From positions 248,001-312,000 of the forward strand of contig NZ_QQRR01000002.1 of the NCBI RefSeq assembly GCF_003439925.1: a DNA stretch of 64,000 nucleotides. Reading direction: 5' to 3'. Every line of letters begins with the position of its first letter. Position 1 is the stretch's first letter. This document shows, piece by piece, positions 1 to 64,000 of the stretch. The notes under the pieces were generated by a model, which was not told where the DNA came from, ran no database searches, and saw nothing but the letters and a program-made list of their open reading frames with translations. The position numbers and the translations under genes were made by a program. The DNA is from Haloprofundus halophilus. Its GTDB lineage: Archaea > Halobacteriota > Halobacteria > Halobacteriales > Haloferacaceae.

Positions 1-109
1 TAGCCCGTCGGTCCGTGCGCTCCGTGGGTGCGCCGGACCGCCACGCTAACTCCGCTGGCCGCTCACTGCGGGCGGGGCGGCGCGCGTAGCTGGTTGGCTG
101 GTTCTTTCG

Positions 110-163
110 GCACGCGCCGCTTCGCGCCCCGGGCGCGAAGCGAAGGCGCAAAGCGGCGCGTGC
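110..163. repeat. Nested GC-rich palindromes
   Basis: Positions 110-128 and 145-163 form a 19-base inverted repeat with one mismatch. Nested inside, 118-129 and 131-142 form a perfect 12-1-12 palindrome around C130, so two alternative hairpins compete. A weaker stem (205-212 with 219-226) lies between this and the gene starting at 265. These could be a terminator for a gene left of the window, an operator, or the footprint of a mobile element. The sequence does not decide which. Confidence 0.6.
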
Positions 164-264
164 AGACGTCTCTGTCGAGAAACAGTCGGTGTGGTCGTGT
201 AGAAAACCGCGAGTGGAGTCGCGGTTGTCGGGCGTCGTGAAACGCCTTCGGGAATGGAATCCCA

Positions 265-1158
265 ATGGCAAGTAAGAACGCAATCGGTAATGAAGTTGCG
301 GGACAGCGCGGTGAACATGGTCAGTTCGAGAATGCGGGCGTTTTCGACGAAGACGGCTTCGAGGTCGTCGACGAGGTTGCAGAACGCGAACGGAACCTCA
401 GAGCGACCGTGGAGATGGAGATTCGGGCGAGAATCGACACCGACCACTACGAGACGCGGCGGCGTGGACTGACGCTCGAACAGGAAGAACGGATCGAGGC
501 GAGAGAGTGGGAGCTCAGACAGACGAGAGTGCGGTTCGACAGACAACAGGAGTCGGACCGGGAAGCGCGGACGCGACGGGTGGCAGTGCGTGGAAGCGTC
601 GAACGTCGACGTGCGTTCTGTAAGCGAGCGGCGAGCGTAGACCTATGGGCGGACCCGGATGTGGTAGATCCTCGTGAGCAGCTATCGCGTGACGAATTGG
701 GTGCTGTGAACCGGGAAGCAGCGCGATTGGCAGGGAAGCTACCGGGGTGGTCGCAGGCAGCGATCAGTCGACGAGTAGCCGAGCGCGTCGTCGACGGATG
801 TGAGTTGATGAGCGCAGTCATCGGGGTATTCGAGGAGTTTCGGACCGACCCCGGTCGAGTGGTTCCAATCGAAGCACTCGGGGAGGTACAAAGCCACGAG
901 GTGAATATCTCTGGGACGATAACCCAGTTGTGGGAGCCACGGAGCAGAGCGATTCAGCAGGTTGGGCTCATCGAAGACGAGAGCGGGCGAACGAAGTTCA
1001 CGGTATGGGAGAAGTCGAACGTGCCGATGATGGCAGAAGGCGACCAGGTGGTGTTGCGGAACGTAGCGCGAAACTGGTATCAGGGTCGGTGCTCGGTTGC
1101 ACTGACGGGCTGGTCGTCAATCTCATTCTCTGAAGGTGAGCGATGGTGGAGTAAGTAG
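265..1158 (+). CDS. OB-fold (RPA-like) DNA-binding protein
   Basis: 297-residue soluble acidic protein. Residues 1-125 are highly charged and helical (many Glu/Arg), probably a coiled coil or partner-binding region. The middle (about 130-190) is a small helical domain with a loop like a helix-turn-helix (LPGWSQAAISRRVAERV). The C-terminal ~95 residues look like a single-strand-binding OB fold: 'VNISGTITQLWEP' opens the barrel, followed by 'GLIEDESGRTKFTVWEKS' and 'GDQVVLRNV', the pattern of haloarchaeal RPA-type domains. The zinc finger found in some RPA proteins is absent. Such proteins are common on haloarchaeal plasmids and genomic islands and are presumed to bind DNA. ATG 265 is the first start after the hairpin region. 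The exact role is inferred from the fold only. Confidence 0.65.
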   Translation: MASKNAIGNEVAGQRGEHGQFENAGVFDEDGFEVVDEVAERERNLRATVEMEIRARIDTDHYETRRRGLTLEQEERIEAREWELRQTRVRFDRQQESDREARTRRVAVRGSVERRRAFCKRAASVDLWADPDVVDPREQLSRDELGAVNREAARLAGKLPGWSQAAISRRVAERVVDGCELMSAVIGVFEEFRTDPGRVVPIEALGEVQSHEVNISGTITQLWEPRSRAIQQVGLIEDESGRTKFTVWEKSNVPMMAEGDQVVLRNVARNWYQGRCSVALTGWSSISFSEGERWWSK

Positions 1159-1545
1159 CTCAGCTCGGCCATTCTTTTTTCGGCTCTGTTAAAACCCAAT
1201 CGGTGATCGGTTTCGGAAGTCGTGCTGCATACAGGGCGCATATTCATCAGGTGACTACCATGTCACCGTCTGCACGGACGTCACCGCCTGCCGAAACGGC
1301 AATAAGTAGCTATCTAACGGCTCATCTCGTACCTCTTTTCGAGGAGGTGACAAAACCTGATGCCAGCCCACCGATACGACTGTGGGAATGGAGTTACTGA
1401 CTGTCGGTTCGTCGGCAGTCCGAAAACAAAGGGGAGGCTCTCATACGGAGTCAGGCCAGGAACAACGGCAAGTACGCAAACTGCGTATCGTACAGAATCG
1501 TGACCGGTCCACCGAATCGAAACCGCTGAAGAATAGGTGATCAAA
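1159..1545. other. Intergenic region, no convincing gene
   Basis: About 390 bases without a supportable gene. Short open frames exist on both strands but have no recognisable domain, no promoter and inconsistent codon use. The only notable element is an IS-end-like sequence at 1182-1197. Confidence 0.5.
1182..1197 (+). repeat. Solo IS-end-like motif, copy 1
   Basis: ggctctgttaaaaccc. Close relatives occur in the opposite orientation at 2296-2311, 5620-5635 and 11758-11773, and in this orientation from 24435. The motif resembles the terminal inverted repeats of IS6-type elements (GGC-CTGTTG-AA). No transposase is attached here. Confidence 0.45.
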
Positions 1546-2052
1546 ATGGCAGAAACAGCAACCGCAGAACTGAGCGAACATATCGAACACGGAGCTAATC
1601 TCCGGCGAGGTTCCGTATTGATGGCAATCGCGGGGGTTGCATTCATCGGCTACGGTCTCGTCTTTCTCGCCTTGAATTTCGTCGGGAGCGGCTTTGAGCT
1701 CGGGGTCAGTCAACTCGATGGACTGACTCCTGCAGATTTGAACCCGACCGTCGCGTACTACATTAGCCACCTGCACGTCGCCACCGCAGCGTTCATCATC
1801 TCGACAGGGATCGCTGTCACAGCCCTGTCGTGGTACGGGGTGCGCCAGCGGCTTACGTGGGCGTGGGCGACCGCCGTCGTCGCCGCCGTCGTCGGCTTGG
1901 CGCTCGCGTTACCGATGCACTACACTGCGGATGCATTCGCCCACGACTGGGTGACGCATCTCGGGCCAATCTACCTAGCGACAGTCATCTTCGTCGTCGG
2001 GGCCGTGCTGGCGTACCGCGGTTTACAGGCCTCGTTACCGGTGACAGACTGA
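1546..2052 (+). CDS. Four-helix membrane protein, unknown function
   Basis: 168 residues from ATG 1546; a GTG nine bases upstream is a less likely start. After a short acidic N-terminus there are four hydrophobic segments, at about residues 25-45, 75-98, 105-122 and 138-158. Between helices one and two lies an extracellular or cytosolic loop (LDGLTPADLNPTVAYYISHLH). The His pairs 'SHLH' and 'PMHYTADAFAHDW' lie near membrane ends and could bind metal or haem, but that is speculation. A 54-residue membrane protein gene follows after 12 bases, suggesting a two-gene unit. I do not recognise the family. Confidence 0.6.
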   Translation: MAETATAELSEHIEHGANLRRGSVLMAIAGVAFIGYGLVFLALNFVGSGFELGVSQLDGLTPADLNPTVAYYISHLHVATAAFIISTGIAVTALSWYGVRQRLTWAWATAVVAAVVGLALALPMHYTADAFAHDWVTHLGPIYLATVIFVVGAVLAYRGLQASLPVTD

Positions 2053-2064
2053 CAATCACCTCAC

Positions 2065-2229
2065 ATGCTCTCGGAAACAGTGATCGTATTGCACGTGGGT
2101 TACGGCCAGGAAGTAACCATCTTAGAGTATCTATATCGCGTCGTGCTCTATTTGGTGGCCTTCGGGGTGATCGCGCTCCTCGTTTACTGGGGGATGAATG
2201 CGATTGAGACTATCCGTCCACGTGTGTAA
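2065..2229 (+). CDS. Small single-span membrane protein (54 aa)
   Basis: ATG 2065 to TAA 2227-2229 encodes 54 residues. An amphipathic N-terminus (MLSETVIVLHVGYGQEV) precedes one clear transmembrane helix, about residues 26-44 (VVLYLVAFGVIALLVYWGM), and a short charged tail ending IRPRV. It starts 12 bases after the preceding four-helix membrane protein, in the same direction, so the two are probably co-transcribed and may interact. The fit of the hydrophobic segment and its placement argue for a real gene. Function unknown. Confidence 0.5.
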   Translation: MLSETVIVLHVGYGQEVTILEYLYRVVLYLVAFGVIALLVYWGMNAIETIRPRV

Positions 2230-2250
2230 TCAAGGCTGAGAGGTGTAGGT

Positions 2251-2370
2251 GGATACAACCTCTGTATCTTGCACGATACTTCGATCACTAACTGGGGGTT
2301 CCAACAGAGCCTTTTCTGGACGCCAGCTTCCTCCCCAGCCGTCGTCCTCGCTTCGCTCGGACACCCTCAC
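2251..2370. repeat. Dispersed repeat, copy A
   Basis: Closely matches 5568-5690 base for base over about 110 bases, including 'cgatcactaactgggggttc' and the IS-end-like motif at 2296-2311 (gggttccaacagagcc). The shared block then runs through cttcctccccagccgtcg into a GC-rich segment also present at 4371-4460. Copy A lacks the distal palindrome cgtggccggggccacg seen in copies B and C. Probably a non-autonomous mobile element or an IS remnant. Confidence 0.6.
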
Positions 2371-2477
2371 ACGTAAGAGTGCTCATCAATCGCCCACTGC
2401 AGAAGAACCGAATAGGCGCGTGGGCAGAAGTTGATTTATGGGGAACATGCTTGTTTCTACCCACCAAACTGATACCT

Positions 2478-2708
2478 ATGTCCGAGGCAACACTCGATGG
2501 GCGTGGCCGTCTCACACTCCCGAAAGAAGTTCGGGAGCGATACGGCGAGCACTACCATATCGTCCAACTCCCCGATGGTGTCAAGTTAATCCCCATTGCA
2601 GATGACCCGCTTGACGCTCTCCGTTCGGAGTTTGCAGACGTCGACAAGAGTGCCACAGAACTTCGCGAAGAGGCGCGTGAGGAAGCCTTAGACCAGGCTG
2701 GACGGTAA
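2478..2708 (+). CDS. AbrB/SpoVT-type antitoxin
   Basis: 76-residue protein. The N-terminal swapped-hairpin DNA-binding domain is recognisable as 'ATLDGRGRLTLPKEVRERYG' followed by 'VKLIPI'. The C-terminal acidic helix (SATELREEAREEALDQAGR) is the part that normally wraps the toxin. ATG 2478 gives the family's usual N-terminus; an in-frame upstream ATG would add residues unlike the family. The stop codon abuts the toxin ATG (taaatg), typical of a vapBC-like operon in which the antitoxin represses its own promoter. The partner PIN toxin is broken, so the antitoxin may now be an orphan. Confidence 0.8.
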   Translation: MSEATLDGRGRLTLPKEVRERYGEHYHIVQLPDGVKLIPIADDPLDALRSEFADVDKSATELREEAREEALDQAGR

Positions 2709-2948
2709 ATGTACGCAGAAACTGATTTCCTCTTGGCGCTGATCAAGGACGAAGACTGGCTTGGTGACGCCGCAGAGACGATTGGACGTCCGTGGTGACG
2801 TGGACACAGTCGTTACTGCAGTAACTTACGTCGAGGATTATGGATTCACGCCCTTTGACGCACTTCACCTCGTCGAATCTGACGGGGCGACCATCGTATC
2901 GAGTGATGAGACGTACGAATCTTTTGCACCACGACTCGATGTCAACAA
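2709..2948 (+). pseudogene. Broken PIN-domain toxin (VapC-like)
   Basis: The reading frame starts at ATG 2709 with MYAETDFLLALIKDEDW, a normal PIN start with the first catalytic Asp, and stops after about 29 residues near 2796. The C-terminal half of a PIN domain follows in another frame: 'FTPFDALHLVESDGATIVSS' then DETYESFAPRL, including the later acidic residues. The middle of the domain, roughly 50 residues between 'GDAAET' and 'VDTVVTAVTYVED', is missing. The gene therefore has an internal deletion plus a frameshift and cannot encode the ribonuclease. Its 3' end runs straight into the terminal hairpin of the adjoining TnpB element, so the original C-terminus has been replaced. Confidence 0.8.
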
Positions 2949-2970
2949 CCCCGCGCACGGTGGCGCGGGG
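2949..2970 (-). repeat. IS605-type end hairpin (tnpB 3' side)
   Basis: CCCCGCGC (2949-2956), loop ACGGTG (2957-2962), GCGCGGGG (2963-2970): a perfect 8-bp stem. It lies just past the tnpB stop, where the guide (omega) RNA of TnpB systems normally ends. Same loop and stem length as the hairpin at 4265-4286. Confidence 0.8.
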
Positions 2971-2990
2971 CTTGTCAGTGTTCTCGGCCT

Positions 2991-4202
2991 CTAACTCACA
3001 ACGGAGTACGGGATGAATCCCCGCTTCGGCGTCACTGTTCCTGACTTCAGGGCAAGTTGACTGTTGCCCGTCCGTCGTGAGTCGTTTAGCCCACGACGGA
3101 CAAACCGCCACCCGATGTTCTTCGCCGCATTATAATCCGCGTGAAGCGTCTTCTCACACTTCTCGCACTCGAAGTGTGCTTGCACAGGTCGATTCCCACG
3201 GCTCGTGTGACCACACTCACTACAGCGTTGACTCGTGTACGCTGCGTCCACGAACTCAATGCGAATACCGAGTGCTTCGGCTTTGTACGTCACGAACTGG
3301 ATAAGTTTTCGGTGTGCCCACTGATGGAACCTCTTCGCGTTCGCCATCCGGTCGCGGATGTACGACAAGTCCTCAAACACGATGTGCGAACATTCGTGTT
3401 CGACGGCCTCTTCGATAATTGCGTTTGAGACTCGGTGCAGTTTGTCCCGAGAGTAGCGTTCTTCGCGGTCGTCTCGCCCCACGATGGTTCGGTGAGCCGA
3501 CTGAGTGCCTGTCTGTTGGAGGCCACCGCGAACCTGCTCGAATTGGTCGTGGTCGTGAACCAGTTTCTTTCCTGACGCGAAGTGTGCAGTGCTGGTGACG
3601 GCGAGGTTTTCGATTCCGAGGTCAACTCCGAGAACTGTTCTGTCCTCGGCAGGGGACCCGGTTTCATCGAACGGGTTCGGTTTTCGGAACCCGAGGTGTA
3701 AGAAGTACTCACCGTCCCGAGCGGTGAGCGTGCTTTCTGTGACGCTCCACTCGTCATCGTTCAGGAACTGGTACTGGTAGCCGTCGTCGTCTTCTGGGAG
3801 GACGAGTTCGCATCGAACCCGACTCTCAACGGTGGAGAGCGAGACTGTGTTGTCGTCAAAGAGCGTCAGCGTGTTCGCATCGTATTTGATGGTCGGACTC
3901 GTGAACTCTGGGCAAGAGACGTTCCGCCCTTTATCTTTGAGTTCGTTGACGCCTGTGAGTGCGCTTGCGGCTTGGTGAGTGGCGAGTATCGCGTGTTGAC
4001 TTCCGAGACGCGTTTCCTCGCGTACGTCGTCGTAGGCGAGTTGTTGGAGGCCGTATTTGGAGTCCTCGTTCTTTCTCCAACCGATTTGGGAGGCGTGGGT
4101 GGCTCCATGTTGCCAGTCGCTAATCGTGGCTTCGAGTAAGTCGGCTTGCTCGTCGCTCACGATGATTCGAGTAATGGCTGTACGTCTCAGGTAGTCGTCC
4201 AC
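2991..4202 (-). CDS. tnpB: TnpB RNA-guided nuclease of an IS605/IS1341-type element
   Basis: 403 residues, a full-length member of the family ancestral to Cas12. The N-terminal part (1-180) is the helical/wedge region. The RuvC-like active site is intact: Asp194 in 'GVDLGIENLAV', Glu277 in 'IVFEDLSYIRD' and Asp356 in 'HADYNAAKNIGWR'. A four-cysteine zinc finger (C327, C330, C346, C349) sits between the last two motifs. Such proteins use an RNA from the element's 3' end to cut DNA beside a short target-adjacent motif, helping the IS persist after excision. That RNA would cover the last part of this gene and the sequence to about 2946. No tnpA neighbours it. The gene looks undamaged. Confidence 0.93.
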   Translation of the reverse strand: MDDYLRRTAITRIIVSDEQADLLEATISDWQHGATHASQIGWRKNEDSKYGLQQLAYDDVREETRLGSQHAILATHQAASALTGVNELKDKGRNVSCPEFTSPTIKYDANTLTLFDDNTVSLSTVESRVRCELVLPEDDDGYQYQFLNDDEWSVTESTLTARDGEYFLHLGFRKPNPFDETGSPAEDRTVLGVDLGIENLAVTSTAHFASGKKLVHDHDQFEQVRGGLQQTGTQSAHRTIVGRDDREERYSRDKLHRVSNAIIEEAVEHECSHIVFEDLSYIRDRMANAKRFHQWAHRKLIQFVTYKAEALGIRIEFVDAAYTSQRCSECGHTSRGNRPVQAHFECEKCEKTLHADYNAAKNIGWRFVRRGLNDSRRTGNSQLALKSGTVTPKRGFIPYSVVS

Positions 4203-4264
4203 TCTACCTTCAAAGAAGGAGTTGGGCTATTTAATAGTTTTATTCTGGCTATTGTCGGCTTCCT

Positions 4265-4286
4265 CCCCGGGCACGGTGGCCCGGGG
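4265..4286 (-). repeat. IS605-type end hairpin (tnpB 5' side)
   Basis: CCCCGGGC (4265-4272), loop ACGGTG (4273-4278), GCCCGGGG (4279-4286). A perfect 8-bp stem with the same loop as 2949-2970, about 60 bases upstream of the tnpB start codon. Marks the left end of the element. Confidence 0.8.
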
Positions 4287-4370
4287 AATCCGCCTTGCTA
4301 CCAGTTTAAAAACGATGCAAGACGATTGAAGCCGTTTCGAAAATTCGACTTAGCCTCCAGTTTTCTGAGA

Positions 4371-4460
4371 GCCGGTTTCCTCCCCAGCCGTCGTCCTCGC
4401 TTCGCTCGGACGCCCCTCGCGCGCGGTCGTGGCCGGGGCCACGCCTCGCACGCGCCACGT
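4371..4460. repeat. Dispersed repeat, copy B
   Basis: The segment from 'ttcctccccagccgtcg' through 'cacgcctcgcacgcgcc' repeats at 5653-5735, and its first part at 2329-2361. It contains a perfect palindrome CGTGGCC-GG-GGCCACG (4428-4443). It begins less than 100 bases from the end of the TnpB element. With copies A and C this gives three copies in 3.5 kb. The rest of the 4203-4537 gap holds no gene I can support. Confidence 0.6.
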
Positions 4461-4537
4461 ACATTCATTCCTTATTCCAGCCTTTGTGACTCCGCTCTAC
4501 CTGTCTGGTTTATGCTCTGCAGTAGCGTAGAGTACTA

Positions 4538-5056
4538 ATGGCAGAGATATTCCGAGAGCGGATGGCTGCGGAGATGGACGATGGCGTCGTGATCTACATC
4601 AACGGGATACGGCTCAACAAGTTAAGCGCGCTCCCGCACTGGCTACTGGCGAACTGGAAGGTCGCGAGGATGTTCAAGGAGCTGGAGGCGGACCCCAAAA
4701 GCGGGTTCCTCGGGTACACACCGATCTTCCTTGGGCTCCGGAAAGGGGCTGCCATGCAGTACTGGCGGTCGCTCGAAGACCTCCAGCGATTCGCGACCGA
4801 GCAAAACGGCCCTCACGTCTCAGCTTGGAAGTGGTACAACGAGAAAGTCGACCCGGACGGAGGACTTGGGTTCTGGGCGGAACTCTACGTCGTCGACGGC
4901 GACTCGTTCGAGACGTTCTTCCGCAACGTCCCGCCTATCGGAATTGGGAAGTACGCGAAGATGGTTCCGATGCGCGAACACAAGCGACGACTCGGGCTCT
5001 CACCCGACGGGAGCGCCCGGAAAGCAACGTCAGCCGAGGAACCCATCGAGAGTTAG
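4538..5056 (+). CDS. DUF4188 family protein (monooxygenase-like fold)
   Basis: 172 residues. The order of features, 'VVIYINGIRLNKLSALPHWL', then the 'GFLGYTPIFLGLRKGAAMQYW' region, then 'HVSAWKWYNEKV' and 'GLGFWAELYVV', matches DUF4188, a ferredoxin-like alpha/beta-barrel family related to small haem-type or cofactor-free monooxygenases. Residues after about 145 are a disordered acidic tail. It is followed 69 bases later by a DUF1428 protein of similar fold, and the two are probably one unit. The reaction is unknown. The pair lies between repeat copies B and C and may have arrived with them. Confidence 0.75.
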   Translation: MAEIFRERMAAEMDDGVVIYINGIRLNKLSALPHWLLANWKVARMFKELEADPKSGFLGYTPIFLGLRKGAAMQYWRSLEDLQRFATEQNGPHVSAWKWYNEKVDPDGGLGFWAELYVVDGDSFETFFRNVPPIGIGKYAKMVPMREHKRRLGLSPDGSARKATSAEEPIES

Positions 5057-5125
5057 ACACCACAACCTCGAATCGCCGGCAAACGATTTCTCCTCAGGCG
5101 ACCAATAGAACTCAGTGAACAGTTC

Positions 5126-5542
5126 ATGAGCCAATACGTCGATGGATACGTGCTGCCGGTCCCGAGTGACAAGGTCGAAGAGTACCGGGAAATGGCGGCG
5201 GAGGCGGGAAAGAGCTGGATCGATCACGGCGCGCTTCAGTACTTCGAGTGTGTCGGAGACGACCTCGCTCCGGACATGGGGGACGTTGAGTTAGCAACGT
5301 TCCCCGACCTCGTGGCTGCGGACCAGAACGAGACGGTGATATTTGCGTTCGTCGTCTACGAGTCCCGAGAACACCGCGACGAGGTCAACGCCGCGGTGCA
5401 CGAGGAGATGGAGGCGATAGAGGGAGCAGACGAGATCGAGATGCCGTTCGACGTTGCCCGAATGGCCTATGGCGGCTTCGAGGCTCTCGTCGAGCACCAG
5501 GCGGAAGCGTCGGACGAAGAGCCAATCGAAACGAGCGGGTAG
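5126..5542 (+). CDS. DUF1428 family protein (YbaA-like)
   Basis: 138 residues, the usual length plus a short acidic tail. Diagnostic stretches are 'YVDGYVLPVPSDKVEEYREM', then 'DHGALQYFECVGDD', 'FAFVVYESREHRDEVNAAV' and the end 'MPFDVARMAYGGFEAL'. DUF1428 proteins are small dimeric alpha/beta-barrel proteins of unknown function widespread in bacteria and haloarchaea. Same direction as the upstream DUF4188 gene, with a similar fold; joint expression is likely. No catalytic residues can be assigned. Confidence 0.85.
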   Translation: MSQYVDGYVLPVPSDKVEEYREMAAEAGKSWIDHGALQYFECVGDDLAPDMGDVELATFPDLVAADQNETVIFAFVVYESREHRDEVNAAVHEEMEAIEGADEIEMPFDVARMAYGGFEALVEHQAEASDEEPIETSG

Positions 5543-5567
5543 ATCTCGGAGTCGATCCCTTTGCCGA

Positions 5568-5745
5568 CAGCAATGGATGTATGCTCTGTATCCTGTACGA
5601 TGCTTCGATCACTAACTGGGGGTTCCAACAGGGCCTTTTTCTGGACGCCAGCTTCCTCCCCAGTCGTCGTCCTCGCTTCGCTCGGACGCCCCCTCGCGCG
5701 CGGTCGTGGCCGGGGCCACGCCTCGCACGCGCCGTGTCAAACATC
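5568..5745. repeat. Dispersed repeat, copy C (longest)
   Basis: The fullest copy. It joins the block shared with 2251-2361, including the IS-end-like gggttccaacagggcc at 5620-5635, to the GC-rich block shared with 4371-4460, including the palindrome CGTGGCC-GG-GGCCACG at 5705-5720. Copies A and C are in direct orientation and bracket the segment from the AbrB antitoxin to the DUF1428 gene. Confidence 0.6.
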
Positions 5746-5753
5746 GGGCTTTC

Positions 5754-7136
5754 CTAAAGAGCGTTCACAACATCTTCAGCAGTGAATAACGAGACGTCAT
5801 CACGTTCGGTAGCGATCTCTCTCAGCGAGTTTGTGAACCCACTTTTCGAGAACACAGCATACTCACATTTGCGCTCACCACCTTGTTCTGGGTTCCAACG
5901 AAGCTCTGATTCGTGACTTTCGAGCGTACTCAATACATCGTACCCGACCGGCGAATTCTGGAACTTGCACTCTCCGACGAGCAATACATCGCTGTTAGTG
6001 ATCCCGACGACGTCGATCTCATGGTTTTGGTACCACCATCGTCCGGTTCGAGTGATAGTATATGAGGGGTAGAGCTCCCGAAGGGCATGTTGGGCAAGCG
6101 TCTCGAACGTCCCGCTAGCGAAGTCGTTCATCTTGGGTTCCACAACTGTGTCATATGCACCTGGCGTAAGCTGGTCGTACTGAATAGGCGTTCCATAGAG
6201 GAACCGGAACCAGAACTCGAACATCGAATCTACGATACGGTATTGGCCTCTCCGGGACTTCTCAGGCCGCTCCGTAATTGGGACCTCTCGTTCGACAAGA
6301 CGAAGCCGCTTGAGGCGGTCGATATACCGAGAGATTTGATCTGAGTCGACTCCACTTGCCTGTGCGATTTCGTTGAGAGAGGTGTTTCCACCGGCGATGG
6401 CTTCTAGAATAGAGAAGTAGCGTGTCGGTTCGCTGAGTTCCATCCGGAGTACATAGTCGGGATCGTTGTGAAGAGCTGAATGTGATGAAAGGAGTGTTTG
6501 TTCGATTGCGTCGCTAATGGTGTTGTACGTGGCTGCTTCTTCGATGTAATAGGGAGTGCCTCCGAATACAGCCCACAGCAGAATTTGCTCGCTGGGGCTG
6601 TAGCTGTCGGGATAGAGGCTCATCGCCGCGTTGAACGGCAGCTCGGTGATATCGAGTTTTTCAGAGCATCGACCATACAGCGGACTGTTTCCTAACAGTG
6701 CTGCGTCTTCCATCATGCTGATTGACGAGCCGACTAACACGAGTGTCAGTGCGGACTCGTCCACACCATAGTCATACAGTTCTTGAATGACTGAGGGGAG
6801 GCTGGGTTCTTCTTCGATGAGATACGGGAATTCGTCCAACACTACGATGGCGTCTTGGTCTGCTAGATATCCAATCAATGAGTCCCAGTTTTCGCGGATA
6901 CGCGAGATACCAGGGAAGGACTCTTCGGCCGTATCGATGAACTCTCGAATCTGGAGTTCCTTCGTCTTCTGTTTTGCTTGGAACAGAATGGCGTCCTCGT
7001 AGTCAGTGAGAGATTGGCGTACGAGGGCCGTCTTTCCTAATCGGCGACGACCATAAATCACCGCTAACTCTGCTTGATCAGAGTTGTATAGCTTGGTGAG
7101 CCGGCTAAGTTCTGCATTCCGGTCGACGAACTCCAT
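5754..7136 (-). CDS. Archaeal AAA ATPase with DUF234 nuclease-like C-terminus
   Basis: 460 residues, the standard length of the archaeal ATPase family in COG1672. It begins with the family signature 'MEFVDRNAELSRL'. Walker A is 'GRRRLGKT' (29-36) and Walker B 'VVLDEFPYL' (98-106). A winged-helix segment follows the ATPase (about 245-295: 'LNEIAQASGVDSDQISRYID'). The C-terminal DUF234 domain has a PD-(D/E)XK-like core: 'NHEIDVVGITNSDVLLVGEC' followed by K. These ATPases are abundant in mobile archaeal regions and are suspected of roles in DNA handling or defence, but no function is established. Two repeated boxes 43-93 bases upstream may be its operator. The gene stands alone next to repeat copy C. 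Confidence 0.85.
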   Translation of the reverse strand: MEFVDRNAELSRLTKLYNSDQAELAVIYGRRRLGKTALVRQSLTDYEDAILFQAKQKTKELQIREFIDTAEESFPGISRIRENWDSLIGYLADQDAIVVLDEFPYLIEEEPSLPSVIQELYDYGVDESALTLVLVGSSISMMEDAALLGNSPLYGRCSEKLDITELPFNAAMSLYPDSYSPSEQILLWAVFGGTPYYIEEAATYNTISDAIEQTLLSSHSALHNDPDYVLRMELSEPTRYFSILEAIAGGNTSLNEIAQASGVDSDQISRYIDRLKRLRLVEREVPITERPEKSRRGQYRIVDSMFEFWFRFLYGTPIQYDQLTPGAYDTVVEPKMNDFASGTFETLAQHALRELYPSYTITRTGRWWYQNHEIDVVGITNSDVLLVGECKFQNSPVGYDVLSTLESHESELRWNPEQGGERKCEYAVFSKSGFTNSLREIATERDDVSLFTAEDVVNAL

Positions 7137-7178
7137 GCTGAGATATTTGTGTGCTACAGCAAAAACGTACTGCTAAGG

Positions 7179-7229
7179 TAATTCAGAATACGGTATTTGA
7201 AAGTACCCTAATTCAGAGTTCCGTATTTG
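7179..7229 (-). promoter_or_regulatory. Paired upstream boxes of the DUF234 ATPase gene
   Basis: 'taattcagaatacggtattt' at 7179-7198 and 'taattcagagttccgtattt' at 7209-7228 are direct repeats exactly 30 bases apart, in an AT-rich gap. The first contains a palindrome AATAC-G-GTATT. Their position just upstream of the ATPase start suggests tandem sites for a regulator, three helical turns apart. Inference from sequence only. Confidence 0.4.
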
Positions 7230-7314
7230 TTGTGTGTAAACTGCCTCAGGGCGTGATACAGAATCGAACGCACACCCCGTCTTCGGGCGTGAAAAGAGGT
7301 CAATTCGATGCTGT

Positions 7315-8955
7315 TTACTTCTCAGATTCTTCGCGCAAGTCGAGTCGACGAATCTTCCCCGTCGACGTCGTTGGTAACTCGTCGACGAACTCGATGTGTC
7401 GGGGATACTCGTACGCAGCGAGTCGGTCGCGAACCAAGTCCTCGATCTCCGTTCGAAGCGTCTCCTCGTCGAACGCGTCGCTCGTCGGTTGGACGTACGC
7501 CTGGATCGCTTCGCCTCGCGTCTCGTCGGGGATACCGACGACGCCCGCTTGCTCGACGTTCGGATGTCGGAGAATCGCCTTCTCGACCTCCATCGGGCCG
7601 ACGCGATAGCCGCTCGTGAGAATGACGTCGTCGGCGCGCGAGACGAACCACAGGTAGCCCTCGTCGTCCTGCATGACGATGTCGTCGGTCAGGAACCAGT
7701 CACCGTCGAGTCGCTTGTTGGCCGTTTTCTCGGGTAAGCCCCAGTATTCGTCGAAGAACACGCGGTCGTCGTCCGGACGGACGGCCAACTCGCCGGGTTC
7801 GCCCGTCGGGAGTCTCTCGCGGGTTTCTTGGTCGACGACGGCCACGTCGTAGCCGGGAAGCGGCTTGCCCATGCTGCCGGGCTGTGCCTCGAACCAGTTC
7901 GAGCTGTTGCCGACGACGAGATTGAGCTCCGTCTGTCCGTAGAACTCGTTCACCGGCACGTCGTCGAACGTCTCGTCGACCCAGTCGAGAATCTCGGGTG
8001 TGAGCGGTTCGCCGACCGCCGCGAGCGTCTCCAGAGCGAGGTCGTATTTCTCGGTGGGGTTCTCGACGGACATCAACATCCGCAGCGCCGTCGGCGGCAT
8101 GAACGCCTTCGTGACCCCGTGGCGAGCCATGAAATCGAACACGTCCTCGGGGTCGAAATCCTCCCGCGGCCACCCGACGATAGTACAGCCGTGGTGCAGC
8201 GCTGCGAACAGCGTTCCACCGAGCGCAGCGCCCCACGCCCAGTCGGCGGGCGTCCACAGCGTCGCGTCGTGGAGTCCCTGGTCGAAGTAGTTGTAGGCGG
8301 CCGCAGCGCGTCCAAGCCAGAGTGCGTGACTGTGGAGGACGCCCTTCGGCGGACCGGTGCTCCCGCTCGTGTACATGATGGCGCTCGGCGTCTCCGGCGT
8401 CGAGTCGTACACGTCGATGCCAGGCTTCTCGGATGCGACGAGGTCGTCGAAGGCGTGTGCGTCTCCCTCGACGTTCGACCCGAGCTCGACGACGTGTTCG
8501 AGGTCGGGACACGCATCACTGATTGCGTCGATTTCGTCGCGGACCGCGGGGTCGACGACGACCGCTTTGGCCTCGCTGTCGACGAGTCGGTATTCGAGCG
8601 CGTCTCGACCGAAGAGGACGGTCAACGGGACGGACACCGCCCCGAGTTTCCAGTTTGCGAGATGCGTGACCGGGTTCTCGGGCTTCTGGGGGACGACGAC
8701 GCCGACACGGTCGCCTGCCTCGATACCTAGCGCTGCGAGGGCGGCGGCAAGGCGGTCAGAGCGGTCGTCGAGGTCACGAAACGTGAGGTTCGCCGACGGG
8801 CCGTCCGGGTTCTCGTACCGAAGCGCGACGCGCTCTGGGTCGTCGTGCTTTCGGAGGAAGTCCGTCGCGGGGTTGTAGCGGTCGGGAAGCGCCCACTCGA
8901 ACTCCCGTCGGGCCTGTTCGTAGCTCTCGAACCGTGGCATGATTTGCCAAGTCAT
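7315..8955 (-). CDS. Acyl-CoA synthetase (AMP-forming)
   Basis: 546 residues. ATP + CoA + carboxylate gives acyl-CoA + AMP + PPi, in the cytosol. The P-loop-like motif is 'YTSGSTGPPKG' (195-205). It is followed by 'WTPADWAWGAALGGTL', the aromatic/Gly-rich acyl pocket typical of medium-chain ligases, then 'EFYGQTELNLVVGN' and the hinge 'YRVGPMEVE'. The catalytic lysine lies in 'TTSTGKIRR' at the C-terminus. A second in-frame ATG at 8940 (MPRFESYE) fits haloarchaeal homologues at least as well as 8955. It resembles the medium-chain/ACSM type more than acetyl-CoA synthetase, but the substrate cannot be fixed from sequence. It looks like a normal chromosomal gene between mobile segments. Confidence 0.9.
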   Translation of the reverse strand: MTWQIMPRFESYEQARREFEWALPDRYNPATDFLRKHDDPERVALRYENPDGPSANLTFRDLDDRSDRLAAALAALGIEAGDRVGVVVPQKPENPVTHLANWKLGAVSVPLTVLFGRDALEYRLVDSEAKAVVVDPAVRDEIDAISDACPDLEHVVELGSNVEGDAHAFDDLVASEKPGIDVYDSTPETPSAIMYTSGSTGPPKGVLHSHALWLGRAAAAYNYFDQGLHDATLWTPADWAWGAALGGTLFAALHHGCTIVGWPREDFDPEDVFDFMARHGVTKAFMPPTALRMLMSVENPTEKYDLALETLAAVGEPLTPEILDWVDETFDDVPVNEFYGQTELNLVVGNSSNWFEAQPGSMGKPLPGYDVAVVDQETRERLPTGEPGELAVRPDDDRVFFDEYWGLPEKTANKRLDGDWFLTDDIVMQDDEGYLWFVSRADDVILTSGYRVGPMEVEKAILRHPNVEQAGVVGIPDETRGEAIQAYVQPTSDAFDEETLRTEIEDLVRDRLAAYEYPRHIEFVDELPTTSTGKIRRLDLREESEK

Positions 8956-9004
8956 ACCATAACTCAGTGGTCTCAGACTTCAGTGTTCGCGACGCGGTAA
9001 CCAA

Positions 9005-9038
9005 AGAGAGTTTATCCACCCCTCAGGGGTGCGGGGCG
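9005..9038 (+). promoter_or_regulatory. Shared promoter/palindrome cassette 1 (SWIM gene)
   Basis: agagagtttatcc (TATA-like) is followed by the hairpin ACCCCT-C-AGGGGT and the conserved tail gggtgcggggcg (9027-9038). It ends 28 bases before the SWIM start codon. The same order and spacing recur at 9528-9563 and 11790-11828. The palindrome lies between the TATA box and the expected transcription start, the usual place for a repressor site. Confidence 0.6.
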
Positions 9039-9066
9039 CTCACTCCGAGCGCGTCGCTGAAACCCA

Positions 9067-9486
9067 ATGACCGAACATCTACTGTCGAAATTGACACCGT
9101 CTGGTCGCGTTCTCGATCGAGCACAGTACGAACCGTTGTGCTTCTCACTTCTCGATGGTGACGTCCTCGTTCGCAACGAGCGTTATACCGACCCAGAGAA
9201 CCACGAGTACCGAGTCCAGATCGAAAACGGCGTTCCTATCGCCTGTGAGTGCCCTGCAGACGAAAAATATCCCGGGGCGTGCAAACATCGAGTTGCCGTT
9301 GCAATCCGTAGCGTCGTCGTAGATGCAGCCGTGGAGATGCAGACTCTCGCCGACGGTGGTTCTATTCGAGCATCTACGAGGAACGAGACAGATGAGTCAT
9401 CGTGCGACTGCGAACACCTCTCCAATGGATTTCCGTGTTGGGAGTGTGTTCGTACAGGACGACGCGGACTTCCCTTACAGGAGTGA
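9067..9486 (+). CDS. SWIM zinc-finger protein
   Basis: 139 residues. The SWIM motif is Cys60-x-Cys62 ... Cys72-x-His74 ('CECPADEKYPGACKH'), a zinc-binding module for DNA or protein contacts. Two more Cys pairs (CDC, then CWEC) near the C-terminus may bind a second zinc. The N-terminal part resembles the start of haloarchaeal plasmid SWIM proteins ('LLSKLTPSGRVLDRAQYEPL'). Such small SWIM proteins are frequent on haloarchaeal plasmids and proviruses, with unknown targets. Its promoter carries the palindrome also found before the tfb gene and the gene at 11858, implying co-regulation within the element. Confidence 0.8.
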   Translation: MTEHLLSKLTPSGRVLDRAQYEPLCFSLLDGDVLVRNERYTDPENHEYRVQIENGVPIACECPADEKYPGACKHRVAVAIRSVVVDAAVEMQTLADGGSIRASTRNETDESSCDCEHLSNGFPCWECVRTGRRGLPLQE

Positions 9487-9527
9487 ACTTGACCTCTCAA
9501 CAGGAGGTGAACTCTCACTTAGAGTTC

Positions 9528-9563
9528 AAGAGAATTTTATCTGCCCCTGACGGGTGCGGGGCG
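9528..9563 (+). promoter_or_regulatory. Shared promoter/palindrome cassette 2 (tfb gene)
   Basis: agagaattttatctg is followed by gcccctga and the conserved cgggtgcggggcg, ending at 9563, 29 bases before the tfb ATG. Same architecture as 9005-9038 and 11790-11828. Confidence 0.6.
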
Positions 9564-9592
9564 ATTCGGAACTAATCGCCTCAAAGTGAACT

Positions 9593-10567
9593 ATGTCGCT
9601 GAGAGACATCTACGAGAGTGGCTTCGACGAAGAGAGTGGCAAAACAACGACTGCGACGACCTGTCCGGAGTGTTCGGGTACACTTGTGACCGAAGGTGGC
9701 GAGAGTAGCTGTACCGAGTGTGGGCTCATCGTCGACGAACATCGACTCGACCACGGCCCCGAGTGGCGCTCGTTTTCCGACGATGAAACGAATTCTGAAC
9801 GGACGGGTGCACCATTGACGCCTGCGCGTCACGACCGGGGGCTCTCTTCTGAGATTGGATTTGGGAAGGACGGAAAGGGCAATATCCTCTCTGGGCGGAA
9901 GCGTCGACACATCTCTCGACTCCGTCACCAACACGGCCGAGCACGCTGGCGAACGAAAGCAGAACAGAATCTCGCTCACGCCTGTGGCGAAATCACCCGA
10001 ATAACCGCTGCACTCGAGTTGCCACGAACGGTCTGTGAGGAGGCGTGTACCATCTATCGTGCTGCCCAGAAAGAAAACCTCATTCGCGGACGTTCGATCG
10101 AGACGATGACCGCAGGGAGTGTGTATGCGGCGTGTCGATGCCGAGGGTCGCTTCGGACAATCAGTGAGGTGGCTGAGGTCGCACTGTGTACCCGACAGAA
10201 GGTCCGGTTGGGGTATCGGGTATTGAACGCCGAACTTGGGTTACAGATTCCAGCAGTCGACATTCGAGATTTGATTCTTCGATTCGCGTCTGAGTGTGAG
10301 GTCTCAGACGAGGTTCGGTATCGAGCTTTGGGACTCGCGAGAATAGCCGAAGAGCGAGGGTTCACCAACGGACGCAATCCATCAGGCGTTGCTGCGGGGT
10401 GTCTGTATCTCGCCTGTCGTGAATTCGGCACTGATTGTACGCAGACACAGATCGCTCGGTTAACTGGCGTAGCGACTACGACAGTACGAGAACGTTACTG
10501 TGAGCTCAGGGAGGAGCGTGGCAACTGTAACCCAAACACCGAGAGCACACCTGAATCAAAATTCTAA
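9593..10567 (+). CDS. tfb: Transcription initiation factor TFB (element-borne)
   Basis: 324 residues, normal TFB length. TFB bridges TBP-bound promoter DNA and RNA polymerase. The N-terminal zinc ribbon has Cys24/27 and Cys40/43 (CPEC...CTEC). The B-finger region carries 'GPEWRSF'. Two cyclin-like repeats follow, the first at about 125-205 ('IRGRSIETMTAGSVYAACRC') and the second at about 215-300 ('GRNPSGVAAGCLYLACREFG', ending in a helix-turn-helix with 'TQIARLTGVATTTVRERY'). Haloarchaea have many TFBs that direct alternative gene sets. This one lies inside a mobile region and shares its promoter cassette with two neighbouring genes, suggesting it serves the element's own promoters. That role is inferred. 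Confidence 0.93.
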   Translation: MSLRDIYESGFDEESGKTTTATTCPECSGTLVTEGGESSCTECGLIVDEHRLDHGPEWRSFSDDETNSERTGAPLTPARHDRGLSSEIGFGKDGKGNILSGRKRRHISRLRHQHGRARWRTKAEQNLAHACGEITRITAALELPRTVCEEACTIYRAAQKENLIRGRSIETMTAGSVYAACRCRGSLRTISEVAEVALCTRQKVRLGYRVLNAELGLQIPAVDIRDLILRFASECEVSDEVRYRALGLARIAEERGFTNGRNPSGVAAGCLYLACREFGTDCTQTQIARLTGVATTTVRERYCELREERGNCNPNTESTPESKF

Positions 10568-10710
10568 TTCTCAGTGAGTATTTTAACCAAGACCAATTGA
10601 AGAGGCTTCGCTTTTGTTGGTTAACAGGCTACTACCCACCGAGTTTGCTCTTTCGCACTATCCGGGAATAATATCCCTGAAGCAAGAATTATATCCGTAG
10701 CTGTGCAAGA

Positions 10711-11250
10711 ATGAGTATGTCCAATAGCGAGTCTCCAGATGAGCCTCCGTCCTTCGACGACGCGTTTCGCGGTGACGATGTTGAGCAACGTGTCTACGGG
10801 ACTATCCTCCAGACTCGCGAGCCGACCGCAGCGAGCGCCATCGCCAAACGAGCAGATTGTGACCCAAAGACCGCTCGGAAGTACTTGGGCTGGTTTAGCG
10901 AACTAGGCGTCGTCACACGCCACGATGGTCATCCAGTCACCTACGAGCGCAACGACGCCTACTTCGAGTGGCGGCAAGTCAATCAACTCGCAGTCACCCA
11001 CTCTATCGAGGAACTTCAAGAGCGTGTCCGAGAGCTAACCTCGCGTATCGACGAGTACGAAGATTCGTACGATGCCACGACGCCAGCGGCTGTCGACGCC
11101 GTCGACGCTGCAGAGGCACGCGACGGCCGGACTATCGACGACGTCTATAGCGACCTCGGCGACTGGGCGACCGCTCGCGAGGAGCGCACACGCTATGAAC
11201 GTGCACGCCAGCAACGCACCAGTGGCGGGACCGAGCAGGCATCTGGGTAG
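10711..11250 (+). CDS. Winged-helix protein (DUF7342-type), putative antitoxin/regulator
   Basis: 179 residues. The wHTH spans about 20-80: 'TAASAIAKRADCDPKTARKY' is the recognition part, then 'GVVTRHDGHPVTYERND' forms the wing. A helical region (residues 90-115, 'IEELQERVRELTSRIDEYED') and an acidic, poorly ordered tail follow. It is followed after 8 bases by a gene for a TumE-like protein. The same two-gene order with related proteins occurs at 46401-47384. Small wHTH proteins paired this way are candidate antitoxins or repressors. ATG 10717 is an alternative start. Function inferred from context. Confidence 0.65.
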   Translation: MSMSNSESPDEPPSFDDAFRGDDVEQRVYGTILQTREPTAASAIAKRADCDPKTARKYLGWFSELGVVTRHDGHPVTYERNDAYFEWRQVNQLAVTHSIEELQERVRELTSRIDEYEDSYDATTPAAVDAVDAAEARDGRTIDDVYSDLGDWATAREERTRYERARQQRTSGGTEQASG

Positions 11251-11258
11251 CCACATCG

Positions 11259-11693
11259 ATGGCACCGCCCACAGGAGACGGACGTAGCCCCGCGCCTATC
11301 GACCGCCCAATACTCGAATTTCTTCAGACACGTCTCCAAGCGACGGCTCAGGTCGCACAGGCAACGATCACGGATACAAATGGCCACCTCGAACTCCAGG
11401 TCACACTCGCATCATCGTACTATCCCGAACTCGTCGAGGAGGCGACTTTGACCGTTCGCTGGTATACGAATGATGGCTTCAAAATTCACTATCGAGAAGT
11501 GCATCCTAACCGCGCCTGGGAGTGTCGGTGGGATCGCCATCCAAATCCCCACAATACACGTGACCATTTCCATCCCCCACCAGCTGCCCCTACCCCTGGC
11601 AACGACGCTTCATGGCCGACCGACTATCGCGACGTGCTTCGACTCGTCCTCGACGAAATCGAAGACCGAATAGCGTCCCTGTGGGACAAGTGA
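11259..11693 (+). CDS. TumE-like (DUF6516-type) putative toxin
   Basis: 144 residues, starting 8 bases after the wHTH gene. The core is a beta-rich segment, 'LELQVTLASSYYPELVEEA' then 'TLTVRWYTNDGFKIHYRE', followed by a histidine/proline-rich stretch 'ECRWDRHPNPHNTRDHFH' and 'PPPAAP'. The pattern of a W-D-x-x-P-N-P-H segment followed by F-H-P resembles TumE toxins (DUF6516), which work with a small DNA-binding antitoxin. Its paralogue at 46926 keeps 'TLTVRWF', 'IHYSDE' and 'HHEPNPHVEGWGHYQ'. I infer a toxin-like role. A substrate-binding or structural role is possible, and activity is unproven. Confidence 0.55.
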   Translation: MAPPTGDGRSPAPIDRPILEFLQTRLQATAQVAQATITDTNGHLELQVTLASSYYPELVEEATLTVRWYTNDGFKIHYREVHPNRAWECRWDRHPNPHNTRDHFHPPPAAPTPGNDASWPTDYRDVLRLVLDEIEDRIASLWDK

Positions 11694-11757
11694 GGACGGT
11701 CTCCCAAAGGTGAAACCAGGTCGCGAACGGTTGTCTCACTAATCTCTCAGTGATTGA

Positions 11758-11773
11758 GGGTTCCAACAGAGCC
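11758..11773 (-). repeat. Solo IS-end-like motif, copy 4
   Basis: gggttccaacagagcc, identical to 2296-2311 and one base different from 5620-5635. Here it stands without the rest of the dispersed repeat, just upstream of promoter cassette 3, so it may mark the scar of an insertion or deletion. Confidence 0.45.
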
Positions 11774-11789
11774 AAATGAGCGACTGAAA

Positions 11790-11828
11790 TCTGAGAGAGT
11801 TTTTACGCGCCCGCAACGGGTGCGGGCG
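11790..11828 (+). promoter_or_regulatory. Shared promoter/palindrome cassette 3
   Basis: tgagagagtttttacgc is followed by a perfect inverted repeat GCGCCCGC-aacgggt-GCGGGCGC; the shared tail gggtgcgggcg occupies 11818-11828. It ends 29 bases before ATG 11858. That conserved 28-29 base spacing across the three cassettes decides that ATG, rather than the GTG at 11840, as the start of the next gene. Confidence 0.6.
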
Positions 11829-11857
11829 CATCAATTCGAGTGCCCGTGGAAATCGAA

Positions 11858-13015
11858 ATGAGAACCCCAGAAACAACAACTGTCTTCGCAGGTGTCGACG
11901 GCCGAACAGATTTTGAGCTTCCTGCGTGGTATGCGCGAGAGACGACAATCGACAACCCGGTCTCATTCGCTGAGGCGATTCGAAATCTCCCACGAGCGAT
12001 TACTAGCGACGTTGCGTACAAGAACCCATACACCGACGAGTGGGTTCAGACGGAGCGACACAACGCGATTGTCGAACCAACTCGACTGGCTTCGCAAGCC
12101 AGTGATGAGACACCGTCTGACCCGCTCTTTTACATTCCAACGGACAGCTACTCAGTCATCAATCCGACCGACGTGTACGCCCCACTGACGGATGTACTTC
12201 GAGAACAGACTCTTGGCGAACACCCGCTAGCCGACGTCGTCTTCGGTGAGATACGACAGTACCGTGGAGGCGGCGAAGTCCACATGGATATTCTGTTCGA
12301 CGGCCTCTCCGTCGAACTCCCTGGGCGAAACGACCCGATTACGATGGGCGTCACGTCGGGCTACGATTATTTCGGCGGCCACGCGGTGTACGTCGAGGGC
12401 TTTGCCCGCGACAACTACTGTGCGAATTCGATTCGCCGACTGACTGACCGCAAGACGGTCAAACACGTCGGCGAGGTTGGTGACTTCTACGCGTGGTGGG
12501 TGATCATCATGGAACAACTCGGATTCGTCGCGAACGATCTTCTCGCGTTCATCGAAGATGCGACCGAGATCACCGTTGATTTCACCGCGATGCCGTTCGA
12601 CGTGGTGGAGTTCTACGAACTGCTAGACTTACCGGAGTACTTGGCCAAGCACGCAGCCAGCGATGCACGAAGTGAAGCCGCTGACCCACTCGACATCGAT
12701 ATGTGGACGCTACATTCGGGAACGACCTATGCCTTGACGCACTTTTTCAGCGGGAAAGAGGGTGCGTCGCTTGACCGGTACGTCCGCACGGCCAACGATA
12801 TTCTGTTCAATCCTGAGGCGACCATAGACACCGTAGAGCAGACATTCAAACAGCAGGCTGAGGCCGACACCGATCAAAACGGCCAAACCGGATTGGAGAG
12901 CCAAGTCGCGCTCGCTCAAATCGGACGCGTTGGACAAGATGTGCGTGAAAAGGCTGAACAGTTCGAGCACCGAGAAGCGCTGTTACGCGATCGATTCGTA
13001 TCTGTCTCTGAGTAA
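11858..13015 (+). CDS. DUF932-like plasmid protein, unknown function
   Basis: 385 residues from ATG 11858, chosen by the promoter spacing. The N-terminus contains 'TVFAGVDGRTDFELPAWYAR'. The middle has 'EVHMDILFDGLSVELPG' and 'GYDYFGGHAVYVEGFARDNY', resembling the layout of DUF932 plasmid/phage proteins, where a self-contained beta-rich core follows a query-like N-terminus. A helical C-terminal region (about 300-385) ends in 'REKAEQFEHREALLRDRF'. DUF932 proteins are carried by many plasmids and phages with no assigned activity. The match here is by general pattern, so the family call is tentative. It shares its promoter cassette with the SWIM and tfb genes. Confidence 0.5.
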   Translation: MRTPETTTVFAGVDGRTDFELPAWYARETTIDNPVSFAEAIRNLPRAITSDVAYKNPYTDEWVQTERHNAIVEPTRLASQASDETPSDPLFYIPTDSYSVINPTDVYAPLTDVLREQTLGEHPLADVVFGEIRQYRGGGEVHMDILFDGLSVELPGRNDPITMGVTSGYDYFGGHAVYVEGFARDNYCANSIRRLTDRKTVKHVGEVGDFYAWWVIIMEQLGFVANDLLAFIEDATEITVDFTAMPFDVVEFYELLDLPEYLAKHAASDARSEAADPLDIDMWTLHSGTTYALTHFFSGKEGASLDRYVRTANDILFNPEATIDTVEQTFKQQAEADTDQNGQTGLESQVALAQIGRVGQDVREKAEQFEHREALLRDRFVSVSE

Positions 13016-13086
13016 TGTTTTCGGCGTAAACCATCTTGTCGTCAGCAAAAGGACTTATTCGTCGGAGTCTCCCTGCGACTCTCACG

Positions 13087-14265
13087 ATGGCTGTGTCCGA
13101 CCACGACATACTGGCACATCTGGCTGGTGCGCAATCGATAGGGGATGTTATCCCGTACGTGGTTCTTACTCGACTCAGCGAAGAGCCGGCAAGTTTTGAG
13201 ACACTCGCAGACGAGTTCGATGTCGACCGAACCACGATTTACCGATTACTTGACCCAGTTCGTGAATGGCACTTCATCTCGAACGACGGTACCGACTATG
13301 ATGGATACGAAGTAACGGGGTTCGGGGCGGTCGTACTGCATCACATCGACGCGGCAACTACTGCTGACGAATTTGGCGATTCTGATTCGGGTCTCTCGTA
13401 TCTTTTGCGGTCGATTCTACGGCCGACACTGCTCAGACGACTTCGAACGAATCCTGCAAGAAAAGCTGACCTCGCCCGTGGGTCTGCGAATCCGTCACGG
13501 TCGACGGTACATCGGACAATCGCTGGGTTTCTCGACCATGGGTTAGTCACGCGAGATCGTTCAACTGGTCAGTATACCCTCACAACCGCTGGGAGAGACG
13601 TGCTCGCTACGTACGACTCACTGATGAGCGGCGTCCGCATCGCTCGTCGACATACAATCTTCTTTTGCTGTTGTGACGACCGAATCGCCGATTTCCCACT
13701 TGAGTCGCTCACAACAGCCGAGCAAATTATCGATGAACCAGTTGCCCCTGATCGGACGATGGTTGCGCTTCAAAAGGTCGTGGCTGCCGGTGTCGACGAC
13801 ATTCGGAGTCTTCGTTCGTGTAGCTCGGCTCAACGTGCAGCCATTTTCTATCCAGTCATCAAATCCGGCGTCCCCTACGAGCTACTCATAACGGGACCTG
13901 TGCTCTATACCCGCCCGAAGAAAGATCGGTATCGAGATATCGTGCATCGCGCTATCCGTGCTACCAACGTACGTCTACTCGTCGTTCCCGAAGTCGACGA
14001 ATTTCCCGTCGAACTCGATATTATCAACGGCGATACTGTTGTAGTCGCGCCATCCAACCCAAGAGATTCCGTAGATTTTGGAGATGGACTTCAATCGGAG
14101 ATGATCATTGGGAGTGATGCGGACTTGATCGCGTGGGCAGAGGCGCACTACCAGAGGTACCGAGAGGTGTCCGTCCCACCGCTTCGGTATCTCATATCCA
14201 ATCTACTCAACCACAGTAAAATACCCGACACAAAAGGCGGAGGGAAAGAACGGTCAAAAGGATGA
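13087..14265 (+). CDS. FilR1-like winged-helix transcriptional regulator
   Basis: 392 residues from ATG 13087. There are two wHTH modules. The first, about residues 20-70, contains 'ETLADEFDVDRTTIYRLLD'. The second, about 120-170, contains 'SANPSRSTVHRTIAGFLDHG' and 'LTTAGRDVL'. The larger C-terminal domain ('GVDDIRSLRSCSSAQRAA', then 'GVPYELLITGPVLY') resembles the FilR1/DUF1724 middle domain of archaeal regulators. The tail is basic. It sits directly upstream of the conjugation-like cluster in the same direction and is a natural candidate for its regulator. An upstream in-frame start would add 17 residues unlike the family. Confidence 0.7.
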   Translation: MAVSDHDILAHLAGAQSIGDVIPYVVLTRLSEEPASFETLADEFDVDRTTIYRLLDPVREWHFISNDGTDYDGYEVTGFGAVVLHHIDAATTADEFGDSDSGLSYLLRSILRPTLLRRLRTNPARKADLARGSANPSRSTVHRTIAGFLDHGLVTRDRSTGQYTLTTAGRDVLATYDSLMSGVRIARRHTIFFCCCDDRIADFPLESLTTAEQIIDEPVAPDRTMVALQKVVAAGVDDIRSLRSCSSAQRAAIFYPVIKSGVPYELLITGPVLYTRPKKDRYRDIVHRAIRATNVRLLVVPEVDEFPVELDIINGDTVVVAPSNPRDSVDFGDGLQSEMIIGSDADLIAWAEAHYQRYREVSVPPLRYLISNLLNHSKIPDTKGGGKERSKG

Positions 14266-14345
14266 GTGTCTTATAACGGCTTTTCCAGCGGCTACCACTG
14301 CGTTGCGACAGGTGAGTACATCGACCCGTCGTTTCGAATTTGGGT

Positions 14346-14816
14346 ATGATGTTTGGTAGATCTCTCTCCAACAGTATCTGCAGTGGTGAACACCCGTTGT
14401 CCGTGACCGGACATCGATTCGAAGGTCTACGAAGGTACAGCGCCTCCGTTCTCCAAAATCACGTCTCGATTTCCGTTGCCCGTACGGTGAGCGCTTTCGC
14501 GCTTGTCGTACTAATCGGGTCACAACCTGTCCTCGCACAGGAGACGGGAGCTGCCTTCTGCGATACGGACATGGCACAAACAATCAAGAATCTCTTTACC
14601 CTCATCCAGTTTGGTGGGCCACTCGTCGGTGGCGTAATCGCACTCGGTACGACGGTCGCGCTTCCGACTGTACGGCGGGCTGACTTCAAGCAAGAACTCA
14701 AAGAAGCTCGCAACCAAGCCGTCATCTGGGGAGTCATCGTCGCCCCGCTCGGAACGGCGATCATCGGCTTCCTTCTCACCGAAGTCGTCTCTGGAGGCGC
14801 AAGTTGCGCGTTCTAA
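14346..14816 (+). CDS. VirB2/TrbC-like small membrane (pilin-type) protein
   Basis: About 156 residues from ATG 14346. A hydrophobic, signal-like segment ends in an Ala-x-Ala-type site ('VVLIGSQPVLAQ'). Two transmembrane helices follow, around 'IQFGGPLVGGVIALGTTVAL' and 'AVIWGVIVAPLGTAIIGFLL', separated by a short charged loop. That topology and size match VirB2/TrbC pilin subunits and the equivalent small proteins that open archaeal conjugation clusters. The N-terminus before the signal is long (about 40 residues), so the true start may be further downstream. The next gene starts inside this one. Pilus assembly is inferred, not shown. Confidence 0.55.
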   Translation: MMFGRSLSNSICSGEHPLSVTGHRFEGLRRYSASVLQNHVSISVARTVSAFALVVLIGSQPVLAQETGAAFCDTDMAQTIKNLFTLIQFGGPLVGGVIALGTTVALPTVRRADFKQELKEARNQAVIWGVIVAPLGTAIIGFLLTEVVSGGASCAF

Positions 14817-16525
14817 GACCTACGCCGCTTGGAAGCATCCTCGTCTTCACACTGGCTGTATTTGCACTCACGTTGGCGACGACTCCGTCGATGTCAGTTG
14901 CCCATCCATCCAACAAATCCGACCACGGACTCAACGAGACGACCTACTGTACGCTGTGGGCAGGTGATGAGGATGTCTCGAACGTCAGTGCTTTCGAAGA
15001 TCTCTCGAACGAGTCGTCAGCAGAACTGTGTACACTCGCTGCGGGAACGGACATCCCACTTGACACGCCACCTGAAGCGGTCGAGCAGTGGAATCGTGGG
15101 GACTTACAGGACTTCCCACAGACCGACGCAACTCAGTCGATCTATCCACCGAATGCGACGCTCAGTAATGGACGCTTCGTCAAAGACGCATACACCGAGA
15201 TATTTGCAGTCCAGCCCTCAACGCGGGCGCGACTATCACCGTCTGACCAACCGCTGTACGTCGCCTCGAATGGAACGCTCCTTGGAACCGTTGATTATCG
15301 CGTGGCTGTGCCAGCGAACACGACACATGGTGATCGACGGACGAACTGGGAGGTAGTCGACCATGAAATCGTCGAGACACGACTGCTCGTCAATGGCGAA
15401 GTTGAATCTACGACATCCGGGACTCACACGCCTGAGCTACCCTACTCGCTAGCTAGTCAGACAGACGAACCCCACTCACTCACACTCGTCGCAGAAATCG
15501 CAGTCACAGTAGAAAGACGCGTGTCTGTCTGTACTGCTCGCGATGCACGAGGGGCCTGTCTCGAATGGGACATTCAGCGTGAACGCCGGACGGAGACGCA
15601 GGTCGTCCGTGACAGTATCGATGTGGTCGCATACGACCTCACTATCTCGGGCTATCGAGCGGTGTATCCAAACGGCGATTTGGGTCTCGTCGTCTACAAA
15701 AATCAGCCGTGGCTTGGCTATTCGCTGCCAAATGGTGACGTCCGTGGTGTGTGGCGCTTTTACTCCGCACGAGACCCAGAGTGGGATACACTCGTCACGA
15801 GCACGGATGAGGGTCAGACGGTCGAACATTCTTCGCTGCATCCGTTGCAAGTGAACGCCTTTCCAATCGAGACCGGTCCAACACCCTCTCCACGTCGGAC
15901 AGTGACGATTCTGGAAACCTACGGTATAGAGACACAGCCACCGACCGTACCCAAGACGGTCCTGTTGGACACTATCGACGAACCGTATACCGCAAGCTAC
16001 GGAATTGCGACTCGAACAACGACCACAGAGCATAATCTCACGTCAGTGACGGCGTACGGCCTCGTCCGCGGTGTCGAAGTCGATGCGAGCGAATCGTCTT
16101 TTGCGACAGTCCCAATCAATGAAAGCGAACTCACGCTGGAGGTCCTGAACACGACTGAGGATTCCGTTACCGTTCGTGTGCGTCTTCGAGATGCACAGAC
16201 GGGCGAGCCGATTAACACGCTCAGTCGAGAGGGCTACGTCGTTCTAGAAGACCAGCGTGTGAACACGAGTAACAACGGAACAGTGACGACGACGCTCTCA
16301 CACTCGGCAGGCGGCGTTTCTGCGCGGTACGAACCGGGTCACTGGTGGCGGTCGGTGCCTGGGTATGTGGGTGACTCTGATGTAGTGTACGTCCGGGGGC
16401 CGATGCAGTCGATGCTCTCAGTGCTTTATGAAGTCGCGGTATCGGTGTCGCTCTTCTTGCTGGGTGTGTTCTTCATCGACCGAATCACGGGCTGGCATGT
16501 GTGGCCTCCCTGGAGGCGGTTGTGA
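14804..16525 (+). CDS. Large secreted, C-terminally anchored surface protein of the conjugation cluster
   Basis: 573 residues from TTG 14804, with a Shine-Dalgarno-like ggagg about 8 bases upstream; it overlaps the preceding gene by 13 bases. An N-terminal signal ('GSILVFTLAVFALTLATTPS') is followed by about 490 acidic, beta-rich extracellular residues and one C-terminal membrane helix ('VAVSVSLFLLGVFFIDRITG') with a short cytosolic end. Cysteines occur in pairs (CTARDARGAC), suggesting disulphides outside the cell. The position within a VirB-type cluster suggests a component exposed on the cell surface, for example for mating contact. I recognise no domain. Confidence 0.6.
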   Translation: MRVLRPTPLGSILVFTLAVFALTLATTPSMSVAHPSNKSDHGLNETTYCTLWAGDEDVSNVSAFEDLSNESSAELCTLAAGTDIPLDTPPEAVEQWNRGDLQDFPQTDATQSIYPPNATLSNGRFVKDAYTEIFAVQPSTRARLSPSDQPLYVASNGTLLGTVDYRVAVPANTTHGDRRTNWEVVDHEIVETRLLVNGEVESTTSGTHTPELPYSLASQTDEPHSLTLVAEIAVTVERRVSVCTARDARGACLEWDIQRERRTETQVVRDSIDVVAYDLTISGYRAVYPNGDLGLVVYKNQPWLGYSLPNGDVRGVWRFYSARDPEWDTLVTSTDEGQTVEHSSLHPLQVNAFPIETGPTPSPRRTVTILETYGIETQPPTVPKTVLLDTIDEPYTASYGIATRTTTTEHNLTSVTAYGLVRGVEVDASESSFATVPINESELTLEVLNTTEDSVTVRVRLRDAQTGEPINTLSREGYVVLEDQRVNTSNNGTVTTTLSHSAGGVSARYEPGHWWRSVPGYVGDSDVVYVRGPMQSMLSVLYEVAVSVSLFLLGVFFIDRITGWHVWPPWRRL

Positions 16526-17373
16526 TGCAGGCCCACTGTGTGTCTCGTCGAACACTGCTCAAAGCAGGCGTTCTCGGTATTACTGCCCTTGCTGGGTGTA
16601 CCCAAGATAGCGACACCGCAGATGGGGCGACGCCTACGAGCGTACCTGAGGATTCGGTCTTTCGTGACATCTCCTTTGAGGGTCCGTATTTGGTTGTTCG
16701 ATTGCAAGATGACCATACGGTCACGAGACTCAATCTGATTGGGCCAGACGGGAGTCTGTTCGCACAAACAGGTGTTGCGACGGGGGCCACAAGAGCGAGG
16801 ATCGAACTGTTGGATATCACCACCGAGAAGCACTACAATCCAGGGCAATACAGGTTAGTCGCGGTTACTCCTGACAGCGACACTACTTCGATGTCCTTAG
16901 ACCTCACGCCACAGCTCAAAATCGTTGACGTGAGACAGTATTTGTCTGGTCGACCAACGCCAGGAAACCGAGGGAATGTGGTTACGACAGTTGTGAACAG
17001 AGGAACTGGCCCAACCTGGGTATTCAATATTGTCTATGAGAATGCTCCGTACGACTTAGCTACCACTATAGATGCTTCACCGAGTCTTCCGACCGCTAAT
17101 CTAGCTCTACCGAAGACTGAAGCCGAGGTAATTCTCCATCCGAATGAGTCCCAGGAGTATATGGGGTCTGTTCCCCCATTTGTCATCCCGAATTCCAAGT
17201 CCTGTGATGGTTGGTCCTCAGAAACCGTTGTTGTCGTACAGGCAGCCAGAAATAGCAATACCAAACAGTTGGTTCGGGCATCCCACTCTGGGGAACTCTT
17301 GAGCGCAAATTTCCGGAATAGCTGTAACGAGATCTCGATTGAGATGATCGGGAAGGAGGCCGATGATGCATAA
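16525..17373 (+). CDS. Tat-exported lipoprotein of the conjugation cluster
   Basis: 282 residues. ATG 16525 overlaps the upstream stop as TGATG, with a tggaggcgg ribosome-binding site ahead, so translation is probably coupled. The N-terminus has a twin-arginine signal with lipobox: 'SRRTLLKAGVLGITALAGC', giving a lipid-anchored Cys. The mature part is a beta-rich exported domain with 'GTGPTWVFNIVYENAPYD', and reads like a small Ig-like fold. No enzyme motif is visible. Lipoproteins in this position may act as an outer-surface element of the secretion channel, by analogy with VirB7-type proteins. This is context only. Confidence 0.65.
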   Translation: MQAHCVSRRTLLKAGVLGITALAGCTQDSDTADGATPTSVPEDSVFRDISFEGPYLVVRLQDDHTVTRLNLIGPDGSLFAQTGVATGATRARIELLDITTEKHYNPGQYRLVAVTPDSDTTSMSLDLTPQLKIVDVRQYLSGRPTPGNRGNVVTTVVNRGTGPTWVFNIVYENAPYDLATTIDASPSLPTANLALPKTEAEVILHPNESQEYMGSVPPFVIPNSKSCDGWSSETVVVVQAARNSNTKQLVRASHSGELLSANFRNSCNEISIEMIGKEADDA

Positions 17374-18721
17374 CCGGACGAAATGTGCACTCTTGGTTGG
17401 GCTTCTCATTTTGGTCGTGGACCCCGTTGCAGCGCAATCAGGGGAAAATGGCGGTGGCGCGCTCGGTGACGTAATTGTGGCCGCTATCCAAGAAGCTCTC
17501 AAAACTCTATTTGCCCCAATTGAGGGGATTATCGAAGAGCATGCGGGTAACCTCGTAGAAACTGTTGTTGATACACCTGCACCTGATGCAGTCTTTGACG
17601 AACCCACTAACGGTCCTTGGCCTGGTCTCTATGACTACTACTGGAATGCGATTATTCCACTCTCATTGTTTCTTTGGGGACTCTCTATTGGTCTGGTCAT
17701 CTTCTTTGAGACAACGAGCAATCTATTCAGCGGTTATCACCGCTCGAAGCTCAAGAAGCGGGCATTCACTGGACTCTTGGGGATTCTCTCTTGGTGGTGG
17801 ATTGACGCCATTTCTCGGCAGCTAATCCAGAACTTGTCGGTCTATCTTATCCCAGACCTCTCTAATGTGTCACTTTTTCAGACACTGTCATTCAGCGCGA
17901 TGGGAGTTCTCGGACTTGTTGTTACCCTATCGACGGATTTTGTCCTATTCGTACTTATCGCTCTAATTTACTTCATCCGACACGTTACTCTCTACCTCTT
18001 TACTTTGTTCATGCCGATTCTCATCGCGTTCTGGATTCCGGGTGTCGGGCCGTTTTCGCTCGTCTCTGGCTTCATGAAGCGACTGGCAGGATTCTACGTG
18101 CCGTTTCTCTTCATGACCGTTCCAGTCGCGCTGTTGTTCCGCATTGGTGAGATCATGGGTTCGAGCTTCGAGCTCTCGATGGGTGGTATCGGTGCGTGGC
18201 TCACCGCACTCGTCATCCCCATCGTCGCGGTTGTCTCGCCATTCGTGCTCTTCTGGCAGGCCGGTGCGCTGTTCTTCATGACCGACAGGATGGCACAACG
18301 CGTCTCGACGCAGCGCGCTCGAACGCGCGTGAACCAAACCATTCAGACGGGGCGAGGCGGCGCACAGGGCGGACAGAACTTCATGCGCGGTGCACGCGGT
18401 CGACCTGCGATACGAGCAGACGGCCAGACCATGCTCAACTCTGGTCACTCGCGCGCCCACGCGACCGGATCGCGGCTCAGCGCATCAGGGTCACAACTTC
18501 GTAGACGCCTTAGCGGAGCCAGCGACAGGAATTCCGAAGCGTCTCCCACGCGGTCGAAACGAACCAGTCGCTCTGACTCTCCATCCGGAGACGGTCGAGG
18601 TGGACGATTCGAGAACCGGCGCAAGTCGAAGCGGCGGACATCTTCTCGCTCACCTGAATCGAGCGAGGCTGAGAATCGAAAGCAGAGACGTCCCGATGAC
18701 AGACCAGACGAGAAACCATGA
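17363..18721 (+). CDS. VirB6/TrbL-like polytopic membrane protein
   Basis: 452 residues. The start (ATG 17363 or 17366) overlaps the lipoprotein gene and follows a ggaggc site. An N-terminal signal-like helix ends at 'VVDPVAAQ'. A helical extracytoplasmic region is followed by at least six transmembrane helices between about residues 90 and 310, including 'VLFVLIALIYFIRHVTLYLF'. The C-terminal ~130 residues are basic, Ser/Arg-rich and disordered, facing the cytosol. This plan (signal, five to seven helices, long charged tail) is that of VirB6/TrbL channel proteins. It sits between the lipoprotein and the VirB3/PrgI-like gene, as expected for a type IV secretion-like apparatus. Confidence 0.65.
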   Translation: MMHNRTKCALLVGLLILVVDPVAAQSGENGGGALGDVIVAAIQEALKTLFAPIEGIIEEHAGNLVETVVDTPAPDAVFDEPTNGPWPGLYDYYWNAIIPLSLFLWGLSIGLVIFFETTSNLFSGYHRSKLKKRAFTGLLGILSWWWIDAISRQLIQNLSVYLIPDLSNVSLFQTLSFSAMGVLGLVVTLSTDFVLFVLIALIYFIRHVTLYLFTLFMPILIAFWIPGVGPFSLVSGFMKRLAGFYVPFLFMTVPVALLFRIGEIMGSSFELSMGGIGAWLTALVIPIVAVVSPFVLFWQAGALFFMTDRMAQRVSTQRARTRVNQTIQTGRGGAQGGQNFMRGARGRPAIRADGQTMLNSGHSRAHATGSRLSASGSQLRRRLSGASDRNSEASPTRSKRTSRSDSPSGDGRGGRFENRRKSKRRTSSRSPESSEAENRKQRRPDDRPDEKP

Positions 18722-19731
18722 ACCAGAACGACCCAACCAAACGCATTCCAAAATCGCTCGGTACTGACGCAAAATTATTCGGCACGTACACGCTGACGGA
18801 CCTCGCAGTCGCGTTATTCCCGGGGGTGCTCGTCATCTTGTTCACGCAGGTCGTGCTCTCACCGTCGACGGCGATTGCAGGCTACCGATTACAGACATTC
18901 ACCCTTCCCGTCGCAGGAGGTGCGATTGCCCTCGGGGCATTGTTCGTCTACCTCACGCCAACGTACACGACAAGTCTCGATTGGTTCGCGACGTTCATTG
19001 GATTTCACCGAGGTTCGAAAGAACTCACCCACGAAGACGCCAAACAATACACGCAAATCGAGCGTGTCCATCCCGACCGAGGCGCTATCGAGCGAACTGA
19101 TGGGGCTTTGTTTGGGCTTGTCCACGTCACGCCACCGACGATGGCGTTGGCGACGGATGCTGAATGGGCAACGAAAGCGAGAGCGTTCGAAGACTTCTGC
19201 AACACTGTCGTCGAATTCCCGATTCAACTCTATTCGACGACGCAGCCGTTTCCCACAGACGAGTATCTCGCCCAGTACGAATCCAGGCTCACCGATCCGG
19301 ACGTGAAAGAGAATCCAAAGCTTGCCGCACTCATCGAACACTACACCTCGTGGTACGCAGCAGATCTCGACGAGCGGCGGATGACGATTCGCGACCACTA
19401 CGTCGTCGTCTCTGTGACACCCGCCGAAGTTCGCTTCGAGCGTGAGAGTCTCACAGAGAAACTCGCAGCCGTGCCTCTTCTGGGTCTATTCGTCCGAGCG
19501 CGATTGGCCCCCCGAATCGAAGCACAACGTGAGGCGATGTTCGATGCACTGGACGAACGACTGCGACGAATCGAAGGCGGACTCCGTGGGATAGACGGCT
19601 GTCGTGCTTACCGTGTCGATGCCGAGGAGGCGACGCAACTCATCTGTGAGTTCTGGGCAGGCGAACAACGCGACTATCAGGATATCACTCGCGTCTTGCG
19701 GACGCGACCACTCGTCGGAGGTCGAAAATGA
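18718..19731 (+). CDS. PrgI/VirB3-like membrane protein fused to a soluble domain
   Basis: 337 residues, overlapping both neighbours by four bases. Two transmembrane helices near the N-terminus ('LAVALFPGVLVILFTQVV' and 'LPVAGGAIALGALFVYL') follow a polar start 'KRIPKSLGTDAKLFGTYTLT', the PrgI/VirB3 pattern. The remaining ~240 residues are cytosolic and resemble the N-terminal domain that VirB4 partners carry ('THEDAKQYTQIERVHPDRGA', later 'HYVVVSVTPAEVRFERESL'). PrgI/VirB3 proteins anchor the VirB4 ATPase to the membrane, and the VirB4 gene follows directly. The extended soluble part seems typical of the archaeal form. Confidence 0.65.
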   Translation: MNQNDPTKRIPKSLGTDAKLFGTYTLTDLAVALFPGVLVILFTQVVLSPSTAIAGYRLQTFTLPVAGGAIALGALFVYLTPTYTTSLDWFATFIGFHRGSKELTHEDAKQYTQIERVHPDRGAIERTDGALFGLVHVTPPTMALATDAEWATKARAFEDFCNTVVEFPIQLYSTTQPFPTDEYLAQYESRLTDPDVKENPKLAALIEHYTSWYAADLDERRMTIRDHYVVVSVTPAEVRFERESLTEKLAAVPLLGLFVRARLAPRIEAQREAMFDALDERLRRIEGGLRGIDGCRAYRVDAEEATQLICEFWAGEQRDYQDITRVLRTRPLVGGRK

Positions 19732-21803
19732 ACTGGAAGCGACTGCGGTTTTGGCGTCGCGCTGAAGATGATGCCGAAGACCCTGGCGAGCATGGTGAGT
19801 CTGAAGCTGTCGCTGTCGACTACGAGCCAGAATACAGCCGTCTCACGACCGCCTCAGACAGCCATCAGACGATTATCACGCCATCCAATATCGAGCGGAC
19901 ACCGAATGCAGTTCGAACGGGTGAACAGTGGGCACGGACGCTCTGGATTGGCGAGTATCCTGATGCACCCGCTGATGGATTGTTCGAGACGCTGTATTCG
20001 AGTCCAGAGACGCGAACGACAGATATCTCGATTCATCTCACGCCACGGGATACACACCGGACACTCGACTCGCTGGAGAATCGCCTCGAAGACCTCGAAG
20101 CCGACTACGAATATCTCGAAGAAAAGCGACGGGCGGGCGCTCGCGGCATCCAAAAAGACCTCGAAGATTACCGCGAGATGTACGACGTCTTGCGGAATAC
20201 GTCGATGAAGGCATTCGATACGTCGATGTATCTCTCGGTCCGTGGACCGACGCCCGAAGAAATTGATTCGGATGCAGTCGCGAACACAGCACGACGCTCG
20301 CCTGCGAATCTCACGCCGATTGCACCTCGATGGGCGCAACTCGACTCACTCGTCGCCACGAGTCCAGTTAGCGTCGACCGACTGAACGAGTCGATGCAAA
20401 CGAAGACTCCCATGTTGGGCGGGGCGGTCGGTGCGATGTTTCCCTTCGTTGCAGGCGCGTTTGCCGAACCCGGAATCGAGTACGGGACCTACGCACTCAA
20501 CGAGAGCCCGCTCATCTTGGACCGATTCAATCGTGAAACGGGCTACTGTACGATGGTCATCGGGAAACTCGGTGCGGGGAAATCCTTCTCGACGAAACTG
20601 CAGCTCGTTCGTCGAGCGATGTATGACCCCGAGACGATTCTCATCATGCTCGATCCACTCCAGGGCTTTGCAGGCGTGAACGCTGCACTCGGTGGCGAGC
20701 GTGTGACAGTCGGGGGGACGCGTGGATTCAACCCACTCGAACTCAAGGCGACGCCTGAACATGTTCTCGCAGACGTTCCCGACCTCGACCCGTGGTCAGA
20801 GCAAATCTCGTGGGTGCTGGCGTTCTTCGAGACGTTCTTTACCCACGTTGCGACCCATCCGCTCGGTGACCGAAAGCAGACGCTTCGACGGGCGATTCAG
20901 GAGGCCTACGAACGCAACGGAATCACCCGCGACCCAAAGACGCACAGCCGTGAGTCACCCACCGTCCGAGACGTCATTGCCGTTCTCGAAGATTTGCTTG
21001 AGGACCCGACCGCGTTTGGCTATGCAACCACGGGCGAACAGCGAAGCGTCGCTGACGACGCGCAGTCGCTGTTGAAGGACCTTCGGCCGTCGTTTCACGA
21101 AGGCGGTGACCTCGCCAATCTCGCGAAACCAACGGAGTTCGACCTCGATTCACACGTTGTCTACCTTGACCTCCACCAAGAGGAGGGGACGCGCGGGCGG
21201 ACAGAGACGAGTCTGATGATGCAGGTGTTGTTCAACGCCGTCTACGAGCGTGCGAAAGGCACTGAGAAACGCGTCGTATTTGCGATTGACGAAGCCCACT
21301 ATCTGATGAACGATACGACCTCGCTTGAGTTCTTAGAGACGGCAGTCAGACACAGTCGACACTACGACCTCTCGTTACAGTTCATCACACAGACGGGCGG
21401 GGAGTTCGCTCTCACACCGGAGGCGCGGACGATTGCGAATCTCTGTTCGATGACGCTCATCCATCGCGTCCAAGAAGAAGCTGAGACGCTTGCCGAGTGG
21501 TTCGGATTGAGCGAACGTGAGGTGAATTGGGTGCAGACGGCAAAGGCCGGTAACGACGAGGACGGCTACTCAGAAGCACTCCTCAATATCGATGAGGAAG
21601 GCTGGTTCCCGCTTCGAGTTCGAGCGAGTCCGTTCGAGGCAGACGTCATCGCGAATGGAGTCTCACAGAGAGATTTACGAGATTCATCGGCGACTCCCGC
21701 ACAAGACCTCCAGACGGAGACCGAAAGGAATGGCCAGCCCTACTCTGTCTCTCAGTATGGCGGCGAGGGGAAACTCCACCGACCAGGAGAGACATTGAGG
21801 TGA
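19728..21803 (+). CDS. VirB4/TraC-type conjugation ATPase
   Basis: 691 residues; the ATG overlaps the preceding stop. VirB4 ATPases power pilus assembly and DNA or protein transfer in type IV secretion. The N-terminal ~260 residues form the partner-binding domain ('MKAFDTSMYLSVRGPTPEEI'). The ATPase starts around 270, with Walker A 'GKLGAGKS' (279-286), 'IMLDPLQGFAG', Walker B 'VFAIDEAHYLM' (about 520) and the 'LSLQFITQTGG' sensor segment. It looks complete. No VirD4 coupling protein or relaxase appears in the window, so DNA-transfer ability is open. It is the surest member of the cluster from 14346 to 22696. Confidence 0.88.
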   Translation: MNWKRLRFWRRAEDDAEDPGEHGESEAVAVDYEPEYSRLTTASDSHQTIITPSNIERTPNAVRTGEQWARTLWIGEYPDAPADGLFETLYSSPETRTTDISIHLTPRDTHRTLDSLENRLEDLEADYEYLEEKRRAGARGIQKDLEDYREMYDVLRNTSMKAFDTSMYLSVRGPTPEEIDSDAVANTARRSPANLTPIAPRWAQLDSLVATSPVSVDRLNESMQTKTPMLGGAVGAMFPFVAGAFAEPGIEYGTYALNESPLILDRFNRETGYCTMVIGKLGAGKSFSTKLQLVRRAMYDPETILIMLDPLQGFAGVNAALGGERVTVGGTRGFNPLELKATPEHVLADVPDLDPWSEQISWVLAFFETFFTHVATHPLGDRKQTLRRAIQEAYERNGITRDPKTHSRESPTVRDVIAVLEDLLEDPTAFGYATTGEQRSVADDAQSLLKDLRPSFHEGGDLANLAKPTEFDLDSHVVYLDLHQEEGTRGRTETSLMMQVLFNAVYERAKGTEKRVVFAIDEAHYLMNDTTSLEFLETAVRHSRHYDLSLQFITQTGGEFALTPEARTIANLCSMTLIHRVQEEAETLAEWFGLSEREVNWVQTAKAGNDEDGYSEALLNIDEEGWFPLRVRASPFEADVIANGVSQRDLRDSSATPAQDLQTETERNGQPYSVSQYGGEGKLHRPGETLR

Positions 21804-22696
21804 GGTCTCTGAATCCGAACGCGCTCCCGATCGAACTTCGCCATCGCCCGCAGTGGGTCTGCTGGGGATCTATAGAGCGAGACGGCAAGCAGACGAAGGT
21901 TCCGCTCAACCCTACGAGTGGGACGTACGCTTCGACTGCCGATGCGGCTACGTGGGGAACCTTTGAGGAAGCGTTGGCTCGTGCGACCCAGAATGGGATC
22001 TCGGGCATCGGCTTCGTCTTCACCAGTGACGACCCGTATGTCGGTGTCGACCTCGATGACTGTCGTGACCCTGATGCGGTGACGTTGAATAGAGAGGCCG
22101 TCGAGATTGTCAGACGTCTTCGGTCGTATACTGAAGTCTCGCCATCAGGAACGGGAGTACATATCATCGCTCGGGGGACCCTCCCCAGTGGCGCACGTCG
22201 ACGCGGGATGGTCGAGATGTACGACGACGGCCGATTCTTCACGATGACTGGCAATCATGTGCTCACAACGCCCGAACAGATCCGTGAGCGTTCGCGTGCG
22301 ATTCGAAGCGTTCACTCTGACTTCGTTGCCGACTCAGGGTCGACTCGCTCGGGGAGACGACCTACCACACAATCCCGTGAGCTGTCGTTCACCTCGAAAT
22401 TGGATGATGAAGAGATACTCCAACGTGCCCAATCAGCGGCAAACAGTGAGAAGTTCTCTCGACTTTGGAACGGCGATATCAGTGGATACGACAGCCACTC
22501 CGAGGCTGATATGGCGCTCTGCTGTTTGCTTGCGTTTTGGGCGGGTGGTGATTCCTCACAAGTCGATCGGCTGTTTCGACAGTCTGGATTGGTTCGTGAG
22601 AAGTGGGATGAGGTTCACTACGCTGACGGTGCGACCTATGGTGAGATGACTGTTGAGCGGGCGTGTACTCGTGTTACCGACGGATATTCCAGTTGA
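21800..22696 (+). CDS. PrimPol/NrS-1-type primase-like protein, short form
   Basis: 298 residues from GTG 21800, overlapping the VirB4 stop (GTGA). The N-terminal archaeo-eukaryotic primase-like core opens with 'RPQWVCWGSIERDGKQTKVP', has the metal-binding 'YVGVDLDDC' (Asp84, Asp86, Asp87) and continues with 'SPSGTGVHIIARG' (His121). The C-terminal part contains the helical segment 'SEADMALCCLLAFWAGGDSS', seen in NrS-1-type plasmid/phage polymerases. The usual helicase domain of such replicative proteins is missing, so the protein is either a stand-alone primase or a truncated one. Translational coupling to VirB4 is odd and suggests priming of transferred single strands. Activity is inferred. 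Confidence 0.72.
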   Translation: MRSLNPNALPIELRHRPQWVCWGSIERDGKQTKVPLNPTSGTYASTADAATWGTFEEALARATQNGISGIGFVFTSDDPYVGVDLDDCRDPDAVTLNREAVEIVRRLRSYTEVSPSGTGVHIIARGTLPSGARRRGMVEMYDDGRFFTMTGNHVLTTPEQIRERSRAIRSVHSDFVADSGSTRSGRRPTTQSRELSFTSKLDDEEILQRAQSAANSEKFSRLWNGDISGYDSHSEADMALCCLLAFWAGGDSSQVDRLFRQSGLVREKWDEVHYADGATYGEMTVERACTRVTDGYSS

Positions 22697-22864
22697 CTCC
22701 GTTCCGTTGATTCTGTAGTGAACGCTTGAGGGACAATCTCCGGGATTCGTCTCCAAATTCAGACCATCTGTTTGAATTTCATCCATAATTATTCTCATTC
22801 TTGTGAAGATTCTACTAGAGAATAACTAAGTACGTAGCAAAACAACTCCCAATCGAGGCAATTC

Positions 22865-23257
22865 ATGGCCGAAACCGACCGTCGCCCTACAGACGAGGTT
22901 CGTCAACCAGAGCCACCGCTTCCCGAAGAGAGCGGGTTGACGCTCGAAGAGTACCTCGCAATGCAACAGGCGATCGGCCACCCAACGCGGTTTCGCATCC
23001 TGCGAACGCTCGTCGCCAACAACGAACTGAGCGCTGCTAAACTCAAGTCTGCAGTTGGCGTTGAACCCCACAATTTCCACTACCACCTCGACGAGTTGGT
23101 TGACGTTGGTCTCGTCGACAAACGCCAACGCCGAACCGCCGACAGCCAAGGCTTCTACACGTACTACCGGCCGACAGCAATGGGATGTGGAATCCTCGAG
23201 CACGGTGTCGAGGAGCTGATGCGTCGAGAACGTGAGTTCAACGACGCCTACTCGTAG
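22865..23257 (+). CDS. ArsR-type winged-helix regulator
   Basis: 130 residues. The wHTH is 'IGHPTRFRILRTLVANNELS' followed by 'FHYHLDELVDVGLVDKRQRR' and a wing ending 'FYTYYRPTAMG'. A short helical C-terminus (GILEHGVEELMRREREF) probably mediates dimerisation. No metal-binding cysteine motif (such as ELCVCDL) is present, so it is not a classical metal sensor. It is transcribed towards the aldo/keto reductase gene, 180 bases away. Its promoter region is AT-rich (actagagaataactaagtac). The target is unknown. Confidence 0.8.
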   Translation: MAETDRRPTDEVRQPEPPLPEESGLTLEEYLAMQQAIGHPTRFRILRTLVANNELSAAKLKSAVGVEPHNFHYHLDELVDVGLVDKRQRRTADSQGFYTYYRPTAMGCGILEHGVEELMRREREFNDAYS

Positions 23258-23438
23258 TCAGATTTCACAGAATCGGGTGACTTTCGGCACTTCCTGAGAA
23301 CTTCGGTGGTATCGGTCAAACTCGAACACTTGGCGTGTCTTTCCACCGGTAATTGGGAAGAATCGAGAGCGGGACCGTGTTCCGGCAGGGCAGACGTTCC
23401 TACCGTATCTTTTTGCGGCTTCTCTGTATCGTCTCGGC

Positions 23439-24410
23439 ATGGAGTACACCACCTTTGGTCGGACCGGAACAACGGTGAGCAAGATCTGTCTCGGCTGCAT
23501 GAGTTTCGGAACGAACTGGGATGAGTGGACACTCGACAGAGAAGAGAGCCGCGAACTCATCGAACGAGCTATCGACCTCGGAATCAACTTCTTCGACACA
23601 GCGAACGTCTACTCTTACGGCGAGAGCGAAGAGATTCTTGGCGAAGTGCTCTCGGAGTACGACCGCGACGAGTTCGTCGTCGCAACCAAAGTCTATGGGC
23701 AGATGGACGAGGACGACCCCAACTCCGGCGGCCTCTCACGGAAGAGTATCGAGCAGGAATTGGAAAATTCGCTCAACCGATTGGACATGGATACGGTTGA
23801 CCTCTACCAGATTCATCGCTTCGATTACGACACGCCCATCGAGACGACGCTTCGCGCACTGGACGACGCGGTTCGTCGCGGGAAGGTGCGCCACATCGGT
23901 GCGTCGTCGATGTGGGCACACCAGTTCGCCGAGGCCCTCCATACGTCCAATAGTCTCGGTCTAGAGCGGTTCGTCTCGATGCAGAACCTCTACAACCTCG
24001 CTTATCGAGAGGAGGAGCGAGAGATGCTGCCGCTCTGTGAGAAAGAGGACATCGCGGTGATGCCGTGGAGTCCGCTGGCGGCGGGCTTTCTCACACGTCC
24101 CTACGGAGAGTTCGACGCGACGACGCGCGGTGAACACGAGTCCTCGCTCGGGCGTGGCTACACCAAGGGCGGCGGTCCCGAGATAAATCAGCGTGTGCAG
24201 GAACTCGCCGACGAAAAGGGCGTGAAGATGGCACAGATTGCGCTCGCATGGCAGTTCCACAAAGAATGGGTGACGACGCCCATCGTCGGAACGTCGAGTA
24301 TCGAACATCTCGAAGACGCTGTGGAAGCGCTCGACATCTCCCTGTCGGATTCCGACATTGAGTACCTCGAAGAGCCATACGAGCCGATTCCGGTGTCAGG
24401 ACACGAGTGA
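23439..24410 (+). CDS. Aldo/keto reductase
   Basis: 323 residues, a complete (beta/alpha)8 NAD(P)H-dependent oxidoreductase of the YajO/YghZ-like group. The catalytic tetrad is visible: Asp53 and Tyr58 in 'FFDTANVYSYGESE', Lys84 in 'VATKVYGQ', His126 in 'YQIHRFD'. Cofactor-binding features are near the C-terminus ('TTPIVGTSSIEHLEDAV'). These enzymes reduce aldehydes and ketones, often sugars or reactive carbonyls; the substrate cannot be told. It stands alone between a regulator and an MBL-fold gene, and its GC-rich codon use is that of a chromosomal gene. Confidence 0.93.
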   Translation: MEYTTFGRTGTTVSKICLGCMSFGTNWDEWTLDREESRELIERAIDLGINFFDTANVYSYGESEEILGEVLSEYDRDEFVVATKVYGQMDEDDPNSGGLSRKSIEQELENSLNRLDMDTVDLYQIHRFDYDTPIETTLRALDDAVRRGKVRHIGASSMWAHQFAEALHTSNSLGLERFVSMQNLYNLAYREEEREMLPLCEKEDIAVMPWSPLAAGFLTRPYGEFDATTRGEHESSLGRGYTKGGGPEINQRVQELADEKGVKMAQIALAWQFHKEWVTTPIVGTSSIEHLEDAVEALDISLSDSDIEYLEEPYEPIPVSGHE

Positions 24411-24434
24411 ACCTGGTTTGGTCACCCAGAGCAC

Positions 24435-24450
24435 CGGCTCTGTTGAAGTG
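24435..24450 (+). repeat. Solo IS-end-like motif, copy 5
   Basis: ggctctgttgaagtga. The first eleven bases match the motif at 1182-1197 and the reverse complement of those at 2296, 5620 and 11758. It lies between the aldo/keto reductase and MBL-fold genes. Confidence 0.35.
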
Positions 24451-24520
24451 ATCACTCTCTGATAGTTGTTTTTGAAATATGGATAGATGATAACTAGCTG
24501 CCTGTCGAAGGTTCTCTCGC

Positions 24521-25255
24521 ATGTCGACCAGCTCAGACCTCAGTGTTCGTCTCGTACGGAATGCGACTGTCCTCGTGACCGTGAGCGAGACGACGTTCCT
24601 CGTCGATCCTTTGTTTGCGGCTCCCGGTGATTTGCCGCCCATACAGAATACGCCGAACGACCGTGCGAATCCGCTTGTCCCATTGCCAGACATCGAACTG
24701 TCCTACGACGCCGTGGTCGTCACTCACCGTCACCCGGACCACTTCGACGAGGCGGCAACGGAGGAACTCGATGCTGACGTCCCGTTGTTCTGTCAGCCTG
24801 TGGAAGCAGACGCCTTCGTAGACGATGGGTTCACCGATGTCCGACCGGTCGACGACGAGGTCTCGTTTGACGGGGTTACACTCTATCGAACGCCTGGCCG
24901 TCACGGACACGGACAGCTAGCCGAAGAGATGGGGCCTGTCTCCGGATTCATCTTTGAAGCCGACAAGACGCTGTACCTCGCTGGTGACACGGTCTGGTAC
25001 GATGCGGTCGAACAGACACTTGACCGGTTTGAACCTGATGTCGTTGTCCTCAACGGTGGCGAAGCACGGTTCAATCACGGCGAACCGATTACGATGGGGG
25101 TAGAGGACATCGTCGCCGTCCGCGACGCCACTGATGGCATCGTCGGTGTCGTTCACATGGAGGCAATCAACCACTGCCTTCTCACCCGCGACGAATTGCG
25201 ATCGAAAACGGAGAACGTCCACGTTCCCGAAGACGGAGCACAGATCTCGTTTTGA
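24521..25255 (+). CDS. MBL-fold metal-dependent hydrolase
   Basis: 244 residues of the metallo-beta-lactamase fold. The metal site is 'VVVTHRHPDHFDE' (His69, His71, Asp73, His74). It continues with the second-shell 'PGRHGHG' and 'LAGDTVWYD' (bridging Asp) and 'NHGEPITMG'; a final His may be in 'MEAINHC'. The type resembles UPF0173/L-ascorbate-6-phosphate lactonase-like hydrolases. The substrate is unknown. An IS605-like hairpin (25265-25278) follows directly and may terminate the transcript. Confidence 0.88.
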   Translation: MSTSSDLSVRLVRNATVLVTVSETTFLVDPLFAAPGDLPPIQNTPNDRANPLVPLPDIELSYDAVVVTHRHPDHFDEAATEELDADVPLFCQPVEADAFVDDGFTDVRPVDDEVSFDGVTLYRTPGRHGHGQLAEEMGPVSGFIFEADKTLYLAGDTVWYDAVEQTLDRFEPDVVVLNGGEARFNHGEPITMGVEDIVAVRDATDGIVGVVHMEAINHCLLTRDELRSKTENVHVPEDGAQISF

Positions 25256-25264
25256 CATCCACCC

Positions 25265-25278
25265 ACGACTGAAGTCGT
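25265..25278. repeat. Solo hairpin like an IS200/IS605 end
   Basis: ACGACT-GA-AGTCGT, preceded by 'cacc' and followed by 'aggcttctgtcc'. This 'cacccacgactgaagtcgt' arrangement resembles the ends of IS605-type elements. No tnpB is attached here. It may be a remnant or simply a terminator for the MBL-fold gene. Confidence 0.4.
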
Positions 25279-25433
25279 AGGCTTCTGTCCCGCATCTATG
25301 TGACATCAATCAGACTCGAACACGTGGAGTGTATTTTTAGCGATTCGAGCAATCTGATATGCGATACACGATACATAATACTGAGCGATACGATTTTGTT
25401 TCCCGGAAGCTAGACATAGACGGAAAAGCGACC

Positions 25434-25802
25434 ATGCCCATCAGTAGACGCCGATTCGACGCGATCAACGACGACGACGAAGTGTCTCCTCAGACGTTGG
25501 CAGAGCGGATTGTAGGGTTCCTCCACGATCGTCGTGATCAGGCGTTCCGACTGACGGAAATCCGCGATGAAACCAGGATCAAGCACGGGAGTATTTGTCC
25601 CACGCTGAGCCGCCTCAAAGAGCGAGGAATCGTGGAGCACCGGGCAAACTATTGGACGCTTTCAGATTCCTATATGGCGTCCGAGGAAGCGGCAGTATAC
25701 ACGAACCAAGTAGCTGCACAGTACGATGATGATAAACAGTTCAATGTGTCTGCCTGGGCTGACCAGTCTGAAGATCCGAACGCTCGACAGTATCGCGATT
25801 AA
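25434..25802 (+). CDS. Winged-helix regulator (MarR-like), plasmid type
   Basis: 122 residues from ATG 25434 (MPISRRRF), preferred over an in-frame ATG at 25359 because the added 25 residues have no typical character. The wHTH spans about residues 20-80: 'GFLHDRRDQAFRLTEIRDET', then 'GSICPTLSRLKERGIVEHR' and the wing 'ANYWTLS'. The acidic tail contains 'SAWADQSEDPNARQ'. Proteins of this sort often sit next to toxin or PIN genes in haloarchaea. Here the next gene is another wHTH protein and no toxin is evident. Confidence 0.65.
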   Translation: MPISRRRFDAINDDDEVSPQTLAERIVGFLHDRRDQAFRLTEIRDETRIKHGSICPTLSRLKERGIVEHRANYWTLSDSYMASEEAAVYTNQVAAQYDDDKQFNVSAWADQSEDPNARQYRD

Positions 25803-25984
25803 ATGAGGCACACACGGCAGGATTTGGTGTTCGCACCGGATCCGTTTAAGTCAGGAACAAATCCTTGACCTGGGCTAATCATTTCTGACGACGAAATGCC
25901 CTTCCCAGGAGACATGCTGTGCGTTGCCTGTACCCGGTCGGAGTATCCCATCTCGCTCAAGTTACAATCCCAACCAAGACCACC

Positions 25985-26404
25985 ATGACGACACTTCACA
26001 TCACCGTCGGCGACCGAGCACAGCTCCGTGAGAACTCCCTGCAGTTCATCCAAAACGCAGAAGCTGATGAGGGGACGGTAGAGGATGACCGAGCAATTCT
26101 TCAGTTTGGATCCTACGACGACCTCGTCGATAGCCTCACTCCGCTGCGTCTCGAACTTATTCAAGCAATCGCGACAAAACGCCCCTCGAGTATGCGTGAG
26201 GCGGCCCGACTAGTCGACCGCGACATCTCCGATGTCCACGCAGACTTAAAACATCTAGAGGTACTGGGCATCCTTGAACTCAAAGAAGGCGGCCCTGATG
26301 GGGCGATTCAACCAGCTGTTCCATTCGACAAAATCGAGATGCACATTGACTACCCGCTCCTCGACGACGTCGACGCAGACAGTACTCCTGCTAGCGCTAA
26401 CTAG
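25985..26404 (+). CDS. Winged-helix regulator (HVO_A0114-like)
   Basis: 139 residues from ATG 25985; an upstream in-frame GTG at 25919 adds unlikely sequence. The N-terminus 'TLHITVGDRAQLRENSLQFI' is characteristic of a haloarchaeal regulator group with a short beta-start. The wHTH is 'MREAARLVDRDISDVHADLK' followed by 'LEVLGILELKEGG', and the C-terminus is 'VPFDKIEMHIDYPL'. This group is often paired with restriction or RelE/HigB-like toxin genes; no partner is seen next to it here. Confidence 0.7.
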   Translation: MTTLHITVGDRAQLRENSLQFIQNAEADEGTVEDDRAILQFGSYDDLVDSLTPLRLELIQAIATKRPSSMREAARLVDRDISDVHADLKHLEVLGILELKEGGPDGAIQPAVPFDKIEMHIDYPLLDDVDADSTPASAN

Positions 26405-26543
26405 TTTGAGAACCTGAAGAGGAGAGGAAAAGAATGGCCACGTTCAAAAGCCAGTGAGTCTCATCGGGATCAGAATGACTCATCTGTAGAACGTAATCCA
26501 GTGAGTCGACACAGGTCCCTCATGACGACGATGCGCTGAACTC

Positions 26544-26825
26544 TCAGTTCTGTCGCTCTGTCTCGCTATTCTCTTCTCGTGGGTCACTCACGAACGCGAA
26601 TAACCGAGTTGGTCCATGCAGGAGCTTGATGTGATTGTGGCCCTCGAGTACCTCCAGACGGTTGTATATGCTATTGCGCGAAAATTCGGTTTGTTCCACT
26701 AAATAGCCCTTTGTCGCAATCCCCCATGGTTCATCGCCATCCCTCCCCTCTTTGAGCACATCAAGGATGGCTTGGTCGGTCCGAGTCAGGTCGGACGCCT
26801 TCATGCAATCCACTGCGACAGCCAT
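26544..26825 (-). CDS. Small winged-helix protein
   Basis: 93 residues from ATG 26825; a TTG six bases earlier is less likely, and an internal Met (MKASDLTRTD) could be the real start. The wHTH is 'TRTDQAILDVLKEGRDG', then 'LVEQTEFSRNSIYNRLEVLE', with 'HNHIKLLHGPTRLFAFV' forming the wing. It is related to haloarchaeal phage/plasmid repressors such as phiH1 repressor-like proteins. It points away from the three-gene operon at 27002-28547 across a 176-base promoter region, and so may repress it. Confidence 0.65.
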   Translation of the reverse strand: MAVAVDCMKASDLTRTDQAILDVLKEGRDGDEPWGIATKGYLVEQTEFSRNSIYNRLEVLEGHNHIKLLHGPTRLFAFVSDPREENSETERQN

Positions 26826-27001
26826 GAGCAATATAGAACAGCATACGCAATAAGCGTTGTACTCCAGACATGGTTAGCTGACTGTGCAAATTGCACATCT
26901 ATAAGTTGGTCCACAGCGTAGTGACTTCCGTCGAAAGCAGGGTGTTGCCGAGAAATCGGCCGGCGGTGCAACGCCGACCACGCTTTCGAGCGAGCGAAAG
27001 C

Positions 27002-27340
27002 ATGTCAACAAACGCAACCAACAGTGAAAACTGCACCGACAGTCGAACGGCAGGCGAAGCAATCACCAACATTCGAGACCTCCGTCGTGGAGATCAGGTA
27101 CTCTTCGGCGACCGGTCGAAGCCAGTCACCGTTGTCGACCTAGGTACCCGCGAGTTTCCTGTCGTCAACGGCGAAGACCAATTCATTCACCTCGTCAAAG
27201 TCCATGGTGACTGGGCGAACGCCAAAACCTACATTCTCGGTGCCCAGCGAAGCGTCTGGACAGGAGAGGCCGAAGGAATCATCTGCGAACAGACTGGTCC
27301 CGTCCAGGCTCTCTGGCGTGCCTCGGAGGCCACAGCATGA
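27002..27340 (+). CDS. Small protein with a beta-rich core, first gene of a three-gene operon
   Basis: 112 residues from ATG 27002. The core 'ITNIRDLRRGDQVLFGDRS' and 'KPVTVVDLGTREFPVVN' looks like a small beta-barrel (SH3/KOW-like or DUF-type), followed by 'YILGAQRSVWTGEAEG'. The N-terminal 20 residues are Asn/Thr-rich and disordered. It overlaps the next gene by four bases (ATGA) and is probably translated together with it. The family is not recognised. Similar small proteins with a 'GD.V.' loop accompany DNA-processing genes on haloarchaeal plasmids, but that is not evidence of function. Confidence 0.55.
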   Translation: MSTNATNSENCTDSRTAGEAITNIRDLRRGDQVLFGDRSKPVTVVDLGTREFPVVNGEDQFIHLVKVHGDWANAKTYILGAQRSVWTGEAEGIICEQTGPVQALWRASEATA

Positions 27341-27585
27341 GTGCCTTCGACAATCAGCGCGAGACAGAGTTCTGCTATGGCTGTCAACGCAAACGGCTCG
27401 ACTGTAACCACTCACAGGATGGCGGCGACTCAGAGACGGAACTGACGACGTGTGAGGTCTGTGGTGTAGTCGAGCTCCCCGAACGCATCCGCGAGCACAG
27501 CTGCCGGACGTTCCTCGACGAACCCTCGCAGAAGACCACGGTTGGACGTGACTCTGTTATCGCTTCCTCGGAGGGAGATCGATGA
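27337..27585 (+). CDS. Small Cys-rich zinc-finger-like protein
   Basis: 82 residues. Two CxxC pairs, 'FCYGCQRK' and 'TCEVCGVVELPERIREHSC', with nearby His residues (NHS, EHSC), suggest one or two zinc fingers. The C-terminus is Ser/Thr/Asp-rich. Its start overlaps the upstream stop and its stop overlaps the next start (ATGA in both cases), so the three genes 27002-28547 form one tightly coupled operon. The zinc-finger character points to nucleic-acid or protein binding; nothing more specific can be said. Confidence 0.6.
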   Translation: MSAFDNQRETEFCYGCQRKRLDCNHSQDGGDSETELTTCEVCGVVELPERIREHSCRTFLDEPSQKTTVGRDSVIASSEGDR

Positions 27586-28547
27586 GCAGCGGTGTCGACA
27601 CCGTCGCTTCCAGCGAGGAGGCGATCGAGGCGCTCACTTCCCGGCTTGACTCTTTAGAGGAAGAACTTGAGCGTCGACCAACACGCGAAGAGGTTGGTCA
27701 GTTACGTGCAGAACTCACGGACGTCCGCGAAGAGAATGCACGACTCCGTCGACAGTTAGACAACCACCGTGACGAGCAGAGCTTTGTCGAAATCCGAGGC
27801 GAACTCACCGATGAAGGACATGCGAAAGATCCCAAGGACATCTACATCGGTGGCGTCCCAATCGGCTCAGCGTTGTCGACGACGAAATCACTAGTTCGAG
27901 ACCTCAAAGAGTACGTCGAGACAGGAGAACGTACAGCCACGCGCAAAGAACTCATGCGCGATTCGTTGGTGCCGCTGCACAAACTCCATCAGGACTTCCG
28001 CGACGGCGACGCCGAATACCTCCGCGAAGAAAAGCACGCAAGCACTCGCAGGGCAGTCCGCTTATTCCGGGATGTAATCGAACGCGGACAACGCTCTGGC
28101 GACGAGTATCAGTACAGCTCAAAGCAGGCCAAACGTTGTCTCCGCAACGCAGGAGATATGACGCGGAGTGGACAGTCGACGACTGTTCGACGTGCCTTCC
28201 TCGCATTCGAGGACTTCACCCGGAAAGGGGGACGAGAGCCTCTCTTCGAGTTCCGCGGCAAGGACAAACCGAACAAGGAGAATTCCTTAGTCGCAGATGT
28301 AGGTCGACTCACAGACTACATGGACGGTCTCGAAGACGCAATGGAGGAAATCGAGACTAGAAACTTCGAGGATGAGACCGTGGGCCTGGAGACGACCATT
28401 GATAGTTACGAGCAGTCGGCAGTAGAAGACGCTCGTACGGAAGCAGATACTTTGTTCGAATCGATACAGCAAGCCACTAGACGTGACTCTGGAAACGCCT
28501 CTCACACAAACCAATCAGTGACTGACGCCGCTGTAAGCACGAGGTGA
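27582..28547 (+). CDS. Coiled-coil protein, third gene of the operon
   Basis: 321 residues, highly charged. Residues about 10-65 form a clear coiled coil with heptads ('EAIEALTSRLDSLEEELERR', later 'ELTDVREENARLRRQLDNHR'). The central region includes 'DIYIGGVPIGSALSTTKSLV' and a repeated basic/acidic helical part up to residue ~230 with 'SGQSTTVRRAFLAFEDFTRK'. The last 60 residues are acidic and flexible. No enzymatic motif is seen. The coiled coil together with the zinc-finger partner suggests a nucleoid-like, partition or scaffold role on a plasmid. That is speculation. Confidence 0.55.
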   Translation: MSSGVDTVASSEEAIEALTSRLDSLEEELERRPTREEVGQLRAELTDVREENARLRRQLDNHRDEQSFVEIRGELTDEGHAKDPKDIYIGGVPIGSALSTTKSLVRDLKEYVETGERTATRKELMRDSLVPLHKLHQDFRDGDAEYLREEKHASTRRAVRLFRDVIERGQRSGDEYQYSSKQAKRCLRNAGDMTRSGQSTTVRRAFLAFEDFTRKGGREPLFEFRGKDKPNKENSLVADVGRLTDYMDGLEDAMEEIETRNFEDETVGLETTIDSYEQSAVEDARTEADTLFESIQQATRRDSGNASHTNQSVTDAAVSTR

Positions 28548-28605
28548 GAAACAAGCGTAAGTCAACATCCAGGGTGAGAACCCGAACCTCTCTCAGCAGA
28601 TACAC

Positions 28606-28623
28606 GTCTGATTGGGCTCAGAC
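28606..28623. terminator. Hairpin after the three-gene operon
   Basis: gtctga-ttgggc-tcagac, a 6-bp stem located 59 bases after the coiled-coil gene's stop. A terminator role is possible, but there is no T-rich run of note. The rest of the gap to 28792 holds no gene or repeat I can support. Confidence 0.3.
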
Positions 28624-28792
28624 AAACGCAGTGTGTATACAACACTTCGCTACTGCAGAGTCTACTTTGTGAGCGGACGTGAAGCGGACGCGAATCGAGT
28701 TTACCTGAGACTTTTCGAGGGGCTTTGAGCTTACGCAACTGTCTCGGACGCGCTTACAGCGGCGTCAGGAAGCTTTCAGGCACCGTGTCGAA

Positions 28793-29074
28793 TCACGCTT
28801 CGACCGATCGGTATTGATCTTCCCACGACCGCCGCTTGCGGATCGCTTCTTTCCCGTTCTCCGTAATTGCATAGTAGTTCGTTCGACGGTCTATCGGACC
28901 TTTCTCGACGTATGATTTGTTGACGAGGGTGTCGAGGTTCGGGTAGAGCTGTCCGTGGTTGATTTCGCCGTCGACGTACGATTCGAGTTCGTCTTTGACT
29001 TGCTGTCCCGAAGGTTGATCGAGTCCAGAAATCACGTACAGGAGATCTCGTTGGAAACCACTCAAGTTGTGCAT
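28793..29074 (-). CDS. PadR-type transcriptional regulator
   Basis: 93 residues from ATG 29074 (MHNLSGFQRD); an upstream in-frame start would add 12 residues of no typical character. The wHTH is clear: 'FQRDLLYVISGLDQPSGQQV', 'GQLYPNLDTLVNKSYVEKG' and the wing 'DRRTNYYAITENGKEAI'. It belongs to the short haloarchaeal PadR group with only the DNA-binding domain and a C-terminal helix. It is transcribed away from the glycan locus that begins at 29286 and is the nearest regulator to it. Control of the locus is an inference from position. Confidence 0.85.
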   Translation of the reverse strand: MHNLSGFQRDLLYVISGLDQPSGQQVKDELESYVDGEINHGQLYPNLDTLVNKSYVEKGPIDRRTNYYAITENGKEAIRKRRSWEDQYRSVEA

Positions 29075-29285
29075 ATGACACAACCAACGAACTCGTGTAT
29101 AACGTTTCACAGTGTCACTTTCACCGACAGTTTGTGAGTGGACTGTAGATTGCGAGCGTGGATACCTGAGCCACTCACCGTAGAATCGGCCGACTCGAAA
29201 TTGTTAGTACACGTATTTTTGATTCCGAGCTGCATCTTTGGCCTAATCATAGCGTTTATCTGCTGCCGATTTATTCCATGATACG

Positions 29286-30728
29286 ATGCTTACAGGGTGG
29301 CGGTACCGGGTCGTCAGCGTCGTCGGCGCTGCCAGTCTCACGGCCCTCGCGGTGTACTTCGCCAACCATCCGCTTCCGCAGTGGCTGTTTACGACGTACG
29401 TTCCGCTGTTCGACCGCCTCGACGCACACGTTCTCGAAGGGACCTCGCTCAGCCGTGCGGTCTGGACGGCGGTTCTCGCCGTGCTCGCGAGCTTAGTGCC
29501 GCTGTACAAGCCGCGCCCGCGTCGGATTCTCGACGTCGTCGCGCTCACGCAGAAACTCGTCCTCGTCGCCGGTCTCGCGCTCGCGACGTTCGGTTACTTC
29601 GAGTGGTCGCACAGACTCCCGCGCGCGACGCTCGTGATGGTCGTCGGTCTGTTGCTGGTCGCGCTGCCGGCGTGGTTCGTCTGGATTCGCCGCCGACCGC
29701 CCGCGGAGTCCGGGCGGACGATCATCGTCGGCGACGACCCGACGCTCATCGAGCGCATTGCTCAGGAGGTGTCGTTGTCCGTATTGGGCTACGTCTGCCC
29801 GACGAGCGCGCTGCCGCGCACCCGACGGCGTGCAGTCGTCGACGACGACACGGCGGCGACCGACGCGAGAGCCGACGGCGGCAACGTGCTCCCGGAACTC
29901 GCGCACCTCGGCGGGTTCTCCCGGCTGGACGACGTACTCGTCGAGCAGCACGTCGACACCGTCGTGCTGGCGTTCATGCGCCCCGACCGCGCGGAGTTCT
30001 TCGGCGCGATCGACGCGTGTCACGAACACGGTGTCGAGGTGAAGGTGCACCGCGACTACGCCGATTCGGTGTTGACCGCCGAATCGAGCGTGGGGACGCT
30101 GGTCGACGTGGACGTCGAACCGTGGGATATGCAGGATTACATGTTGAAGCGTGCGTTCGATGTGGTGTTCGCGGCGATGGGGTTGTTGGTGCTCTCGCCG
30201 CTCCTGTTGTTGGTCGCGATTGCGATCAAACTCGACAGCGACGGGCCGGTGTTGTACGAACAGGAGCGGACAGCCGTCTTCGGCGAGACGTTCAGCGTCT
30301 ACAAGTTCCGGAGCATGGTGCAGGACGCCGAGGCCGAGACGGGGGCAGTGGTGAGCGAAGAAGACGCCGGTGGAGTCGACCCCCGGGTGACTCGCGTCGG
30401 GAAGGTTTTGCGGCGTACGCACATCGACGAGATTCCGCAGTTGTGGGCGATTTTGGTGGGACAGATGAGCGTCGTCGGCCCTCGTCCGGAGCGTCCTGAG
30501 TTGGACTCGGATATTCAGTCGGGTGTGGTGGACTGGCAGAAACGCTGGTTCATCAAACCAGGGCTGACCGGGCTGGCGCAGGTCAACCAGGCAACGGGCC
30601 ACGAACCGGACGAGAAGATTCGCTACGACATCGAGTACGTTCGGCGGCAATCGCTTGGGTACGACGCGAAGATTGTCGTGCGGCAGCTGTGGTTGGTTCT
30701 CGAAGATATCGTGGAGTATCTTCGGTGA
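29286..30728 (+). CDS. Polyprenyl-phosphate sugar-1-phosphate transferase
   Basis: 480 residues, similar in plan to WbaP/WcaJ enzymes that transfer a sugar phosphate from a nucleotide sugar to a polyprenyl (here dolichyl-type) phosphate, the first step of a surface glycan. Four N-terminal membrane helices (about 10-135) are followed by a Rossmann-like CoA-binding-type domain ('TIIVGDDPTLIERIAQEV'). The bacterial sugar-transferase domain begins at about 285: 'KRAFDVVFAAMGLLVLSPLL', a re-entrant helix, then 'VYKFRSMVQDAE', 'RTHIDEIPQLWAILVGQMSV', 'VGPRPERPEL' and 'KPGLTGLAQV'. The key Asp-Glu pair (HIDEIPQ) is present. It is the first gene of the 29-52 kb glycan locus. Confidence 0.92.
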   Translation: MLTGWRYRVVSVVGAASLTALAVYFANHPLPQWLFTTYVPLFDRLDAHVLEGTSLSRAVWTAVLAVLASLVPLYKPRPRRILDVVALTQKLVLVAGLALATFGYFEWSHRLPRATLVMVVGLLLVALPAWFVWIRRRPPAESGRTIIVGDDPTLIERIAQEVSLSVLGYVCPTSALPRTRRRAVVDDDTAATDARADGGNVLPELAHLGGFSRLDDVLVEQHVDTVVLAFMRPDRAEFFGAIDACHEHGVEVKVHRDYADSVLTAESSVGTLVDVDVEPWDMQDYMLKRAFDVVFAAMGLLVLSPLLLLVAIAIKLDSDGPVLYEQERTAVFGETFSVYKFRSMVQDAEAETGAVVSEEDAGGVDPRVTRVGKVLRRTHIDEIPQLWAILVGQMSVVGPRPERPELDSDIQSGVVDWQKRWFIKPGLTGLAQVNQATGHEPDEKIRYDIEYVRRQSLGYDAKIVVRQLWLVLEDIVEYLR

Positions 30729-30774
30729 GGCCGAACCGAACAAACCATACTGCTCGTTCTACAAGCGCTGCGTA

Positions 30775-31869
30775 ATGCGAATTCTCCGCGTTGCGCAGAC
30801 GCTGTATCCGGAGGTGAAGGGCGGCGGCGCGTACCACGTCCACGCGATGAGTCGCGACCAGGCGGCGATGGGTCACGACGTGACGGTACTGACGCTCTCT
30901 CGCAGTGTCGACGAACCGCATCGAGAGCGACGAAATGGATACGATATCGTTCGGTATCCGGTGACGGCGAGCGCTCTTGGAAACGATATCTCGCTTGGCG
31001 TCGCGTCGTTTCTTCAGGATGCGCACTCGTTCGACGTCATTCATGCGCACTCGCATCTGTATTTCTCGACGAATCTCGCGGCGCTGAAGCGACGGTTAGG
31101 AGATATTCCGCTGGCGATTACGAATCACGGATTGTACTCGCAGAACGCACCGAAGTGGCTGTTCGACTTGTATCTGCGGAGTATTGGGCAGTGGACGTTC
31201 AATCAGGCTGATGTGGTGTTCTGTTATACCGAAACGGAGAAAAAACGAATTGGTTCTTTCGGCGTTGATACACAGATAAGCGTCATTGCAAATGGTGTAG
31301 ACACTGAACGTTTCTCTCCAGAGGGGACAGAAAGTAAACTTATTGACGCAGATGGACCAGTCGTACTGTTTGTCGGACGGCTCGTTAGCGGTAAGCGACC
31401 AGTAGTTGCGGTCAAAGCATTTGCCGAAGTGTTAAAAGAGTATCCTAATGCTCAACTCTACTTTTGCGGTGAAGGACCTCTACGTGACGAAGCCAAAGCA
31501 ATGACTATCAACTTAGGAATCGACACCTCTGTAACCTTTCTGAAACAAGTTCCCTACGACGAGATGCCTGCAGTGTATCGTAGCGGAGATGTCTTAGTAT
31601 TGCCAAGTAGCGCCGAGGGAGTTCCACGGACGATTTTAGAGGCACTCTCGACAAATGTATCCGTTGTAAGTTCAGAGTTACCGCAAATCCGCTCAGTGTT
31701 TGGTGACATTATTAGATACGCACCAATAGATGATGTAGATAGATTTGCCACACAACTCATCGAAACACTCACACAAGAGAAAATGTCGGGAGTACATCCA
31801 GGGTTCTGTTGGAGTCAAACAGTTGCTAAAACAACTGTAGCAATAGAATCATTGGTTGAAAATGGCTAA
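30775..31869 (+). CDS. GT4-family glycosyltransferase (GC mosaic)
   Basis: 364 residues from ATG 30775. GT-B fold retaining glycosyltransferase. The N-terminal domain opens with 'ILRVAQTLYPEVKGGGAYHV'; the second domain has 'VSGKRPVVAVKAFAEVLKEY' and the donor-binding 'VLPSSAEGVPRTILEALST'. It probably adds a sugar to the lipid-linked glycan begun by the preceding enzyme. The first 430 bases are GC-rich like the upstream gene, while from about 31.22 kb the coding becomes AT-richer, as in the following genes. This suggests that the right-hand part came with the imported segment by recombination inside the gene. The reading frame is intact. Confidence 0.9.
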   Translation: MRILRVAQTLYPEVKGGGAYHVHAMSRDQAAMGHDVTVLTLSRSVDEPHRERRNGYDIVRYPVTASALGNDISLGVASFLQDAHSFDVIHAHSHLYFSTNLAALKRRLGDIPLAITNHGLYSQNAPKWLFDLYLRSIGQWTFNQADVVFCYTETEKKRIGSFGVDTQISVIANGVDTERFSPEGTESKLIDADGPVVLFVGRLVSGKRPVVAVKAFAEVLKEYPNAQLYFCGEGPLRDEAKAMTINLGIDTSVTFLKQVPYDEMPAVYRSGDVLVLPSSAEGVPRTILEALSTNVSVVSSELPQIRSVFGDIIRYAPIDDVDRFATQLIETLTQEKMSGVHPGFCWSQTVAKTTVAIESLVENG

Positions 31870-31880
31870 TCATCGGAGAT

Positions 31881-32699
31881 TCATCGTCGTACCGCTCGAA
31901 GAAAGAACTCCTCGCCGCGCTCATGTATTTTCTCGTACTCTAGACCGGCAGCAGCAATATGAGTCTTGATTTCATCCACGCTCCCACCGTATTCGGACAC
32001 TTTTGATGGGTGAACTTCCAGATAAAGGCATTTGACTTCTTTGAGTGTGGTTTCCATGCCTCGTAGAACTCGAAGCTCTGCCCCTTCAACGTCTATTTTC
32101 ACATGATCTGGCTGTGGGACAATCCCTCGGTTGACAAGATTATCTGCATCTGTTGTTGGCACCTGGAGTCCCTCTTGACTCTCTGTTAATGAGTACTGTC
32201 CATCGCTGTCATTCTCTGAGAACAGGCCCATCTGCCCTATCGTCTCGTCAAGCGCCTCTTGGCGAATTGTTGCAGTGATATTGTTGAGTTCTATATTGTT
32301 ACGGAGTCTTACTCTGTTCTTTGGCGCTGGTTCGAATGCGACAACCGAGACATCATCTTGAGCCCGTCCGGCCAGACATGTGTATGATCCCATGTTCGCG
32401 CCAACGTCCCATACAGTATCTCCAGCTGTTATTTCCTTAACAAACTGCTTCATCACGGGTATTTCTCCCGTGAACGAACGTTGGCGCTCCCAATCTGAAT
32501 AATTAGATATTTTATACTTTGCGGTGATTCCCGCAATCTTGTGTGTCTGTATATCACTGACGAACAGAGTAATCACTTCTCCGTAAGCATGACGAGCAAA
32601 ATCGTGAAGTCCAGTCTTAATTGCAGCACTTCTCACTGGCCCCCGGTACAAGGACTTGACTTTCTTGTGAACGGACTCTACGGGTGAATCAGTCAACAT
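31881..32699 (-). CDS. FkbM-family methyltransferase
   Basis: 272 residues from ATG 32699; a TTG twelve bases upstream is a less likely start. The SAM-binding motif is 'VWDVGANMGSYTCLAG', followed by 'VVAFEPAPKNRVRLRNNIEL' and the FkbM signature 'HVKIDVEGAELRVLRGM'. FkbM enzymes methylate hydroxyls, often on sugars. In haloarchaeal glycan loci they probably methylate a terminal sugar. Transcribed against its neighbours, with codon use of the AT-richer core region. Confidence 0.9.
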   Translation of the reverse strand: MLTDSPVESVHKKVKSLYRGPVRSAAIKTGLHDFARHAYGEVITLFVSDIQTHKIAGITAKYKISNYSDWERQRSFTGEIPVMKQFVKEITAGDTVWDVGANMGSYTCLAGRAQDDVSVVAFEPAPKNRVRLRNNIELNNITATIRQEALDETIGQMGLFSENDSDGQYSLTESQEGLQVPTTDADNLVNRGIVPQPDHVKIDVEGAELRVLRGMETTLKEVKCLYLEVHPSKVSEYGGSVDEIKTHIAAAGLEYEKIHERGEEFFLRAVRR

Positions 32700-32888
32700 A
32701 ATAGTGCTCAACCGTCCTCATTACTTAACTTTGCATATAAGTTATACAGAACACTCACTTCAGCCTTAATCCCTGAAATATAATCACTATTTGTGTAAAT
32801 AGCATCAAGAAAAGAGATTGCATAGATGAGAAATATACTCCGAGCAGTTTTAAGGTGAGCTAATCTAAATGATGTGGTATCTAATAGA

Positions 32889-33731
32889 ATGCTCTCAAAT
32901 GAACTAGTGAAGGTATCTGTAGCTATCACGACGTATAACGAAGAAGATCATATCGAGGATGCTTTAGAATCCTTAATAAATCAGTCATACTCTAGTTTCG
33001 AGATTGTAGTAGTTGACGATGGATCAGAGGATAGAACAGGGGAAATATTGGCTGATTATGAGGATAGCGAGAGAATTAGAGTAATCTACTCGAACCATAT
33101 TGGCCGATCCGGTGCGTTGAATACTGCTATTGACAAAGCAAGAGGCGAGTACATTGCAATCGTTGATCCAGACGATATCTCTGAGGAAAATCGCTTAGAA
33201 TTACAAGCAGAGTACCTTGATCAACACCCTGATGTCGGAATTGTAGGGTCGGCGTATGTGGCACAGAATAAAATTAGGTCTGAATCCTACGTTCGAGAAT
33301 ATCCCACTGACGACACTGATATCCGGCATGCCATGGCGAAGTATATCCCAATTCCACATAGTTCGATGATGGCAAGAAGAACAGCGTTAGTCAGATCCGG
33401 ACTATACGACGGTACGAGGCAAGCAATCGTAGATTTGGATTTGATGATACGTGTTGCCGCAAACTATAAGCTAGCGAATCTCTCTGAACCACTAATCACG
33501 CGTTCTATCCGAGAAGAGAGTAATTTCCATGCTATCTTCGAACCGAACAAACGACATCTCCAGCTATGTAGGTTACATCTCAAAGCCGTTCATGTCTTAG
33601 GATTGCCACAGCACTACTATCTCTATGCTTTAGGCCATTTACTATATTATTATCTTCCAAACTCGGTCAAAAAGCAGGTTAGACGGTCTTTTGCTGGCTT
33701 CACTGAGAGAAAGACAACGGAAGAGCAATAA
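32889..33731 (+). CDS. GT2-family glycosyltransferase
   Basis: 280 residues from ATG 32889; a GTG at 32874 is the alternative start. GT-A fold: 'VAITTYNEEDHIEDALESLI', 'IVVVDDGSEDRTGEIL' and the metal-binding 'YIAIVDPDDISEENRLELQ' (DxD-like 'DPDD'). The acceptor part contains 'HSSMMARRTALVRSGLYDG'. It has no membrane helices, apart from hydrophobic residues near the end ('HYYLYALGHLLYYYL') that could tether it. Noticeably AT-rich. It probably adds one inner sugar from an NDP donor. Confidence 0.9.
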   Translation: MLSNELVKVSVAITTYNEEDHIEDALESLINQSYSSFEIVVVDDGSEDRTGEILADYEDSERIRVIYSNHIGRSGALNTAIDKARGEYIAIVDPDDISEENRLELQAEYLDQHPDVGIVGSAYVAQNKIRSESYVREYPTDDTDIRHAMAKYIPIPHSSMMARRTALVRSGLYDGTRQAIVDLDLMIRVAANYKLANLSEPLITRSIREESNFHAIFEPNKRHLQLCRLHLKAVHVLGLPQHYYLYALGHLLYYYLPNSVKKQVRRSFAGFTERKTTEEQ

Positions 33732-33895
33732 GAAACCTCCACGCTCGCTTTTTCGTATTGGATATGTGTGACAGAGGATGGGCTACTGCGAAACTTGATT
33801 AAATAGCTCTCCTCGTTGAAAAAGAGAGTCAAAAATGTCTTCTCACACTTTGACTACATACAAAAATTGATATCCTTCAGCTAGAATCTCATAGT

Positions 33896-35017
33896 ATGAG
33901 TGTAAAGAGAGTATTATTCTTTAGTACTACAATGGGCTTAGGCGGAGCAGATAAACAAGTTGGTCTGCTTGCTAAAAATTTGTCCTCACGTGAATACGAT
34001 GTTCGCGTTATTTGTTTACGTCCTAGCGGTGATATGGCTGATGAATTAGAAGAAATGGGTCTTCACGTGAAGAGTCTTGATGTGAATTCTGTTGTTGAGC
34101 TTCCTACTGCGATGGTTCGACTCTGGCGGGAGATAAGGGAATTTAAACCCGATGTCGTTCACTCTCATATGTTCCACTCAATAATCCTATCGCGGATTAT
34201 ACGCCCTTTTGTTTCTCCAGATACGGTGATCTCGACAACACACAACATATTTGGAGCAGCGAAAAGCAAACGGACGAAACTATTTCGTTCAATAATCTAC
34301 AGACTGACTGATTCTTTTTCTAATTTGCTAACAAATGTTTCTGAAAAAGGGATGGAATCATATATTAAATCAAAATCAGTTCCAAGAGATAAAACCCGAG
34401 TCGTTCACAATGGCATTGACACTCATGAGTTCCGCCATCGCCGTGCAGAAGGACATGAGCTTAGAGAAAAATATGGTCTGAGTAAACCTTTTGTTTGGAT
34501 AGCTGTCGGACGATTAACCGAAGAAAAGGATTATTCCACCTTGATAACTGCCTTTGATTTTCTCTCGGACGACGTAGCACTTTGGATTGTTGGAACAGGA
34601 GATCTCAAAGACAAATTACAGGGCCTCGTTAAAGCCTACGGCTTAGATGATCAAATCCGATTTTTCGGCGCATTACAACCAGACGAAATCTGTTCCCATC
34701 TAAATGCAGCAGATGCATTCGTCTTATCATCGAAACAAGAAGGGTTTGGGATCGCCATTGTAGAAGCTATGGCTTGCCAGCTTCCGGTTGTTACAACGAA
34801 AAGCGGCGGTCCTCAAGATATTGTTACTGAAGCGTCTGGGAAAATCGTTCAGACGCAATCGCCAAAACAGTTGGCAAGAGCAATGGATGAGGTGATGAAC
34901 AAAACACCTTCGAAACGGGATAAAATGGGGGTAGCTGCGAGAGAACGGGTTGTTGACGAATTTTCTATTGAGTCGATTACTAACGATTGGGTTAATGTCT
35001 ATAACGAATTCGAATAA
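33896..35017 (+). CDS. GT4-family glycosyltransferase
   Basis: 373 residues, complete GT-B fold. It starts 'VLFFSTTMGLGGADKQVGLL', the glycine-rich acceptor-side loop. It has 'VHSHMFHSIILSRI' in the N-domain and 'IAVGRLTEEKDYSTLITAF', 'FVLSSKQEGFGIAIVEAM' (E-x7-E donor site) in the C-domain. AT-rich codon use like its neighbours, so probably acquired with the core of the locus. Linkage and donor cannot be predicted. The gap before it (33732-33895) is AT-rich and may hold its promoter. Confidence 0.93.
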   Translation: MSVKRVLFFSTTMGLGGADKQVGLLAKNLSSREYDVRVICLRPSGDMADELEEMGLHVKSLDVNSVVELPTAMVRLWREIREFKPDVVHSHMFHSIILSRIIRPFVSPDTVISTTHNIFGAAKSKRTKLFRSIIYRLTDSFSNLLTNVSEKGMESYIKSKSVPRDKTRVVHNGIDTHEFRHRRAEGHELREKYGLSKPFVWIAVGRLTEEKDYSTLITAFDFLSDDVALWIVGTGDLKDKLQGLVKAYGLDDQIRFFGALQPDEICSHLNAADAFVLSSKQEGFGIAIVEAMACQLPVVTTKSGGPQDIVTEASGKIVQTQSPKQLARAMDEVMNKTPSKRDKMGVAARERVVDEFSIESITNDWVNVYNEFE

Positions 35018-35220
35018 GAGACAACATTGGGGTTACACAATATTTAATGGCGGCAGGCCTTTTTGCACCACCGACGATAGGCGTGGTACGTAGCAATTAT
35101 CCTCTCTGGTCCTTATTTGCTCAACTCGGTTGTCAGTCCGTTCATTGAATATTGACTAGAAGTTGTATCTCGGCACAGATTCAGAAAACAGTATGCTCAT
35201 TTAAAACCGGGTGGCAGTTC

Positions 35221-36420
35221 CTATCTGACTTCATTTTGAGCCGCCCACGCTAAGGCGAAGTGGACCCACCAGATACGGTGGACTGGTGGCGGCTGGAAGA
35301 AGGCGATACAAAGATATGCTGCAAACACGGCGACAAAAGCGATATCATACGAATGCCAGCTTGAGGGCGAGCGATAGACCGAGATGAAGACTGTCCGTAC
35401 CCAATCTCCAACAATAATGAGAAACGCTAGCACACCAAGTAACCCGATCTCAAAGAAAAAGTGAAACACAAAATTGTGAATTGTTGGTGGGATCTCTGGA
35501 GGGAGTCCGTACTGATGCATTAGCATTTGTGATGAATGGATGCCGTTCCCCAATGGAATACCGTTAATACCTCCCCGAAATGCAATTTTGTACATCTCAA
35601 GGCGGCTCCCCAGTGACCCCATTTGGTAGATAGTCGACCACTTCAAAGCAACTACCACAATTCCAACGGTTGCCAGTACGCATGACATGACGCTGAAATA
35701 CCATAGATAGTTATGGCCCCGTCTTAGTGCATGCCAGCTGAGGACGAGCCAAATCCCAACGCCATATGCGAGCATCGCACTAAGTGTGATTCCACCAAAT
35801 ATGAAAGGCGTCGCTGAGAGAAGGTAGATAATAGAAGCGAATTTTATATTTTCATGTATGTCATCAAGTAGGAATGCGACAGCGTAGATTGCACCAACGG
35901 CGAGGAGCCATCGGAATTGAGTGTAACTTTCAAACACGCTGCTGAACTTCGGTATATCTTGGATAAATATCGAAGCAAATATAGATACAATTGCGACTAT
36001 TAGTAGAGCTCCCCAGATGATTAATGCAGCGTGGTAGCGAAACTGATGCGAATCTGCAACTGTTAGAACAATTGGTATTACGACGACAAAGATGTAAAAA
36101 TATTGCACGAAATCAAGTACCCCCGCCCATATACTTGGGGTGAACGTTAATGAAACTAGAGCAACCGCGAGAAAAGTAAGAGTAGCGACAGCAGAGAGTT
36201 TTGACATTGCAAACCTGAGTTTGCCAGTAACGAGGAGAATACTCCCGGCAGCCAACAAGAGCAGATCTCCAAGACCAATGTTGACTCTAGCAACCGTTGT
36301 ATTCCAGAAGAGAAAGAATGGAAACGCGAGTAGTGTCACTCTTTGTGCCCAATGCTTGTAATTGAAAGAAGAGACTGAGGGAATTGGCCGAGATTGGGGT
36401 AACACACTGAGACTGGTCAT
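35221..36420 (-). CDS. O-antigen ligase/polymerase-like (Wzy-type) membrane protein
   Basis: 399 residues, mostly hydrophobic, with about eleven transmembrane helices. Larger extracytoplasmic loops contain 'GSLGSRLEMYKIAFRGGING' and 'GNGIHSSQMLMHQYGLPPEI', then 'PPTIHNFVFHFFFEIGLLGV'. The arginine-containing loop and the 'H(S/N)xF/GxxGL' pattern are those of WaaL/Wzy enzymes, which join lipid-linked repeat units or ligate them. It is the last gene of the minus-strand run 40819 to 35221. A polymerase implies a repeating surface polysaccharide rather than a single short N-glycan. Confidence 0.82.
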   Translation of the reverse strand: MTSLSVLPQSRPIPSVSSFNYKHWAQRVTLLAFPFFLFWNTTVARVNIGLGDLLLLAAGSILLVTGKLRFAMSKLSAVATLTFLAVALVSLTFTPSIWAGVLDFVQYFYIFVVVIPIVLTVADSHQFRYHAALIIWGALLIVAIVSIFASIFIQDIPKFSSVFESYTQFRWLLAVGAIYAVAFLLDDIHENIKFASIIYLLSATPFIFGGITLSAMLAYGVGIWLVLSWHALRRGHNYLWYFSVMSCVLATVGIVVVALKWSTIYQMGSLGSRLEMYKIAFRGGINGIPLGNGIHSSQMLMHQYGLPPEIPPTIHNFVFHFFFEIGLLGVLAFLIIVGDWVRTVFISVYRSPSSWHSYDIAFVAVFAAYLCIAFFQPPPVHRIWWVHFALAWAAQNEVR

Positions 36421-36576
36421 GGTATAATTAAAAATCTATCCACTACGATGAGACGACCTTTGGCCTCGAAAGTTAAACGAGACGACACCGTCTGGCTAAG
36501 GCAGGTCGAGAAGCATCCTACAGGAATGCCTCTAAATGAGAGTAACACTTGTACTGCATGATGGGTTTTCGAAACT

Positions 36577-37512
36577 CTACTCGTCGAAGTAATTGGGTTT
36601 TTTAAATCTATTCTGATTTAGGTGGTCGTATACCGCTAGAAAAGTCGATGTGATAAGTCGAATTTCTCTACAAACTATCCATTGTAAAAATCTCACAAGT
36701 CGCGACAATACAAAAAAGGTATAAAAGAACAGGCGTCGTCCTCTTGATAAATGGTCTGAGGCAAATGTGAGTCTGTTCCGTGTACTGTGATAATAACGAA
36801 ATGGATTTTTGCTTCCTGACGACGAGCCGATGCTGTGTTGGATTTGCGAGTTACTATTCACGAGAACCCTCCAGTTATTCTTTTTCGCCCGTAGGCAGAT
36901 CTCCATATCTTCCATGGCGAAAAAGTATGATTCATCTAGAAGCCCACACTGATCGAAGAATTCTCTCGAAAACAGCATCATCGCTCCGCTAATATAATCT
37001 ACATCATATTCTACTCCTTTAATTTCCGTTATTGACGTCGGTCTAAGCAGATTTAGCGAAAAATCCATTCCTGCCGAATGAATTTTATCAGGAAAATGAG
37101 TGTATATCACTCCGCTTACAATTGCCGCTCTGTCATTCTTCTCAGCGCTCCTTACTAGTGGTTGTAAAAAACAATCCAAAACAACTGTGTCATTGTTTAA
37201 AAGGAGAACATAATCGTAGCCTTCTCGCATCGCCTTCTCAATGCCTCGGTTGTTCCCCGCTGCAAAGCCGAGATTATCTTCATTGTACATTACCTGACAC
37301 TCCTCGAAATTAGATTCTAGCCGTTCTCCAGAGTCGTCAGTGGATCCATTATCGACCACTATGACATGGTAATTGGGATAATCAATTGACTGAAGAGAAT
37401 GGAGACATGCCGCAGTGTCTTCGTAGTTGTTCCAATTTAGGACGATAATTGCAACAGTGGGCCAGTCCGTAACATTATTATACAGACTAGTAGACGATTC
37501 TGTACTTACCAT
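36577..37512 (-). CDS. GT2-family (rhamnosyltransferase-like) glycosyltransferase
   Basis: 311 residues. The GT-A core is 'VAIIVLNWNNYEDTAACLHS', 'HVIVVDNGSTDDSGERLESN', 'NLGFAAGNNRGIEKAMREGY' and 'VLLLNNDTVVLDCFL' (NND variant of DxD). The acceptor part has 'SGAMMLFSREFFDQCGLLDE' and 'FFAMEDMEICLRAKKNNWRV'. This 'W.N...T..CL' form is typical of WbbL-like transferases, many of which use dTDP-rhamnose. The rhamnose pathway is encoded 3.4-8 kb away, so a rhamnosyl donor is plausible but not shown. A C-terminal hydrophobic stretch may attach it to the membrane. Confidence 0.88.
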   Translation of the reverse strand: MVSTESSTSLYNNVTDWPTVAIIVLNWNNYEDTAACLHSLQSIDYPNYHVIVVDNGSTDDSGERLESNFEECQVMYNEDNLGFAAGNNRGIEKAMREGYDYVLLLNNDTVVLDCFLQPLVRSAEKNDRAAIVSGVIYTHFPDKIHSAGMDFSLNLLRPTSITEIKGVEYDVDYISGAMMLFSREFFDQCGLLDESYFFAMEDMEICLRAKKNNWRVLVNSNSQIQHSIGSSSGSKNPFRYYHSTRNRLTFASDHLSRGRRLFFYTFFVLSRLVRFLQWIVCREIRLITSTFLAVYDHLNQNRFKKPNYFDE

Positions 37513-37647
37513 TCCTCTTGAGGATGGAGCAAACCAAACTTCAATATTTCTCTCCTTCCTTCTGATATAGATTCCTACAGATTCAATCCAGAATTTCTAT
37601 AATTTTGATATTTATCCACGCGGATGTTCTCCAATATATAAACTAAG

Positions 37648-39177
37648 TCAATTATTTTGAGTAAGTATGATAGATGAGATAATGGGATAACCGAGATAAG
37701 ACTCAATTTGTAATACGATTTCCATATCCTCCTCGCTGAATCCGTTAACAGTCCGGAGTCCGACAACATAGGAACAAACAACTACAGAGGGTAAAAGAAC
37801 GGCAGTTTGTACCTCACCAATTTGTAGTTTAATAACGAAGAGCCCACTAACCACTGGGAGAATGGCTGCAGCCCAGACCCGAAGTAACCTCCAGTCGTAA
37901 GGACGGATGGATCGAATTCCGTAAATCTCCACGACTCCCAACAAGCCAGCCACTGCGAGTGCAGTTCCCGTCGCGATTCCTGCACCAACGATACCGAGGC
38001 GAGAGACGAGGAAGATATCTAAAATAGCATTGACACTGACTAGCATGAACGTGTTGAGTAGCGTAAGTCGAGTGTGACCAAGTCCTTCAAGCACCATTCC
38101 TTCCGGGCCGAAAGAGGCATTGAGTAGATAGCCCACAGCGAGGGCAGCGACTGCAGCTCCTGCTGTAGCATACTCCTCGGTGAACAGCAACGAGAGGTAT
38201 ACTTCCGGGGCCACGACTAAAGTAATGGCAGGCGGAATCGTCAGCATCGTCACCCAACGGGTTGAGAGTCGATACCTCCCTTCGAGGAGTGCATTATCGT
38301 CACGAACCTCGGCAATCATTGGCTTGAATACTGGCGTAATAGCAGTAAGAACGATGAGGAGATTCGAGGCAAGGAGATACGCGACTTGGTATCGACCGAC
38401 TTCGGCGGAGTCGAGGAAGTAGCCGATGACGAAGTAGTCGATCTGCCCAACGAGCGAATAGATGACGCCTGCGAGCACTAGCGGAAGAGAATAAGACAGG
38501 AGGGCGCGGTTTGAGACTGTCTCCGAAGCAGTTTCTCGAAGCCAGTCAACTCGATAAAATAACAGTCCAAAACCACAGACGACTGCGGTGAATACTCCGA
38601 AGAGATACCCTCCCACGAGCCCCAAAACACCACCACCCACCGAAACGAGCAGCACGACACATAAAATCCGAGTAAGCGGATTCAGAAGGTCGCGGATAGT
38701 GATTCTGAATTTCATGTTTTTCACGCTATTGAACGAGGTCAACAACGACTGATACACTGTCTGAAGCGGAATCAAGAGCACGAAATATGGCAAGATCTCG
38801 GCCAGTGAGGGCTCGTTGAGGAGTGCCGCAATTTCATCTCTAAAGGCAAAAACGGCAACTGCGCCGAGAGACGACGTGGCAGTCCCAATTGAAAAGACGT
38901 TTAGCAACGTCTTTTTCGCGCGACCGTACTCTGACCGGTCCAAGAATTGAGGAACGAAGTAATCTATCGATCGATAGACGTTCAAACTGGCAAATCCTTG
39001 TGCGAACAGAACGACCGACAACCCCAACGTAAACACGCCGTACTCTGATGGGGATACTAGCCGCGTAGCAATTACGACAAACAAAAACCCCAGGAATTTA
39101 CCGAGAATATTCCCGAGGAGAGTAATGCTCCCCTGAGCTGCTAGGGTGGCAATTCCACCATCACTCTGATCACTCAT
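37648..39177 (-). CDS. Wzx-type oligosaccharide flippase
   Basis: 509 residues, MOP-superfamily topology of about fourteen membrane helices. The N-terminal signature 'GSITLLGNILGKFLGFLFVV' is followed by 'ATRLVSPSEYGVFTLGLSVV'; a mid-protein break between helices six and seven contains 'RVDWLRETASETVSNRALL'. These proteins flip lipid-linked oligosaccharides across the membrane. The start codon lies 4 bases after the stop of the upstream phosphatase-like gene, so the two are one transcript. GC content rises towards the 5' end, which may mark the right border of the imported segment. Confidence 0.92.
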   Translation of the reverse strand: MSDQSDGGIATLAAQGSITLLGNILGKFLGFLFVVIATRLVSPSEYGVFTLGLSVVLFAQGFASLNVYRSIDYFVPQFLDRSEYGRAKKTLLNVFSIGTATSSLGAVAVFAFRDEIAALLNEPSLAEILPYFVLLIPLQTVYQSLLTSFNSVKNMKFRITIRDLLNPLTRILCVVLLVSVGGGVLGLVGGYLFGVFTAVVCGFGLLFYRVDWLRETASETVSNRALLSYSLPLVLAGVIYSLVGQIDYFVIGYFLDSAEVGRYQVAYLLASNLLIVLTAITPVFKPMIAEVRDDNALLEGRYRLSTRWVTMLTIPPAITLVVAPEVYLSLLFTEEYATAGAAVAALAVGYLLNASFGPEGMVLEGLGHTRLTLLNTFMLVSVNAILDIFLVSRLGIVGAGIATGTALAVAGLLGVVEIYGIRSIRPYDWRLLRVWAAAILPVVSGLFVIKLQIGEVQTAVLLPSVVVCSYVVGLRTVNGFSEEDMEIVLQIESYLGYPIISSIILTQNN

Positions 39178-39181
39178 TGCC

Positions 39182-40819
39182 CTATCCGAGATACCCCATA
39201 TCGCTCAGTCGCTTTTCGAGCTCTACTTCCTCCTCCGCGTTCCACTCTCGTCCCTCACTCTCCGAGCGACCGTACTTCTCGGTCTCTCTGACGGCTCTTT
39301 CGTCGAACATCTCCTCGAAGAAGAGTTCTCTCGACAGAGAACCGTCCATCACCGTCGGTATCGGACAGCCTTGAAGGTAGAGTAGAATCGGCGCGATATC
39401 GAGAACGCTCGCGTCTTCGACTCTCCCCGTCCGAAACGACGGACCGCTCGCGATCAAGATCCCATCGCTTCTGTGGTCGCCCGAGCGGTCGTGAGCGTTC
39501 TGTGCGGACGACTGCAGAAGCGACTCGGAGAACCCACCTTTAAGCGTGTGATCTGGAACGGTACGAACGATGAGGTCAGGGCCGGTTTCCGTCGCTGGCC
39601 CCTCGAACACTTCGTCGCTACGCACGACCGCTTCGACGAGCGATTCACCCGTCTCCGGATGCCTAATTGAGAGTAGTGACTCTCGTATCTCCTCGATTAC
39701 TTCATCGTACTCATGCTGCGGAACTGCTCCCTCACTGAACGAACCTTCGGTGTTAACGTAGAGTGCCTGCCCCGACAGGGTGGTGAAGAAGGCCTGAGTC
39801 TCGGTCCAAACGACATCCCGATGTGGTTTGTCTTGTAGGCTTTTCCCAAAGTCAAACCACGACGATGGTACGACCGACTTCACCTTCCCGTGGAGATTCG
39901 CGCTCTTTAGCGTCTCCCACGCGGCTTTCACCGTCGCACCGAGAACATCGTCGGTTTTTGTCTTCGCAGAGGACTGCTCCCGTCGTGCGAGAAAGCCCTC
40001 CTTCTCCAACCACTCGTCGATATAGATGTCGTGTGTGAGCGGTCCAAACCCGTGGTCGGAGAGAACGACGACATCACAGTCATCGTCCACAACGTCCAAC
40101 ATACGCCCGATTCCGCGGTCGACCGTCTCGTAGTACTCTTCGATCGCTCCGACGAGGCTTGAGTCAGGCTCGTAACGTGGATGCGTCTCGTCGAAGTACT
40201 TCCAGAAGAAGTGCTGGACACGATCGGACCCGTCGTAGACAGTCATCGAGAGGTCGGTGTCGTACTCTTCGAGCAATTCGAGGAAGAGATCGGTCTGACG
40301 TTCGGCGACCCGGATTAGATTTCGTTTGAAGCCCTCATAATCACCCGCTCGCTGTAACGACCAGTCCTCGAAAAGTTCCTCTACAGGCCCCACTTGCTCC
40401 GTTAGCGAAGGAGGTACAGCGAAATCGTCGACCGTGTTTGCGGTCGGGAACCCAGTTACCATGAATCCGGAGACATCGTCTGGCGGATAGGTGAACGGAA
40501 CTTTGAATAGCCCAGTCGTCACCCCCTCATCGTTCATTATTCGCCAAAACGGGACCGCACAGCGGTCTGATGAGTTTATCGACCGGCGGTTGTAGTTCTC
40601 ATCGAAGGTTCCGAAGTCGAAGATACCGTGCTTGCCTGGATTCGTTCCAGTATGGATCGAGTTCCACGCGGGAGGGGACACAGGCGGCGTAATCGATTCG
40701 AGTGGTCCGGAGACACCCTCCTCTTTGAGCCGAGCAATGTTCGGTAACTTCCCTTCCTCGATTAGGGGGTTAACGACATCCCACTCCCCACCATCGAGAC
40801 CAATAACGAGGGTATCCAT
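39182..40819 (-). CDS. Alkaline phosphatase superfamily (nucleotide pyrophosphatase-like) enzyme
   Basis: 545 residues, a type I phosphodiesterase/pyrophosphatase-like hydrolase. Metal-site elements are 'VIGLDGGEWDVVNPLIEEGK' (first Asp), 'SITPPVSPPAWNSIHTG' (the nucleophile Ser/Thr region) and 'GKHGIFDFGTFDENY'. These are followed by 'YDGSDRVQHFFWKYF' and 'DVVVLSDHGFGPLTHDIYID' (Asp/His metal ligands). No signal peptide, so probably cytosolic. In haloarchaeal glycan loci this family is recurrent next to flippases, with unknown substrate. It could cleave a nucleotide sugar or lipid-linked phosphate. First gene of the minus-strand operon. Confidence 0.88.
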   Translation of the reverse strand: MDTLVIGLDGGEWDVVNPLIEEGKLPNIARLKEEGVSGPLESITPPVSPPAWNSIHTGTNPGKHGIFDFGTFDENYNRRSINSSDRCAVPFWRIMNDEGVTTGLFKVPFTYPPDDVSGFMVTGFPTANTVDDFAVPPSLTEQVGPVEELFEDWSLQRAGDYEGFKRNLIRVAERQTDLFLELLEEYDTDLSMTVYDGSDRVQHFFWKYFDETHPRYEPDSSLVGAIEEYYETVDRGIGRMLDVVDDDCDVVVLSDHGFGPLTHDIYIDEWLEKEGFLARREQSSAKTKTDDVLGATVKAAWETLKSANLHGKVKSVVPSSWFDFGKSLQDKPHRDVVWTETQAFFTTLSGQALYVNTEGSFSEGAVPQHEYDEVIEEIRESLLSIRHPETGESLVEAVVRSDEVFEGPATETGPDLIVRTVPDHTLKGGFSESLLQSSAQNAHDRSGDHRSDGILIASGPSFRTGRVEDASVLDIAPILLYLQGCPIPTVMDGSLSRELFFEEMFDERAVRETEKYGRSESEGREWNAEEEVELEKRLSDMGYLG

Positions 40820-40902
40820 GTGTTCGCGTCCTCTCTTTCGCCTCTTATGAATGCTTAGATAAACATCGAAAATCAGTAGTTCTTCGTTGAGAGTGTCGAA
40901 GT

Positions 40903-41367
40903 ATGATTCACGGCGTCGAACTACGCGACCTCCAAGTAAACGCGGACGAGCGCGGCCACCTCGTCGAAATCTTCCGCGACGACTGGGAGATTTACGACCC
41001 CGAACCGGCGATGTCCTACTACTCCCTCTCCTATCCAGGCGTCATCCGAGCGTGGCACCGTCACACCCGCGGACAGATCGACCACTTCGTCTGCCCCCAA
41101 GGCAGAATCAAAGTCGGCATCTACGACGACCGGGAGGACTCCCCCACTCAGGGTGAACTGAACACGTTCGTCATCGGTGAGCACAACCAGCAAGTCGTCA
41201 GGATTCCGGGCGACTGCTGGCACGGCTTCAAAGTCGTCGGAAACGAGCAAGCGATGCTCGTAAACTTCCCGACCAACCGCTACGACTACGACGACCCCGA
41301 CGAGGAACGACTCCCGCACGACACCGACCGAATCCCGCTCGACTGGGATTCCGACCCTCACGAATAG
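40903..41367 (+). CDS. rmlC: dTDP-4-dehydrorhamnose 3,5-epimerase-like protein
   Basis: 154 residues, cupin fold. Key stretches are 'ADERGHLVEIFRDDW', 'YSLSYPGVIRAWHRHTRGQ' (the catalytic His is among WHRH) and 'VRIPGDCWHGFKVVGNEQ'. In RmlC it converts dTDP-4-keto-6-deoxy-D-glucose to the L-rhamno form. The stop codon abuts the next ATG (rmlA), a clear operon. It is shorter than typical bacterial RmlC (about 180) but in line with archaeal forms such as the Haloferax Agl13-type protein. rmlD and rmlB lie within 3 kb, which supports the assignment. Confidence 0.88.
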   Translation: MIHGVELRDLQVNADERGHLVEIFRDDWEIYDPEPAMSYYSLSYPGVIRAWHRHTRGQIDHFVCPQGRIKVGIYDDREDSPTQGELNTFVIGEHNQQVVRIPGDCWHGFKVVGNEQAMLVNFPTNRYDYDDPDEERLPHDTDRIPLDWDSDPHE

Positions 41368-42441
41368 ATGAAAGGAATCGTACTCGCCGGCGGAACGGGC
41401 TCCCGCCTCCGACCCATCACTCACACTGGCCCGAAACAGCTAGTTCCGGTAGCCAACAAGCCGGTACTCCAGTACGGAATCGAGGACCTCCGAGACGCAG
41501 GAATCACTGAAATCGGCGTTGTCCTCGGAGAGAAGGGTCGTGACGAGATTCAGGCGTTCCTCGGCGACGGGAGCGAATTCGGCGTCGACGTCACCTACAT
41601 CGTGCAGGGCGAACCGCTCGGACTAGCCCACGCTGCAGGCTGCGCCCGCGAGTTCGTCGGCGACGACGACTTCGTGATGTACCTCGGCGACAACATCCTC
41701 AAGCAAGGCATCGGCGAGCTCGTCGCGCGTTACGAGTCGAACGACGCTGCGGCCGGCATCGCTCTCCAGCACGTCGACAACCCCGGACAGTTCGGCATCG
41801 CCGACGTGGACGAATCGGGAGCCGTCCGCCAACTCGTCGAGAAACCCGACGACCCGCCGAGCAACCTCGCACTCATCGGCATCTACGTCTTCTCGCCGAA
41901 GATCTTCGACGCCATCGCCGACTTAGAACCCTCCTGGCGGGGGGAACTGGAGATCACCGACGCGATCCAGGCGCTACTCGACGACGGGGAGTCGATCGAT
42001 TCGCACGTAGTCGAGGGGTGGTGGAAGGACACCGGCAAACCGGAGGACATCCTCGACGCGAATCGACTGGTACTCGAAGGACAACCTGGGGCGACTGCAG
42101 GGACGATTGCGGACGGCGCGAACGTGATCGGTCACGTCGATCTCCACGAGACAGCGACGATTCGCGAGGGCGCGACCGTACGAGGCCCGGTGAGCATAGC
42201 GGCGGACACGGTGATTCGCTCCAACACCTACGTCGGCCCGTACACCTCCATCGGCCCGAACTGTATCGTCGACAGCACGCACGTCGAGAATAGCGTCGTC
42301 GTCGGCGAGAGTCGGCTGACGGCGAACGGCCGCATCGTGGATAGCCTCATCGGTCGCGGCGCGATGGTCGAAAGCGCCGACGACCTGCTTCCCGAAGGCC
42401 GGCGACTCGTTGTCGGCGAGAACTCACAGCTCAAACTCTAA
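41368..42441 (+). CDS. rmlA: Glucose-1-phosphate thymidylyltransferase
   Basis: 357 residues, the long form. The nucleotidyltransferase domain starts 'VLAGGTGSRLRPITHTGPKQ' and 'LVPVANKPVLQYGIEDLRD', with 'VMYLGDNILKQGI' (metal Asp) and 'VEKPDDPPSNLALIGIYVF'. The C-terminal ~110 residues form a left-handed beta-helix ('IADGANVIGHVDLHETATIR', 'GPYTSIGPNCIVDSTHVEN'). It makes dTDP-glucose from dTTP and glucose-1-phosphate, first step of the rhamnose pathway. It directly follows rmlC and is followed after one base by a small zinc-ribbon gene. Confidence 0.93.
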   Translation: MKGIVLAGGTGSRLRPITHTGPKQLVPVANKPVLQYGIEDLRDAGITEIGVVLGEKGRDEIQAFLGDGSEFGVDVTYIVQGEPLGLAHAAGCAREFVGDDDFVMYLGDNILKQGIGELVARYESNDAAAGIALQHVDNPGQFGIADVDESGAVRQLVEKPDDPPSNLALIGIYVFSPKIFDAIADLEPSWRGELEITDAIQALLDDGESIDSHVVEGWWKDTGKPEDILDANRLVLEGQPGATAGTIADGANVIGHVDLHETATIREGATVRGPVSIAADTVIRSNTYVGPYTSIGPNCIVDSTHVENSVVVGESRLTANGRIVDSLIGRGAMVESADDLLPEGRRLVVGENSQLKL

Positions 42442-42442
42442 C

Positions 42443-42625
42443 ATGCGTATCGAAACCACCTCGTGTCCCGACTGCGGGACGATCATCGCGGCGAACGTAC
42501 TCGAATCAGAACGCACGCTGAAGTGTCCCGGACTCGGCTGCGGGCGAGTCCACCGCTTCACGGACCTCTCGGCAGACGTCCAGAGGCACTACGAGGCGAA
42601 TCACGACCGGTATCAGATGGAATAG
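42443..42625 (+). CDS. Small zinc-ribbon protein (60 aa)
   Basis: 60 residues from ATG 42443, one base after the rmlA stop. 'TTSCPDCGTIIAANVL' and 'LKCPGLGCGRVHRFTDL' give a CxxC...C-x4-C zinc ribbon; the C-terminus is 'HYEANHDRYQM'. Tight coupling to rmlA suggests a shared transcript. It could be a general haloarchaeal zinc-ribbon of unknown use. The nearby rhamnose genes do not normally need such a partner, so its presence is unexplained. Confidence 0.65.
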   Translation: MRIETTSCPDCGTIIAANVLESERTLKCPGLGCGRVHRFTDLSADVQRHYEANHDRYQME

Positions 42626-42640
42626 AGAGTAGCGATTGGA

Positions 42641-43519
42641 CTAAAGAATCGCTCGGAGATCTTCTTCGAGGGTCGGTTGAGGACGGTCGAGGAGCGACTC
42701 GACTTTCTTGACATCTAGGCAGGTGTGTCGAGGACGCTCGGCGTCTCGCTCGACATCGGCCAATGCACTTTTCGATATCTTCTCCGTCGACTCGCCGACT
42801 ATATCTGCCATTGTCAGTCCGATTTCGTACGGGCTGACACAGGAACTGGACGCAACATGGACGACGCCGGATGCGTCGAGGCTGAGTAGATCGAAGATGG
42901 TTTCGGCGACGTGTCCAGCACGGCTCGGAGTCACGTGCTGATCGGCAAACAGGGGAAGTGAATCGCCCGCATCCAGTTGCTCGCGGACCCAACTGGGAAA
43001 GCCTTCCAGCCTTCCGGAGTCCCCACGTTGGCCGTAGACGAACGAGAGACGCACGACGAGCGCCTCGGAGTGACTCTCTTGCACTCGCTGTTCGCCGAGA
43101 CGCTTTGACCGTCCATACGCCTGAATCGGGTTCGTGCCCGACGCTTCCTCGTACGACTGCGACGCCCGTCCGTTGAAGACGTAGTCGGTCGAAACGTGAA
43201 CGAAGTCCACGTCGTGATCGGCAGCGCACTCGGCGAGTCGGCCGGGCGCACGGCCGTTGACCTCGCGGGCGCGCTCGGGACGCGCTTCGCATCCGTCGAC
43301 GTCGGTCATCGCCGCGCAGTTGACGACGACATCAGGTTCGTACTCTACCAGCAGACCGATGAAGTCCTCGGTGTCTGTTACATCGTACTGAACCAGTTCC
43401 GTCTCGAACTCCGGTGCTTGGCTGTGGAACGCGGCGACGACTGCTCGTCCTCTATCCATTGCCTCGGCGGTGACACTACTTCCGAGCAAGCCGCCAGCGC
43501 CCAGCACTAATACGGTCAC
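42641..43519 (-). CDS. rmlD: dTDP-4-dehydrorhamnose reductase
   Basis: 292 residues from GTG 43519. Short-chain reductase fold with NAD(P)H-binding 'VLVLGAGGLLGSSVTAEAM', 'PDVVVNCAAMTDVDGCEARP' and the YxxxK motif in 'AYGRSKRLGEQRV'; 'DYVFNGRASQSYEEASGTNP' is the classical RmlD substrate segment. It completes dTDP-L-rhamnose from the RmlC product. It is transcribed against rmlC-rmlA and divergently from rmlB, 57 bases apart, so a single short promoter region serves both directions. Confidence 0.93.
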   Translation of the reverse strand: MTVLVLGAGGLLGSSVTAEAMDRGRAVVAAFHSQAPEFETELVQYDVTDTEDFIGLLVEYEPDVVVNCAAMTDVDGCEARPERAREVNGRAPGRLAECAADHDVDFVHVSTDYVFNGRASQSYEEASGTNPIQAYGRSKRLGEQRVQESHSEALVVRLSFVYGQRGDSGRLEGFPSWVREQLDAGDSLPLFADQHVTPSRAGHVAETIFDLLSLDASGVVHVASSSCVSPYEIGLTMADIVGESTEKISKSALADVERDAERPRHTCLDVKKVESLLDRPQPTLEEDLRAIL

Positions 43520-43576
43520 TGTACGCTGACCGACGCCGAGCGTAAACTAAATCCCCACCGGTTGAATGCATCCGCT

Positions 43577-44497
43577 ATGCAACTTCTCGTAACCGGCGCT
43601 GCGGGCTTTATCGGCTCGAATTATGTCCGTCACGTCCTCGACGAAACTGATGCTGACGTGACGACGCTCGACGCACTCACGTATGCGGGCAACAGGAGAA
43701 ATCTCGACGGTGTGGACGAGAGCCGCCATACGTTCGTCGAGGGCGACATCACCGACCGCAAACTGGTCGACGACCTCGTCGCAGACGCCGATATCGTAGT
43801 GAATTTCGCGGCTGAGTCACACGTCGACCGCTCGATCGAAGGTGCGAGACAGTTCGTCGACACTAATGTCGCCGGCACGCAAACACTTCTCGAAGCGGCA
43901 CAAGAGCACGGAGTCGACCGATTCGTTCAGATTTCGACCGACGAGGTGTACGGCGAGATCGCCGATGGTACCTTCGATGAACACGACCGCCTCGACCCGC
44001 GAAATCCCTACGCGGCGACGAAGGCGAGCGCTGACCACCTAGCGCTGTCGTACTACGAGACACACGACGTCCCAGTGGTCATCACGCGTTCATCGAACAA
44101 CTTCGGTCCGAGACAGCATCCGGAGAAACTGATTCCGAAACTGATTCGGCGAGCGACGCGCGGCGAAGCACTTCCAATCTACGGCGACGGCTCGAACGTC
44201 CGCGAGTGGACCTACGTAACTGATAACTGCCGCGCCGTCGATCTCGTTCGCCAAAGGGGCACTCTCGGAGAAATATACAACATCGGGAGCGGCGACGAGC
44301 GGACGAATCTAGATGTCGCCCGTGCTGTCGTCGACGCGGTCGACGCAGACGACGAGCTCATCGAATTCGTGGAGGACCGGCCCGGTCACGACCGACGGTA
44401 TGCGCTCGATTCTTCGAAGGTCCGAAGCCTCGGCTGGCGTCCGGAGGTGTCGTTCACAGAGGGGCTCGAACGAGCCGTAGAGTTTTATTCCGAGTAG
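43577..44497 (+). CDS. rmlB: dTDP-glucose 4,6-dehydratase
   Basis: 306 residues from ATG 43577. Extended SDR with 'LLVTGAAGFIGSNYVRHVLD', 'VNFAAESHVDRSIEGARQFV' (the typical RmlB H-V-D-R-S-I), 'FVQISTDEVYGEI', the catalytic 'NPYAATKASADHLALSYYET' and 'TRSSNNFGPRQHPEKLIPKL'. It converts dTDP-glucose to the 4-keto-6-deoxy intermediate. With rmlC, rmlA and rmlD, all four enzymes of dTDP-L-rhamnose are present within 3.6 kb, as in the Haloferax agl11-14 set. Confidence 0.95.
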   Translation: MQLLVTGAAGFIGSNYVRHVLDETDADVTTLDALTYAGNRRNLDGVDESRHTFVEGDITDRKLVDDLVADADIVVNFAAESHVDRSIEGARQFVDTNVAGTQTLLEAAQEHGVDRFVQISTDEVYGEIADGTFDEHDRLDPRNPYAATKASADHLALSYYETHDVPVVITRSSNNFGPRQHPEKLIPKLIRRATRGEALPIYGDGSNVREWTYVTDNCRAVDLVRQRGTLGEIYNIGSGDERTNLDVARAVVDAVDADDELIEFVEDRPGHDRRYALDSSKVRSLGWRPEVSFTEGLERAVEFYSE

Positions 44498-44550
44498 CCT
44501 CGGCCGCCTCCTGTGCTTATGTGTGGATGCGGAATCCGAAGACGGAACGC

Positions 44551-44562
44551 TTTACCCAGAGG
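44551..44562 (+). promoter_or_regulatory. Shared upstream 12-mer, copy 1
   Basis: tttacccagagg, about 42 bases before the GTG of the DUF4330 gene, followed by an AT-rich stretch (cgtaaatccatac) that may be the TATA region. The same 12 bases occur at 46355-46366, upstream of the wHTH gene. A common activator or repressor site is possible. Confidence 0.4.
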
Positions 44563-44603
44563 CGTAAATCCATACTGCCAATGTTCCAATCGGGTGATTC
44601 TCC

Positions 44604-45716
44604 GTGCAACTAATCGACGACGAAGGCGACCTCTTCGGCCTCCTCAACGTCGTCGACGCCCTCGCAATCCTCCTCGTCATCGCAGTCGTCGCCGCCGGCA
44701 GCGCCTTCGTCCTCGCAGACGAGCCCGAACAAGCCTCCGAACCCAACACCGAGACCCGGTACGCCACCCTTGACCTCGGCACACAGCCAAGCTACGTAGC
44801 CGAGCTGCTCTCCGAGGGTGACACCACCGCGCTCTCCGAGACCGACGAACTCTCGATAACCGACGTCTACGCCATCGAAAGCAACTCCACCGACCAGCAA
44901 CGCGTCTTCGTCCGCGTCGGACTCGTGGGCGAACCTACCGACGACGGCAGCATCACCTACGACGGCGACCTCCCGCGTGTCGGCCGCGGACTCTCTATCG
45001 TGACGGACGACTACCAGACGACCGGCACGATTACCGCCGTCGGCGAGGAGAACCCCGAGCTCCCGATCGTGGACACTCCGGTCCTCCTGCGCGCGACCGT
45101 CGCGACCGACACCGCCGAAGCCATCGAACCCGGCGACGAGTACGAAGTCGACGGCCGGACCGTCGGCACCGTCGAATCCGTCGCCGCCTACGGTACCGAC
45201 GATCCCGAGCGCAAGCGCGTCTACGTCGGCGTTACCTACCGCGCGCTGCGGTTGAGCGACGACCTGCACGTAGGCGGGACGCGTCTACACGAGAACGCTC
45301 CCCTCTCGTTCGAAACCGACGCGTACGACTTCGACGGCACCGTCGCTCGCGTAGGGGCAACCGAACAGCGCGGCGAGTCCGCTACTCGGACCGTCCGGCT
45401 CGAGATGGAAAACGTGGATCCGGCCCTTGCCGACAGCCTCGACGCGGGTATGACGGAGCGCGTGCGCGGGGAGACCGTCGCCGAACTGACACGCGTCAAC
45501 GTCGAGCCGGCGGCGGTCGTCGTTACCGGCGAAGACGGCCAGATCTACCAACGTGAACACCCAGTCGAGAAGGACGTCTCGATGACTGCCCGACTAGCGG
45601 TCCAAGAGAGTTCTACCGGTATCACGTTCAAGGGTGAGCGCCTCCGGCAGGGCGAGGAGACCGTCCTCGACCTCGGGACCGTAACCGTCCGCGTGACTGT
45701 CGTCCAGGTCGAGTGA
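44604..45716 (+). CDS. DUF4330 membrane-anchored protein
   Basis: 370 residues from GTG 44604. A short N-terminal cytosolic start 'LIDDEGDLFGLLNVVDALA', one transmembrane helix ('ILLVIAVVAAGSAFVLA'), then about 330 acidic extracellular residues in repeated beta segments ('DEYEVDGRTVGTVESVAAYG', 'GTVARVGATEQRGESATRTV'). The 'D..G.LFGR.N..D' N-terminus is the DUF4330 signature. In haloarchaea DUF4330 proteins are frequent next to glycan or secretion genes; function unknown. The following gene starts 4 bases after its stop. Confidence 0.8.
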   Translation: MQLIDDEGDLFGLLNVVDALAILLVIAVVAAGSAFVLADEPEQASEPNTETRYATLDLGTQPSYVAELLSEGDTTALSETDELSITDVYAIESNSTDQQRVFVRVGLVGEPTDDGSITYDGDLPRVGRGLSIVTDDYQTTGTITAVGEENPELPIVDTPVLLRATVATDTAEAIEPGDEYEVDGRTVGTVESVAAYGTDDPERKRVYVGVTYRALRLSDDLHVGGTRLHENAPLSFETDAYDFDGTVARVGATEQRGESATRTVRLEMENVDPALADSLDAGMTERVRGETVAELTRVNVEPAAVVVTGEDGQIYQREHPVEKDVSMTARLAVQESSTGITFKGERLRQGEETVLDLGTVTVRVTVVQVE

Positions 45717-45720
45717 CGAG

Positions 45721-46227
45721 GTGACTGAGATGACCGAATCTACCGAATCCGAGTCGAACTCCTCGTTCGGCACGGCGCTGTCGGGATCCCGCATCGTCCG
45801 CGCCGCCCGAAGCGCGGCGGACCGACTCGGTGTAATCGCCGACCGCGCTCGACCCCTCGTGATGAACTCCTATCTCTACCGCTGGCTCACCGCCGAACCC
45901 GATCCAGAGGTAATCGTCATCGACCTTCGGGAGACGTACACCGTCGGGCCGTTCGTTCGATTGCTCGACCGACTCGCCCCTCCTATCCGGCGCGCGTTCG
46001 AGTACTCCGCCGTCGGCAGGCTTGCAGTCGCGGTGAGTAGTCGTCTCGTTACCGGGGGTGAGCGCGTCGCCGAGACGCGTCTCGGCAAACTGGTCGTCGC
46101 GGCTTTGGAACCACCAAAACACCCCCGAGAGCGAGTACCACGAACGCAGACGGCTAATGAGAACGATGTAGAGACGAGCCAGTCCGATATAACGCGCTCA
46201 TCGGAGCACACATCGCAACGAGAGTAG
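45721..46227 (+). CDS. Unknown protein following DUF4330
   Basis: 168 residues (GTG 45721 or ATG 45730). The N- and C-terminal thirds are low-complexity and acidic. The middle, 'ADRARPLVMNSYLYRWLTAE', 'PDPEVIVIDLRETYTVGPF' and 'RRAFEYSAVGRLAVAVSSRL', looks folded, with amphipathic helices that may lie on the membrane. Its start 4 bases after the DUF4330 stop suggests joint expression and possibly a complex with that protein. No family recognised. Confidence 0.6.
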   Translation: MTEMTESTESESNSSFGTALSGSRIVRAARSAADRLGVIADRARPLVMNSYLYRWLTAEPDPEVIVIDLRETYTVGPFVRLLDRLAPPIRRAFEYSAVGRLAVAVSSRLVTGGERVAETRLGKLVVAALEPPKHPRERVPRTQTANENDVETSQSDITRSSEHTSQRE

Positions 46228-46354
46228 AGTGAACACGAAACGTACGCGAACCGTTCGCGAACTGCGTCACGGAACCGACCCGACCGAGGTGGTACTATCG
46301 TTCGAAATCCGACCTCCAAACCGAACTCAGCCGTGACCCACCAGCCTCAGTAAT

Positions 46355-46366
46355 TTTACCCAGAGG
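46355..46366 (+). promoter_or_regulatory. Shared upstream 12-mer, copy 2
   Basis: tttacccagagg, identical to 44551-44562. It is followed by a TATA-like tttatt at 46370-46375, about 26-31 bases before ATG 46401, so transcription may start almost at the start codon. Confidence 0.45.
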
Positions 46367-46400
46367 TAGATTTATTGCGACTAGGCCGCTACAGGAGGAC

Positions 46401-46922
46401 ATGTCTCACTCCGACCCCGGCGTCGACGCCTGGAAGGAGCACACGAGCGCCTTCGACAGAGTCCGGTCCGTCGCACAGACGGTCTCGGAACCCCGACCGG
46501 CGTCGTGGATCGCCGACGAAGCCGCGGTTTCGGAGAACACTGCTCGCGGACACCTGCGACGGCTCGTCGAGATGAACGTCCTCCTCGCGTTCGATCGTGA
46601 CGGCGGCACCACGTACGCTCCCGACCCCCTCCACACCCGACATCAGACGCTTCGCGAACTCCTCGACGAGTACGACCACGAGGGTCTGATCGCTCTGAAG
46701 GAGTCTCTCCAGACCCATATCGAAACGTGGCGCGACGAATACGGTGTCGCCTCACCCGAAGAACTCCGCACGCTGGCCGCCGACACCGAAACCGCCGAGG
46801 AGACAGCGACTGTTCGTCGGACGGCCAACGACTGGGCACTCACCGAATACCGACTCGATATCGTCGAGGAGGCGATCAACAATTACGCGACGTACAGCCG
46901 TCGCGGGACGGCCTCCGCGTAG
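46401..46922 (+). CDS. Winged-helix protein (DUF7342-type), second pair
   Basis: 173 residues. The wHTH is 'ASWIADEAAVSENTARGHLR', then 'RLVEMNVLLAFDRDGGTTYA' (wing). A helical region contains 'IEEAINNYATYSRRG'-like ends and 'LRELLDEYDHEGLIALKESL'. It is related in plan to the protein at 10711: wHTH, helical middle, acidic linker. An aggagg lies two bases before the ATG, too close for a normal site if the transcript is leaderless. A TumE-like gene follows after 3 bases. It is probably the regulator or antitoxin of the pair. Confidence 0.65.
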   Translation: MSHSDPGVDAWKEHTSAFDRVRSVAQTVSEPRPASWIADEAAVSENTARGHLRRLVEMNVLLAFDRDGGTTYAPDPLHTRHQTLRELLDEYDHEGLIALKESLQTHIETWRDEYGVASPEELRTLAADTETAEETATVRRTANDWALTEYRLDIVEEAINNYATYSRRGTASA

Positions 46923-46925
46923 TTC

Positions 46926-47384
46926 ATGGACGAGGGAGGCCCAACAGATCCGACGTACAATCCCGCAGCGGCGTCTCACCGAGCGCTCCGTGAGATTAGA
47001 CGTGAACTCGAACGCCATCCGGCCGTCGCGCACGCTCAGGGCTTCCCTCCGGACTCGCACGCTCGGGTCGAAGCTCGGCTCGATCCGGCTCTGTTCGGCG
47101 TCGACATCGACTCTGCCACGCTCACCGTGCGTTGGTTCGCCGGCGAAACGTCCGACGACCCTCCCGAGTTCTCCATCCACTACAGCGACGAGAGAGGAGT
47201 CGACTTCGGGTGGCACCACGAGCCGAACCCCCATGTCGAGGGGTGGGGTCACTACCAAGAGCGGACCGATTCGACGGCGGAGTACGTCTACGAACCCCAT
47301 CTCTTCTCGACGTTCGTTCCGTCGCGGGTCATCTGGGAGACGCTGTCCCTCCTCGAAGATGTCGTCTCTACCGTGGATCGCTGA
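46926..47384 (+). CDS. TumE-like (DUF6516-type) putative toxin, second pair
   Basis: 152 residues, starting 3 bases after the wHTH gene. Shared with the protein at 11259 are the beta strands 'ATLTVRWFAGETSDD' and 'FSIHYSDERGVDFGWHHEP', then 'NPHVEGWGHYQERTD' and the C-terminal helix 'VIWETLSLLEDVVSTV'. The conserved W/H-x-x-P-N-P-H segment is the best candidate for an active or binding site. A toxin role rests on similarity in layout to TumE systems, not on a demonstrated match. It lies inside the glycan locus, so it may stabilise the imported region. Confidence 0.55.
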   Translation: MDEGGPTDPTYNPAAASHRALREIRRELERHPAVAHAQGFPPDSHARVEARLDPALFGVDIDSATLTVRWFAGETSDDPPEFSIHYSDERGVDFGWHHEPNPHVEGWGHYQERTDSTAEYVYEPHLFSTFVPSRVIWETLSLLEDVVSTVDR

Positions 47385-47567
47385 GAGAGCGATCGCCTGT
47401 TGTTGCCGGGGTTCACTGACTCTCTTTCGACAACCGAGCGTCAGCCGTTGAACGAAAAGTCTGCGACCATTTCTCTCGACGACGTGCTTCCGCAGCCCGA
47501 GACACCCGAGCGCGTCTGACCCCTACACCGACCGACCACCAGCGACCGACTGGCCGAGACTGGACAG

Positions 47568-48554
47568 TTACGACGACTGCACGAGCGGCTCGTACCACTC
47601 TCGATTCGCGTCGTACCACTCGATGAACTCCTCGACACCCTCCTCGATCGACCGCGACGGTGCGTAGCCGAGTAACTCTCGCGCCTTCTCGACGGACGCA
47701 TGAGTGTGCTCCGCGTCGGCCTGGCGAGCGTCCTCGTAGACGATGTCCAGTTCGGGTGCGAGTCGATTTCGAACGGTCTCCGCCAACTCCCGAATCGAGA
47801 TATTGTCACTGCTACCGACGTTCAACACGTCACCGTCCGCGGCGTCGGTCGTCAAGAGCAACCGATTCGCGTCCACGATATCTTCGACGTAGGTGAAGTC
47901 TCGCGTCTGGGTTCCGTCGCCGTAGATAACCGGTGGCTCCCCGTTGTAGCAGCGGGAGACGAAGTTAGAGATGGCCATGTTCGGCCGCATCCGCGGTCCG
48001 TAGACCGTGAAATAGCGGAGACACACTGTCGGCAAATCGTGTAGCTCGTCGTAGACGCGAGCGTAGTGCTCGCCCGCCAGCTTCGATACTCCATAGGGGC
48101 TCACCGGTTCTGTCGGATGTTCTTCGGTGTAGGGAAGCGACTGCGGTTTCCCGTAGACCGACGACGAACTCGCCAGGATGACGCGGCGTGTTTCGCTTTG
48201 CGCAGCCGACTCCAGCACGTTTACCAATCCCCCGAGATTGATGTCGGTCACCTTACGCGGTTCGTCGACGCTGGTCCGGACCCCGGCTTGCGCCGCCTGG
48301 TGGACGACGACCTCGGCGTCGGCGACGAGATCCGAGACGAGTTCGGCATCGCGTACGTCACCCTCGACCAATTCGTAGGTTCCCTCGCAATCGGCGACGG
48401 CCGTTCGGCACCGCTCGACCGTTTGCCGCTTAATCCCGAGATCGTAAAACGGCTCGAAGTTGTCGAGAGTAGTGACGTTGTGGCCGTCCTCGACAAAGGC
48501 TTCCGCCAAATGGCCACCGATAAACCCAGCGCCACCAGTGACGAGTATTCGCAT
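47568..48554 (-). CDS. NAD-dependent sugar epimerase/dehydratase (GalE-like)
   Basis: 328 residues from ATG 48554. Extended SDR: 'ILVTGGAGFIGGHLAEAF', 'VVHQAAQAGVRTSVDEPRKV', 'VILASSSSVYGKPQSLPYTE', the catalytic 'PYGVSKLAGEHYARVYDEL' and 'LRYFTVYGPRMRPNMAISNF'. The V-Y-G-P-R-x-R-P-x-M-A signature is that of UDP-glucuronate/UDP-glucose 4-epimerases. It would supply UDP-galactose-type or galacturonic-type donors. It sits 55 bases downstream of the STT3-like gene in the same direction and is probably co-transcribed with it. Confidence 0.92.
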   Translation of the reverse strand: MRILVTGGAGFIGGHLAEAFVEDGHNVTTLDNFEPFYDLGIKRQTVERCRTAVADCEGTYELVEGDVRDAELVSDLVADAEVVVHQAAQAGVRTSVDEPRKVTDINLGGLVNVLESAAQSETRRVILASSSSVYGKPQSLPYTEEHPTEPVSPYGVSKLAGEHYARVYDELHDLPTVCLRYFTVYGPRMRPNMAISNFVSRCYNGEPPVIYGDGTQTRDFTYVEDIVDANRLLLTTDAADGDVLNVGSSDNISIRELAETVRNRLAPELDIVYEDARQADAEHTHASVEKARELLGYAPSRSIEEGVEEFIEWYDANREWYEPLVQSS

Positions 48555-48609
48555 CGCTCGGGGCGAATACCTCAATTGCTATAAGGACTCCGAGACACAA
48601 ACGAATGGA

Positions 48610-51600
48610 TTAGCTCGTGAAGCGTTCGTACATTTGAGTAACCACTTCCGACGTGATCGCTCGCTGCTGAATCTCAGCCTGATCAAGACGGCCCTTGAAC
48701 TGTCGAACGCCGTTCGATGAGGATCCGATTGCGACTCGGTTCGGCGGTGTAACTTGCCCTGTGAACTCTCTCTGCTGGACAATGTCGGCGTCAACGTGCA
48801 ATCGTACTTCTTCCCCATTCCAGACAACCACGATATGATGCCATTTGGCGTCGTCAATAGTCGGTCCCGCAACTGTAGTGACGTCCGATCCATTACCGAG
48901 CGCCGCAACGACCTTTCCTCGTCCAAGCGCTAGTTGGTAACCCTCAGTGTCATTGTACGCGCTATTGTTTGCGTTCGCAACAAGTCGCGGGAACTCCAAC
49001 TTCTCTCGATAGTCAACTTCCTCATCCGTCCGAACCCACACTGACACAGTAAGCCCATTTTCACCATTCAACGCCTCTGCATTCGGAATCGTCACCGACC
49101 CACTGCCGTCGAACTCCAGCGCGTACCCGTCGACACCCTCGGTCCACGATACACCGTCAGCGTACCCGTGATGGCCACCCTCCGAATCGAACACGTACTG
49201 CCCACGTCCTTCTTCGAACGACCACACCGCACGCGGACCCTTCTCCGACGAGAATCCACCAGACTGCACCACTTCCTCCGAAACCTGGTACCGCTCCCCA
49301 GCCAGTGAATACTCACCAGCATGCGGCACTCGAACCGCACACCACCCGTTCTCCGTCGGCTGTACCGACCGCTCGTACGTGACCGACTCACTTCCGACGT
49401 CCACCTCCGTCGTCACGGTCTGACTGTCTCCGTCGCCACGTCCGACGAGTATCGCACCGGGAACGAGACCGAACACCTTCTTCGAACCATCGGCACTCGA
49501 ATACAGGGCCTTGTAGTGGCCGATACCGGGCACTGACCCATCGCCGCCTCCGTACCGACCGTGCAACCGCGACTGCAGCGTCGCGCCGCCGCCATCACCG
49601 TCGCCACTGCCAGCGACACTAACTCCGTCCTCGGTCACGACGAACCCCACTCGATCTCGCAACCGCTCGTACCACTCCTCGCCATCGCTCGATCCGAGGA
49701 ACTCGCGATAATTACTAAACGCGAAGCCGTACGAATCCGAGTTCCCATTCACCAGATAGTTGTACGCCCGATTCCAGCTCCACTCGCTGAACACGTAATT
49801 CTCGGGATACTCCCACCCTTGCTCTTCCGAATACTCACGCATCCACATCGCTGCGTCGTACAATCCATCAGAAACAAGCAACTGCCCCGTCTTCACCGGA
49901 ATCTGGACGAAACTGAAGCTCCCGGCAAACAGCCCGAGTCCCAGAAGCGACATCGCCTCGCGACGCTCCGGACGCTCTAACCTCACCGTTTCGTTCGCCT
50001 TTTCACGCCCGTGCCGCCCTGACTCCACCTCGGCGAACGGCTTCGGCATCCGAACCGCGTCGATCTTCGCCGCCAGATGGATGAATCCCAAGCCAGCAAA
50101 GATCGCGACGAACACCGACAGCTCGCCGGCAAAGCGTAGCTGAATCAGCGCCAGCGCGAGGAAGTACCACGCGTACGTCGCCATTGCAAGCCACTCTGGT
50201 TCGTACTCCCGAGCGGCCCGCAGCACCGCCCACCCGGCGTACGGCAGTCCCAGGAGAACCAACAGCCCGAACGACAACAGCGGCCCGACGAGCGAACCCT
50301 GGTCGGCACTGACGAGCGACTGCGTCTCGACGATTCCCTCCGTCTCGAAGAGGAACTGAATCCCGCTCTGCAGTTCGGCTCCCAACTGCGGCACCACAAA
50401 TGGCAACACTCCGAAAACGACGACGCCCGCGACGACCTCTCCGCCGAGGAGCCTCTGTGCGGACCACTCCTGGCGCAGTGCCAGTTCGGCGACGCCCACC
50501 ACAGCGACAGCGCCGACGAACAACCCCGCGGGCGCGAACGCGACGGTCTCTCCGTGCCACCCCAGTGCGAAGTGTGCACCGGCGGTCAGCACGGCGGCGA
50601 GCGCCAACCCGCCGACCACACCGCTCAGCTCACGAACCGGCGACACCCCCGCTCGAACCGCCGTGGTCGCCCAGCCGACGACAATCAACCCAAGCGGCAG
50701 AATCAGCAACGGCCCGGCCTCCCACGCGAGCGTCTGTCCGGCGACGGCGACGCCGAACATCGCACTCCAAAACGCCATCCCCGCATCACGGCCGCGACTC
50801 GACCGCACGGCCAACGACACCAGCGCTGCCGCGGTCAGCGCCAGCCAGAAGTAGTCGAACGCGTGGTGGTCGGCGAATCCGAGACTCGTCCGGTAGGCGT
50901 GCGCAGGCACCAGCGCCAGCGCCAACACCGCGGCAAGTCCGACTCGTCTGTCGTCGGTCAGCCGAAGCGTCGTCAGATACACCAGCGCGCCGGTCAGCAC
51001 CGCGAAGACGACGGGATACACGGCGAGAACGACGCCCGAAGCACTCGCATCGCCGCCGAGCAACTCGGTCCAGAACCAGAGCGTAACGACCAACAGTGGC
51101 TCACCAGCGGTCACGCGCTGGGGCAACGACGCCAACGCGCCGAAGTCGAACGGCCCGCTCGTCTCCGCGGCCACCGTCTCGACGATGTACCGGTAGAAGT
51201 ACGGGTCGTTCGCCGAGAGGACGATAGCCCCCTCGCGGAACACCGCCGAAATCGAGATGAGTCGAAGCAGCGCGAGAAAGGCGAGCGCCCCCGCGAGCGC
51301 GAGCGCAGCGGTCCGGTCGACGCGCACGTTCGAGAGCGAAGGCATCGACGGCGTCGAAATCGACCGTGAAGACGCCGTCTCCGTCGCCCCCTCGTCACCG
51401 TCGAGCGCCGCACGAACCGCTGTGGGGTCGCTGACCCGGTAGCCACCGTCTCGCTTCTCGACGATCTCCGCGGCGACGATCTCGCCGAACAGTCCCGAGT
51501 CGACGTCTACGTCGTCGAACGTCCACGTGCCGCGTTCGTCGGCGGCGAGGATGGAGCGAAGCGCCGACTCGGCGTTCGGCCGCTCCGCGAGGAGGGCGTT

Positions 51601-51624
51601 CGTCGCCTCGCGCGTTTCAGTCAT
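48610..51624 (-). CDS. STT3/AglB-like oligosaccharyltransferase with C-terminal LamG domain
   Basis: 1004 residues. Residues 1-75 form a small winged-helix-like domain ('GLFGEIVAAEIVEKRDGGYR'). From about 105 to 555 are some 13 membrane helices with the GT-C elements 'SANDPYFYRY' (Asp140) and 'GFADHHAFDYFW'. The extracytoplasmic part holds 'FSEWSWNRAYNYLVNG' (about 612-625) where AglB has WWDYG, so the classical motif is altered. From residue ~799 a LamG/concanavalin-like domain follows ('AVWSFEEGRGQYVFDSEGG', 'WHHIVVVWNGEEVRLHVDAD'). OSTs transfer lipid-linked glycan to Asn in proteins. This one may be specialised for another acceptor or glycan and use LamG for binding. It is probably co-transcribed with the epimerase gene. 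Confidence 0.8.
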   Translation of the reverse strand: MTETREATNALLAERPNAESALRSILAADERGTWTFDDVDVDSGLFGEIVAAEIVEKRDGGYRVSDPTAVRAALDGDEGATETASSRSISTPSMPSLSNVRVDRTAALALAGALAFLALLRLISISAVFREGAIVLSANDPYFYRYIVETVAAETSGPFDFGALASLPQRVTAGEPLLVVTLWFWTELLGGDASASGVVLAVYPVVFAVLTGALVYLTTLRLTDDRRVGLAAVLALALVPAHAYRTSLGFADHHAFDYFWLALTAAALVSLAVRSSRGRDAGMAFWSAMFGVAVAGQTLAWEAGPLLILPLGLIVVGWATTAVRAGVSPVRELSGVVGGLALAAVLTAGAHFALGWHGETVAFAPAGLFVGAVAVVGVAELALRQEWSAQRLLGGEVVAGVVVFGVLPFVVPQLGAELQSGIQFLFETEGIVETQSLVSADQGSLVGPLLSFGLLVLLGLPYAGWAVLRAAREYEPEWLAMATYAWYFLALALIQLRFAGELSVFVAIFAGLGFIHLAAKIDAVRMPKPFAEVESGRHGREKANETVRLERPERREAMSLLGLGLFAGSFSFVQIPVKTGQLLVSDGLYDAAMWMREYSEEQGWEYPENYVFSEWSWNRAYNYLVNGNSDSYGFAFSNYREFLGSSDGEEWYERLRDRVGFVVTEDGVSVAGSGDGDGGGATLQSRLHGRYGGGDGSVPGIGHYKALYSSADGSKKVFGLVPGAILVGRGDGDSQTVTTEVDVGSESVTYERSVQPTENGWCAVRVPHAGEYSLAGERYQVSEEVVQSGGFSSEKGPRAVWSFEEGRGQYVFDSEGGHHGYADGVSWTEGVDGYALEFDGSGSVTIPNAEALNGENGLTVSVWVRTDEEVDYREKLEFPRLVANANNSAYNDTEGYQLALGRGKVVAALGNGSDVTTVAGPTIDDAKWHHIVVVWNGEEVRLHVDADIVQQREFTGQVTPPNRVAIGSSSNGVRQFKGRLDQAEIQQRAITSEVVTQMYERFTS

Positions 51625-51686
51625 TGCTGGCTACACGGTGAAAGAACGGTTAAAATCCTCCGAAGGGCGGTGACGACGGCTTCCAA

Positions 51687-52415
51687 CTACACCGTCTCGA
51701 CGACTCCTTCCTGCAACCGCCGTTCTGCTTCCTCTCTATCCTCGGGATAGCCGACGTCGACGCGCCAACCATCCAAACGAATCGCGTCGATGGTGCGCCC
51801 GCTCTGCAGTAGCAGGTTGATGGCGTCGGTAATCTCGTACTCGTCGCGGTCCGACGGCTGGACCAGATGGCAGGCGTGGAAGATGGCCGGCGAGAACGTG
51901 TAGAAGCCGGTCATCACGAGGTTCGACGGCGGTTCGTCGGGTTTCTCGACGACTTCGATTATCTCGCCGTAGTCGTTGGTGTCGCAGACGCCGTAGCGAC
52001 TCGCTTCCTCCCACGGTACCTCCTCAACGAGGAACGCCGCGTCGGCGCGCTCTTCGCGCTGTCTCCGAACGATGTCGCCGAGATTCGCCTCGAAGACGTT
52101 GTCGCCGAGCATCAACACGAAGTCGTCGTCGATGTGCTCTTCAACCGTGAGCAGCGCGTGCGCCAACCCGTTTTGCTCGCGCTGGTGAGCGTAGGTGATG
52201 GGAACGCCCTGCACCTCGTCGCCGTAGTGGCTGATGACCTTCTCTTTCTTGTAGCCGACGACGACGATGAACTCGTCAGCGCCGAGTCGCGCCAGTTTCT
52301 CAAAACAGTGCGTCAGAATCGGCTTCCCATCGACTTCGACTAGACCCTTCGGTTTCTCGTCGGTGAGCGGCCGCAGGCGAGTTCCCTTTCCCGCCGCGAG
52401 CACGACTGCTTGCAT
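51687..52415 (-). CDS. Sugar-1-phosphate nucleotidyltransferase (AglF/UGP-like)
   Basis: 242 residues from ATG 52415 (MQAVVLAAGKG). 'AVVLAAGKGTRLRPLTDEKP' and 'KGLVEVDGKPILTHCFEKLA' form the nucleotide-binding signature, 'FVLMLGDNVFEANLGDIVRR' carries the metal Asp, and 'VVEKPDEPPSNLVMTGFYTF' the sugar site. It lacks the C-terminal beta-helix of the rmlA protein, so it is the short single-domain form. It probably makes UDP-glucose or a related donor for the glycan locus. Ends at 51687, 62 bases before the STT3-like gene, in the same direction. Confidence 0.92.
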   Translation of the reverse strand: MQAVVLAAGKGTRLRPLTDEKPKGLVEVDGKPILTHCFEKLARLGADEFIVVVGYKKEKVISHYGDEVQGVPITYAHQREQNGLAHALLTVEEHIDDDFVLMLGDNVFEANLGDIVRRQREERADAAFLVEEVPWEEASRYGVCDTNDYGEIIEVVEKPDEPPSNLVMTGFYTFSPAIFHACHLVQPSDRDEYEITDAINLLLQSGRTIDAIRLDGWRVDVGYPEDREEAERRLQEGVVETV

Positions 52416-52716
52416 ACCACCCTCCGCGAACGCATCCAATATGTGTCTTTACACTGACGGTGAGTGTTCTCTATCTCTATATGAAATTCGTCACACCGGC
52501 TGAATTGTTATGAGCAGTTGGCGACGACCGGCGAAAGTGAACGGATTCGACGACCCGGACGTGGCGAGCGGGTTAGACAGCTGACCGAATCGAGTTTCAT
52601 GGTCGACTCACCGCAAATGGGTTCTCGAAATCAAGGTCACTCGTTAAGCTCTGAGAACGCGTAATCTATCTGATTCGAACGCGGTACGCACGTACCACCC
52701 CCGAATCGGTGGAAGC
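52416..52716. other. Intergenic region, no gene seen
   Basis: About 300 bases between divergent genes. A short open frame (ATG 52510, 24 codons) has no supporting feature. A weak inverted repeat ACACT...AGTGT lies at 52451-52467. Promoters for both neighbours must lie here. Confidence 0.45.
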
Positions 52717-53325
52717 ATGGTTACATACGAGACGGAAGAGGTCGGACAGTACGGGAAGACGACGTCGACAGACGGTCGGTTCTGGCAGCTCAGCGCGCTC
52801 GCTGCGATTCTCGGCGGGCTGCTCGTCGTGGGGGTCGGTCTCGCACTGTTCACCGTGTTGAACGAGGCGGAGTTCGTCTACGCAGACCCGCTCGGCGCTG
52901 TCGGGTTCCTGCTGATTATGGTCGGACTCCCGGCGTTCTACCTGCACGAACGCGACTGGTTCGGGAGAGTTGCGAAGCTGACCTTCGCGATGGTCGCACT
53001 CGGAACCGTCGTGACCGCCGTCGCGTTGCCGATAGCCATCTACGGCCCGGGCATCGCCTTCCTCGGGTTCGTCCTGGGATTCCTCGTCACGGTCGTCGGT
53101 GCCTTCGGGTTCGGCGTTGCGAGGCTCCGTGCCGACGTCCGGCCGAAACTCGAAAGCTGGCTCTTCGTCGCCGCGCTGCCGGTCGGTCTCCCGCTCGCGT
53201 ACGGCTTCACGACGTACGTGATGGGCGAGACGGCCGACCCGTGGGCGGGACCGATGGTGTTCTTCGGATTCGCGTGGGTCGTCTTCGGCCGCCAACAACT
53301 GAGACGAACTCGCGACGCTCGGTAA
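52717..53325 (+). CDS. Polytopic membrane protein, unknown function
   Basis: 202 residues. After a polar start ('EEVGQYGKTTSTDGRFWQLS') there are six hydrophobic segments in tight succession: 'LAAILGGLLVVGVGLALFTV', then 'GAVGFLLIMVGLPAFYL', 'KLTFAMVALGTVVTAVALPI', 'GIAFLGFVLGFLVTVVGAFG', 'LESWLFVAALPVGLPLAYGF' and 'GPMVFFGFAWVVFG'. It has few charged residues within helices and no transporter signature. Probably a small integral membrane protein of the haloarchaeal DUF type. It stands alone next to the glycan locus; a link is not shown. Confidence 0.65.
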   Translation: MVTYETEEVGQYGKTTSTDGRFWQLSALAAILGGLLVVGVGLALFTVLNEAEFVYADPLGAVGFLLIMVGLPAFYLHERDWFGRVAKLTFAMVALGTVVTAVALPIAIYGPGIAFLGFVLGFLVTVVGAFGFGVARLRADVRPKLESWLFVAALPVGLPLAYGFTTYVMGETADPWAGPMVFFGFAWVVFGRQQLRRTRDAR

Positions 53326-53622
53326 GCGCCCGACGCGACGCGCTCGCCATCCGTCGACGGCATCGACTCCGGAGATCCGACGCGGTGAACTCGCTCTCTC
53401 GGAATTTTATCAGAACCGTCGACGGTGTCAAATGTAACAAATCGGAAGTGTGTTCTGTAAACTGTTTTCGGAGCGAACCGACATCCCGCGGAATCTCCCG
53501 AGAGGCCGTCGTAACATCCGAGACACGGTCGAACCGAGCGAACGGGCCGACAGAGTCACTTGATTGAGCGCTTTACCGTGGACGGCCACAGCGTTTTATC
53601 GCTCACTCCCGTAGTGTAGAGG

Positions 53623-53955
53623 ATGGCAGATACGAAAAAGAGTCGAGACAAGCAAGCCGACGATGCGGAGCGACGCCAACGAGAGCGGGAGATGCAGGAG
53701 GCGCGCGACCGCGCTGACGAGACCGAACCGGTGCCCGACGAACCCGAAGAGGGACTCGGCGAGTTGGACGACGCGCTCGAAACCCACGAGTATCCGGCGA
53801 CGACGGACGAACTGATCGAGGCTTTCGGCGACCGCGAGGTCGAAACGCAGGGCGGTTGGAAGCCCGTCGACGAGGTGCTCGCTCCGGCCGACGACCGAAC
53901 GTACACCTCCGCCGACGACGTCCGAAGCCAGATACAGGGACAGATACGGCGCTGA
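53623..53955 (+). CDS. DUF5789 family protein
   Basis: 110 residues, soluble and very acidic. The N-terminal half is charged and helical ('RQREREMQEARDRADETEPV'). The C-terminal half, 'HEYPATTDELIEAFGDREVE' and 'GGWKPVDEVLAPADDRTYTS', then 'DDVRSQIQGQIRR', is the DUF5789 core. This haloarchaeal family has no known function. A TATA-like tttatcgctc sits about 24-31 bases upstream, consistent with a leaderless transcript. Stands alone. Confidence 0.85.
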   Translation: MADTKKSRDKQADDAERRQREREMQEARDRADETEPVPDEPEEGLGELDDALETHEYPATTDELIEAFGDREVETQGGWKPVDEVLAPADDRTYTSADDVRSQIQGQIRR

Positions 53956-54202
53956 GAAAACGCTCCGCGCATCGAACTCGGTTCGTACCCGCTCCCCCGG
54001 AGTTCGACCGGGGTTCTTTGGAAAGTTGGTCCGCCGCGCTCCACTGTCGGACCGATACAGTCGGCTCGGCCGACCGCGACGGTGACGTCGACGCGACGTT
54101 CCCGGCGCTGTCGAGTTCTTCGACGGTCGCGCTATTCCCGCACACCGCAACGGCACCGAGTACGAGGAGCCGACACGGTGTGCGCGCTCACCCGACTGCT
54201 CG

Positions 54203-56185
54203 TTAGAACAGCGGCAGCGCCCGCGACAGCGCCCGAATCGCCGGCAGCGCGAACTCGCCCGCGTACCCGAAGTACTCCCAGCCCGACAGCAGCAGAAACA
54301 CCGTCGTCGACCCGCAGGCGATGCCCACCAGTACGGCACCGACGCGCGGATGCGTCTCGTCACGACGCGCAGCGAACAGAACCCACAGCGCCAGCGCCGT
54401 CGCGGCCGCGAGATGGACCAGCGCGTGCAACTGGATCGCCTCGCCCAACTGGACGCCGTCGAGCAGCAGTGCGAGCAACAGCAACTGACCGCCGACAGCG
54501 ACCGTTCCTACGTAGCTCCATCCGAGCGTCGACCACTCACCGAGTGCGTCACGGACGCTTTCGAGACGAACCACCGCGTAGACCAGTATCGGAACCAGGG
54601 GCACGAGATACCGAACCGTCACCATCGCGTGCAACGGCAGTCGGTGCAGGTAGATGAGCGAGAACGTCGAGAAGCTCGTTACGGCCAGCAGGTCCGTCGC
54701 GCGCGTCGGCGACTGGAGCGTCGTACGGAACCGGAAGGGGCGTTCGCGGAGTGACTCTCGACTCGATGGTGTCCCCGCTCGCTCGCGTACCCGGCGAACC
54801 GCGAGCGGGACCATCCCGACGAGCGCACCGAGGACGGGCGCGGACTCGACGAGCGCCATGTTGACCGCTTCGCCGCCGTCGTCGCCGGCGACGCCGGCGA
54901 GATAGCCGCTGCGGACGAAGATGCGGTAGAGTCGGACGGGTTCGACGCTCGCGTGCAGTCCCCGGCTGACGAACTCGCCGAACAGCGCCGCTCGGTCGAG
55001 GGCGCTGACGAGGAGTACGCCGACGGATGCGACGAAGCCGGCGTTCGAGGCGTCACCGCCGTTTCCGCTCACGTCTCCTCCGCCGCCGGTTCCGATGTCG
55101 ACAGTCTCGTTACCAACAGTCTCGCTGCCGCCGGCCTCGCTACCAACGCTCTCGCTACCGGTTCCGCTCGTCGGGTCCACCGCGAGCGCCTGCTCACCGG
55201 TAAACCGAGGCCACAGACGCGGCGGCGACAGCGGATTTCCAGTCACGGCCGCGTTTGTCGCTAGAAACGGGAGCAGCGAGAGCGCGAACGCGACGGCGAC
55301 GACGCCGAGCGTGCGCCAGTCGGTGCGCCGCGCGGTCAGTAGGTCGACCGGTGCGAGCGCGACGAACAGCGTCAGTGCCTCGGCGGGTTGCACCCACGTC
55401 GAGAGGCCGACCGTCGCGTACGCTGTTGCCCGAAAGCCGAGCGCGCGTCGAGGGTCGCTTTCGGCGCATTCTCGACTCCGATAGAACGTGTACAGCACCA
55501 CGACGACGACGAGCGCCATCGTCGCGTGTCGCTTCGGCAACGACGCCCAGAAGCCCACGGGCGTCGCCACGGTCAGTATCGCCCCCGCGGCGAGTCCCGC
55601 TCTCCTGTCGGCGACGCGCGCGAGCAACCGATACGTGACGACGCCCGCGAGCGCCGCCGCGAGCATCGACGCCAACTGCAGCGCCATCAACGGGAACCAC
55701 TTCGGGTCGAGCGGGGTCGCAAACGGGAGATTCGCCGCGAACAGTCCCACGGCGGCGACGGAGCCGACAACGTCGCCCACCGCTGGACGACCGGCGACCC
55801 GTCCAGCGACGACACACGCGCCCAGGACAGTGAGACTCCACAGGCCGACGACGACGAGTCGGGGGTCCGCGACGAGCGCGCTCAGTTCGAGCGCCCACAG
55901 TATCGGGAGCGCGAGCGCCATCTGTCCGTAGTTTCGACCGTACAGCCGGCCGTCGACGACGTTCATTCCCGGCGTCGCGCCGTCGGCCGGGCCGTATCGG
56001 AGTTCGTCGACGTAGAGGTGACCGTCGGCGACGCCGACGAACGCGTTGGCGACGGTGTAGGTGTCGTTGACGAACACGCCGACGCGCCAGAACAGCCCGA
56101 AGAAGGCGAGAGAGAAGAGAAACAGCGCGAGACCCGCTCTATCGCCGAAAACTGCGGTCACGAAACGTCGCTTCGAGTCGCTCAC
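54203..56185 (-). CDS. GT-C-like polytopic membrane protein
   Basis: 660 residues from GTG 56185, overlapping the upstream gene's stop (GTGA). About twelve membrane helices. The first extracytoplasmic loop holds 'VFVNDTYTVANAFVGVADGH', then 'LYVDELRYGPADG', a place where GT-C transferases (PMT, ArnT families) carry their catalytic acidic residues. Further signature-like parts are 'WASLPKRHATMALVVVVVLY' and 'HRLPLHAMVTVRYLVPLVPI'. A charged, Gly/Ser-rich extracellular loop around residues 330-370 is unusual. I infer a membrane glycosyltransferase using polyprenyl-linked sugars; it could also be an unrelated membrane enzyme. Its partner gene upstream encodes a small secreted protein. Confidence 0.6.
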   Translation of the reverse strand: MSDSKRRFVTAVFGDRAGLALFLFSLAFFGLFWRVGVFVNDTYTVANAFVGVADGHLYVDELRYGPADGATPGMNVVDGRLYGRNYGQMALALPILWALELSALVADPRLVVVGLWSLTVLGACVVAGRVAGRPAVGDVVGSVAAVGLFAANLPFATPLDPKWFPLMALQLASMLAAALAGVVTYRLLARVADRRAGLAAGAILTVATPVGFWASLPKRHATMALVVVVVLYTFYRSRECAESDPRRALGFRATAYATVGLSTWVQPAEALTLFVALAPVDLLTARRTDWRTLGVVAVAFALSLLPFLATNAAVTGNPLSPPRLWPRFTGEQALAVDPTSGTGSESVGSEAGGSETVGNETVDIGTGGGGDVSGNGGDASNAGFVASVGVLLVSALDRAALFGEFVSRGLHASVEPVRLYRIFVRSGYLAGVAGDDGGEAVNMALVESAPVLGALVGMVPLAVRRVRERAGTPSSRESLRERPFRFRTTLQSPTRATDLLAVTSFSTFSLIYLHRLPLHAMVTVRYLVPLVPILVYAVVRLESVRDALGEWSTLGWSYVGTVAVGGQLLLLALLLDGVQLGEAIQLHALVHLAAATALALWVLFAARRDETHPRVGAVLVGIACGSTTVFLLLSGWEYFGYAGEFALPAIRALSRALPLF

Positions 56186-56706
56186 TCCTCGACCTCCACG
56201 GTGACCGAGAGCTGCCGAAGCGTCCGACTCCCCGACTCCGTCCGCAACAGCACCGACAGCTCCGCCTCGTAACTCGACTCGGTCACCCGCTCGGGGTCGA
56301 CGGGGTCGTCGTCGACTGTCAACGCGAGCGTCGTCGCCCCGGCTTCGGTGTACGACTCGTTCAGAAACACGGCCGAACTCCGTTCGAGACCGAGCGCGGG
56401 AACCCGGATCTTGTAGCTGAGCATCGGACGACCGGTCACCGACCGGAGCCGGACCGTCGCATCCGGGACCCGGAGGTAGTACGCCTTCGAACCGTAGTCA
56501 CCCCGCTCGAGTCGGACTCCCGCTGCATCGAGAGAAACGTCGGTGACCGTCGCGTTCCCGGCTCCGAGCGCACCCTCGGACCCGCTCTCGCCGGTCGTGT
56601 CCCCCGCGGACGTGAAGTCGACGCCGCCGACGAGCGGGCCGCTCGCTATCGAGAGTGCCGCGATTAGCAGAACCGAGAGCCACACGACGGTGCCCGACGT
56701 TCGCAT
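56182..56706 (-). CDS. Small exported protein coupled to the GT-C-like gene
   Basis: 174 residues from ATG 56706 (MRTSGTVVWL); the longer frame upstream has no signal. N-terminal membrane/signal helix 'VVWLSVLLIAALSIASGPLV', then a Gly/Ser/Glu linker and a beta-rich domain: 'AYYLRVPDATVRLRSVTGRP', 'MLSYKIRVPALGLERSSAVF' and 'LRQLSVTVEVEE'. It is probably anchored at the outer membrane face. Its stop overlaps the next start, so it works with the 660-residue membrane protein. No known family recognised. Confidence 0.6.
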   Translation of the reverse strand: MRTSGTVVWLSVLLIAALSIASGPLVGGVDFTSAGDTTGESGSEGALGAGNATVTDVSLDAAGVRLERGDYGSKAYYLRVPDATVRLRSVTGRPMLSYKIRVPALGLERSSAVFLNESYTEAGATTLALTVDDDPVDPERVTESSYEAELSVLLRTESGSRTLRQLSVTVEVEE

Positions 56707-56941
56707 GCTACCTGCGAACGACAGAGAGACTGGATAAATGCGTCGGAACTGAAATACGTGTGATTTGACGTTATCGGCGGGAAAACCGATGTTCGACGGC
56801 CGGTTTCGCCAGACTGCGGCGTCTTCTCCTCCTGCAAGAAGTGCATCTGCCGCGGCCAGATGCGACTTCTGGCCCCGGTTGAAGACATTTCGTCGAACCT
56901 TCGGCGACGCCGACACATTGTTATACTTTCAGCCAAATTCA

Positions 56942-59068
56942 ATGGGCAATGACTACTCACCCAACCGTGGCCTCTACCCGGAGGTGGTCTCGATGACCGT
57001 ACGGTTCGGGTGCAACGACGGCGGCGACGGCATCGAAGTCGTCGACCCCGTCGAGCGCCACCGATACGAACTCGGGACGCCGAATCCGGTCGACCCCGAA
57101 CCCGTCGACACCGACGAGTTTCGGTTCCCCGTCGACGCCGCCGTCTCGTTCCGAACGTCGTCGCTGACGCTGCCGACGGTCGTCCCGATCTACGTCCGCG
57201 ACACCGACGGGACGATGCTCGCACACGTCACTCCCTCGGACTCGCTCACGCTCCCCGACGGCGAGTACGCCGTCGAACTCTGTACGCCAATCAAGATGTA
57301 CCTGCGCGTGTCGAGCGGGCTCACCGTCGACCGCACGCAGCAGCGTCTCGACTTCGGCGCGGAGACGACGGTATCGCTGGGCGGGCGCTCGCACCACGAG
57401 CACCCGGCCGGAACCATCACCGTCGGCGACTCGGTCGAGGACGTGATGCGCGCCGTCTCGCTGTTCGGGTCGGCGATGAAGACGACGACGCCGGAGCGGT
57501 CCTACCCGACGCTCCGCGGTCACCCGCCGACGGTCGAACTCGGCGAGACGTTCGATGCACCGGACGACGTCGTCGCCCCCGAGACGGGCATCCGCATCGA
57601 ACTCCCGCGCGAACGCTCGTACGTCCACACGGCCGCACCGCTCGCGTACTACCTCGGTGCACGCGTCGAACCCGGTCCAGTGGCTCGCCTCGTGACCGAC
57701 TCGGGCTTCGAGCACCGACTCGACACCTGCGAGGGCGTCGAGAAAGAACTCGAGCGCGTCTTACGTCACGTGTTCTTCCTCGACTGCCTCTGTCGGACCG
57801 AGGGACTATACAAAGTCGACCTCCACGAGCGTCGCGCGGTCGAATCGACCGCCGACATCGACTTCGAACGGCTCTACGAGTTACCCTCCGACGAGCGACT
57901 CGAAGCGTACCTCTCGATTCCGTGCGAGACGCTGGAACCGCACCAACCGGAGTGGAAACTCGTCAGCCACGTCGCGCCGACGGCCCAGAGCGCAGAGCTA
58001 CTGCCGTTTCTCGTCGACGACCTCGCAATCGTGCGCACGCCCACGAAAACTGAGGCGTCGACCGCGCCGAAGATACAGGTCGACGCCGTTCAGGAGTTCC
58101 TCCGCGACAGTGACGAGTTCACCCGGAGTACGGCGGCACAGCCGTCGTCGATGGAGTTCGTCGAACCCGAGTCGGCCGACTCCGTCGAGCAAGCGTGGGT
58201 CGGCGACGGAGCGCCCGTCGGCGCGAACAAGGCCACCATCGAAGCGTATCGCAACCGACTCAGTCGGACGGTGGCCGACGACGACGACATCGACATCGTC
58301 GTCGTCTGCAACGACGCCCAGATGAGCGAGGAGCGTGACGACATCGACCGGGTGTACGGGTCGCGCGACGAACTCCCGTTCGACGTCCGCATCCACCGAT
58401 CACTCACCACCGACGAGTTGGCCGAGGTGCTCCGCGAGGAGACGGAGTTCCTCCACTACATCGGCCACATCGACGACGGCGGCTTCGAGTGCACCGACGG
58501 CCGCCTCGACGCGCGCGAACTCGACGACGTGGGTGTCGACGCGTTCCTGTTGAACGGCTGTACGTCGTACGAACAGGGACTGTCGCTCATCGAGGCCGGA
58601 GCCATCGGCGGTATCGTCACGCTCTCGGACGTCATCAACAGCGGCGCAGTGCGCATCGGTTCGACGCTGGCGCGCCTGCTCAACGGGGGCTTCCCGCTGT
58701 CGGTCGCGCTCGAGATCGCTCGCGGCGAGAGCATCGTCGGCAATCAGTACGTCGTCGTCGGTGATGGTGGCCTCGCCATCGCGCAGGCCGAGAGCGGGAC
58801 GCCGCTGCTGTGCGTTGTCGAAGAGTGCGAGGATAGTGAGCGCTATACGGTCCAAATTCGAGGATATCCCACTGACCGGTCGGGAATGGGTGGGCTCATC
58901 CTCCCGTATGTCTCTTCTAACGAAGAGTACACGCTCAACTCGAACAGCCAACTTTCGTTCGAGGTATCTAAATCGGAGTTGGCGGAGTTGCTACAGCTCG
59001 AAGAGATGCCCGTCCGCCTCCGTCACGAACTCCGGTGGAGCAACAAGATTCCGCTGTACGAGCTTTAG
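56942..59068 (+). CDS. CHAT-domain (caspase-like) protease
   Basis: 708 residues from ATG 56942; a later ATG near 56992 (MTVRFG) is an alternative. The C-terminal ~200 residues are a CHAT peptidase, a caspase/separase relative. The catalytic His is His509 in 'LHYIGHIDDGGFECTDG', the catalytic Cys is Cys540 in 'FLLNGCTSYEQGLSLIEAGA', followed by the typical 'IGGIVTLSDVINSGAVRIGS' and 'LLNGGFPLSVALEIARGES'. The N-terminal ~450 residues are beta-rich then helical and carry no known sensor domain ('VVPIYVRDTDGTMLAHVTPS'). CHAT proteases act in programmed death and defence. Its stop overlaps that of the opposing 46-residue membrane peptide gene. Probably cytosolic; the trigger and substrate are unknown. 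Confidence 0.78.
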   Translation: MGNDYSPNRGLYPEVVSMTVRFGCNDGGDGIEVVDPVERHRYELGTPNPVDPEPVDTDEFRFPVDAAVSFRTSSLTLPTVVPIYVRDTDGTMLAHVTPSDSLTLPDGEYAVELCTPIKMYLRVSSGLTVDRTQQRLDFGAETTVSLGGRSHHEHPAGTITVGDSVEDVMRAVSLFGSAMKTTTPERSYPTLRGHPPTVELGETFDAPDDVVAPETGIRIELPRERSYVHTAAPLAYYLGARVEPGPVARLVTDSGFEHRLDTCEGVEKELERVLRHVFFLDCLCRTEGLYKVDLHERRAVESTADIDFERLYELPSDERLEAYLSIPCETLEPHQPEWKLVSHVAPTAQSAELLPFLVDDLAIVRTPTKTEASTAPKIQVDAVQEFLRDSDEFTRSTAAQPSSMEFVEPESADSVEQAWVGDGAPVGANKATIEAYRNRLSRTVADDDDIDIVVVCNDAQMSEERDDIDRVYGSRDELPFDVRIHRSLTTDELAEVLREETEFLHYIGHIDDGGFECTDGRLDARELDDVGVDAFLLNGCTSYEQGLSLIEAGAIGGIVTLSDVINSGAVRIGSTLARLLNGGFPLSVALEIARGESIVGNQYVVVGDGGLAIAQAESGTPLLCVVEECEDSERYTVQIRGYPTDRSGMGGLILPYVSSNEEYTLNSNSQLSFEVSKSELAELLQLEEMPVRLRHELRWSNKIPLYEL

Positions 59069-59205
59069 GGTCCGGCGACCGTTCCCGCTGCCGCCGCCGC
59101 GGCGTTTCCTGCCTGTGAGAGAAGCAGCATCATCGTGAAGACGACGCCGACCATCCGGGGGTTGTTTTTGAGGTAGTTCGCCATCGCAGAGTCGTTCTGG
59201 CTCAT
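59065..59205 (-). CDS. 46-residue membrane peptide (DUF7503-like)
   Basis: ATG 59205 to TAA 59065. The protein begins 'MSQNDSAMANYLKNNPRMVG' and continues with a hydrophobic segment 'VVFTMMLLLSQAGNAAAAA' and a short end 'GTVAGP'. Small haloarchaeal proteins with 'NPR(M/L)(V/I)G..FT...LLSQAG' are widespread and probably span the membrane once, possibly with a cleavable signal after Ala-x-Ala. The last bases overlap the CHAT gene's stop, tail to tail. A TATA-like box lies about 30 bases upstream. The conserved motif and promoter make this a real gene despite its size. Confidence 0.7.
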   Translation of the reverse strand: MSQNDSAMANYLKNNPRMVGVVFTMMLLLSQAGNAAAAAAGTVAGP

Positions 59206-59231
59206 ACTACAGACGACACCCCCCGAGATAA

Positions 59232-59247
59232 TGAGTATATTTAAACA
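59232..59247 (-). promoter_or_regulatory. TATA-like promoter of the 46-aa peptide gene
   Basis: On the minus strand the sequence reads gtgtttaaatatac. The tttaaatata core lies about 28-38 bases before ATG 59205, the normal distance for a leaderless haloarchaeal transcript. A long AT-rich stretch (to 59275) lies upstream of it. The remaining gap to 59439 shows no gene. Confidence 0.55.
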
Positions 59248-59439
59248 CTTCCCACAGATAATTCAATAATATAATATCAGCATCTAGACGGAATAACGCA
59301 TTTATCAACTGTCACGACAGCCGCCGAGTTATCCTTTCTCACGGGGGGTATGTGGTTCTTCCGCCTACTCTCGGCCGCTGTCGTTTTTGGGTCGTCGCGG
59401 CCGGCACGCCGTCTCTCGACGGTCTCTTCGGCAGATTCG

Positions 59440-60918
59440 CTACGCCATCGAACGGGTCGGTCGCTCGCCACTGCGGTAGAACTGGCCGTGAAAGTCGAAG
59501 GGAATCGGCGCGTCGAACACCGCCCGAGCGCGCTCGGTCATCGTCGCCGCGTCGAGCACGAGGAGAAACGACCGCTCGGCGTCGGCGTCGAGAACGATAG
59601 AGAGGAGCACGCCGTCGTCCTCCGCGGCGGTCTCCTCGCCGTTTCCGTCCGTCTCGGGCGAGACCCGCGGGACGAAGAGCGGCTCGCCCGGGTAGACGTT
59701 CGGCTCGGTCCACCTTCTCGACGCCTGGTAGCGACCGGCTCGCTCGCCGAGGTCGATTTTCACGATTCGGTCGGCGTAGCTCTCGGGCGAGCGCTCGGCG
59801 GTTCCGACGCCGTAGACGTAGCGGTAGGGCTGGGTGTTGTAGCGCGCGTAATGGGTGGTCGGAAACTCCACGTGACCCGGATGTAACGTCCGCGTGACGA
59901 CGTGCCCGGTTTCGGGGTCGACCTGCAGGCGACGGAGTTCCGCGCCCGGCGGCGCGAACTCGGGCGAGTCGAAGCTGTCGAGAGAGAACGCGTCGACGAC
60001 GCTCGCGTCCTCGAACGCCGCCACGTCGAAGTGGAGCGCACCGTCTCGCTCGAAGGCGTTGACGTGGTGGAAGACGAAACACGGCGCGGTCCGCGTATCG
60101 ACGACGAGTTCGCCGTTCTCTCTGTCGACGACGAGGACGCGCGTCCCTCGTTCGGGCTCCCAGCGGTAACTCTCGACGAACGGGCGGTCCCGGAGCAACG
60201 CGAGCGGCGAGGTCCGAAACGGCGGGACGAGCACGGCGACGTAGTTCGGCGTCAGCGCGAAACTGTGGAGGTAGCCGGGGCGGCGAATCGGAATCCGCGC
60301 GACCACCTCGCGCCGCTCTTTCCCGTCGGGGACGCGGTAGACGACGTACTCGCTCCGGAGGCCGAAGCGCGTCGCGACGCCCACAATCTCCTCTCGAAAC
60401 GGGTCGTAGTGGACGTGCGCGAGCGGGCCCGCCCGTCCGACCTCGTCGTCGAACTCCCGTTCCCCCCGCGTCCGGAGCGTTTCGGGGTCGTAGACGGTCC
60501 ACCGCGGCGTCTCCGTCGCCGCGAGATGGCGACCGCCGAGGTAGACCACGTCGACGGGCGCGTTGTCCGTCGCCGCACCGGTCCCGAACCGCCGGAGGTG
60601 ACCGAGGCCGCGCCACTGCGGGTCCGTACCGAACTCGCGGAGGCGGAGGCGTCCGTGCTCGCGGACGTGGCGGAACTGTCGACTCCGCAGGAACCGGTTA
60701 CTGTACCGGACCTCGCCGTCGCCGATGCGGAAGCGGCGCAGCATCGCAAGTCCGTCGAACCAGTGGTTGACTCGGCGGTCGCCCACGGCGAACGACCCCG
60801 GGCCGTTGCGGACGAGCGTCCCCTCCAGCCACGGTGGAATCTCACCCTCGATTCGGAGCGGTTCGTCGGTGTACTCGGTCGTCGCGGGTCGCAAGCCGAG
60901 TCGGTGGTCGCCGCTCAT
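59440..60918 (-). CDS. Carotenoid oxygenase
   Basis: 492 residues from ATG 60918 (MSGDHRLGL), of the carotenoid cleavage/RPE65 family. It begins 'IEGEIPPWLEGTLVRNGPG', the standard family opening, and keeps the substrate-side 'NHWFDGLAMLRRFRI'. The four iron-binding His are visible: His170 in 'LAHVHYDP', His218 in 'GYLHSFALTP', His284 or 285 in 'FVFHHVNAFE' and one near the C-terminus in 'DFHGQFY'. It cleaves carotenoid double bonds, perhaps yielding retinal for rhodopsins or other apocarotenoids. The frame is open far upstream on this strand, but those residues are a shadow of the divergent M28 gene. Divergent from that gene across 180 bases. Confidence 0.93.
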   Translation of the reverse strand: MSGDHRLGLRPATTEYTDEPLRIEGEIPPWLEGTLVRNGPGSFAVGDRRVNHWFDGLAMLRRFRIGDGEVRYSNRFLRSRQFRHVREHGRLRLREFGTDPQWRGLGHLRRFGTGAATDNAPVDVVYLGGRHLAATETPRWTVYDPETLRTRGEREFDDEVGRAGPLAHVHYDPFREEIVGVATRFGLRSEYVVYRVPDGKERREVVARIPIRRPGYLHSFALTPNYVAVLVPPFRTSPLALLRDRPFVESYRWEPERGTRVLVVDRENGELVVDTRTAPCFVFHHVNAFERDGALHFDVAAFEDASVVDAFSLDSFDSPEFAPPGAELRRLQVDPETGHVVTRTLHPGHVEFPTTHYARYNTQPYRYVYGVGTAERSPESYADRIVKIDLGERAGRYQASRRWTEPNVYPGEPLFVPRVSPETDGNGEETAAEDDGVLLSIVLDADAERSFLLVLDAATMTERARAVFDAPIPFDFHGQFYRSGERPTRSMA

Positions 60919-61098
60919 CGGTGCGTCACCTCGACTATCGCTACCGCTTCGACTGCGGCTCCGCAGTCCATACCGAGGAGTCAGTCGCCAGCCGAATGGT
61001 GTTTGTCCTGGTCGTTCCGTCCCCTCCGCGTCCGGAGTGCAGTTCGAGTAGCTGACCGCTTCCCCGACACTCTTGTCGTCCCCGACGAACGCTCTCGC

Positions 61099-62484
61099 AT
61101 GACACGACTTCCCGACGACGTCGTCGGCGACGCACAGACCAGCACCTTCGGGTGGGAGACGCTCCGGTCGCTCGTCGACGTCGGCAACCGGATGGCCGGA
61201 CAGGAGGGCGAGAAGGCGGGCGCGGCGGTCGTCGCCGACGCCTTCGAGGAGGCGGGCCTGCGCGAGGTCGAGATAGACGAGTTCGACATCCCCGGCTGGT
61301 GGCGCGGCAGCTCCGCTATCGAACTCCGCGGGTCGCATCCGCGTCGCCACGAGAGTCAACACGACGTGCTGGCGCTGCCGGGGTCGCCGTCGGGGACGGT
61401 GTCGGGGCCGGTCGTCGACGTCGGCGACGGTACCTACGAGGAGTTCGACGAGGTCGGCGACGACCTGCAGGGCGCAATCGCGCTCGTCTCCAGCGACACC
61501 CCGGAGAACACCGACCGGTGGCTCCACCGCATGGAGAAGTACGTCAACGCCGCCGACCACGGCGCGACCGGGTTCCTCTTCCGAAACCACATCGAGGGGT
61601 CGCTGCCGCCGACCGGCGAGGTCGGCTACCACAACCGACCGGGGCCGATTCCGGCCGTCGGCGTCTCCAAGGAAGTCGGCGAGCGACTCGCGCGCTACGC
61701 CGACGAACAGGAGGGGTTCGTCGTCGAACTCGACGTCGACTGCCGAAACGAACCGACGAAATCGAGAAACGTCGAGGGCGTCCTCGGCCCCGCCGACGCC
61801 GACGAAGAGGTGCTCGTGACCGCGCACGTCGACGCCCACGACATCGCCGACGGCGCGAACGACAACGGTGCGGGGTCGGCGCTCGTCGCCGAAATCGGCC
61901 GACTGCTCGCGCAGGTCGAATCGGACCTCGACTCCCGCGTTCGGTTCGTCACGTTCGGCTCCGAGGAGATCGGCCTCTGGGGCGCCTACCACTTCGCGGA
62001 GAGCCGCGACCTCGACTCGGTGAAATGCGTCCTGAACGTCGACGGCCCGGCGAACTCCCGGAACGTCCGCGTCGGCACCAACGGCTTCGACGAGATGGGC
62101 GAGGCGTTCGAGGCGGTGGGCGAGGAACTCGACGTCCCCATCCAGTCGGGCGACACCATCTCGCCGCACGGCGACCAGTGGGCGTTCGTCCAGGAGGGCG
62201 TCCCCGCGGTGATGGCCTCCTCGACCTCCGACCAGAGCGGCCGCGGCTGGGGACACACCCACGCCGACACGCTCGACAAACTCGACCCGCGCGACCTGCG
62301 CGACGTGGCGACGATTCTCGCGAGCACTGCCTATCATCTCGCGAGCGACGAGGTGGAGACGCCGCACAAGACGCGCCGCGAGATTCGAGACAGCATCGAC
62401 GCCGGCTACGTCACCGAACTGAAGATGGGCGGACGCTGGCCGTACGACGACGACGCTCGAAGCGGGGCGAACGAGAGCCGATGA
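61099..62484 (+). CDS. M28-family zinc aminopeptidase with PA domain
   Basis: 461 residues from ATG 61099; the frame is open much further upstream, but this is antisense to the carotenoid oxygenase. A protease-associated domain (about 90-200) contains 'GDDLQGAIALVSSDTPENTD'. The peptidase domain has zinc ligands His and Asp in 'VTAHVDAHDIADGANDNGAG', the catalytic Glu pair in 'FGSEEIGLWGAYHF', a further Asp in 'CVLNVDGPANSRN' and the last His in 'GWGHTHADTLDKL'. No signal peptide, so cytosolic. It overlaps pcp by four bases, giving a small peptide-degradation operon. Confidence 0.93.
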   Translation: MTRLPDDVVGDAQTSTFGWETLRSLVDVGNRMAGQEGEKAGAAVVADAFEEAGLREVEIDEFDIPGWWRGSSAIELRGSHPRRHESQHDVLALPGSPSGTVSGPVVDVGDGTYEEFDEVGDDLQGAIALVSSDTPENTDRWLHRMEKYVNAADHGATGFLFRNHIEGSLPPTGEVGYHNRPGPIPAVGVSKEVGERLARYADEQEGFVVELDVDCRNEPTKSRNVEGVLGPADADEEVLVTAHVDAHDIADGANDNGAGSALVAEIGRLLAQVESDLDSRVRFVTFGSEEIGLWGAYHFAESRDLDSVKCVLNVDGPANSRNVRVGTNGFDEMGEAFEAVGEELDVPIQSGDTISPHGDQWAFVQEGVPAVMASSTSDQSGRGWGHTHADTLDKLDPRDLRDVATILASTAYHLASDEVETPHKTRREIRDSIDAGYVTELKMGGRWPYDDDARSGANESR

Positions 62485-63122
62485 CGCTGGTTCTCACCGG
62501 CTACGAACCGTTCGGCGACGACGACGAGAACCCGACGCAGACGCTCGCGGAGGAACTCGACGGCGGGACCGTCGCCGGTCACGAGATCGTCGGCCGCGTG
62601 CTGCCGGTCGAGTACGCCGTCGCCGCCGACGAGATGGCGACGCTCGTCGCCGACTACGACCCCGACGTAATCGTCTCGACCGGACTCGCGGCCGGCCGTT
62701 CCGCCGTCTCCGTCGAACGAATCGGCGTCAACGTCAACGACTGCGGCGGCGTCGCCGACAACGCGGATGCGGAACCGCGAAACGAATTCATCGACGCCGA
62801 CGGCGCGGACGCGTACTTCTCGACGCTTCCGGTGGTGTCGGTCGTCGAGTCGCTGTTGGACGCCGGTATCCCCGCGCGCGTCTCGAACACGGCGGGAACG
62901 CACCTCTGCAACAACGTGCTGTACAGTACGCGGGCGCTCTTGGAGCGCGAAGGGCTGGAGACGCCGATGGGGTTCGTCCACATGCCGTTGACGCCGGAGA
63001 TGGCCGCCGAGAAAGCGAGCGAGGACGAAGCGACGGCGGGCGGCGCGGTGGAGGCGAGCCTCCCGCTCGAACTGCAGAAACGGGCGGTCGAGTTGGCGTT
63101 CGAGACGGCGCTTGGCGGCTGA
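62481..63122 (+). CDS. pcp: Pyroglutamyl peptidase I
   Basis: 213 residues, ATG overlapping the M28 stop (ATGA). C15 cysteine peptidase that removes N-terminal pyroglutamate. It begins 'LVLTGYEPFGDDDENPTQ', the usual family start. The catalytic triad is Glu79 in 'AVSVERIGVN', Cys143 in 'VSNTAGTHLCNNVLYST' and His167 in 'GFVHMPLTP'. Normal length. Together with the aminopeptidase it would release blocked N-terminal residues from peptides. Confidence 0.95.
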   Translation: MTLVLTGYEPFGDDDENPTQTLAEELDGGTVAGHEIVGRVLPVEYAVAADEMATLVADYDPDVIVSTGLAAGRSAVSVERIGVNVNDCGGVADNADAEPRNEFIDADGADAYFSTLPVVSVVESLLDAGIPARVSNTAGTHLCNNVLYSTRALLEREGLETPMGFVHMPLTPEMAAEKASEDEATAGGAVEASLPLELQKRAVELAFETALGG

Positions 63123-63251
63123 GTCGGCTGTCTCTGGTTGACTCTCCTTTGATCGTCCTCCACCGATCTTCGTACTGGATTGGATGTCACACTTAAACGA
63201 CGGTTCTCACGGGAATCGAACGAGTGCACCGGGCCCGAGGAAGGAACGCGG

Positions 63252-63279
63252 CCTGTTATCAAAAAACCACGATAGCAGG
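63252..63279. terminator. Hairpin between pcp and the toxin pseudogene
   Basis: cctgttatc (63252-63260) and gatagcagg (63271-63279) pair over 9 bases with one G-T, with a loop beginning aaaaaa. It sits between two converging genes and may terminate one or both. No T-run follows on the pcp strand. Confidence 0.35.
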
Positions 63280-63296
63280 TTCTTGCTCGGGTCGAA

Positions 63297-63689
63297 CTAG
63301 TCAATCAACTCTTTTGGTGCGACACCACCGTGGTCGAGAATCTCTCCATCGAAAGTAGTCAACGTCGCGTTCACGTCGTCCGCCAATGCGAGAAGGACGC
63401 AATCCATCGTATAGAGGAGGTTGTCCCGCTGTAATTCATACGCCGTGATTTAGTCACTGATTTCGGGTGCGTATATGTCCACAGTACTGTAAATATCAGA
63501 TAATACCGCTTCGACTCGGTCTTGCTCAACGCGCTTCTTCTTGGTCATCACTGACCGAATCTCCATGAGATTTAGAATAGATGTACAGAACTCGTAGTCT
63601 TTATTGAGTAACTGCGTCGCAACCTCGCCGCGGCCCGGTTCGTCGGTCAGACTGGCAATGAAGACGTTCGTATCGATGAAGACCTTCAT
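63297..63689 (-). pseudogene. PIN-domain toxin (VapC-like) with in-frame stop
   Basis: The frame starts MKVFIDTNVFIASLTDEPGR (first catalytic Asp) with 'TSILNLMEIRSVM' (conserved Glu), then meets a TAA at 63452-63450, after 79 residues. The same frame continues to TAG at 63299-63297 with a normal PIN end: 'LLYTMDCVLLALADD' (catalytic Asp) and 'LTTFDGEIL'. The full length would be 130 residues, the family norm. A single base change (for example CAA or GAA to TAA) therefore kills the toxin, while its length and frame remain intact, so the loss is recent or the stop is read through. The antitoxin gene precedes it by two bases. Confidence 0.85.
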
Positions 63690-63691
63690 TC

Positions 63692-63838
63692 CTACTTTCG
63701 TTCGTTACGGACTGCTTCGACGGAATCGAGGTCTACATCTGCAAATCGGCCCGAAAGAAGATCGCCCAGTCGCGGTCGAGGTTCGTTGTCGTCGGACGAT
63801 TCGTCAGCCCGATTCGGCGGCGTTGCGTAGCTACCCAT
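63692..63838 (-). CDS. Small antitoxin (VapB-like)
   Basis: 48 residues from ATG 63838 (MGSYATPPNR); a longer in-frame version to 63988 exists but its N-terminus is Arg-rich and unlike the family. The C-terminal half 'PRLGDLLSGRFADVDLDSVE' with 'AVRNERK' resembles the toxin-binding tail of short haloarchaeal VapB-like proteins. It lacks an obvious DNA-binding part, so the DNA-binding region may be missing or minimal. Directly upstream of the broken PIN toxin; it may now be an orphan. Confidence 0.6.
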   Translation of the reverse strand: MGSYATPPNRADESSDDNEPRPRLGDLLSGRFADVDLDSVEAVRNERK

Positions 63839-64000
63839 TACCAGTAATTGCAGGCGTGCCTGTAAATCGCTTTCTCTGTTCGAGAGTTCCGCTCTGTCGA
63901 ACCGATTTGCTTCGTCCCGTCGAATCGGCGTTGCTCGACTCCTCGCTCTCGGACGGTTCCGCAGAGTCGTTCGCAACTCCGGAATCAAGCCTACAGTTTT

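Follow-up and report, generated by a model that had tools for sequence, protein, structure and literature searches.

At one locus of Haloprofundus halophilus, a gene for a 708-residue protein with a predicted cysteine peptidase active site runs tail to tail into a gene for a peptide of 46 residues, raising the question of whether the two belong together and what the peptide is for. The locus lies in the window, the whole stretch of 64,000 nucleotides that was analyzed here, and positions are counted from its first letter.

The CHAT peptidase gene and its convergent neighbor

The larger gene (56942..59068, + strand) encodes a CHAT-domain (clan CD, caspase/separase-like) cysteine peptidase, an assignment that draws on the open reading frame, the His509/Cys540 dyad and the fold. 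The HxxGH and N-x-C-x-S contexts of the dyad are both present. The codons for the catalytic His509 (in LHYIGH; 58466..58468, + strand) and Cys540 (in NGCTSYEQG; 58559..58561, + strand) were placed from the reading frame coordinates, and both fall in invariant alignment columns. The sequence-only reading of this locus had proposed a CHAT protease and had named variation at these two residues as evidence against it; both are invariant in 56 of 56 homologues and likewise in a 55-row alignment. The AlphaFold2 model of the protein (pLDDT 88) retrieved separase (5fby; 8e-9), gingipain (1e-6), a SAVED-CHAT filament protease (8tl0; 5e-7) and the TPR-CHAT protein of Craspase (5e-3) in a Foldseek search. 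As judged by this modeled fold and the active site, the window protein is a CHAT-type peptidase with predicted proteolytic activity, as had been claimed, although Pfam misses the window member: the protein has no Pfam match at E values up to 1 and none in NCBIfam or PADLOC, while the Pfam CHAT model (PF12770) matches 28 of the 55 aligned homologues (best value, 1.3e-5). A profile of the family gave no match to PDB sequences, and relatives there were found by fold search only. The start codon is uncertain, residues 1 to 17 being unconserved and modeled with low confidence; a weaker TATA-like box (TTATAC) lies 5' of the ATG. The protein has no evident signal peptide and is presumably cytosolic, and no recognized peptide-binding domain was found in its N-terminal region.

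The small open reading frame (59065..59205, - strand; 46 residues, MSQNDSAMANYLKNNPRMVGVVFTMMLLLSQAGNAAAAAAGTVAGP) is a real gene and a member of Pfam DUF7503 (PF24335; E value, 2.9e-21), a family of unknown function, scoring 75.2 bits against a cutoff of 27. Its reading as a precursor peptide also draws on segment-wise dN/dS, described below. The reading frame coordinates confirm that the two genes converge and that their stop codons overlap (59065..59068, both strands), as first noted from the sequence; this overlap is not conserved among relatives. The peptide gene had also been credited with a TATA box of its own, and inspection of the sequence did locate an AT-rich, TATA-like box, GTTTAAATATAC (TTTAAATATA; 59235..59246, - strand), approximately 30 to 40 nt 5' of the peptide ATG. 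An AT-rich region is found upstream of the peptide gene at the other four Haloprofundus loci as well.

Pairing and gene neighborhood in the Halobacteria

The proposal that the small gene lies beside CHAT genes more often than expected by chance was decisively upheld: all 143 of the 143 DUF7503 genes examined for their surroundings converge tail to tail on a CHAT gene, and none was found scattered away from one. Three sets make up this number. The matches listed for 170 genomes of the family include 150 DUF7503 genes, of which 105 have a convergent CHAT neighbor (105/105 convergent, 104 within 180 bp); of the other 45, which had no CHAT gene among the matches listed, 18 were fetched and 18 were paired; and outside this family but within the class, 20 of 20 genes were paired as well. 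Both DUF7503 genes of the host genome, which has three CHAT paralogues, converge on a CHAT gene. Viewed from the CHAT side, a convergent peptide is present at 78 of 79 evaluable named loci, 70 of these 78 peptides ending in Gly-Pro (GP), and within the family each DUF7503-positive genome is also CHAT positive. DUF7503 occurs in 335 of 391 Halobacteria genomes and in 72 of 84 genera. Most sampled Haloferax genomes have one CHAT/DUF7503 pair, and the DUF7503 model also has a match in Haloferax volcanii. We regard CHAT and DUF7503 as almost certainly a functional pair. The pairing looks haloarchaeal, because no convergent peptide was seen beside distant CHAT homologues of a non-haloarchaeal family (f19; L219 to L222), which come from three further genera in the phylum.

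A third group of CHAT paralogues, approximately 32 to 35% identical, has no DUF7503 detectable by Pfam. At 19 of 21 inspected loci of this group, a convergent peptide is nevertheless found whose layout agrees with that of DUF7503: HPR is followed by a hydrophobic run and an A-x-A-like site, and the tail is longer, with GP at or near its end. The copy of this group in the host genome (L081; C2:972392-974314) has a peptide ending in ...NAHSTSTGP, and the other loci with an HPR...AxA...GP peptide that Pfam does not recognize are L089, L090 and L191 to L206. The CHAT copies at L084, L087 and L088 have no recognizable peptide.

The literature search found no paper mentioning DUF7503 and none on haloarchaeal CHAT proteins. 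For the PF24335 family, no description was found of the obligatory CHAT partner positioned tail to tail, of the division into leader, core and GP, of the forms with tandem cores or of the diverged third-group peptides. RefSeq labels most plasmid copies of the CHAT gene "hypothetical protein." On a Halorussus plasmid (NZ_CP100001.1), a DUF7503 gene is present at L223:6089-6229 and missing from the gene table of the PLSDB record, so databases may undercount DUF7503.

Signal-transduction genes are frequent around the pair. A DUF7504 gene (PF24336) lies directly upstream of CHAT on the same strand at 47 of 100 loci and is fused to a HalOD1 signaling domain in some of them; on a Natronosalvus caseinilyticus plasmid, a HalOD1 gene and CHAT share 4 nt. 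A HalX response regulator is found on the peptide side at 23 loci. In the host genome, DUF7504 (L082:4142-4819) precedes the second CHAT paralogue (L082); it is absent beside the window copy. Because DUF7504, sometimes fused to HalOD1, so often precedes CHAT, a role in peptide processing or sensing is favored. A death or defense response, which had been considered from the known functions of CHAT proteases, finds no support: the pair is nearly universal in the class, PADLOC gave no match for CHAT, the peptide or the DUF7504 neighbor, a scan of IMG/VR viral contigs found no relative of the pair, and the genes around it are those of signal transduction.

Anatomy and variants of the peptide

Alignment of 141 well-formed peptides resolved a conserved leader, a cleavage-site-like segment and a variable tail. 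The leader consensus is [NH]P[RK]M-x-G-V-L-F-T-x-x-L-L-L-[ST]-Q-A-G-x-[VA]-A-A, represented in the window by NPRMVGVVFTMMLLLSQAGNAAA, which extends from the NPR motif to the A-x-A site (59095..59163, - strand). The features of a Sec signal peptide are present, namely, a positive n-region, an h-region of 7 to 15 residues and small residues at -3/-1, and the -3/-1 signal peptidase rule holds in 139 of the 141 peptides. The sequence-only reading had described a one-helix membrane peptide. A hydrophobic run does exist, but it comprises only 12 to 13 residues (in 129 of 141 peptides) and is followed by A-x-A, so a signal peptide fits better than a stable transmembrane helix. Positive residues stand on the N side of this run, so that the positive-inside rule makes an extracytoplasmic tail probable. 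Its sequence features make the peptide look more like a precursor than like a simple membrane helix. Conservation of the leader exceeds that of ordinary signal peptides, so this segment may have a specific role in docking or in the membrane.

The tail is nine residues long in 107 of the 141 peptides, consisting of approximately seven fast-evolving residues and then an almost invariant Gly-Pro; in the window it is AAAGTVAGP (59068..59094, - strand). The core varies at every position, and 131 of the 141 peptides have distinct tails. Tails differ between paralogues of one genome, and orthologues of different species can share one. GNTSVIYGP is the predicted nonapeptide in several Haloferax species. 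The terminal GP is kept in 135 of 153 raw matches, whatever the length of the intergenic gap, and every Gly codon and every Pro codon, four of each, is in use. Among close pairs, dN/dS was 0.05 for the leader, 0.06 for the A-x-A segment and 0.40 for the variable core, the last value indicating relaxed or fast evolution without exceeding 1 and coming from only 25 close pairs. In the same 25 pairs, GP showed no nonsynonymous change (pN, 0). GP is not absolute, as eight named loci end otherwise. Among the tails without it, at L135, L139, L148, L151, L164, L169 and L224, are GGTIS, GHSI, GGAIR, SISGI, GGTIR and GSTIG. Such tails are a possible natural clue to the position of the mature end.

Some lineages have dispensed with the leader. 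In 9 of 12 Haloplanus genomes (array loci L011, L012, L015, L016, L019, L021, L024, L026 and L027), it is replaced by a start peptide followed by 2 to 13 tandem tail units, for example YTADGNGGGISGP. The repeat unit,.[TN]ADGN[GS][GS][GA][IV]SGP, holds GNGGGISGP, which corresponds to the nonapeptides predicted after A-x-A in leader-bearing sisters (GNSGAISGP and SNGGGISGP). Within most arrays, the units vary synonymously (pS up to 0.58) and scarcely in amino acids (pN of at most 0.03), the exceptions being two short arrays, L016, with two units, and L027. The amino acids of the units are homogenized inside a genome, and genomes tend to differ in version. Array and leader forms are interleaved on the CHAT tree, which forces at least two changes between them. 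In Halococcus (L127 and L132), the peptide is leaderless and contains cysteine (...VACCGVTDVSGASACTYSGP), and it keeps a ...CTYSGP ending.

Because the Haloplanus arrays multiply the tail alone and Halococcus keeps the tail without the leader, the tail appears to carry the function, the hydrophobic part being dispensable. From these sequences, we consider it very probable that the "...GP" tail is the functional unit of the peptide gene. The same forms weaken the earlier suggestion of a membrane effector, for they keep or multiply the tail without a hydrophobic segment, and they mean that Sec export cannot be universal.

Possible roles of the pair

The CHAT/DUF7503 pair is probably an undescribed archaeal system for peptide processing or peptide signaling. 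The best explanation of the whole, which we judge to have about an even chance of being right, is a single module in a signaling neighborhood, in which a "...GP" peptide specific to the pair is made as a precursor and is either matured by the CHAT peptidase or controls it. The 46-residue gene would encode a precursor in which a conserved leader resembling a signal peptide is followed by an A-x-A resembling a cleavage site and by a short GP-ending peptide, usually of nine residues. Signal peptidase in leader forms, and an internal protease in the multicopy forms of Haloplanus, would free the tail as a peptide specific to lineage and paralogue. The cognate cytoplasmic CHAT peptidase would process the precursor or be switched by the peptide, and the output would feed the DUF7504, HalOD1 and response-regulator genes that often adjoin. 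We infer export, release, the CHAT-peptide interaction and signaling; for the interaction in particular, that CHAT cleaves or is regulated by the tail, the balance tips slightly in favor.

The main rival is an intracellular protease-substrate pair without intercellular signaling, in which the ...GP tail of a membrane-anchored or cytosolic peptide would be a docking or cleavage motif for CHAT and the cut itself, made inside the cell, would be the output, much as with Csx29 and Csx30 of Craspase. That the peptide is a CHAT substrate is plausible, as had been proposed at the outset: the pairing is strictly one to one, GP is conserved, CHAT is presumably cytosolic with no evident signal peptide, and the Haloplanus tandem tails would offer CHAT many sites, with TAD before the core in each unit. 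The rival as a whole nevertheless seems rather unlikely, as the tail should face outward under the positive-inside rule, every position of the tail core varies, which is not what a protease recognition site would show, and the A-x-A site is nearly invariant. Improbable, in our estimation, is an inhibitor or antitoxin, with a toxic CHAT silenced by its cognate tail as a pseudo-substrate. Each CHAT paralogue does have its own tail, and the peptide is missing from genomes without CHAT; however, the pair is nearly universal and usually present in one to few copies per genome, no PADLOC model matches it, the tail is predicted to be extracytoplasmic, and the three CHAT copies without a recognizable peptide (L084, L087 and L088) also speak against silencing.

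A conserved leader, a hypervariable core and multicore versions are the usual pattern of RiPP precursors, and cyanobactin precursors have cores with a terminal P and a short spacer after it. The DUF7503 peptides show this leader, core and multicore pattern, so that the tail could be a core peptide excised, and perhaps macrocyclized, by CHAT or a partner. Several identical cores per precursor, the mark of a multicore RiPP, occur only in the Haloplanus arrays and not in the window copy, and this maturation is very unlikely given that no recognized modifying enzyme beyond DUF7504 stands beside the pair and most cores stop at GP, lacking a follower sequence. Antisense control by the converging ends had also been suggested. 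As a reading in which the CHAT mRNA is the target and the peptide is incidental, it has in its favor the stop overlap found here and in about 30 others. It is hardly credible and was rejected: the gaps span -26 to more than 150 bp with equal conservation of the peptide, so the overlap is not conserved, and strong purifying selection on the peptide codons, together with the use of all four Gly and Pro codons, places selection at the protein level.

The preferred reading, a pair-specific peptide precursor with its CHAT peptidase, can be set beside known systems. The Gram-positive RRNPP and arbitrium propeptides (Phr, PapR and AimP) have a precursor of approximately 45 residues with a signal-peptide-like leader and a hypervariable short C-terminal peptide, encoded beside the partner gene. 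The haloarchaeal propeptide shares the leader and the hypervariable C-terminal peptide; unlike these systems, its partner is a CHAT-fold protease rather than a TPR-fold receptor or regulator, the genes are convergent and archaeal, and there are a GP end and multicore forms. To our knowledge, peptide-based signaling in archaea is essentially undescribed. The nearest solved folds to the window CHAT protein, the SAVED-CHAT filament protease (8tl0) and separase (5fby), share only 12 to 16% identity with it, and the haloarchaeal protein, unlike them, has no SAVED or cohesin context. In Craspase, a type III-E CRISPR system, the TPR-CHAT protein Csx29 has Csx30 as its substrate, so that here too a CHAT-fold cysteine peptidase is genetically tied to one partner protein (PMC10028731). 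The haloarchaeal pair differs in having neither TPR nor a CRISPR effector, in its tiny partner with a hypervariable tail, in its convergent genes and in being nearly universal in the class.

Two observations in Haloferax volcanii may bear on the pair. Its quorum sensing depends on a secreted, heat-stable signal of at most 3 kDa, acts via the HalOD1 protein DdfA and leads to disk formation; the signal resisted proteinase K, and the authors favor a non-peptide small molecule (PMC12240190, PMC10869688). This resistance argues against an ordinary peptide as the signal, and the quorum system has no reported link to CHAT or DUF7503. H. volcanii also has caspase-type activity, although it is said to have no caspase homologues, and the paper reporting the activity ties no gene to it (PMC3615174). 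The haloarchaeal CHAT family is a candidate source. Both links, to the caspase-like activity and to the quorum signal, are speculative.

More tentatively, DUF7503 and CHAT might serve haloarchaeal peptide communication or self-recognition, with an exported, lineage- and paralogue-specific GP nonapeptide made or sensed via its cognate CHAT, and such a system could cover both the quorum signal and the caspase-like activity of Haloferax. With these findings, an uncharacterized domain and a hypothetical protein, present in hundreds of genomes, become a defined two-gene system with explicit predictions, and the questions of peptide signaling and caspase-like activity become directly testable in the genetically tractable Haloferax, where the module occurs.
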